From: Pseudonocardia sp. | GTDB lineage: Bacteria > Actinomycetota > Actinomycetes > Mycobacteriales > Pseudonocardiaceae | Assembly (NCBI GenBank): GCA_025465235.1 | Contig: JAODNO010000353.1 | Span: 1 to 32,424 of the forward strand | Direction of reading: 5' to 3' | Length of the DNA: 32,424 bases | Shown here: positions 1 through 32,424 of the stretch, one piece after another | Layout: each line of letters opens with the position of its first letter | Numbering within the stretch: position 1 is the first letter of the stretch | The notes under the pieces: model-generated | What the model was told of the DNA's origin: nothing | The model's input: only the letters and a program-made list of their open reading frames with translations | The model's database searches: none | Made by a program: the position numbers and the translations under genes

Positions 1-1274
1 ATCGGGACGGCGTCGCCCGTGATCTCCAGCTTGGGGTCGGCCAGCACCCGCTCGCGCAGGGACTCCGACACCCACAGCTGCTCGAGGTCGAGGGTGTTGC
101 GCATCCGGACCAGCGTGACCCCCCCGAGGTCGGACCGCCCGCAGGTGAGGATCGCCGCGGCGACGGTGCTGCGGTCCGTCGGCATCGCCATCGGCACCTG
201 GGCACGCTGCGGACCCCCGAGCCCCGAGGTCATCGCGTTGATGTAGACGGCGTGCAGGTCGAGCTTCTCGAGCAGGCGGAACGGCACGAAGTCGGCGAGA
301 CCCAGGCCGATGGCATTGCCGTGGGAGGCGTCGCTGACGTCCAGCACCGCGATGTTGGTGATGCGCGGCCGCTCGAACTCGGCACTCCCGCGGATCATCA
401 TCCGGCCGATGACGTTGGTGTCCATGCCGGAGCCGGAGACGTCCTTCCCCATCCGGTCGACCACGACCACGTCGATGTCGTCGAAGGGCAGGGTCGCCAT
501 CCGGCGCTTGGCGTCGGCGAGCAGCTCGGTCTCGACCGGCCCGCCGATGTCCTCGGCTCGCACCAGCTCGATCCTCGCCGCCCGGTCGCCGGCGTTCTCG
601 ATGATCGCCAGGCCGCCGAGCACCTTGCCGGTCTCCACGATCCGGCGGGCGACCCGCGGCACCCACACACCGAGGTTCGCGGGGCCGAACCGGTGGATGC
701 CCTCGGCGCCGCGCTGCTTCCCCAACCCGATCGCGACGATCTTGGCGACCCCGCTCTCGATCTCCCCGGAGAAGTCGGTGTGGGCCTTCACGCGGTTGAC
801 GGCGAGGATGCGGTCCGCCTTGGCCGCGTGGGCGTCGAGGTGCACGGCGGGGCCGCCGGGCACCCGCTCCAGCTCGACCGTCTCCATCGTCGCGTGGATC
901 GGCATGCCGAGGGACTCCTCGGTCATCCCGAGGTCGGCCAGCAGCTGAACCTGGCCGTCGGCGGTGGCCCCGCCGTGCGAGCCCATCGCGGGCACGACGA
1001 ACGGCTCTGCGCCGACCGAGCGCAGCCACTCCCCCGCAGCCCGCACCACCTCGCGCTTGTCGTGGATCCCGCGGCTACCGGCCGTGATCGCCACACTCAT
1101 GCCGGGGGTCACCCGCGAGCGCAGCGGCTCCAGCGCCGCGACGGTGGCCGCGGCGACATCGTCGATGCGCGTGGCGTCGAAGTCCTGCCGGACGGGGAGC
1201 AGCCGGGGGAACGGCGCATCGAAGCTCAGACCGCGCACGGCCTCGAACGGGCCGAGATCCTTCGTCGTCGTCAC
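1..1274 (-). CDS. larA-like: LarA-family nickel-pincer-dependent isomerase (DUF2088), C-terminus cut by window edge
   Basis: This is a LarA homologue, a family that racemises or epimerises 2-hydroxy acids through a nickel-pincer nucleotide (NPN) bound covalently to a lysine. About 424 residues are visible, close to the usual family length, so only a few C-terminal residues should be missing. The start is GTG at 1274, with GAGGGA overlapping the upstream pdxA2 stop 8 bases before it. MGSHGG is at residues 97-102 and GSRG at 67-70. Lys178 (GVAK) and His194 (GIHR) are 16 residues apart, the same spacing as L. plantarum LarA Lys184/His200, and His165 (VKAHT) is the likely equivalent of His174. 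It is the last visible gene of the lar/kinase/pdxA2 unit, 10 bases after pdxA2. The substrate is unknown. Lactate is unlikely given the sugar-acid kinase next door; a C4 aldonate C2-epimerase is my inference. Confidence 0.85.
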   Translation of the reverse strand, partial: MTTTKDLGPFEAVRGLSFDAPFPRLLPVRQDFDATRIDDVAAATVAALEPLRSRVTPGMSVAITAGSRGIHDKREVVRAAGEWLRSVGAEPFVVPAMGSHGGATADGQVQLLADLGMTEESLGMPIHATMETVELERVPGGPAVHLDAHAAKADRILAVNRVKAHTDFSGEIESGVAKIVAIGLGKQRGAEGIHRFGPANLGVWVPRVARRIVETGKVLGGLAIIENAGDRAARIELVRAEDIGGPVETELLADAKRRMATLPFDDIDVVVVDRMGKDVSGSGMDTNVIGRMMIRGSAEFERPRITNIAVLDVSDASHGNAIGLGLADFVPFRLLEKLDLHAVYINAMTSGLGGPQRAQVPMAMPTDRSTVAAAILTCGRSDLGGVTLVRMRNTLDLEQLWVSESLRERVLADPKLEITGDAVP

Positions 1275-1284
1275 AGCGATTCCC

Positions 1285-2280
1285 TCACGCCCTGGCAGCG
1301 GCGCGGGCCTGCGCCATCGCCGCCCCGACCGCGACGGCCTCGACGAGGCTGTCGGCGCCTGCTCGCCCCGTGCCGGCGATGTCGAAGGCGGTGCCGTGGT
1401 CCACGCTCGTGCGCACGATCGGCAGCCCGATCGTCGCGTTGACGCCCGTCTCGAAGCCGAGAACCTTGACGGCGATGTGTCCCTGGTCGTGGAACATCGC
1501 GATCGCCACGTCGAAGTCTCCCGCGACGGCCCGCCCGAACAGCGTGTCGGCAGGCCACGGGCCGCTGGCGGCGATCCCCTCCGCCTTCGCCCGCTCGATG
1601 GCGGGCGTGATCACCCGCGCCTCCTCGTCGCCGAACAGGCCGCCCTCACCGGCGTGCGGGTTGAGGCCCGCGACCCCGACGGACGGCTCGTCGATGCCCA
1701 TGTCGCGCAGCGCGGCGTGGGCCAGCCGGATCGTGGTCAGCACCCGCTCGGTGGTGACGCGGTCGAGCATCTGCCGGATACCGACATGGGTGGTGACGTG
1801 CACGACGCGGAGCTTCAGCGCGGTCAGCATCATCGCGAAGTCCGTGGTGCCGGTGAGGTCGGCGAGGATCTCGGTGTGGCCGGGGTAGGGGTGGCCGGCG
1901 AGCGCGATGGCCTCCTTGTTCAGGGGAGCGGTGACGATGCCGTCGATCTCACCGGCGAGCGCGAGGGCCACAGCACGCTCGACGCCCTCGAAGGCGATCT
2001 GCCCCGCCTCGGCGGAGACCTTCCCGATGGGGACGGCGACGTCGGACGGCACGGGGAGCACGTCGAGCGTCCCCGGCTCGAAGCGCGCCTCACCCGGAGT
2101 GGACACCTCGCGGAGCGCGGGAGCGTCCGGGACGACCGCAGCGGCGGATCGCAGCGCCCGGAGGCTGCCGATCGCGACCAGCCTCGCGACGTGGACCCGC
2201 GGGTCGACCGCCGCCTTCAGGGCGACCTCGGGCCCGATCCCGGCCGGGTCGCCGACCGTCAGGCCGAGCAGGGGCGTCAT
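1285..2280 (-). CDS. pdxA2: PdxA2-type 4-phospho-hydroxyacid dehydrogenase (4-hydroxythreonine-4-phosphate dehydrogenase family)
   Basis: The 331-residue product is a full-length member of the PdxA family of NAD-dependent, metal-requiring oxidative decarboxylases. The N-terminal VGDPAGIGPE signature lies at about residues 9-18, followed by GHTEIL, PHAGEGG, MFHDQGH and DHGTAFDIAG, which together carry the metal-binding histidines and the phosphate site. In vitamin B6 synthesis PdxA acts on 4-phosphohydroxythreonine. The PdxA2 subgroup, encoded beside DUF1537 kinases, converts D-threonate 4-phosphate (or a similar acid) to dihydroxyacetone phosphate and CO2. The ATG overlaps the kinase stop by 4 bases (ATGA, 2277-2280), so the two are probably translationally coupled. 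No other B6 gene is nearby, which favours the catabolic PdxA2 role over pyridoxine synthesis. Confidence 0.9.
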   Translation of the reverse strand: MTPLLGLTVGDPAGIGPEVALKAAVDPRVHVARLVAIGSLRALRSAAAVVPDAPALREVSTPGEARFEPGTLDVLPVPSDVAVPIGKVSAEAGQIAFEGVERAVALALAGEIDGIVTAPLNKEAIALAGHPYPGHTEILADLTGTTDFAMMLTALKLRVVHVTTHVGIRQMLDRVTTERVLTTIRLAHAALRDMGIDEPSVGVAGLNPHAGEGGLFGDEEARVITPAIERAKAEGIAASGPWPADTLFGRAVAGDFDVAIAMFHDQGHIAVKVLGFETGVNATIGLPIVRTSVDHGTAFDIAGTGRAGADSLVEAVAVGAAMAQARAAARA

Positions 2281-3353
2281 GTGCAGACCTCCAGTGCCTC
2301 CGCGGCGCGGCGCAGCGCGTCCTGCGCGCCGAAGCCGCCCGACTTCGTGACCACCGGAACCCGGCGGTCCCCCACCACCATCTCACCCTTCGGAAGGCCG
2401 GCGGCCACCTCGGACGTCAAGCGGAACTCGACGGCCCCGAGGGCCCTCACCACGGCGAGGGCGGTGGCGCCACCGGTCAGGACGAGCCCGGCGGACGGGG
2501 CGGCGCCGAGCACGGCCGTCACAACCCGCGCCAGGTCCTCGGCGAGCGCCGCCGCCCGCGGGCTGTCCGGCTCGACGTCGCCCGTGACCTCGCACGTCAG
2601 CACGACCCGCCCGCCTGCGCGCAGGGCGGCGGCCGCGGTGTCCACCGGGCTCGACGTGGCGCCCACCACGACGAGCTCGGCGCCACCGGCGAGGAGCAGC
2701 GCCACCTGCGCCCCGGTGGTCGCGTGCGGTGTCCCGGCGACGACGAGCACGCCGGTCGCCGGGTTGTCGGGGCCTGGAATGGGGCCCGCCCGGGGTACCA
2801 GCACGGCCGCGAGGGCACGGGACAGGCCCCCCGAGCCGACCGCTACGGACCCCTCGTCGACGACCCGGCGCGCGATCTCCACGAGGTCGTCGTCCGTCTC
2901 CGCGTCGACCACCAGGACACCGGGCGGGAAGTGGTCCGCAACCTGCTCGATCGTCGTCTCGCCGTGCACCACGAGAGCTCCGCCCCGGACCATCCGGCCC
3001 TGGCCGGGGAAGGCCGGGGTGGCGACCGCGCCGGCGCCGCGCCATGCGTCCAGAGCGATCGCGACGTCGGCATGCACCCTGCCGCGCAGGGTGGAGTCGA
3101 CTTTCACGAACAACATCTCGGCACCCCAGCCACGCACGCGGGAGACCGCAGCGCGCATGCGCTCCGCTGCCTCGGACGCGGGGCGCCAGCGGTTGTCGGT
3201 GAGCAGGGCGAGCACCTCGGCGTCCGGCGCCGACGTGTCGGACAGGGCGACGGAGACGGCCAGCCCGCGAGCGGCGAACGGGGCGGCGGCATCGGCGGCA
3301 CCGGTGAGGTCATCGGCTACGACGGCCAGGCGACGCGCAGTGCCGGGAGCCAC
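2277..3353 (-). CDS. Four-carbon acid sugar kinase, DUF1537 (OtnK/DtnK-like)
   Basis: The 358-residue product matches the two-domain DUF1537 kinase family, which phosphorylates C4 sugar acids (threonate, erythronate or their 2-oxo forms) at O4 with ATP. The N-terminal substrate domain shows ADDLTGAAD at about residues 13-21, then KVDSTLRG and PAFPGQGR. The C-terminal nucleotide domain shows VGSGGLSRAL, LTGGATA and TKSGGFG. The start is taken as GTG at 3353; a GGAGG sits about 11 bases upstream, which is slightly long, and no nearer start codon exists. It follows larC by 46 bases and overlaps pdxA2 by 4. A kinase directly followed by PdxA2 is the known D-threonate degradation pair (DtnK/PdxA2). 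The exact acid used here cannot be read from sequence. Confidence 0.92.
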   Translation of the reverse strand: MAPGTARRLAVVADDLTGAADAAAPFAARGLAVSVALSDTSAPDAEVLALLTDNRWRPASEAAERMRAAVSRVRGWGAEMLFVKVDSTLRGRVHADVAIALDAWRGAGAVATPAFPGQGRMVRGGALVVHGETTIEQVADHFPPGVLVVDAETDDDLVEIARRVVDEGSVAVGSGGLSRALAAVLVPRAGPIPGPDNPATGVLVVAGTPHATTGAQVALLLAGGAELVVVGATSSPVDTAAAALRAGGRVVLTCEVTGDVEPDSPRAAALAEDLARVVTAVLGAAPSAGLVLTGGATALAVVRALGAVEFRLTSEVAAGLPKGEMVVGDRRVPVVTKSGGFGAQDALRRAAEALEVCT

Positions 3354-3399
3354 TCGGGCGATGACCTCCGTCGGCCGTGGGGTGAGCTACGCACCGAGG

Positions 3400-4533
3400 C
3401 TAGGTTCGCGCTCTTTCCGATGTCAACGCGCGCCACGTGATCTCCCGCAGCGGCAGCCCGAGCGCCGCCGCGGCCGCGGCCACGTCGTCGTGCTCCGGCT
3501 TGGCGCCCCAGGGGCCGTGCTTGATCCTCACCGGATGCCCGTCGACGTCGACGGTCGTCGTGCTGCGGGGCAGTGCCGGGCGGTCGACGGTGCTGCGCCG
3601 CAGTCCGAGGCTCCCGGTCTCCGCGAACACGATCCGCTCGCAGTCCGCGACACGCTCGGGTGCGGCGAGCACGTGCACGGTGTGTGCCGGGCGGCCCTTC
3701 TTCATGACGATCGGCGAGAGCCATGCGTCCGCCGCGCCCGCCTCGAGCAGCTGCCCGACGAGGTGGCCGAGCACCTCGCCGGTGACGTCGTCCACATTCG
3801 TCTCGAGCAGCACCATCGTCGCGCCCGCGCCGACCGGTCCGCCCAGCAGCGCCTGCAGCACGTTGGCGCGGCCGGCGGGGTCCCGCCCACCGGCCCCGTA
3901 CCCGACGCCGCGCAGCGCCATCGCCGGCACAGGCCCGAAACGCGCGTCGGCGGCGACCAGCAAGGCGGCCCCGGTCGGTGTGACCGTCTCCCCGTCACCC
4001 GCCCCGGTCACCTGCGCGCCGACGGCCGCCAGCAGCGCCGCGGTGGCCGGCGCGGGAACCGGCAGGACGCCGTGGCGGGTCGAGACCGTGCCCGCGCCCA
4101 GGGCGAGCGGGCCGCAATGCACCTCGGTGACGTCGAGCAGGTGCAGCGCCGCCGCGACGCCCACGGTGTCGACCACGGTGTCCAGGCCACCGATCTCGTG
4201 CAGGTGCACGTCCGCCGGGTCCGTGTCGTGGATGCGCGCCTCCACCTCGGCGATCGCCCGCACGGCCCGGCAGGCCAGCGGGGCCTCCGCCTGCTCCACG
4301 TGCGCGAGCAGCGCGGCCGCCCGACGCTCGGTCGCCGTGTCGTGCACCGTCACCACGGCCCTGGTCGCGGCCACGCCCCCGCGCGTCACCCGCTCCGCGT
4401 CGAGGCTCCACCCGTCGAGGCCGGTGCGCGCCACGGCCGCGCGGACGCCGTCGAGCGGGGCACCCAGGTCAAGCAGCGCCCCGAGCAGCATGTCACCGGA
4501 GATCCCGCTGAACGGGTTGAGCCAGAGGATCAT
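3400..4533 (-). CDS. larC: Nickel-pincer cofactor biosynthesis protein LarC (nickel insertase), single uninterrupted ORF
   Basis: LarC is a CTP-dependent cyclometallase that inserts nickel into the dithiolated pyridinium mononucleotide to finish the NPN cofactor. The 377-residue product begins with the family's N-terminal motif (FSGISGDML at about residues 8-16), has HEIGG..D..VD near residues 115-125, and a histidine-rich C-terminal part with METNVDD-like (LETNVDD), MKKGRP and HGPWG..KPE..D motifs. In L. plantarum larC is split and needs a programmed frameshift; here both halves are in one frame with no interruption. The ATG at 4533 overlaps the larB stop (ATGA, 4530-4533). The longer upstream reading in this frame is antisense-free overlap with larB and lacks LarC homology, so the 4533 start is well supported. 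Confidence 0.95.
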   Translation of the reverse strand: MILWLNPFSGISGDMLLGALLDLGAPLDGVRAAVARTGLDGWSLDAERVTRGGVAATRAVVTVHDTATERRAAALLAHVEQAEAPLACRAVRAIAEVEARIHDTDPADVHLHEIGGLDTVVDTVGVAAALHLLDVTEVHCGPLALGAGTVSTRHGVLPVPAPATAALLAAVGAQVTGAGDGETVTPTGAALLVAADARFGPVPAMALRGVGYGAGGRDPAGRANVLQALLGGPVGAGATMVLLETNVDDVTGEVLGHLVGQLLEAGAADAWLSPIVMKKGRPAHTVHVLAAPERVADCERIVFAETGSLGLRRSTVDRPALPRSTTTVDVDGHPVRIKHGPWGAKPEHDDVAAAAAALGLPLREITWRALTSERART

Positions 4534-5195
4534 CGGCCGGCTGCCATCCGGTGCGCCGCCATCGCCGCCCCGAAACCGGAGTCGATGTTCACCACGACGA
4601 GCCCCGGGGCGCAGGAGCTGAGCATCGCGAGCAGCGGCGTGACGCCCTCGAACGACGCCCCGTACCCCACTGACGTGGGCACGGCGATCACCGGGCAGCC
4701 GACGAGCCCGCCCACCACGCTGGGGAGGGCGCCCTCCATCCCGGCGATGCAGATCACGGCGTCGGCCCCGGCCAGCAGCTCGACCTCGGCGAGCAACCGG
4801 TGCACGCCGGCCACGCCGACGTCCCGCAGCTCGCGGACGCCCAGCCCCACGGCACCGGCGACTGCTGCGGCCTCGGCAGCGATGGGCTGGTCGGAGGTGC
4901 CGGCAGACACGACCACGACGCCGAACGCCCGCTGCGGCGCGGGTCGCCACACGAGCAACCGGGCTGCGGGGTCGTACTCCCCCCCGGGAACAGCGGCGCC
5001 GACGGCAGCGGCGACGTCCTCGGTGAGCCGGGTCACGAGCACCGGGCCGTCGTTCGCGGCGAGCAGAGAGCGCACCACGCCGACGATCTGCCCGGGGGCC
5101 TTGCCGGGGCCGTAGACCACCTCGGGCAGGCCGAGCCGCCGCTCGCGCGCGGTGTCGGCCCGGGCGTAGCCGAGGTCCTCGAAGCCGTCCGTCAC
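4530..5195 (-). CDS. larB: Nickel-pincer cofactor biosynthesis protein LarB (NaAD carboxylase/hydrolase)
   Basis: LarB carboxylates nicotinic acid adenine dinucleotide at C5 of the pyridine ring and hydrolyses it, giving the first NPN intermediate. The 221-residue product has the short N-terminal region (DLGYARAD, LPEVVYG) and then the PurE-like domain: VVVSAGTSD at about 94-102, GMEGALPSVVGGL at 152-164, VPTSVGYGAS at 172-181 and VVNIDSGFGA at 201-210. Cys195 (LSSCAPG) is at the expected place of the cysteine that forms the NaAD adduct in L. plantarum LarB. The start is GTG at 5195; the ribosome site before it is weak, so coupling with larE, 16 bases upstream, is likely. It overlaps larC by 4 bases. 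Confidence 0.95.
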   Translation of the reverse strand: MTDGFEDLGYARADTARERRLGLPEVVYGPGKAPGQIVGVVRSLLAANDGPVLVTRLTEDVAAAVGAAVPGGEYDPAARLLVWRPAPQRAFGVVVVSAGTSDQPIAAEAAAVAGAVGLGVRELRDVGVAGVHRLLAEVELLAGADAVICIAGMEGALPSVVGGLVGCPVIAVPTSVGYGASFEGVTPLLAMLSSCAPGLVVVNIDSGFGAAMAAHRMAAGR

Positions 5196-5211
5196 AAGAG
5201 ATCGCTCATCT

Positions 5212-6042
5212 TCACGGGGTGGCGCGGGCCGGCATGCCGAGCAGGACGTTCATCCGGCCGCTGGCGAACCCCTGCAGGTCGAGGGCGCAGAAATCGAAGC
5301 CTGCCGCGCGTACGCCCGCGTCCAGTGCCCCGCGCAGCTCCGCCGCCCGGGGCACCTCGTCGGCCGGGACCTCGACCCTGGCCACCGCGCCACCGGCGTG
5401 GGCTCGCACCCGGCAAACGGGAAACCCCAGCTCGCGCACCGCCATCTCGGCCCGCTCGATACGGCGCAGCAGCTCCGGCGTGACCGGGTCGCCGTAGGCC
5501 ACCCGCGAGGCGAGGCACGCCGCGGCCGGCTTGTGCGCCGTGGCCAGGCCCATGGCCTCGCTGACCCGGCGCACCTCGGCCTTGCCGAACCCGGTGTCGA
5601 CGAGCGGCGCGATCGCCCCGCGCGCGGCTGCGGCGCGCTGGCCGGGCCGGTGGTCGCCGAGGTCGTCGAGGTTCGTCCCGAGCGCGATGCGGGCGCCGGC
5701 CAGCGTGGCGAGGGGAGCGAGCGCGTCGAACAACGCCGACTTGCAGTGGTAGCAGCGGTCGCCTGCGTTGGCGACGTACGCGGGGCGGTCGAGCTCGTCG
5801 GTGTCGACCTCGACGTGCGCGATGCCACGGCCTCGAGCGAATTCCCGCGCGGCCGCACGCTCGGCACGGGGCAGGCTGGCCGAGACCGCGGTGACCGCCA
5901 CGGCCCGATCGCCGAGCTCTTCCGCGGCGACCGCGGCCACCAGCGCCGAGTCGACCCCTCCCGAAAACGCGACGAACAGTCGCTGCTCGCTGCGCAACCG
6001 ATCCCGCAGCGCGGCGAGCAGGGTGTCGACCGCCGGCTCCAT
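5212..6042 (-). CDS. larE: ATP-dependent sacrificial sulfur transferase LarE
   Basis: LarE activates the carboxylates of the larB product with ATP and donates sulfur from its own cysteine, leaving dehydroalanine; it is consumed in the reaction. The 276-residue product has the PP-loop SGGVDS at residues 27-32, CYHCK at 97-101, GTNLDDLGDHRPG at 122-134 and CLASR beginning at Cys176. Cys176 has the same number as the sulfur-donating cysteine of L. plantarum LarE, which indicates the sacrificial type rather than a 4Fe-4S, three-cysteine type. The start is ATG 6042 with AGGTG 5 bases upstream; GTG 6048 is an alternative. It is the first gene of the minus-strand lar unit and is divergent from the STAS gene at 6251. 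Confidence 0.94.
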   Translation of the reverse strand: MEPAVDTLLAALRDRLRSEQRLFVAFSGGVDSALVAAVAAEELGDRAVAVTAVSASLPRAERAAAREFARGRGIAHVEVDTDELDRPAYVANAGDRCYHCKSALFDALAPLATLAGARIALGTNLDDLGDHRPGQRAAAARGAIAPLVDTGFGKAEVRRVSEAMGLATAHKPAAACLASRVAYGDPVTPELLRRIERAEMAVRELGFPVCRVRAHAGGAVARVEVPADEVPRAAELRGALDAGVRAAGFDFCALDLQGFASGRMNVLLGMPARATP

Positions 6043-6250
6043 GCGCACCTGCGACACTTTAGGTGGGCACCATCCACGGCCACCACCGGACGACCGGAGC
6101 TGCGCGCGCCGGCACACCGAGGCGCGGGGGTAAGGTCGTTCATGACGTTGCCGTGATCCCGGCCGTCCGCCCCGGGGTCCGTGCGGAGTTCCGGACGGTC
6201 TTCCGCGATCCGGCCCGTACAGCATCCGACCAGCGCCGGAGGTGGAACAG
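6043..6250. promoter_or_regulatory. Divergent intergenic region between larE and the sigF operon
   Basis: These 208 bases must carry promoters for both the lar unit (leftward) and the sigF operon (rightward). I could not identify a convincing -35/-10 pair on either strand. A 7-base inverted repeat, CCGTCCG at 6163-6169 and CGGACGG at 6192-6198, is present and could be an operator or a chance hairpin. GGAGG at 6238-6242 is the ribosome site for the STAS gene. No classic GTTT...GGGTA SigF promoter was found. Confidence 0.4.
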
Positions 6251-6649
6251 ATGGCCGAACCGGCACCGCTCGGGTCCGAATCGCCCGCGTCCGAGGCGGC
6301 GGGAGATTTCCTCGAGGCCGCGATGACCCGGCCCCGGGCCGACGCGGCGGTCCTCGCGGTACAGGGAGAGGTCGACACCCTCACCGCGACGTTGTTCGCC
6401 GATGCCGTGGCCGAGCTGATGGACGCCCCCGAGACCACGCTCGTCGTCGACCTCACCGGTGTGAAGTTCCTGGCCTCCAGCGGCCTGGCCGTCCTCATCC
6501 AGGCCGCGCACAGGGCCGAGGAGCGCAATGCGAGACTTCGACTGGTGGTCACCACCCGGGCGGTCCGGCGGCCGCTGGAGATCACGGGCATCGACCAACT
6601 CTTCGACATGCACAGCGACGTGCACGACGCGATCGGCGGCGACGATTGA
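6251..6649 (+). CDS. STAS-domain anti-sigma factor antagonist (RsbV/SpoIIAA-like)
   Basis: The 132-residue protein is a single STAS domain of the anti-anti-sigma type. In its unphosphorylated form such a protein binds the anti-sigma factor and frees the sigma factor. The central phospho-switch region is intact: DLTGVKFLASSGL at residues 67-79 with Ser76/Ser77 as the expected phosphoacceptor. About 30 residues before the beta-sheet core look disordered. The ATG at 6251 has GGAGG 8 bases upstream; a GTG 9 bases earlier would overlap that site and is less likely. The next two genes are the anti-sigma factor and SigF, so this is the upstream member of a partner-switching operon. Confidence 0.88.
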   Translation: MAEPAPLGSESPASEAAGDFLEAAMTRPRADAAVLAVQGEVDTLTATLFADAVAELMDAPETTLVVDLTGVKFLASSGLAVLIQAAHRAEERNARLRLVVTTRAVRRPLEITGIDQLFDMHSDVHDAIGGDD

Positions 6650-6717
6650 TCCACCGGATCCCGGGTACCAAGATGACCGATCACGTTCACCGCACGACCG
6701 GAAGGAGACCCGGCAGC

Positions 6718-7158
6718 GTGTCCGATCTGGACGGTTCCTCGCCCGCCGAGACGCTCGACGGGGCTTCGACCGTGGAGGTCCGGACGTCGGCCAGCGCCGC
6801 GCTGATCCCCACGATCCGCGCCGTCGCCTCCGACCTCGCCGCACGAGCCGACTTCGACCTCGACGCCATCTCGGACCTGCGGATGGCCGTGGACGAGGCC
6901 TGCGCCACGCTGGTCGACGTCGCCGCGCCGTCGTCGACGCTGCAGTGCACCTTCCTGGTGCGGTCCGAGCGCATCGAGGTGCACGCCCAGGTGCGGGCCG
7001 GGCACCCCGACGCCGTGGTCTCCACCGACACGTTCGGGTGGCGGGTGCTGCAGACCCTCGCCGACGACGTCGCCGTGCACCACGAGCCGGGCTCCGGCGG
7101 CGACGGGCCCACGGTCGGTATCCGGTTGGACAAGCGCTCCGGCGACCTACCCCGGTGA
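6718..7158 (+). CDS. rsbW: Anti-sigma factor, RsbW/UsfX-like GHKL ATPase-type protein
   Basis: The 146-residue protein is predicted to hold SigF inactive and to phosphorylate STAS antagonists. The fold pattern of the GHKL kinase is visible: an N-terminal strand-helix part, then RMAVDEACATLVD at about residues 59-71 in the N-box position. The usual asparagine after EAC is absent (EACAT instead of EACTN), and no clear GxGxG lid is seen, as in the mycobacterial UsfX type. ATP binding or kinase activity may therefore be weak. The start is GTG 6718 with AGGAG 10 bases upstream; an in-frame ATG at 6673 lacks a ribosome site. The stop overlaps the sigF start (GTGA, 7155-7158), so production of the sigma factor and its inhibitor is coupled. 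Confidence 0.82.
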   Translation: MSDLDGSSPAETLDGASTVEVRTSASAALIPTIRAVASDLAARADFDLDAISDLRMAVDEACATLVDVAAPSSTLQCTFLVRSERIEVHAQVRAGHPDAVVSTDTFGWRVLQTLADDVAVHHEPGSGGDGPTVGIRLDKRSGDLPR

Positions 7159-7934
7159 CCAGGGCCGATCCCGAGTACGGCCACCTCGCTCCCCTGCTCG
7201 AGCGCTACTCGTCCCTGGAGCCGGACCACCCCGACCGCGAGCCGCTGCGGGAGGAGCTCGTGCGGGGCTTCCTTCCGGTGGCCCAGCACATCGCCCGCCG
7301 GTTCTCCAACCGGGGCGAACCCCTGGACGACCTCGTCCAGGTGGCGACGGTCGGCCTCATCAACGCCATCGACCGGTACTCCCCGGAGCGTGGCAGCGAC
7401 TTCTTCTCCTTCGCCGTCCCCACGATCACGGGCGAGGTCCGCCGGCACTTCCGCGACCTCGGCTGGTCGATGCGGGTACCGCGCAGGCTCAAGGACCTGC
7501 ACGTCTCGATCAACGGCGCCGTCTCGGAGCTGTCGCAGAACCTCGGCCGGGCGCCGAAGCCCAGCGAGATCGCCGAGCAGCTCGGCGTCCCGGTCGCTGA
7601 TGTGCTCGAGGGACTCGAGGCCTCCGAGGCCTACCGCAGCTCGTCGCTCGACGAGATGCTCTCGTCCGAGCAGGGCAGCGCCACGGTCGGCGAGCTGGTC
7701 GGCGAGGCCGACGCCGAGCTCGACCGTGTCGACTTCCGGTTGGCGCTGCGACCCGTGTTGTCCGAGCTGGCCGAGCGTGAGCGCACCATCGTGCTGCTGC
7801 GGTTCTTCGGCAACATGACACAGACGCAGATCGCCGACCGCGTCGGCATCTCACAGATGCACGTCTCCCGGTTGCTGGCGCAGACCCTCGATCGCCTCCG
7901 CACGCGACTGGACCCCGAGACCCGCGTCAGCTGA
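7155..7934 (+). CDS. sigF: SigF/SigB-family stress sigma factor
   Basis: The 259-residue protein is a group 3 sigma-70 factor. Region 2 contains DDLVQVATVGLINAIDRY at about residues 52-69 and the promoter-melting FSFAVPTITGEVRRHFRD segment. Region 3 follows (LGRAPKPSEIAEQLG). Region 4 ends in a helix-turn-helix, MTQTQIADRVGISQMHVSR, near residues 220-238. The length fits SigF of actinobacteria. The GTG start overlaps the anti-sigma stop by 4 bases. The operon order STAS antagonist, anti-sigma, sigma resembles rsbV-rsbW-sigB. It likely controls general stress or stationary-phase genes; no SigF-type promoter was visible upstream, so autoregulation cannot be claimed. Confidence 0.94.
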   Translation: MTRADPEYGHLAPLLERYSSLEPDHPDREPLREELVRGFLPVAQHIARRFSNRGEPLDDLVQVATVGLINAIDRYSPERGSDFFSFAVPTITGEVRRHFRDLGWSMRVPRRLKDLHVSINGAVSELSQNLGRAPKPSEIAEQLGVPVADVLEGLEASEAYRSSSLDEMLSSEQGSATVGELVGEADAELDRVDFRLALRPVLSELAERERTIVLLRFFGNMTQTQIADRVGISQMHVSRLLAQTLDRLRTRLDPETRVS

Positions 7935-7969
7935 CCGCTTGTCAGCATTGTTCCTGCGGAGGGGATGTC

Positions 7970-9214
7970 ATGACCGGTCAACCGGATCACGTGATGATCG
8001 TCGGCGCCGGACTCGGCGGCCTGCGCACCGCCGAGCAGCTGCGCTCGGCAGGGTTCCAGGGGCGGATCAGCCTCGTCGGGGCCGAGCCGCATGCACCCTA
8101 CGACCGGCCGCCGCTGTCCAAGCAGATCCTCACTGGGGACTGGGAGCCCGAGAAGATCGTGCTGTCCGGGCTCGATGCGCTCCTCGACATCGGGGTCCGG
8201 GTCCACCTGGGCATCGAGGCCGTGGCACTGCGGCACAGTGAAGACGGCCGCAGCGGGTGGGGCGAGCGCGGCCACGAGCTGGAGCTGTCCGACGGGGCCA
8301 CGCTGCACGGCGATGCCGTCGTGATCGCCACCGGCCTCGCGGCGCGGACACTGCCCGGCCAGCCCGCGACCGTGCACACCCTGCGCACGCTGGACGACGC
8401 ACTCGCCCTGCGGGACGCGCTGACCCGGATCCGGTCACTGCTCGTCGTGGGCGGTGGGTTCATCGGCGCGGAGGTGGCGAGTGCGGCCAGGACCCGCGGG
8501 ATCGAGGTGACCGTGCTGGAGGGGCTGCCGGTGGTCCTCGCCCGCGCGCTCGGCCCCGATGTCGGGGCGCTCGCCGGTCGACTGCTCGTGGAAGGCGGAG
8601 TCGACGTGCGCACGGGCGCGGCCCTCACCCGGTTCACCGACAACGGCACCGGTGTCGGCGTCGAGCTCGCCGACGGCACGCACTGCTCGGCGGATGCTGC
8701 GCTTGTCGGTATCGGCGGCGCCCCGCGGGTGCAGTGGCTGGACGGCGCGGGGCTCGACCTCACCGACGGGCTCGCCTGCGGAACCACCGGCCGGGTGCAC
8801 GGGCTGACCGCGGCCTGGGCGGTGGGCGATGTCGCCGCATGGGACGACCCGGTGTACGGCGACCGGCACCGGCACGAGCACTGGACGAGCGCGGCGGACC
8901 AGGCCGCGGTCGTGGCCAGCGACATCCTGGGCGCCGCTCCTCCGCCCCCTACCGTGCCGTACTTCTGGTCCGACCAGTTCGGACTCAAGATCCAGCTCCT
9001 CGGTCGGCCGGAGCTGGCGGACCGGGTGGTGCCGCTGCACGGCACCGGGTTCGACGGCGGCCCCATCCGTGGCACCGTCGGCGGGTACCTCGACGGCGAC
9101 CGGCTGGTGGCCGTGGTCGGTTTCGGCGCGGCCCGGATCGTCACCCGCTATCGCGCGCAGGTGGCCGAGCGCGCCCCTCTGGACACCGCGGTCAGCGGAA
9201 GAGGCGGCGGATGA
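7970..9214 (+). CDS. FAD/NAD(P)-dependent ferredoxin (rhodocoxin/putidaredoxin-type) reductase
   Basis: The 414-residue flavoprotein has an FAD-binding GAGLGG at residues 12-17, the YDRPPLSK signature at 44-51 typical of putidaredoxin and rhodocoxin reductases, ATG in VIATGLAARTLPG at 118-130, and an NAD-binding GGGFIG at 161-166. AVGDVA near residue 287 is the second FAD motif. The C-terminal part matches the reductase dimerisation domain. Such enzymes pass electrons from NAD(P)H to a 2Fe-2S ferredoxin that serves P450s or dioxygenases, but no ferredoxin, P450 or Rieske gene lies in the window. GGAGGGG precedes the ATG. The last 23 bases overlap the convergent DUF3618 gene. Confidence 0.9.
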   Translation: MTGQPDHVMIVGAGLGGLRTAEQLRSAGFQGRISLVGAEPHAPYDRPPLSKQILTGDWEPEKIVLSGLDALLDIGVRVHLGIEAVALRHSEDGRSGWGERGHELELSDGATLHGDAVVIATGLAARTLPGQPATVHTLRTLDDALALRDALTRIRSLLVVGGGFIGAEVASAARTRGIEVTVLEGLPVVLARALGPDVGALAGRLLVEGGVDVRTGAALTRFTDNGTGVGVELADGTHCSADAALVGIGGAPRVQWLDGAGLDLTDGLACGTTGRVHGLTAAWAVGDVAAWDDPVYGDRHRHEHWTSAADQAAVVASDILGAAPPPPTVPYFWSDQFGLKIQLLGRPELADRVVPLHGTGFDGGPIRGTVGGYLDGDRLVAVVGFGAARIVTRYRAQVAERAPLDTAVSGRGGG

Positions 9215-9413
9215 AAGCCACGGCGAGCAGGGCTCCGAGGGCCATGAGGCCGTAGCGGATCCTCGGGTCGGCGAGCCGCTCCTGAAGGCTTTCCTTGCCC
9301 GCGTCGACGAGGCGCTTCGGGCTGGCCTTCTCACCCAGGGCGTCCAGGCTGTCGGCCAGCGCGTCCCTGGCCCTCTCGATCTCGCGCTGGATGGTGTCCG
9401 GGTCGCGCGCCAC
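9192..9413 (-). CDS. DUF3618 small membrane-anchored protein
   Basis: The 73-residue protein starts MARDPDTIQREIERARDAL, the hallmark of the actinobacterial DUF3618 family. Residues 5-45 form a charged amphipathic helix (Q-E-I-E-R-A-R-D-A-L-A-D-S-L-D). A single transmembrane segment follows at about residues 54-68 (YGLMALGALLAVAFI), ending RRLFR. The function of the family is unknown; the layout suggests a cytoplasmic coiled helix tethered to the membrane. The gene is convergent with the reductase gene and overlaps its 3' end by 23 bases. It faces away from bcp across 133 bases. Confidence 0.85.
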   Translation of the reverse strand: MARDPDTIQREIERARDALADSLDALGEKASPKRLVDAGKESLQERLADPRIRYGLMALGALLAVAFIRRLFR

Positions 9414-9546
9414 GGTGCCTCCTACTTTCGCACTGCCTTGGCAAGGTCACGAGGAAGTGCCACCGTAGATCACGCCTGCCCCATCCGTGGGGGCGGCCGG
9501 GCGGGTCGGCGCGCCGCCCCTCGGCCGTGGTGCCAGTATCGCTCGC

Positions 9547-10014
9547 ATGAGTACGCAACTGGCTGTCGGTGACCCTGCCCCGGACTTCACGCTCCCTGAC
9601 GCCGACGGCAAACCGGTGTCCCTGTCGGACTACCGCGGCCGCCGGGTCATCGTCTACTTCTACCCCGCGGCGAGCACCCCGGGCTGCACCAAGCAGGCAT
9701 GTGACTTCCGGGACAGCCTGGCCGACCTCGGCGACGCCGGGCTGGACGTCCTCGGCATCTCGCCGGACAAGCCGGACAAGCTCGCGAAGTTCCGTGACGA
9801 GGAAGGGTTGACCTTCCCGCTGCTGTCCGACCCGAACAAGGAGGTCCTCACCGCGTGGGGCGTCTTCGGGGAGAAGCAGATGTACGGCAAGACCGTCACC
9901 GGGGTGATCCGCTCGACCTTCGTGGTCGACCCGGACGGGAAGATCGAGCAGGCGCAGTACAACGTCCGCGCCACGGGGCACGTGGCGAAGCTGCGCAGGG
10001 ACCTCAAGGTCTGA
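9547..10014 (+). CDS. bcp: Thioredoxin-dependent thiol peroxidase (Bcp/PrxQ)
   Basis: The 155-residue peroxiredoxin reduces hydrogen peroxide and alkyl hydroperoxides with thioredoxin-supplied electrons in the cytoplasm. [11 protein letters not shown] at residues 8-18 opens the thioredoxin fold. The active site [14 protein letters not shown] has the peroxidatic Cys47 and the resolving Cys52, five residues apart, which defines the two-Cys PrxQ/Bcp type. [17 protein letters not shown] near the C-terminus is also characteristic. The ATG at 9547 starts at the first conserved residues; longer upstream readings are arginine-rich and lack homology. The 3' end overlaps the convergent GH4 gene by 11 bases. 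Confidence 0.95.
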
Positions 10015-11353
10015 CGCACCGGCCGCCGAGCACCGCGGCCACTCCGGGTAGCCGCGCCCGGTAGGCGGCCAGCAGCTCACGCGCGACGGCGACGGAGTCG
10101 ACCAGCGGGTGCTGGGCGAAGGCGCGCAGCGCCAGCATCGCCGATCCCGTGACGGCTGCCTCGATGGTGTCCTGCTCCACCGCCTTGACCTGCTGCAGGA
10201 GGCCGAGCATCGAGCCGGGCAGTGGGTCGGTGGCCAGCGGCGTGACGCCGTGCCGGCCCACCAGGCAGGGCACCTCGACCACCGCGGCGGCCGGCAGCCC
10301 GGGTACCGCCGAGCCGTTGCGAACGTTGAGGATCATCGTGCGGGTGGCGCCGCCGGACAGTGCAGTCATGAGCTCCAGCGCGACCTGCTGGTAGCCCCCG
10401 CCCGCGATGTCGGCGGCGTCGCGCTCGCCGGCACCGCTGGCCTCGCGGCTCTCCGCCATGTAGGTGGCGTCGCGTTCGTCGCGCACCTCCGACCAGCGCT
10501 GCAGGGCGCCGGTGGAGTCTGCCGCTGCGTAGAACCGCTCCTGCTGGTCGAGCAGGAACTCGCCCCGCGTGCTCGGTGCGGACCGGATCGCGGCGATGGC
10601 CTCGCGCGTGCAGTAGTAGTAGTACAGGTATTCATTGGGGAGGGCGCCGATGCTCCGGACCCAGTCCAGGCCTACCAGCCGCGCCTCCTCGATCGAGCAC
10701 AGCGCGTCGTCGTCGGCGAGCAGCTCGGGGAGCCGGTCGACGCCGTCCACCCGCAGCCCGCGCAGCCAGCCCAGGTGGTTGAGCCCCACGTAGTCGACCG
10801 TGTGGGGGCCACTGCCCCGGCCCATCCCCTCGATCGCGCGTGCCGCGCGCTGTGCCAGCCCGATCGGTGAGTCGCAGATGCCGACGACCCGCTCGCCGAG
10901 CACCCGCTGCATCGCCTCGGTGATCATGCTGGCCGGGTTCGTGAAGTTGATGACCCACGCCTGCGGGGCGACGGCGGCCACTCGCTCCGCCACCCGCATC
11001 GCCACCGGAACCGTACGCAGCCCGTAGGCGATTCCGCCCGCGCCGGTGGTCTCCTGACCCAACACCCCGTGGGCCAGCGCGACGCGCTCGTCCAGGGTGC
11101 GGCCTGCAAGCCCGTCCACCCGGATCGCCGAGAACACGAACTGTGCTCCGGCCAGCGCGTCGTCGAGGTCGGTGGTGGTGTGCACGGCGGGTGCGCCCGG
11201 CCGGGACATCTGCTCCAGCACCGCGCGGATAGCCCCCAGCCGGGACGCTGACACGTCGTGCAGGACGACGTCGGTGACCGGTGAGCCGCCTGCCAGCGCC
11301 GCATAGACCAGCGGCACCCGGAACCCGCCTCCACCGAGGATGGTGAGCCTCAC
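10004..11353 (-). CDS. Glycoside hydrolase family 4 enzyme (6-phospho-beta-glucosidase/alpha-glucosidase type)
   Basis: The 449-residue protein is a GH4 enzyme, a family that hydrolyses glycosides through NAD-dependent oxidation-elimination and needs Mn2+. The N-terminal Rossmann motif [10 protein letters not shown] lies at residues 5-14 and [10 protein letters not shown] at 30-39. The metal ligands Cys160 (GICDSP) and His193 (GLNHLGW) are in place, NFTNPAS is at 136-142, and NEYLYYYY carries the catalytic region near residue 255. GH4 members differ in whether they need a 6-phosphorylated sugar, and this cannot be decided by eye. The start is GTG 11353 with GAGG about 8 bases upstream; the in-frame 25-residue extension is unlike the family. 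It is divergent from the PfkB kinase gene, which suggests joint work on a sugar. Confidence 0.9.
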
Positions 11354-11460
11354 GCGACAGCCTCTAGCGACGGAAGCATGGGCCGACGGTAGCGCAGGGC
11401 GCGCTCGCACCGACGTGGTCGACGGCACGCGCCAGATTGCGGCAGGAGGGCGCAGGCGCG

Positions 11461-11490
11461 TTGCCAGGCGCGTGGATCAGGCGGCACTAT
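11461..11490 (+). promoter_or_regulatory. Candidate sigma-70 promoter for the PfkB kinase gene
   Basis: TTGCCA at 11461-11466 and CACTAT at 11485-11490 are 18 bases apart. Transcription would start near 11497, leaving a leader of about 20 bases with GGAGG at 11509-11513 before the ATG at 11517. The match is moderate and judged by eye only. Confidence 0.35.
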
Positions 11491-11516
11491 CCGACGGAGC
11501 AGCACATCGGAGGGGG

Positions 11517-12716
11517 ATGAGTTCGCCGGTGACCAGCGCAGCGCGGAACACGGTGCCCGAGCCGGACGCGTTGCCGGCAGGGCCGCTCGCCACGCCTCAC
11601 GAGGCGGTGTGGTGGGATCCGCTCGTCGACGTCCGCGGCGCCGACTGGCCCTCCGTCGACGTGTTCATGTCCGGCATGGTGTTCCTGGACATCGTGTTCA
11701 CCGGCCTGCCCACGCTTCCCGCGGCAGGCACCGAGGTGTGGGCCGCGGGGATGGCGTCGTGCCCCGGCGGCATCGCGAACCTGGCCATCGCGGCGTCCCG
11801 GCTCGGTCTCCGCACCAGTCTCGCGGCCGGCTTCGGCGACGACGTCTACGCCGACTTCTGCTGGCGGACGCTCGCAGGGCAGGAACGGGTCGACCTGACG
11901 CGGTCGCGACAGTTCGCGGGGTGGCACTCCCCCGTGACCGTCTCGATGGCGGTGCAGCGCGACCGGAGCATGGTCACGCACGCGCACGGCCTCCCGATCA
12001 CTGGGGACGCCCTCATCGGCACACCGCCGCCATGCCGAGCGGTGCTCACCAGCATCGGCGAGGGTGCGGCCGACCCGGTGCTGCCCTCCTGGGTAGCCCA
12101 GGCCAGGGCGGCAGGCGCGATGGTCTTCGCCGACGCGGGCTGGGACCCCACCGGCGCCTGGGATCCGGCCCTGCTCGCGACGCTCGCCGGGTGCGACGCG
12201 TTCATGCCCAACGCCGTGGAGGCCATGAGCTACACCCGCACCGACAACCCCCGCGCAGCGCTGCACACACTCGCCGACCACGTCCCGCTCGCCGTGGTGA
12301 CCTGCGGCGGCGACGGGGCGATGGCCGTGGACGCCGCAACGGGTGAGGCAGCCATGGTCCCCGCCCTGCCGGTCGACGCCCTCGACCCCACCGGCGCGGG
12401 CGACGTGTTCGGGGCCGGCCTGGTTCTGGGCACGATCGCCGGCTGGCCGCTGGAGCACCGGCTGCTCTTCGCCGGTGTCTCCGCGGCGCTGGCCGTCCAC
12501 GAGTTCGGCGGGTCCTTGGCCGCTCCGGGCTGGGGTGACATCGGCGACTGGTGGCGGCGGGTGCAGGCCCGGGCCGCAGCGGGCCACCTCGGCGCCGCCG
12601 AGCTCCGGCGCCGTTACGGGTTCCTCGACGACCTGGTGCCCCGGACCCACGTCTGCGGCGTCCGGCGCGCGGCCGCCACCATCGCCCGGCAGTCGGACCT
12701 GACCCGCCCGAACTGA
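11517..12716 (+). CDS. PfkB-family carbohydrate kinase
   Basis: The 399-residue protein belongs to the ribokinase/PfkB superfamily. The first signature, with the di-glycine hinge, is CPGGIANLAIAASRLG at residues 82-97. The second signature, DPTGAGDVFGAGL, is at 290-302 and contains the catalytic base Asp296 and the anion hole GAGD. The sugar substrate is not evident. The protein is about 80 residues longer than ribokinase because of an N-terminal extension and a C-terminal tail after residue 345. The ATG at 11517 follows GGAGG closely (3-base spacing); GTG 11530 is an alternative start. Its divergent neighbour is a GH4 glycosidase, so it may phosphorylate a sugar released or used by that enzyme. 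Confidence 0.85.
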   Translation: MSSPVTSAARNTVPEPDALPAGPLATPHEAVWWDPLVDVRGADWPSVDVFMSGMVFLDIVFTGLPTLPAAGTEVWAAGMASCPGGIANLAIAASRLGLRTSLAAGFGDDVYADFCWRTLAGQERVDLTRSRQFAGWHSPVTVSMAVQRDRSMVTHAHGLPITGDALIGTPPPCRAVLTSIGEGAADPVLPSWVAQARAAGAMVFADAGWDPTGAWDPALLATLAGCDAFMPNAVEAMSYTRTDNPRAALHTLADHVPLAVVTCGGDGAMAVDAATGEAAMVPALPVDALDPTGAGDVFGAGLVLGTIAGWPLEHRLLFAGVSAALAVHEFGGSLAAPGWGDIGDWWRRVQARAAAGHLGAAELRRRYGFLDDLVPRTHVCGVRRAAATIARQSDLTRPN

Positions 12717-12732
12717 CCGACCGGGGCACACG

Positions 12733-12750
12733 ATCGAACGTATGTTCGAT
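12733..12750. promoter_or_regulatory. LexA (SOS) box upstream of the HNH nuclease gene
   Basis: ATCGAAC at 12733-12739 and GTTCGAT at 12744-12750 form a perfect 7-base inverted repeat around a 4-base spacer (GTAT). The core TCGAAC-N4-GTTCGA at 12734-12749 is identical to the LexA-binding consensus of mycobacteria and other actinobacteria. It abuts the putative -10 element and lies 12 bases before the HNH start codon, the expected place for repression. Regulation by LexA is inferred from the motif and its position. Confidence 0.88.
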
Positions 12751-12755
12751 ATGAT
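12750..12755 (+). promoter_or_regulatory. Putative -10 element giving a leaderless HNH transcript
   Basis: TATGAT matches the TATAAT consensus at five of six bases. A start site 7 bases downstream would be at 12762, the A of the HNH start codon, so the mRNA would be leaderless. There is no Shine-Dalgarno sequence before this ATG, which agrees. No clear -35 is visible. Confidence 0.5.
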
Positions 12756-12761
12756 CACGGC

Positions 12762-13433
12762 ATGCCCCGAGCCCGGAGTTGGACCGACGAGCAACTCGCC
12801 GCTGCCGTGGCGGCGAGCCGCACGCTGAGCGAGGTATGCGTACGCCTCGGCCTGCAGCCCGGGAAGTACGACATCCTGCGCAGGCATATCCGTCGCCTCG
12901 GCCTGGACGCCTCGCACATCCCGCGATCCGCCATGGGCGCGCCACGAACGGGTTGGTCGGACGAGGACCTCGTGGTTGCGGTGGCCGCGAGCGACTCAGT
13001 CTCGGAGGTCAGCCGCAGGTTGGGATACACGCCCAACGGTGGGGTCCACCGGATGATCGTCCACCGCATTCGCACGTCCGGTCTCGATACGTCACATTTC
13101 ACGGGACAGCGGTGGGCCCGCGGTCGCACGCTTCCCCGGAAATCGATACCGCTCGAGGAGATCCTCGTCCCGCTCTCGACCTATCGACCCAGCTCCCGGC
13201 TACGCCGACGGCTCATCGCCAGCGGGTTGCTCAAGGCGGAGTGCGCGAACTGCGGACTCGCCTCCTGGCGCGGCAGGCCACTACCACTCCACCTGGATCA
13301 CATCAACGGCGACCACACCGACAATCGGCTCGAGAACCTCCGTATCCTGTGCCCCAACTGCCACTCCCAGACCGACACCTGGTGCGGTGGTAAAGGCCGG
13401 CGTAGCCCAACTGGCAGGAGGCCCTCCGTTTAG
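12762..13433 (+). CDS. HNH endonuclease with tandem DNA-binding repeats; 3' end lies inside a tRNA gene
   Basis: The 223-residue protein ends in a zinc-stabilised HNH nuclease domain: Cys161/Cys164 (CANC) and Cys197/Cys200 (CPNC) frame LHLDHINGDHTDNRLENL, with H180, the central asparagine and H201 as the HNH residues. The N-terminal half is an internal duplication. Residues 7-52 and 65-112 both read W[T/S]DE.L..AVAAS..SEV..RLG and close with LGLDASH or SGLDTSH, which look like two helix-turn-helix units. A perfect LexA box and a -10 element precede the ATG. The last 12 codons and the TAG stop fall within the downstream tRNA, and the stop is that tRNA's anticodon. It resembles homing or mobile HNH nucleases; the target and role are unknown. 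Confidence 0.88.
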   Translation: MPRARSWTDEQLAAAVAASRTLSEVCVRLGLQPGKYDILRRHIRRLGLDASHIPRSAMGAPRTGWSDEDLVVAVAASDSVSEVSRRLGYTPNGGVHRMIVHRIRTSGLDTSHFTGQRWARGRTLPRKSIPLEEILVPLSTYRPSSRLRRRLIASGLLKAECANCGLASWRGRPLPLHLDHINGDHTDNRLENLRILCPNCHSQTDTWCGGKGRRSPTGRRPSV

Positions 13434-13470
13434 GTCGGAGACAGTGTGGGTTCGAATCCCACCGCCGGCA
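13396..13470 (+). tRNA. tRNA with UAG anticodon (reads Leu CUA/CUN) but a class I, short variable loop
   Basis: A full cloverleaf folds. The acceptor is GCCGGCG (13396-13402) with CGCCGGC (13463-13469), then A73 at 13470. The anticodon arm is CTCCG-TTTAGGT-CGGAG (13424-13440), and the T arm is GTGGG-TTCGAAT-CCCAC (13446-13462). The anticodon TAG lies at 13431-13433 with U33 and G37. The variable loop is only 5 bases (ACAGT), whereas bacterial tRNA-Leu normally has a long variable arm. The D arm has only three good pairs (GCC/GGC) and a slightly enlarged loop around GG at 13413-13414. CCA is not encoded. Amino acid identity is uncertain: the anticodon says Leu, but the body is not that of a standard tRNA-Leu. 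Confidence 0.85.
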
Positions 13471-13486
13471 CAGGTTTTCCCAGCTA

Positions 13487-14233
13487 TCAGGGCTGGTCCG
13501 TCCCGGGTTCCTGCTGCACGGTCGTGGACGTCGGAGTGCCCGGCGCCACGGCCGGTTGCCGGCGCGCCACCAGCAGCGCCCCGGCCAGCCCCAGCAGGCC
13601 CGACGCCACCGACACGGCGAACATCGCGGGATGCGGGCTGCCGCCGACCGCCGCGTCGCCCAGCACCACGATGCCGATCGTGCCGGGAAGTACCCCGAGC
13701 ACCGTGCCCAGCAGGTACGGCGCGAAGCGCACCCCGGACAGCCCCGCGGCGTAGTTCATCGCCGAGAACGGCACGGCCGGGATCAGGCGCAGGGACACCA
13801 CGGCGAGGAGGCCACTGTGGTCCAGCCGGGCGCGCACCCAGGCCACTCCACGGTGATGCGCGTGCCGCTCGGCCAGCCGGCCGCCGACCAGCCGGACCAG
13901 CCAGAAGGCCACAACTGCAGCCAGCGCCGTGCCGGCGACGGTGAGCAGGAGCCCGACCACCGAGCCGAACAGCACTCCTGCGGCCACGGTGAACACCGTG
14001 CGCGGCACGGGCGTCACGGTGACCATGCCCTGGAGCAGCACGAACAGCACCGGCGCCCAGAGCCCGGCACTCTTGACCGTCTGCCGCACGTCGGGGATCC
14101 CGTCGCGCAGGAGGACGGCCGCGGACGTCACGACCGCCAGTGCAGCGACGCCCGCCGCGATCCGTCCCCACTTCACGACTCCGACCGTACCGACGCACGA
14201 AGCAGCAGCGTGACGACGGGGTGAGCGCGCCAT
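13487..14233 (-). CDS. TVP38/TMEM64 (DedA/VTT-domain) family membrane protein
   Basis: The 248-residue protein is an integral membrane protein of the SNARE-associated/VTT family. Hydrophobic segments lie at about residues 24-42, 60-76, 80-112, 142-160, 170-195 and 205-225. The family motif is visible as a glycine-rich re-entrant stretch (AAGVLFGSVVGLLLTVAGTALAAVVAFWLVR, broken across residues 83-113) and the later RLIPAVPFSAMNYAAG segment. The biochemical function of bacterial members is mostly unknown; lipid or small-solute transport has been proposed. The start could be ATG 14233, used here, or GTG 14176 just before the first membrane segment. The last 18 residues are a polar tail. It is convergent with the tRNA and divergent from the next gene. 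Confidence 0.83.
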   Translation of the reverse strand: MARSPRRHAAASCVGTVGVVKWGRIAAGVAALAVVTSAAVLLRDGIPDVRQTVKSAGLWAPVLFVLLQGMVTVTPVPRTVFTVAAGVLFGSVVGLLLTVAGTALAAVVAFWLVRLVGGRLAERHAHHRGVAWVRARLDHSGLLAVVSLRLIPAVPFSAMNYAAGLSGVRFAPYLLGTVLGVLPGTIGIVVLGDAAVGGSPHPAMFAVSVASGLLGLAGALLVARRQPAVAPGTPTSTTVQQEPGTDQP

Positions 14234-14303
14234 CGGCCGCTCATCTGCCGGTCATCACGCCGCTACCGGTCGGTTGCCACCCAGGCGGCTACCGTGAACG
14301 ATC

Positions 14304-14711
14304 GTGACGACCGAGCAACCGCAACCGCCCGTTCTCGACCTCGACCCGGACGGGCTCGCCGTACGCCGCGAGGTGCTGGGGCCCGATCACGTCGACGCGG
14401 CGCTCGCCCGCGCCGACGCCACCACGGCCGAGTTCCAGGAGATGATCACCCGCTACGCATGGGGCCACATCTGGACCCGTCCGGGGCTGGACCGCCGGAT
14501 GCGCAGCGCGATCACGATCACCGCCCTCGTCGCGCACGGGCACTATGCCGAGCTGGAACTGCACCTGCGCGCTGCCCTGCGCAACGGCCTCACCCGCGAG
14601 GAGATCGTGGAGGTGCTGCTGCAGAGCGCCATCTACTGCGGCGTGCCCGCGGCCAACTCCGCGTTCGGCGTCGCCCGCCGTGTCCTCGACGAGGAGCCCA
14701 CGACCTCCTGA
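14304..14711 (+). CDS. Carboxymuconolactone decarboxylase (PcaC/AhpD-like) family protein
   Basis: The 135-residue protein is a single all-helical CMD domain. The family signature ELHLRAALRNGLTREEI lies at about residues 83-99 and is followed by EVLLQSAIYCGVPAANSAF, like PcaC (4-carboxymuconolactone decarboxylase of the beta-ketoadipate pathway). The AhpD active-site CxxC is absent, so disulfide reductase activity is unlikely. No other protocatechuate genes (pcaB, pcaD, pcaGH) are in the window, so the pathway role is open. The GTG start at 14304 follows a 70-base gap shared with the divergent TVP38 gene. It is convergent with rdgB, 17 bases away. Confidence 0.85.
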   Translation: MTTEQPQPPVLDLDPDGLAVRREVLGPDHVDAALARADATTAEFQEMITRYAWGHIWTRPGLDRRMRSAITITALVAHGHYAELELHLRAALRNGLTREEIVEVLLQSAIYCGVPAANSAFGVARRVLDEEPTTS

Positions 14712-14728
14712 GCCCGACTCCGGCGCGG

Positions 14729-15325
14729 TCAGGCGAGATCGGACAGGTGCGGGAGGAGGGCGCGGAATGCGCGACCGCGGTGCGAGGCCGCGTCCTTCTC
14801 CTCCGGGCTCAGCTCGGCGGAGGTGCGCTCGTCCCCGTCCGGCACGAAGATCGGGTCGTAACCGAACCCGCCGGATCCCCTGGGTGCACGGACGATGCGG
14901 CCCGGCCACTCACCATGCACCACGGTCTCCAGCCCGCCCGGCACCACGAGCGCCGCTGCGCAGACGAACGCCGCACCACGCCGCTCGTCGGGCACGTCGG
15001 CGAGCTGACCGAGCAGCAGCTCCAGGTTGGCGTGGTCGTCCCCGTGCCGCCCCGACCAGCGCGCCGACAGCACTCCGGGCATCCCGTTCAGCGCCTCGAC
15101 GGCCAGGCCCGAGTCGTCCGCGACCGCGGGAAGCCCGGTGGCGGCCGCCGCGTCCCTGGCCTTGGCGAGCGCGTTCTCCGCGAACGTCGCACCCGTCTCC
15201 GGGGCGTCGGGGAACGCCGGCACGTCCGCGAGACCGACGATCTCGACGGGGCCGCCGCCGAGCATCCGGCGCAGCTCCGCCAGCTTCCCGGCGTTGCGTG
15301 TGGCCAGCAGCACGGTGTTGGCCAC
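14729..15325 (-). CDS. rdgB: dITP/XTP pyrophosphatase (non-canonical purine NTPase)
   Basis: The 198-residue enzyme hydrolyses dITP, ITP and XTP to monophosphates, keeping deaminated purines out of DNA and RNA. TRNAGKLAEL at about residues 9-18 is the N-terminal signature. VADDSGLAVEALNGMPGVLSAR near 67-88 carries the metal-binding acidic residues, and GFGYDPIF and SHRGRA close the substrate site. The start is GTG 15325, preceded by GAGGGGGG; the long upstream open frame is a shadow of rph. It is the last gene of the conserved clpS-to-rdgB minus-strand cluster, 26 bases after rph. Confidence 0.95.
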   Translation of the reverse strand: MANTVLLATRNAGKLAELRRMLGGGPVEIVGLADVPAFPDAPETGATFAENALAKARDAAAATGLPAVADDSGLAVEALNGMPGVLSARWSGRHGDDHANLELLLGQLADVPDERRGAAFVCAAALVVPGGLETVVHGEWPGRIVRAPRGSGGFGYDPIFVPDGDERTSAELSPEEKDAASHRGRAFRALLPHLSDLA

Positions 15326-15351
15326 CCCGCCCCCCTCAGCGGCCCCGGCAC

Positions 15352-16110
15352 TCACGCATGCTCCGGCAGCACACCGGGGTAGGGCTCGGCGAGTGCGGCG
15401 GCCTGGATGTCGGACAGCTGCCGGATGCCGGCGAGCGCAACGTCGAGCATGGCGTCGAGAGTGCGGCGGGTGAACGTGGCTCCCTCTCCGGTGCCCTGCA
15501 CCTCGATGAGGGTGCCGGTGTCGGTGGCGACGACGTTCGTGTCGACCTCGGCGCGGGAGTCCTCCGCGTAGGGCAGATCGAGGCGCACCCGGCCGTCGAC
15601 GACCCCGACGCTCACGGCCGCGACCCGGCACGACAGCGGCTTGGGGTCGGCGAGGCTGCCGTGCGCGCCGAGCCAGGTGACAGCGTCGGCCAGCGCGACG
15701 TAGGCACCCGTGATCGCCGCTGTGCGGGTGCCGCCGTCGGCCTGCAGGACGTCGCAGTCGAGCGCGATGGTGTTCTCGCCGAGCGCCGCCAGGTCGATGC
15801 ATGCCCGCAGCGAGCGGCCGATCAGCCTGCTGATCTCGTGGGTGCGGCCGCCGATGCGGCCCTTCACCGACTCGCGGTCGTTGCGCGTGTTCGTGGCCGA
15901 TGGCAGCATCGCGTACTCCGCGGTGAGCCAGCCGAGCCCCGAGCCCTTGCGCCAGCGCGGCACCCCCTCGCTGACGCTCGCCGCGCACAGCACCTTCGTG
16001 TCCCCGAACTCGACGAGCACCGAACCCGCCGGATGCTTCTGGAAGCCGCGGGTGATCGTCACCGGGCGGAGCTCGTCGTCCGACCGTCCGTCAGCCCTCG
16101 TACCGTCCAT
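15352..16110 (-). CDS. rph: Ribonuclease PH
   Basis: The 252-residue phosphorolytic 3'-5' exoribonuclease trims tRNA 3' ends. The core starts at [41 protein letters not shown]-type sequence (with WRKGSG..WLTAEY), [11 protein letters not shown] and [16 protein letters not shown] follow, then the catalytic and phosphate-binding [14 protein letters not shown]. The length fits. The start is ambiguous because the N-terminus is a micro-repeat: from GTG 16149 the frame reads DGTR/DGTS/DGTR/DGR. ATG 16110 is chosen since it begins just before the conserved core and has GGATGG upstream. It precedes rdgB, the usual actinobacterial order. Confidence 0.95.
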
Positions 16111-16202
16111 GGAAGTGCCATCCGTTCGCGTCCCATCCGCCCTTGTCACCGCGCCAGCTTAGGTCGCTGGACCGGCGACCTCACCGTGGCAGTGGTCGCG
16201 AA

Positions 16203-16988
16203 TCAGATCGCGTATCCGGCATCGGGGACGACCAGCTCGACTGGCCCGTCGAACGCCTCCTTCGCCTCGGCGAGCAGCTGCTCCCCGTCGAACCAGGCCG
16301 GGACGTGGGTCAGCAGCAGTCTCCCGACACGGGCAGCCGCGGCGTGCTCGCCCGCCTGCCGGCCCGACAGGTGCACGCCGGGAGGCGGCTGCGCCCACCA
16401 CTCGGTGACGTGCGGCCACGTGGCCTCGCAGAGCAGTACGTCGGCGCCGCGCGCGAGCTCGACGAGCCCCTCGCAGGGGCCGGTGTCGCCGCTGTAGACG
16501 AGGCTGCGACCGCCGTGCTCGAGACGCAGGGCGTACGCCTCGCACGGGTGGTCCACGAGCCCAGCGCGCAGCGCCACTCCGGCCACCGCGGTGTCCCCGC
16601 CGTCGGACAGCGGGTGGAACGTGAAGACGTCGCCGAGGTCGGTCGTGGCCCGCTCGGCCGCCGACGCCGCATAAGCGGCCGCGAAACGGTCGGGTGCCTC
16701 GGCCGGGGCGTACACGGGGAGGCGGCGCGTGGAGGGGTCGAACGGCGGGCGCGGGTGGTAGCGGCGGTGGACGACCAGGGACGAGAAGTCGGCGCAGTGG
16801 TCGGGGTGGAGGTGGCTGAACACGACTGCGTCGAGCTCCCACGGGTCGAGGTGGCGCTGCAGGGCGCCCAGCGTTCCGTTGCCCAGATCCACCACCAGGC
16901 GCGCGTCACCAGCCTCCACCAGGTAGCCCGATGCCGGCGAGGCCGGACCGGGGCCACTGCCCGAGCAGCCGAGCACGATCAGCCTCAT
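16203..16988 (-). CDS. MBL-fold metallo-hydrolase, Rv1339-like cyclic nucleotide phosphodiesterase
   Basis: The 261-residue protein has the metallo-beta-lactamase fold. SHLHPDHCAD at residues 58-67 is the HxHxDH zinc motif; VYSGDTGPC supplies the bridging aspartate and LLTHVPAWF a C-terminal histidine. The N-terminus MRLIVLGCSGSGPGP is typical of the actinobacterial proteins beside murI and rph. Its position matches M. tuberculosis Rv1339, reported to hydrolyse cAMP, so cyclic nucleotide hydrolysis is the best guess. An RNase Z-like or other phosphodiesterase activity is possible. The start ATG 16988 was chosen because the family begins there. Confidence 0.85.
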   Translation of the reverse strand: MRLIVLGCSGSGPGPASPASGYLVEAGDARLVVDLGNGTLGALQRHLDPWELDAVVFSHLHPDHCADFSSLVVHRRYHPRPPFDPSTRRLPVYAPAEAPDRFAAAYAASAAERATTDLGDVFTFHPLSDGGDTAVAGVALRAGLVDHPCEAYALRLEHGGRSLVYSGDTGPCEGLVELARGADVLLCEATWPHVTEWWAQPPPGVHLSGRQAGEHAAAARVGRLLLTHVPAWFDGEQLLAEAKEAFDGPVELVVPDAGYAI

Positions 16989-16996
16989 GCCGCACG

Positions 16997-17398
16997 TTAA
17001 CGCGCGCGGGTGTGGCGCAGCCACCAGAGACCGACGAGCGGCAGCACCAGCGGCACGAAGCCGTAGCCCCGCCCGAACACCGACCACACCGTGTCGTCGG
17101 GGAAGTCGGCGGTGTCGAGCACGGTGAGCGTCCCGACGACCAGTACGCCGGCCAGCTCGAACCCGACGGCGGTCCACGCCAGCCTGCGGGCGGCGGGCCT
17201 GTGACCGGCCAGCCCGATCGTCGCCAGGATGTAGACGACGCCCGCCAGCGCGGACAGGAGGTACGCCACCGGGGCCTCGCTGAACTTCGAGGCGATCTGC
17301 ACGAGGGCACGGGCGGTGGCGGAGAGGGCGAACACGCCGTAGACGGCGATCAGCACCCGGCCGGGGCCGGACGACGTGGCGCGAGCAGGCTCAGGCAC
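16997..17398 (-). CDS. Small integral membrane protein, unknown function
   Basis: The 133-residue protein has four predicted membrane segments at about residues 13-30, 42-62, 73-92 and 110-126, and a positively charged end (RHTRAR). A conserved-looking YGFVPLVLPLVGLWWLRH stretch closes the last helix. I do not recognise a function; similar small membrane proteins are frequent in actinobacteria. The GTG start at 17398 overlaps the stop of the next membrane gene by 8 bases, so the two are likely made together. They sit between murI and the MBL gene, which are adjacent in mycobacteria. Confidence 0.75.
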   Translation of the reverse strand: MPEPARATSSGPGRVLIAVYGVFALSATARALVQIASKFSEAPVAYLLSALAGVVYILATIGLAGHRPAARRLAWTAVGFELAGVLVVGTLTVLDTADFPDDTVWSVFGRGYGFVPLVLPLVGLWWLRHTRAR

Positions 17399-17753
17399 CG
17401 GCCAACCACAGCCCCTGCAGCCGCACCACGGCGACGAGGGTGGCGATCGCGCCGACGGCGATGACGGTGCCGCCCCAGCGCGTGGGCTCGGCCGTGGCGA
17501 ACTGCGTGGCGATCGGCAGCACGCACACCGACACGACCAGGTAGATCAGGAACGTCGTGGTCTCGGGCAACGTGACGCCCGAGAACACCCGGACGGCCGC
17601 GATGGCCGCCTGCACCACGAGCAGCGCCACGACGGCGCCGACCGCGAGCCTCATCGTCCGGTCCGGGGGGCGGTTCAGGATCGTGAGCACCACCCCGAAC
17701 ACCGCCAGGGCTCCGGTCGCGACGAGCACCACGATCTCCAGCACGTCGATCAC
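17391..17753 (-). CDS. Small integral membrane protein, unknown function
   Basis: The 120-residue protein has four hydrophobic stretches at about residues 3-25, 35-55, 65-85 and 92-115. A short loop NRPPDRTMR follows the first and TAEPTRWGG the third. No enzymatic motif is visible and I do not recognise the family. It lies 50 bases after murI and overlaps the next membrane gene by 8 bases. The pair may form a small heteromeric membrane complex; that is an inference from the coupling alone. Confidence 0.75.
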   Translation of the reverse strand: MIDVLEIVVLVATGALAVFGVVLTILNRPPDRTMRLAVGAVVALLVVQAAIAAVRVFSGVTLPETTTFLIYLVVSVCVLPIATQFATAEPTRWGGTVIAVGAIATLVAVVRLQGLWLAGA

Positions 17754-17803
17754 GGTTCGCGACGCTACCCGCAGCGCAGCCGCGGATCCGGGCCAGGCTC
17801 GGG

Positions 17804-18640
17804 TCAGCCGCTGGTCGGGGTGGCGCCCACCCCGGTGTCGAGCGCCGACACCGCGCCGATCTCCGGGCCCAGGAACCGCCGTCCGAGCCGGCGAAACGGC
17901 TCTGGGTCGCCGGTGGCGAGGAACTCATGGGGGCCGTGCGGCGCCCCGGCCGGGTCCCGCGCGAGGTCGTGGTCCATGAGCACCCGCACGAGGTCCTTCG
18001 CGGTCTCGTCGGCGCTGGACACCAGCGTGACCTCGGGCCCGAGCACGATCTGCAGCACGCCCGCGAGCAGCGGGTAATGGGTGCAGCCGAGAACGACCGT
18101 GTCCACCCTGGCGAGCTGCAGCGGCTCGAGGTAGCTCTGGGCGAGGCCCAGTATCTGGCGCCCGCTGGTCATGCCGCGCTCGACGAAGTCGACGATGCGG
18201 GGGCACGCCACGGCCGTGACCTCGACGTCGCGGGCGGCCGCGAACGAGTCGGTGTACGCCCCGGACGCGATGGTGGCGCGCGTGCCGATGACCCCGATCC
18301 GGCCGGTGCGGGTGGCGGCGACGGCACGGCGGACGGCAGGGCGGAGGACCTCGACGACCGGCACCGGGTACCGCTCGCGAATGTCCGGGAGGCAGGCCGC
18401 CGAGGCGGTGTTGCAGGCCACGACGAGCGCCTTGACCCCGCGCTCCTGCAGGGAGTCGCAGACCTCGAGCGCGTATCGGCGGACGTCAGCGATCCGCAAC
18501 GGCCCGTACGGACTGTGCGCTGTGTCGCCGACGTAGACGACCCGCTCGGCGGGGAGCTGGTCGATCACCGCTCGGGCGACCGTGAGGCCACCGACCCCGG
18601 AGTCGAAGATGCCGATCGGCGCGTCGATCTCGGGGGGCAC
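17804..18640 (-). CDS. murI: Glutamate racemase
   Basis: The 278-residue cofactor-independent racemase makes D-glutamate for peptidoglycan. [12 protein letters not shown] at residues 10-21 is the N-terminal signature. VVACNTASA contains catalytic Cys76 and [10 protein letters not shown] contains catalytic Cys186, the two bases that work on opposite faces of the substrate. [10 protein letters not shown] is at 37-46. The start is GTG 18640; longer in-frame readings run into the rhomboid gene and lack homology. It lies 10 bases after the rhomboid gene in the long minus-strand cluster. Confidence 0.96.
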
Positions 18641-18650
18641 GGTGAGCAGC

Positions 18651-19283
18651 TTAGGCGCCCGCGATCGAGGCCTGCCGCGACCGGCGTCGGTCGGCCTGGG
18701 CCACGAGCCGGGCGGCGAGCAGCCCGGCGAGCGCCCCGAACAGGTGCGCCTGCCAGGAGATGTCCGGCGCGCCGGGCAGGATCCCGAACAGGATGCCACC
18801 CCAGATCAGGAACAGCACCACCGCGAGCACGATCTGCCGGCCGCTGCGGGCGAAGAACCCGCGCGCGAGCAGGAACACCAGCCACCCGAAGATCAGCCCG
18901 GACGCGCCGACCGTGGAGGTGCCCTCCGGGCCGATCAGCCACACGCCGAGCCCGCCCAGCAGCCAGATCATGGCGGTGACGATGACGAACTGCCGGATCC
19001 CGCCCGCCATGGCGAGGAAGCCGAAGACGAGGAACGGCACGGTGTTTGCCAGCAGGTGTGGCCACCCGGCGTGCAGCAGCGGGGCCCACAGGATGCCGTC
19101 GAGCCCGTCGACCGTGCGCGGCACGATGCCGTCGGCGTCGAGACGCAGCCCGGTGAGCTGGTCGACGACCTCGGACACGTAGAGCACCCCGGTGAACACG
19201 AGCATCGTGAACAGTGCGAGTACGGGCGAGGCCGGGAGCACCCGGGCGATCGACCGCCGGGGCGCGTGCGCAGGGACGACCAT
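18651..19283 (-). CDS. Rhomboid-family intramembrane serine protease
   Basis: The 210-residue membrane protein has about six transmembrane helices. The catalytic serine is Ser128 in VGASGLIFG and the partner histidine is His180 in [17 protein letters not shown] at 71-81 is the conserved helix 2 motif. It should cleave membrane-spanning segments of other proteins inside the membrane; substrates in actinobacteria are unknown. The ATG at 19283 lies just before the first hydrophobic helix. It corresponds in position to Rv1337, between cysM and murI. Confidence 0.93.
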
Positions 19284-19327
19284 GCGACCGAGGCTACCCG
19301 CACTTCGGCGCGTCTCGGAGGACGTTC

Positions 19328-20582
<1,255 letters not shown>

Positions 20583-20629
20583 GGTGATGCTCCAGGTCGG
20601 TCGCTCGGGACGGGTCGTGGCAGGTGGCG

Positions 20630-21145
20630 TCAGACCGACGCGTCCCTGTCGGGGACGTCGTCCGCGCCGGTGTGCGCGAACATGTAAGTCTCCACGACCT
20701 CGACCTGTTCCTCGGTGACCACACCGTCGACGATCCGGAAGGACCGGAGGTCGTGCCCGGTGTGGTTCGGCTCGGCTTGATCCCGGGTGGACACGAGTAC
20801 GTAGTGCGCCTCGGGCTCGGACGCGAGGGAGATGTCGGTGCGCGACGGATGGGCCTCCGTGGCCGTGTGCGAGTGGTAGATCACCACGGGCACCTCGTTA
20901 CGGTCGTCCATGTCGCGGTAGAGCCGAAGCAGGTCGCCCGAGTCGAACTCGTAGAACGTCGGCGAGCGAGCCGCGTTCAGCATGGGGATGAACCGCTCCG
21001 GCCGGTCCGAGCCCTCGGGTCCGGCGATGACACCGCACGCCTCGTCGGGATGGTCCCGGCGGGCGTGGGCGGCGATCTCCTCGACGAGATCGGCTCGGAT
21101 CAACAGCACTCGACCAGCGTACGACTCCATCGGCCCGTACCGCAC
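20630..21145 (-). CDS. mec: Mec, JAMM-type metalloprotease releasing cysteine from CysO
   Basis: The 171-residue protein has the JAMM/MPN+ zinc site H91-x-H93 and S101-x-x-D104 (HSHTATEAHPSRTD). RRDHPDEACGVIAGPEGSDRP at 29-49 (split here by the conserved EACG) is typical of the actinobacterial Mec family. It hydrolyses CysO-cysteine to cysteine and CysO. The start is taken as GTG 21145; ATG 21130 is equally possible, as neither has a clear ribosome site. It follows the DUF2017 gene by 24 bases. Confidence 0.93.
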   Translation of the reverse strand: MRYGPMESYAGRVLLIRADLVEEIAAHARRDHPDEACGVIAGPEGSDRPERFIPMLNAARSPTFYEFDSGDLLRLYRDMDDRNEVPVVIYHSHTATEAHPSRTDISLASEPEAHYVLVSTRDQAEPNHTGHDLRSFRIVDGVVTEEQVEVVETYMFAHTGADDVPDRDASV

Positions 21146-21169
21146 ACCGCGGCGGGCGGACTCACATTG

Positions 21170-21721
21170 CTAGCGCACCTGCATCCGGGTCTGCACCAGC
21201 GCGTCCTGCACGAACGTGAGCCAGTGGTAGACGCCGATATGCGTGGCGCGCGGGTCGTCGGGCGGGAGCTCCTCCGGCATGTCCTCGCTGACGTCGAGCG
21301 CGGTGCCGAGGGCGAGCCGCACGTCGTTGATCGCGGCCAGCCACGCATCGGCCTGATCGGGCGTGAGCTCCACCCGACCGCCCGACTCCGGCAACGTCTC
21401 CAGCACCACGGCCGCGGCCGAGTCCTTGGCCTCGATCAGCTCCGGCTCGTGCAGGGATCGCAGACCGGCGGCGAGGTCGGCGTCCTCGGTGGTGAAGTCG
21501 GGGAGCAGCCGGGCGAGCACGCGGTCCGTGGGGCGCGTGGACGGCCCCGTGCGCATACCGGTGAGGACCGCGAGCTCGTCGGCGGGGTTGTCGTCGGTGC
21601 GCCCGGCGAGGATCTGCCGGACCTCCCCGACCAGGCCGCGCAGCACGGCGGCCTCCTGGGCCTCCATCGACGCGACGAGCCGGGTCCTACCACCCCGGCC
21701 GGCTCGTTTCCACCCGTTCAT
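21170..21721 (-). CDS. DUF2017 family protein
   Basis: The 183-residue soluble protein belongs to DUF2017, an actinobacterial family always found beside clpS. It is mostly helical and acidic, with [17 protein letters not shown] near residues 59-75 and [21 protein letters not shown] near the C-terminus. No catalytic motif is seen. The ATG at 21721 overlaps the clpS stop by 4 bases (ATGA), so coupling with clpS is likely, and a role with the Clp adaptor is a reasonable guess from context only. Confidence 0.9.
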
Positions 21722-22023
21722 GCGCGCTGCATGGTTGCCCACAGGCCCGCGGCGTGCAACTTCGCGACGTCTGCCTCGATCTTGTCCTTGTCGCCTGCCG
21801 ACACCGCCGCCTTGCCCTTGTGGTGCACGTCGAGCATCAGCGCGGTGGCCTTCGGCTCCGGGTAGCCGAAGAGCTTCTGCAGCACGTAGGTGACGTAGGA
21901 CATGAGGTTCACGGGGTCGTTCCACACGATCGCCTGCCAAGGCGTGTCGACGACCGAGTCCTCTGCGAGGTCCGGATCCACCTGGCGCGTGGTTGCGGGT
22001 AGCGGCGCGGCCATGCGGTCCAT
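21718..22023 (-). CDS. clpS: ATP-dependent Clp protease adaptor ClpS
   Basis: The 101-residue adaptor binds N-terminal degradation signals and hands substrates to ClpC or ClpA with Clp[21 protein letters not shown] at about residues 33-52 is the signature. The later helix region [21 protein letters not shown] is also characteristic. The N-terminal 25 residues are flexible. The start is given as ATG 22023 (MDRMAAPLP); ATG 22014 or GTG 22029 are possible. It is the first gene of the long minus-strand cluster that runs to rdgB, and is divergent from pncB. Confidence 0.94.
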
Positions 22024-22072
22024 GGTGACACCCCGGCCATCGGAGGCGCACGGCAACATAGGCTCCAGGTCC

Positions 22073-22150
22073 ATGAGCGAGCCCGCGAGCGAGTCATCGA
22101 CACAGCGCCCGCGCGAAGCGCCGGCCGAGCGCAGCGAGGGCGAGCGATGA
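22073..22150 (+). CDS. Possible 25-codon upstream ORF coupled to pncB; repeat-like sequence
   Basis: A short frame reads [20 protein letters not shown] and then SEGER, ending in a TGA that overlaps the pncB start (ATGA, 22147-22150). The product is only S, E, R, P, A-rich and is not a protein domain I know. The sequence is built from GAGCGAG/GAGCGCAGCGAG motifs, and its first seven bases ATGAGCG (22073-22079) recur at 22147-22153, the pncB start. It may be a translated leader, or simply a dispersed repeat that lies before the gene. Confidence 0.35.
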
Positions 22151-23448
22151 GCGGCAGTCCGTCATCCGCCGGGGTCAGCACCGCACTGCTGACCGACCGG
22201 TACGAGCTGACCATGGCGGCGGCAGCACTCGCCGACGGCACCGCGCAGCGCCGCTGTGTGTTCGAGGTCTTCGCCCGCAGGCTCCCCGAGGGCCGCCGCT
22301 ACGGCGTGGTGGCCGGCACGGACCGGCTGCTGGAGTCGATCGAGCGGTTCCGGTTCGGCGACGAGGAGCTGGCGGCGCTCGCCGAGGTCGTCGACCCCGA
22401 CACCCTGGCCTGGCTGGCCGACTTCCGCTTCTCCGGCGACGTGGACGGCTACCCGGAGGGCGAGCTGTACTTCCCCGGCTCGCCGGTCCTCACCGTCAGC
22501 GGCACCTTCGCCGACACGGTGCTGCTGGAGACGCTGGCCCTGTCGATCCTCAACCACGACAGCGCGATCGCCGCGGCCGCCTCCCGGATGGTGACGGCCG
22601 CGGCGGGTCGTCCGATCATCGAGATGGGGTCACGCCGCACGCATGAGGCCGCGGCTGTCGCCGCCGCCCGCGCGGCCTACCTCGCCGGGTTCGCCGCCAC
22701 GTCGAACCTCGAGGCCGAACGCCGCCACGGCATCCCCAGCACCGGCACCGCCGCCCACGCCTTCGTTCTCCTGCACGACGACGAGCTGGGCGCGTTCAAG
22801 AGCCAGGTGGCCGCGCTCGGCCCGGACACCACGCTGCTCGTCGACACCTACGACATCCGCCGGGGCATCGAGCTGGCGATCGAGGCCGCCGGGACGGGGC
22901 TCGGTGCGGTGCGCATCGACTCCGGCGACCTCGGCGTGCTCGCCAGGCAGGCCCGCGACCAGCTCGATGCGCTCGGGGCCACGAACACGAAGATCGTGCT
23001 GTCCGGCGACCTCGACGAGTACGCGATCGCCGCACTGCGCGCCGAGCCCGTCGACTCCTACGGCGTCGGCACGTCCGTGGTCACCGGGTCCGGCGCATCG
23101 ACCGCGGGCATGGTCTACAAGCTGGTGGAGGTCGACGGCAGGCCCGTGGCCAAGCGCAGCGCCGCGAAGGAGTCGCGCGGGGGACGGAAGTCGGCGATGC
23201 GGCGCCACAAGCCGACGGGCACGGCCATCGAGGAGGTCGTGTACCCGGTCACGGCCCCGCCGGAGGCCGGGCCGCACGACCGGGTGGTGCCGGTCCCGCT
23301 GATGCGCGGCGGCAAGCGGGTGGCGGACCTGCCGACGCTCGAGCAGTCCCGCGAGCACCTGCGGGCCGCGCTCGTGTCCGTGCCGTGGGAGGGGCTCAAG
23401 CTCTCCCGCGGCGAGCCCGCGCTCCCCACGGTGTTCGACGGAGGCTGA
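22147..23448 (+). CDS. pncB: Nicotinate phosphoribosyltransferase
   Basis: The 433-residue enzyme joins nicotinate to PRPP, giving nicotinate mononucleotide in the Preiss-Handler NAD salvage route. [10 protein letters not shown] at residues 15-24 is the N-terminal signature. [12 protein letters not shown]...[23 protein letters not shown] and VLSGDLDE follow in the family order. The C-terminal FDGG tail is usual. The ATG overlaps a 25-codon upstream frame. It is followed after 3 bases by the nicotinamidase gene, so the pair forms a nicotinamide salvage operon. Confidence 0.95.
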
Positions 23449-23451
23449 CCG

Positions 23452-24018
23452 ATGACGCGCGCCCTGATCGTCGTCGACGTGCAGAACGACTTCTGCGAAG
23501 GCGGTTCGCTCGGCGTGGACGGCGGATCCGCGGTGGCGGCCGCGATCTCAACCCGACTGCAGGCCGCAGGCCGGGAAGCCCGCTGGGACCACGTCGTGGC
23601 GAGCCGCGACCATCACGGCGACCCCGGCGGCCACTTCTCCGACGCCCCCGACTTCGTCGACTCGTGGCCGCCGCACTGCCGTCGTGGCACGCCCGGCGCG
23701 TCCTTCCACCCGGAGCTCGACGTCGCCCGGATCGAGGCGGTGTTCGACAAGGGCCACGACGCCGCGGCGTACTCGGCCTTCGAAGGCACCGAGCCGGGCG
23801 GGTGGGGGCTGCGCGACTGGCTGCGCGCCCACGACGTCGACGCGCTGGACGTGGTGGGTATCGCCACCGACCACTGCGTCCGGGCCACCGCGCTCGACGC
23901 GGCCGCGGCCGGGTTCTCGACGACGGTGCTCCTCGACCTCTGCGTGGGCGTGGCCCCGGAGACCACCGAGCGCGCGATCGCGCAGATGCGGGCTGCGGGC
24001 GTCGAGCTCGTCGGGTAG
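23452..24018 (+). CDS. pncA: Nicotinamidase
   Basis: The 188-residue isochorismatase-fold enzyme deamidates nicotinamide to nicotinate, and in mycobacteria activates pyrazinamide. The catalytic triad is Asp9 (VVDVQNDF), Lys100 (FDKG) and Cys142 (TDHCVRAT). The metal site reads Asp53, His55, His61 and His75, each shifted by four from M. tuberculosis PncA Asp49, His51, His57, His71. ATG 23452 is 3 bases after pncB, so both steps from nicotinamide to NaMN are encoded together. It is convergent with the thioesterase gene, 7 bases away. Confidence 0.95.
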   Translation: MTRALIVVDVQNDFCEGGSLGVDGGSAVAAAISTRLQAAGREARWDHVVASRDHHGDPGGHFSDAPDFVDSWPPHCRRGTPGASFHPELDVARIEAVFDKGHDAAAYSAFEGTEPGGWGLRDWLRAHDVDALDVVGIATDHCVRATALDAAAAGFSTTVLLDLCVGVAPETTERAIAQMRAAGVELVG

Positions 24019-24025
24019 CGGGCGG

Positions 24026-24931
24026 TCAGACAGCGCGCATCCGGAAGGGCTCCAGGCGCGCGGCGAGGTCGCCGGGGTCGGCGTCCTCGTCCGGGATGCG
24101 GTGGGCGCCGACCGCCTCGGCGAGGCCGATGCAGCGTGGCCCGTCGAACAGTCCGCATGCATACCGCACCGAGGTCTCATCCAGCTCGAGCACCCCGACC
24201 CGGAGCTGGTAGATGCCCGGGTACTGGACCTCGTCCAGGTAGTCCACGCGCAGCGAGCTCGGCGAGAGCCCGTCGAGCGGGCCGCCGGTCGGGTAACCCA
24301 GGACGTCGAGGTGCAGCTCGGCGAGGCCGTCGAGGTACCAGCCGGCGAGCGCCACGTTGTTCACGTGCCTGTTGGGGTCGATGTCGCCGAAGCGGGTTCG
24401 CACGTCCAGCCGGAACGGGTACGCCTCGCGGACCAGCCGGGACGGCCAGCGCTCCAGGCGGGTGGGCGCGGGAGCGTCCGTGTGCAGGGTCTCCAGCGCG
24501 GCGCGCACCGCCTCGGGCAGCGGCGCCGGTCCCCCCATGGTCGCGTGCACACTGACCGACTCGCCGGTGGCGACGCACTCCTCACCCGCGAAGACGCCGT
24601 AGGTGTAGGCGAACGACGAGGTGCCGATGCGGCTGACCCCGATACCGATGCGGTACCGACCCGTGTCGATGCGCGCCCCGGCCGCGCTGCGGGCGATGAC
24701 CTGCAGCGGGGCCAGCACGTCGACGCGGACAGAGGCGAGCAGCAGCCGCATGTGCGCGATGAGACCCGCACCGAACACGTCGCGTTCGACGGCGATGCGC
24801 GCATCCTCGAACCAGCGGACGATGGCGTCACGCCCGATACGCCGGCTCGGGTCCAGGTCGCTGTAACGGGCGGTGTGCTCGATCAGCACCGGGTAGGACG
24901 ATGGGCGGAGCAGGAGTTGCGTGGACGTCAC
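24026..24931 (-). CDS. Tandem-hotdog acyl-CoA thioesterase family protein
   Basis: The 301-residue protein holds two hotdog domains, roughly residues 12-140 and 160-290. The first contains YSDLDPSRRIGRDAIVRWFEDARI and the second RFGDIDPNRHVNNVALAGWYLDGLAE. The D-[IL]-D-P-[NS]-R-H/I-[VI] pattern is the 4-hydroxybenzoyl-CoA/acyl-ACP thioesterase signature with the catalytic acidic residue. It probably hydrolyses an acyl-CoA or acyl-ACP. The start is uncertain: GTG 24931 begins just before the first domain, while ATG 24943 and 24940 are just upstream. It is divergent from dinG. Confidence 0.82.
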   Translation of the reverse strand: MTSTQLLLRPSSYPVLIEHTARYSDLDPSRRIGRDAIVRWFEDARIAVERDVFGAGLIAHMRLLLASVRVDVLAPLQVIARSAAGARIDTGRYRIGIGVSRIGTSSFAYTYGVFAGEECVATGESVSVHATMGGPAPLPEAVRAALETLHTDAPAPTRLERWPSRLVREAYPFRLDVRTRFGDIDPNRHVNNVALAGWYLDGLAELHLDVLGYPTGGPLDGLSPSSLRVDYLDEVQYPGIYQLRVGVLELDETSVRYACGLFDGPRCIGLAEAVGAHRIPDEDADPGDLAARLEPFRMRAV

Positions 24932-24984
24932 TCTGCACATCATGACGGCACCCGGCCGGGCCCCGGGTGAAGCGCCGGTGTCGA

Positions 24985-24994
24985 TCACATGTGA
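24985..24994. promoter_or_regulatory. Perfect 10-base palindrome upstream of dinG and the thioesterase gene
   Basis: TCACATGTGA is fully self-complementary and lies in the 137-base divergent spacer. It could be a dimeric regulator site or chance. No LexA box is present here, so SOS control of dinG is not supported. Confidence 0.25.
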
Positions 24995-25068
24995 GCATGG
25001 CAACGTCCGTCGCCGATGGATCGGTGGTTCGACCTCGGCCGGCCGGGTGGGGCGGGTAGCCTCCCTGG

Positions 25069-27087
25069 GTGCCCACCGCGACCGATCTGCCCGGCGTGGC
25101 GGAGCTGCTGGAGGCGGCGGTCACCGCGGTCGGCGGCCAGCGCCGCGAGGGCCAGGATGCGATGGCCCAGGCTGTCCGCAAGGCCATCACCAGCGGGGAG
25201 CACGTGGCCGTTCAGGCGGGCACCGGCACGGGCAAGTCGCTGGCCTATCTCGTACCGGCCATCCACCACGCGGTGGCGAAGGACGCCACCGTCGTCATCT
25301 CCACAGCCACGATCGCGCTGCAGCGCCAGCTTGTCGACCGCGACCTCCCGCGCCTGGCCAAGACGCTCAAGCCGCTGCTCGGGCGCGCGCCCACGTTCGC
25401 GATCCTCAAGGGCCGTCGCAACTACCTGTGTCTCAACAAGCTGCACGGCGGCGACGACACCGACCCCGGCGACGAGCTGTTCGACCCCTTCGCCATCTCC
25501 GCCATGGGCCGGCAGATCAAACGGCTGCACGAGTGGGCCGACACCACCGACAAGGGCGACCGCGACGAGCTGGTACCCGGCGTGCCCGATTCCACGTGGC
25601 GGCAGGTGTCGGTCACCGCCCGCGAGTGCCTCGGCGCGGCGAAGTGCCCGGTCGGGGACGACTGCTTCGCCGAGAAGGCCCGCGCCGAGGCCGGCAAGGC
25701 CGACATCGTCGTCACCAACCATGCGCTGCTCGCGATCGACGCACTGGAGGGCCGCCCTGTGCTGCCCGAGCACGACGTCGTGGTGGTCGACGAGGCGCAC
25801 GAGCTGGTCGACCGGGTCACCGGAGTGGCCACGGCCGAGCTGACCGCCGGCATGATCGGCGCGGCCGCCCGCCGCCTGGGCAAGCTCGTCGACCAGGCGA
25901 TCGCCGACCGGCTCGCCGAGGCGGGCGAGGGCCTCGCGATGGTGCTGGAGGACCTGCCGCCCGGGCGCTGGGACACGCTCCCGCAGGCCGCCGCGGGCGC
26001 CCTGTCTGCGGTGCGTGACGCCGCGGGCTCATGCCGTCAGTCGCTCGGGTCGGAGCGTCGGGAGGATCCGGAGGCCGCCACCGGCCGCAAGATCGCCCAG
26101 GCCTCGCTGGACGAGGTGGCCGACACCGCCGTCCGGCTGCTCACCGCGTTCGAGGAGCCCGACCCGGCGAAGCGCCGCGACGTCGTCTGGCTCGCGGAGC
26201 AGGGGCCCGACGGCGCCCGGCACAAGGTGCTGCACGCCGCACCGCTGTGGGTCGGCGGGCTGCTGCGGGAGCGGCTGTTCGGCAGGGCCACCGTGGTGTT
26301 GACGTCCGCCACCCTGGCGCTGGGCGGCAACTTCGACGCGCTGGCCCGCCAGTGGGGCCTTCCGCCGGCGGCAGAGGCGGCGGGTGGCCCCGACGACCCG
26401 GTGCCCGACCCCGACGCTCCGAAGTGGTCGGGAATGGACGTCGGCTCGCCGTTCGCGCATGGCCGCAGCGGCATCCTCTACGTCGCGAAGCGCCTTCCGC
26501 CGCCCGGCCGCGACGGGCTGCCGCCGTCCTACCTCGACGAGATCGCCGGGCTGGTGGAGGCGGCGGGCGGGCGCACCCTGGGGCTGTTCTCGTCGATGCG
26601 GGCGGCCAAGCAGGCCACCGAGGCCCTGCGAAGCAGGCTCGACACCCCCCTGCTGTGCCAGGGCGAAGACTCCACGATGCAACTGGTCAAGAAGTTCGCC
26701 GAGGACGAGGGCACCTCGCTGTTCGGCACGCTCTCCCTGTGGCAGGGCGTCGACGTGCCGGGCCCGTCGCTCTCGTGCGTGATCATCGACCGCATCCCGT
26801 TCCCGCGGCCGGACGACCCACTGGTCGCAGCCCGGCAGCGGGCCACCGACGCACGCGGCGGCAACGGGTTCCTCACGGTGTCCGCCACCCACGCGGCTCT
26901 GCTGCTCGCACAGGGTGCCGGGCGGCTGCTGCGCGGGATGGACGACCGCGGGGTGGTCGCGATCCTCGACCCGCGGCTGGCCACGGCCCGCTACGGCGGG
27001 TTCCTGCGCGCGTCGCTGCCCCCGTTCTGGCCCACGGACGATCGGGAGAAGGTGCACGCGGCGCTGCGGCGGCTGCGCGGAGCATGA
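25069..27087 (+). CDS. dinG: DinG-family ATP-dependent DNA helicase (XPD-like, 4Fe-4S)
   Basis: The 672-residue superfamily 2 helicase unwinds DNA 5'-3'. Walker A GTGTGKS is at residues 51-57 and the DEAH box at 241-244. Four cysteines between them, Cys121, Cys187, Cys193 and Cys199 (YLCLNK ... ECLGAAKCPVGDDC), are spaced for the 4Fe-4S cluster of XPD and DinG proteins. Later motifs include TSATL, SLWQGVDVPG and QGAGRLLR (motif VI). The start is GTG 25069 with no good ribosome site. TAGCCT at 25057-25062 would put transcription at or near the GTG, so it may be leaderless. It corresponds to Rv1329c. Confidence 0.93.
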   Translation: MPTATDLPGVAELLEAAVTAVGGQRREGQDAMAQAVRKAITSGEHVAVQAGTGTGKSLAYLVPAIHHAVAKDATVVISTATIALQRQLVDRDLPRLAKTLKPLLGRAPTFAILKGRRNYLCLNKLHGGDDTDPGDELFDPFAISAMGRQIKRLHEWADTTDKGDRDELVPGVPDSTWRQVSVTARECLGAAKCPVGDDCFAEKARAEAGKADIVVTNHALLAIDALEGRPVLPEHDVVVVDEAHELVDRVTGVATAELTAGMIGAAARRLGKLVDQAIADRLAEAGEGLAMVLEDLPPGRWDTLPQAAAGALSAVRDAAGSCRQSLGSERREDPEAATGRKIAQASLDEVADTAVRLLTAFEEPDPAKRRDVVWLAEQGPDGARHKVLHAAPLWVGGLLRERLFGRATVVLTSATLALGGNFDALARQWGLPPAAEAAGGPDDPVPDPDAPKWSGMDVGSPFAHGRSGILYVAKRLPPPGRDGLPPSYLDEIAGLVEAAGGRTLGLFSSMRAAKQATEALRSRLDTPLLCQGEDSTMQLVKKFAEDEGTSLFGTLSLWQGVDVPGPSLSCVIIDRIPFPRPDDPLVAARQRATDARGGNGFLTVSATHAALLLAQGAGRLLRGMDDRGVVAILDPRLATARYGGFLRASLPPFWPTDDREKVHAALRRLRGA

Positions 27088-27099
27088 GGCCGAAGCAGC

Positions 27100-30860
<3,761 letters not shown>

Positions 30861-30992
30861 TCATTTGCCTTCCGAACTGTGGGGCAGCTGATCCTCCGAG
30901 CCCCGCGGGGATGTTAGCTCTACCCGTCGTCGAAGGCGCCCCCCGGGCCCGGTTCCCCGACGTGACGCACCTCGCGTGGAGCGCCGCAGGCA

Positions 30993-31802
30993 CTACCGCA
31001 GGGGGGTGAACAGCTCCTCGAAGAGCTCCGGCGTCGCCGCCGGGCTCGGCAGGGGATCGACGATGTAGAACTCGACACCCATACCCATCGCGAACAGCGG
31101 GTCGGGCATCGCGAGCAGGAAGTGGTCGGGCCCGATCTGGCTCGCGTGGGCACGCATCGACGCCTTCTTCTGCTCCACGAAGTCGACGGCGTCGACGCGG
31201 TGGGTGATCTCGGACTCCGGCTTGCCGAACGTCGGCGCGTCCATGGCCGGCGCCTCCCAGCCCTCGGGCAGTTGCCCGGCCTTGGCCATCCCGCGGATGC
31301 CGCGGGTCATCCATTCCCGGTTGATGGTGCCCTGCGCCACCACCGGCACTGCCGACAGCTCGGCGGCGCGGCGCCCCACCCGGTGCACCTGGATGTGATC
31401 GGGGTGCCCGTAGCCGCCGTTGTCGTCGTAGATCGTGACGATGTCGGGCTCCTCCTCGTCGAGGATCACCGCGAGCTGCCGGGCCGCGTGCTCCACGTCG
31501 GCGCGCCAGAAGCAGAACGGGGCATCGTTGCTGGGCTCGCCCATCATCCCCGAGTCGGTGTAGCCGAGGAACTCGACGCGCTTGGCCCCGATCGCTGCCG
31601 CCGACGCGTAACACTCCGCGGAGCGGCGGACGGCCAGCTGCTCGCCGGGCTCCAGGACGCCGGCCACGGGCTCACCCAGCTCACCCCGGGTGGCGAAGAC
31701 GAGCACGACCCGGTGCCCCGCGGCCGCGGCGCGCGCGAGCGTGCCCGCCGAACCGATCGACTCGTCGTCGGGATGTGCGTGGAATGAGACGATGGTGCCC
31801 AC
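30993..31802 (-). CDS. PIG-L (MshB/Mca-like) deacetylase family protein
   Basis: The 269-residue zinc-dependent N-deacetylase family member has the AHPDDE motif at residues 9-14 and the second metal motif GHPDHIQVH near 130. GELGEP and GYTDSGMMGE are the usual substrate-loop segments. Related enzymes act on GlcNAc-inositol (MshB) or mycothiol conjugates (Mca), but this one lacks the full Mca pattern and the substrate is unassigned. It ends in a helical segment at FEELFTPLR. The GTG at 31802 starts directly at the conserved strand. It is 157 bases from ctaD and in the same direction. Confidence 0.85.
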   Translation of the reverse strand: MGTIVSFHAHPDDESIGSAGTLARAAAAGHRVVLVFATRGELGEPVAGVLEPGEQLAVRRSAECYASAAAIGAKRVEFLGYTDSGMMGEPSNDAPFCFWRADVEHAARQLAVILDEEEPDIVTIYDDNGGYGHPDHIQVHRVGRRAAELSAVPVVAQGTINREWMTRGIRGMAKAGQLPEGWEAPAMDAPTFGKPESEITHRVDAVDFVEQKKASMRAHASQIGPDHFLLAMPDPLFAMGMGVEFYIVDPLPSPAATPELFEELFTPLR

Positions 31803-31838
31803 GCGCCGAGCCTATCCGGCGTCCGGAACGAGATCGTT

Positions 31839-31885
31839 GCGAGATCCGGCTCTCGGCCCCCTGAGGGCATGTGGCCGGATCTCGC
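31839..31885 (-). terminator. 12-base inverted repeat, probable terminator of the VWA gene
   Basis: GCGAGATCCGGC at 31839-31850 is exactly repeated inverted as GCCGGATCTCGC at 31874-31885, with a 23-base loop. It begins 5 bases after the VWA stop (31891), reading leftward, and lies before the PIG-L start. No U-tract follows, as is common in high-GC actinobacteria. It could also act as an operator. Confidence 0.5.
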
Positions 31886-31890
31886 GCGGA

Positions 31891-32424
31891 TCACGTGAGT
31901 ATTCGGGTCAGTGCCGGGCCCACCTCCGCGAGCCGGCGGACCGTCTCCGCCCGACCACCGGCGCGGGCCGCCAGCGCGGACGCCGTGGCCTCCGCGTCCT
32001 CCCCGCCCAGCGGCACGAGCACGTGCAGCCGGTCGATGCCGGCGAGTGCCTGCGCCGGATCGCCGCCCGCAGTGTGCAGGCAGTCCGACAGCAGCACGAC
32101 GATTCGCTCGTCGGCGACTGCCCCGGCGAGCTGGCGTGACGCCTCCCGCAGTCCCGCCGCCAGGTCGGTGAGGCCGTGGCCGCGCAGGGCGACGAGGTCG
32201 GACAACAGCTCCTCGGGCGGTCGGCGGACGCCCTGCGCCTGCAGCACGCGCACGCCGGCACCGAAGGCGAGCACCGATGGCTCCAGCTTCTCCGCGGCCG
32301 CGACCACGACCCCGGCCGCGGCGACGGCGGCCAGCGCGACGGCGAGGCCCCGCATCGAACCGGAGATGTCGACGACGAGGCAGACGGCGCGGCGGTGGGC
32401 CGTCCAGGTGCGGGTGACGATGTC
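31891..32424 (-). CDS. VWA-domain protein, C-terminal part (start beyond window edge)
   Basis: The visible 177 residues are the C-terminal part of a protein whose start lies to the right of the window. VVDISGSMRG near visible residues 18-27 is the DxSxS MIDAS motif, and VLLSDCLH provides the third MIDAS aspartate, with ERI before it. This gives a complete von Willebrand A-like domain of the type found next to MoxR ATPases in actinobacteria. The ATG at 32355 lies inside the MIDAS motif and is not the start. Partners and function cannot be judged because the 5' side is outside the window. Confidence 0.85.
   Translation of the reverse strand, partial: DIVTRTWTAHRRAVCLVVDISGSMRGLAVALAAVAAAGVVVAAAEKLEPSVLAFGAGVRVLQAQGVRRPPEELLSDLVALRGHGLTDLAAGLREASRQLAGAVADERIVVLLSDCLHTAGGDPAQALAGIDRLHVLVPLGGEDAEATASALAARAGGRAETVRRLAEVGPALTRILT

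Follow-up and report, generated by a model that had tools for sequence, protein, structure and literature searches.

The stretch of DNA analysed here (the window, 32,424 nucleotides) is one entire contig of the Pseudonocardia-like genome of a soil actinomycete. A six-gene unit occupies positions 3-6042 of the minus strand in the order larE, larB, larC, DUF1537 kinase, pdxA and LarA homologue, and the contig end truncates the last of these. The sulfur transferase of nickel-pincer (NPN) cofactor biosynthesis, LarE (5212..6042, minus strand, as for all six), is followed after a gap of 16 bases by the NPN biosynthesis gene larB (4530..5195), which shares a 4-base ATGA overlap with larC (3400..4533, nickel insertion into the NPN cofactor), the start of larC having been chosen as the ATG that overlaps the larB stop. 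Beyond a gap of 46 bases lies the gene for a DUF1537 (four-carbon acid sugar) kinase of 358 aa (2277..3353), joined by another 4-base ATGA overlap to a pdxA2-like gene for a predicted 4-phospho-acid 3-dehydrogenase of the PdxA family (1285..2280). The larA homologue (3..1274), cut at its 3' end, begins 10 bases further on and encodes a predicted 2-hydroxy (sugar) acid C2-epimerase of NPN-dependent isomerase group 22 (LarAH22, here LarA-22). No terminator-like site was found in positions 1-6400, in a weak test where shuffles average 0.7. Gene calls and profile matches agree with the preliminary description of six genes on one strand with short gaps or 4-base overlaps, and its gene identities hold: LarE, LarB, LarC1/LarC2, TIGR00557 PdxA and NPN_iso_grp_22 exceed NCBIfam cut-offs, and the kinase is recognised by Pfam. 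That picture was incomplete in two respects: the rest of the operon lay beyond the contig end inside larA, and the kinase is a shortened DUF1537 protein.

LarE, LarB and LarC are the makers of the NPN cofactor, and the biosynthetic set is complete, since all three score above NCBIfam cut-offs: LarE with 293 bits against TIGR00268 (cut-off 150), LarB with 258.5 bits against NF033503 (cut-off 175), and LarC with 160.7 bits against TIGR00299 (cut-off 90) and 129.6 against NF052512 (cut-off 50). The LarA homologue matches NF052515 (NPN isomerase group 22) over nearly its full length with 483.7 bits (cut-off 400), the NCBIfam 'group 22' being assumed to share the group numbering of PMC7583248. Structure comparison finds the LarA fold in this protein; a PDB sequence search with it alone returned nothing at E 0.01, and a PDB profile search returned unrelated chains only. 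Its residues H100, H165, K178 and H194 were placed on H108, H174, K184 and H200 by hhalign to a second, conventional LarA carried by the same genome (probability 66%) and by the PDB alignment of that LarA; the catalytic histidine pair is thereby kept, and so are the lysine and histidine of the cofactor site, as in all 65 rows aligned. R68 was equated with R75 by position alone, hhalign being two residues off, and the hhalign alignment stops around residue 291, short of LarA_Lp positions 358/359. The conserved two-histidine active site suggests that the window LarA would invert C2 of a polyhydroxy acid by proton-coupled hydride transfer.

At LarA_Lp positions 175/176, for which PMC11770544 gives the subgroup signatures Phe/Phe (lactate racemases) and Glu/Val (GntE), the window LarA has Thr/Asp and carries neither. 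The aspartate (residue 167, at the position of LarA_Lp F176) is found in 23/23 kinase-linked LarA; it also occurs in 16 of the 54 unlinked rows and is therefore not diagnostic of linkage.

The kinase has SBD_N and NBD_C domains and the DUF1537 fold; its AF2 model (pLDDT 88.6, pTM 0.88) finds the six DUF1537 PDB entries as top structural matches. About 40 residues of SBD_N are missing, here and in the eight orthologous genomes aligned. An assembly artefact as the cause of this shortness was ruled out, the same stretch being absent from 12 orthologous rows in these genomes. The kinase belongs to a distinct shortened DUF1537 subfamily, and its loss of part of the acid-binding domain counts against the C4-acid role proposed below. 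The window PdxA scores 358.5 bits against Pfam PdxA and lies above the TIGR00557 cut-off. The two proteins had been taken to use D-threonate, and this is partly supported: the PDB chains nearest to the PdxA, 2hi1 and 6e85, are of PdxA2 type, and one carries the name D-threonate 4-phosphate dehydrogenase, but both proteins fall below the curated D-threonate cut-offs, the kinase with 161.3 bits against DtnK (NF047819, cut-off 450) and the PdxA with 360.3 bits against PRK03371 (PdxA2, D-threonate-4-phosphate dehydrogenase, cut-off 583). The pair might instead serve vitamin B6 salvage by phosphorylating and oxidising 4-hydroxythreonine, standing beside larA by chance. In B6 synthesis PdxJ uses the product of PdxA, and pdxJ was found in none of the 37 genomes searched, the window's own (89% complete) included, so that a B6 role of PdxA is unlikely; together with a linkage to LarA that recurs in three clades, this leaves the salvage reading close to refuted.

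Conservation was followed in 59 relatives, 10 of which have LarA-22. A close kinase homologue (64-74% identity) is present in six of the 59, and linkage exceeds chance because all six fall among the 10 LarA-22 bearers; in these six, kinase, PdxA and LarA genes lie side by side. Seven genomes give a further eight DUF1537 rows, all weak (30-47% identity), which are taken to be other kinases. The trio is also adjacent in Geodermatophilus obscurus and in an Actinomycetales MAG, whereas the full six-gene set was seen only in Pseudonocardia (the window's own genome and five of the 10 LarA-22-bearing relatives). It is the trio that recurs, in three LarA clades.

The relatives also reveal what follows larA. 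A GarD/UxaA-like dehydratase gene lies 3' of larA in 9/9 Pseudonocardia relatives and adjoins larA, or is one gene off, in all 10 LarA-22 bearers; the relatives also have an IlvD/Edd-type dehydratase downstream and, in most cases, an SDR. Three of the nine Pseudonocardia species keep larEBC-larA-garD and lack kinase and pdxA, which indicates that LarA has a use without the pair. These non-carriers are nested among carriers, and gain rather than loss is the less likely account of the kinase-pdxA distribution. Given the extension of the operon to dehydratases and the three species without kinase-pdxA, C4 acids may not be the only or the main substrate of LarA. The earlier operon reading was right about gene identities, the single unit and kinase-PdxA-LarA co-conservation, but left out the downstream dehydratase branch.

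Beyond these relatives, members of the trio lie near each other in 9 of the 12 loci fetched from the Rubrobacter family, with LarA about 45% identical, and of the 26 genomes in this group that have both gene families, 23 have a DUF1537 gene at most 6 kb from LarA-22. Rubrobacter indicoceani also has the trio, as do five haloarchaeal loci: L102 (one of our locus labels), two in Natronococcus and two in Haladaptatus, where the order has changed in both to larA-kinase-cupin-pdxA. The linked LarA fall in three separate clades, and starred tree branches force at least four changes. Three trio clusters (L062, L069, L102) contain or adjoin genes for sugar-acid transporters of KdgT-like and GntP type. 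Loci L023 and L025 carry an L-threonate-dehydrogenase-like (LtnD-like) gene together with another DUF1537 kinase, of full length, both being kinds of enzyme known from C4-acid routes and so in keeping with a C4 role.

Conceivably, LarA could serve the GarD/UxaA-like dehydratase by epimerising a C5 or C6 aldonate or an aldarate. The kinase and PdxA2 would then break down some C4 acid that is either unrelated or downstream, and would share only their regulation with LarA. The dehydratase gene accompanies larA in 10/10 LarA-22-bearing relatives against 6/10 for kinase-pdxA; Sporomusa, Sulfitobacter and one spirochaete have LarA-22 with UxaA/altronate-dehydratase genes in the absence of kinase-pdxA; and R. 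indicoceani (L071/L072) has a GarD-like gene some 7 kb upstream of its kinase gene. However, no GarD-like gene was detected in the stretches fetched around the remaining Rubrobacter-family trio clusters or around the five from haloarchaea, and the window LarA shares Asp167 with kinase-linked LarA, whereas the three UxaA-linked LarA from outside Mycobacteriales have Lys, Ala and Ser. We consider such a division of labour somewhat unlikely.

Apionate was considered as a substrate, with a KARI-like protein acting as an oxidoisomerase, and is kept as a marginal possibility. Among 33 clustered loci, four (L062, L067, L102, L103) have a KARI-like gene close to larA; PdxA, for its part, requires a C3 that bears a secondary alcohol.

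The stereochemical series might also differ. L-threonate is a breakdown product of plant ascorbate. Kinase and PdxA could be specific for D-erythronate or for the L-series, with LarA working in reverse or on the L-threonate/L-erythronate pair. The separateness of the short kinase subfamily fits this, and so do the LtnD-like genes of L023 and L025; PMC12540250 describes how bacteria use L-threonate by way of LtnD and OtnK. PdxA, however, recognises C3 as configured in D-threonate, so that the L pair would need an altered PdxA, and the nearest solved relatives are the PdxA2 types named above, which makes this arrangement improbable.

What is conserved more widely is the set of three genes, though it is absent from the majority of LarA-22 loci sampled elsewhere. 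Kinase-pdxA linkage is missing from 19/20 haloarchaeal LarA-22 loci, from 4 of 8 plasmid matches examined (113 records have a match), from 6/6 spirochaete loci and from 8/8 loci in four other actinobacterial families. Several group-22 loci, for example in Salinigranum and in families f42 and f43, have no sugar-acid partner, and one Rubrobacter-family paralogue lies beside LutB/LutC-type lactate-oxidation proteins. Such loci would suit an enzyme that racemises a simple 2-hydroxy acid and is placed here because of the cofactor genes, and PMC7583248 states that genomic context was a useful guide to some of the tested LarA homologues only. Yet sugar-acid genes predominate among the recognisable partners, with dehydratases (UxaA/GarD, enolase-family, IlvD-type) and transporters (GntP, KdgT, TRAP or tripartite tricarboxylate, sugar ABC), the Thr/Asp pair is not the Phe/Phe of lactate racemases, and the genome has its conventional LarA besides; a simple racemase is highly improbable.

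From the genes, linkage, conservation, active-site residues and folds observed we infer a reaction, a substrate and a direction. LarA-22 is a putative sugar-acid C2-epimerase yielding the 2S,3R form on which both branches would draw, with D-erythronate/D-threonate as the leading pair, a proposal that we hold with about as much belief as doubt. LarE, LarB and LarC would make the NPN cofactor, to be loaded into the group-22 LarA, which would turn a 2R,3R acid into its 2S,3R form, in the four-carbon case D-erythronate into D-threonate. The known chemistry of DtnK and PdxA2 consists of 4-phosphorylation, then C3 oxidation and decarboxylation to dihydroxyacetone phosphate. The DUF1537 kinase would likewise form D-threonate 4-phosphate, and PdxA2 would oxidise C3 with loss of CO2 to give dihydroxyacetone phosphate. 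The GarD/UxaA family is known to act on galactarate and D-altronate, which are likewise 2S,3R where the enzyme attacks them; longer acids, D-ribonate or D-allonate for example, may therefore be further substrates of this epimerase through the dehydratase branch. More tentatively, and with doubt outweighing belief, LarAH group 22 may comprise cross-domain nickel-pincer C2-epimerases of sugar acids, a stereochemical adapter that converts 2R,3R to 2S,3R acids for two unrelated systems, DUF1537 kinase/PdxA2 (C4) and UxaA/GarD (longer acids). The epimerase and the kinase pair would then have come together at least twice in bacteria and archaea, both branches being joined in the Pseudonocardia operon.

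Several known systems resemble this one in part. The DtnK-PdxA2 D-threonate pathway of a DUF1537 kinase and PdxA2, reportedly described by Zhang et al. in 2016, compares with the adjacent, overlapping kinase and PdxA2-type genes found here, but these are accompanied by NPN genes and a LarA homologue, and the shortened kinase scores far under the DtnK cut-off. The dehydratase after larA in relatives is a feature shared with UxaA/GarD dehydratase operons, but here a nickel epimerase would replace the uronate isomerase and reductase route. The NF052515 family, to which the window LarA belongs by score, is designated by its group number, with no substrate named, and the subset described here has a defined gene partnership. 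D-Gluconate 2-epimerase GntE (LarAH19/20), according to PMC7583248, is likewise an NPN-dependent LarA homologue and flips C2 of an aldonate; the window LarA differs from it in its group model, in Thr/Asp for Glu/Val and in its partners, a C4-acid-type kinase and PdxA2. Function has been predicted for about half of the LarA superfamily, as stated in PMC11770544, and the passages of the LarA literature consulted contained no assay of group 22. In the open-licence abstracts and passages searched, we found no link of LarA or NPN to a threonate/erythronate kinase-PdxA2 pair or to UxaA.

With a trio conserved in both bacteria and archaea, and with candidate substrates that are few and can be named, group 22 is open to direct testing given NPN-loaded protein. 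Oxidised C4 sugars are common in soil and plant residues. If the proposal is true, it would place a nickel enzyme in their use and provide, for both C2 epimers, a redox-neutral alternative to the dehydrogenase-isomerase route.

The 32,424 bases of the window are the entire contig C271 of a draft genome with a size of 6.8 Mb and a completeness of 89%. At 3-6042 they carry larE, larB, larC, a DUF1537 kinase of a shortened subfamily, pdxA and a larA homologue, all on the minus strand and read from 6042 towards 1; that these six genes share one strand agrees with the preliminary description. The tight packing it claimed was confirmed: gaps of 16, 46 and 10 bases separate larE from larB, larC from the kinase gene and pdxA from larA, larB/larC and kinase/pdxA each overlap by 4 bases, and a weak search (shuffles give 0.7 on average) found no terminator-like site between the six genes. 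The LarA homologue belongs to group 22 of the isomerases dependent on the nickel-pincer cofactor, NPN (LarA-22, NCBIfam NF052515). Its gene is cut by the contig end, covering the profile to position 389 of 392 without a stop codon, and its nearest named relatives are from Pseudonocardia species. Divergent from larE lie genes for a STAS-domain protein and a sigma-70-family factor (6242-7934). Nicotinate is a precursor of NPN, and a nicotinate phosphoribosyltransferase-like gene adjoins an isochorismatase-family gene at 22147-24018, 16 kb from the operon, a proximity that may be coincidental. A second LarA homologue (425 aa) is encoded on contig C549 of the same genome (G000, locus L091); its top PDB match, 9eia, is a broad-substrate lactate racemase.

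LarA-22 was found in 11 of 60 genomes searched (the organism's own and 59 others), hence in ten relatives. In six relatives, every one among these ten, the short kinase has a close homologue (64-74% identity), encoded next to larA in each case; the same search gave eight weak DUF1537 matches in seven genomes (30-47% identity), which are taken to be kinases of another type. The expected conservation of the six-gene set holds in part, since the whole cluster is present in five of the ten relatives (G004, G008, G011, G016 and G018) and incomplete or split in the rest. G026 has kinase-pdxA-larA, with larEBC not found in the stretch; G022, G030 and G034 have larEBC-larA without kinase and pdxA; in G059 a dehydratase and an SDR accompany LarA-22, a kinase-pdxA pair being on a separate contig. 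Kinase-pdxA-larA is also present in Geodermatophilus obscurus (L025) and an Actinomycetales MAG (L023). The stretch fetched around larA in Rugosimonospora (L027) yielded no kinase, pdxA or GarD-like gene.

The contig end hides from the preliminary description the dehydratase genes found downstream of larA in relatives. Each of the nine Pseudonocardia relatives that carry LarA-22 has a GarD/UxaA-type dehydratase directly after larA, and further down come an IlvD/Edd-type dehydratase (9/9) and an SDR (8/9). One GarD/UxaA-type protein was profile-tested, scoring 396.8 bits with TIGR03248, under the cut-off of 730.85, with Pfam GD_AH domains present; the others were detected by tblastn with this one as query. 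Two further genes lie nearby in L023 and L025: one for a full-length DUF1537 kinase, the second of that family there, and one resembling L-threonate dehydrogenase (275.7 bits in L025 against a cut-off of 350).

Across the phylum sample, 53 of 296 genomes gave a LarA-22 match, 34 of them over the cut-off. Rubrobacter-family LarA is about 45% identical to that of the window, and in nine of 12 loci retrieved for the family kinase and pdxA lie near LarA-22 (exceptions L063, L072 and L074). When the positions of the family's 38 DUF1537 matches were compared with those of its 51 LarA-22 matches, 23 of the former fell within 6 kb of one of the latter. These 23 come from 23 genomes, out of 26 holding both families; one of them (G352) is probably of the other kinase type, and the remaining 15 DUF1537 matches are more distant or on different contigs. 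A KdgT-like sugar-acid transporter gene separates larA from the kinase gene in L062 and L069, the latter also having a GntP-type one. Neither kinase nor pdxA was found in the stretches from eight loci of four other actinobacterial families. The larA-adjoining kinase gene is fragmented in two Rubrobacter-family loci (L065:4411-5570 and L066:12935-13270), through decay or assembly error. A second LarA-22 paralogue (L061:5081-10065 and further loci of the family), which has an HpcH/HpaI aldolase and LutB/LutC-type proteins as neighbours, points to a different hydroxy acid, racemised and then oxidised. Genes for an Nramp-like membrane protein are repeatedly found close to LarA-22 (L016, L019, L021, L025, L061, L064-L066, L068, L071 and L072). 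DPGN is a metal motif and was not found in six such sequences checked from five genomes; the protein may transport an organic acid, not a metal. A ketol-acid-reductoisomerase-like gene near larA (L062:9987-10988, L067:11418-12416, L102:12436-13440 and L103) possibly encodes a branched-sugar-acid oxidoisomerase.

In haloarchaea, sampled around one genome bearing LarA-22, the protein was found in 27 of 79 genomes, and kinase-pdxA-larA in one of 20 loci fetched (L102). LarA-22 matches occurred in 113 plasmid records; of eight examined among the best-ranked haloarchaeal ones (H1-H7 and H11), four hold the three genes and four do not. The order is kinase-pdxA-larA in two Natronococcus records and larA-kinase-cupin-pdxA in two from Haladaptatus, where a sugar ABC transporter comes next. 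Such reordering with unchanged members favours function over mere common descent. In Salinigranum marinum the third gene past LarA-22 is nikR, a nickel-responsive regulator (L128:9684-10112). Kinase-pdxA was not found beside LarA-22 in six spirochaete genomes. LarA-22 is paired with UxaA/altronate dehydratase genes in Sporomusa, Sulfitobacter and one spirochaete, and with TRAP and KDPG-aldolase-type genes in Marinovum. Aldehyde ferredoxin oxidoreductase adjoins it in three spirochaete loci (L029, L031 and L113).

Of 64 LarA-22 sequences placed in a tree, 19 are linked to kinase and pdxA. These are spread over three distinct clades, and at least four gains or losses are required by branches with good support; no number of origins is claimed, since support for the deep branches is weak and several rows are long. 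The position of F176 in LarA_Lp (residue 167 of the window's LarA) is Asp in 23 of 23 linked proteins (the 19 and four more). Asp also occurs in 16 of 54 unlinked rows, including kinase-less members of the Pseudonocardia clade and some haloarchaea; in the three UxaA-linked proteins of non-Mycobacteriales origin the residue is Lys, Ala or Ser. The window's LarA has Thr/Asp at 175/176, a pair that differs from every signature given in section 6 of PMC11770544 for racemases of lactate or hydroxyglutarate and for gluconate epimerases. As LarA-22 sequences are not independent, the correlation of Asp with kinase linkage is suggestive only.

DtnK and PdxA2 use D-threonate (2S,3R), the C2 epimer of which is D-erythronate (2R,3R); 2S,3R is also the configuration of D-altronate, attacked by UxaA, and of the galactarate end on which GarD acts. 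Both kinds of LarA-22 partner thus demand the same C2-C3 arrangement. The C4-acid pathway of DUF1537 kinases and PdxA2 was reportedly described in a 2016 study, and the literature covered by our search yielded no paper joining that system with LarA or NPN. None of the 13 LarA homologues tested is numbered 22 in the accessible part of PMC7583248, presuming that NCBI group numbers follow that paper. LarA homologues epimerise 4-deoxythreonate/4-deoxyerythronate at low rates (PMC11770544, Table 2), which makes the proposed chemistry feasible; threonate and erythronate are not among the reactions in the accessible part of that report. We propose that LarA-22 would convert a 2R,3R epimer to the 2S,3R acid for both partner kinds, D-erythronate to D-threonate where the partners are the DUF1537 kinase and PdxA2.
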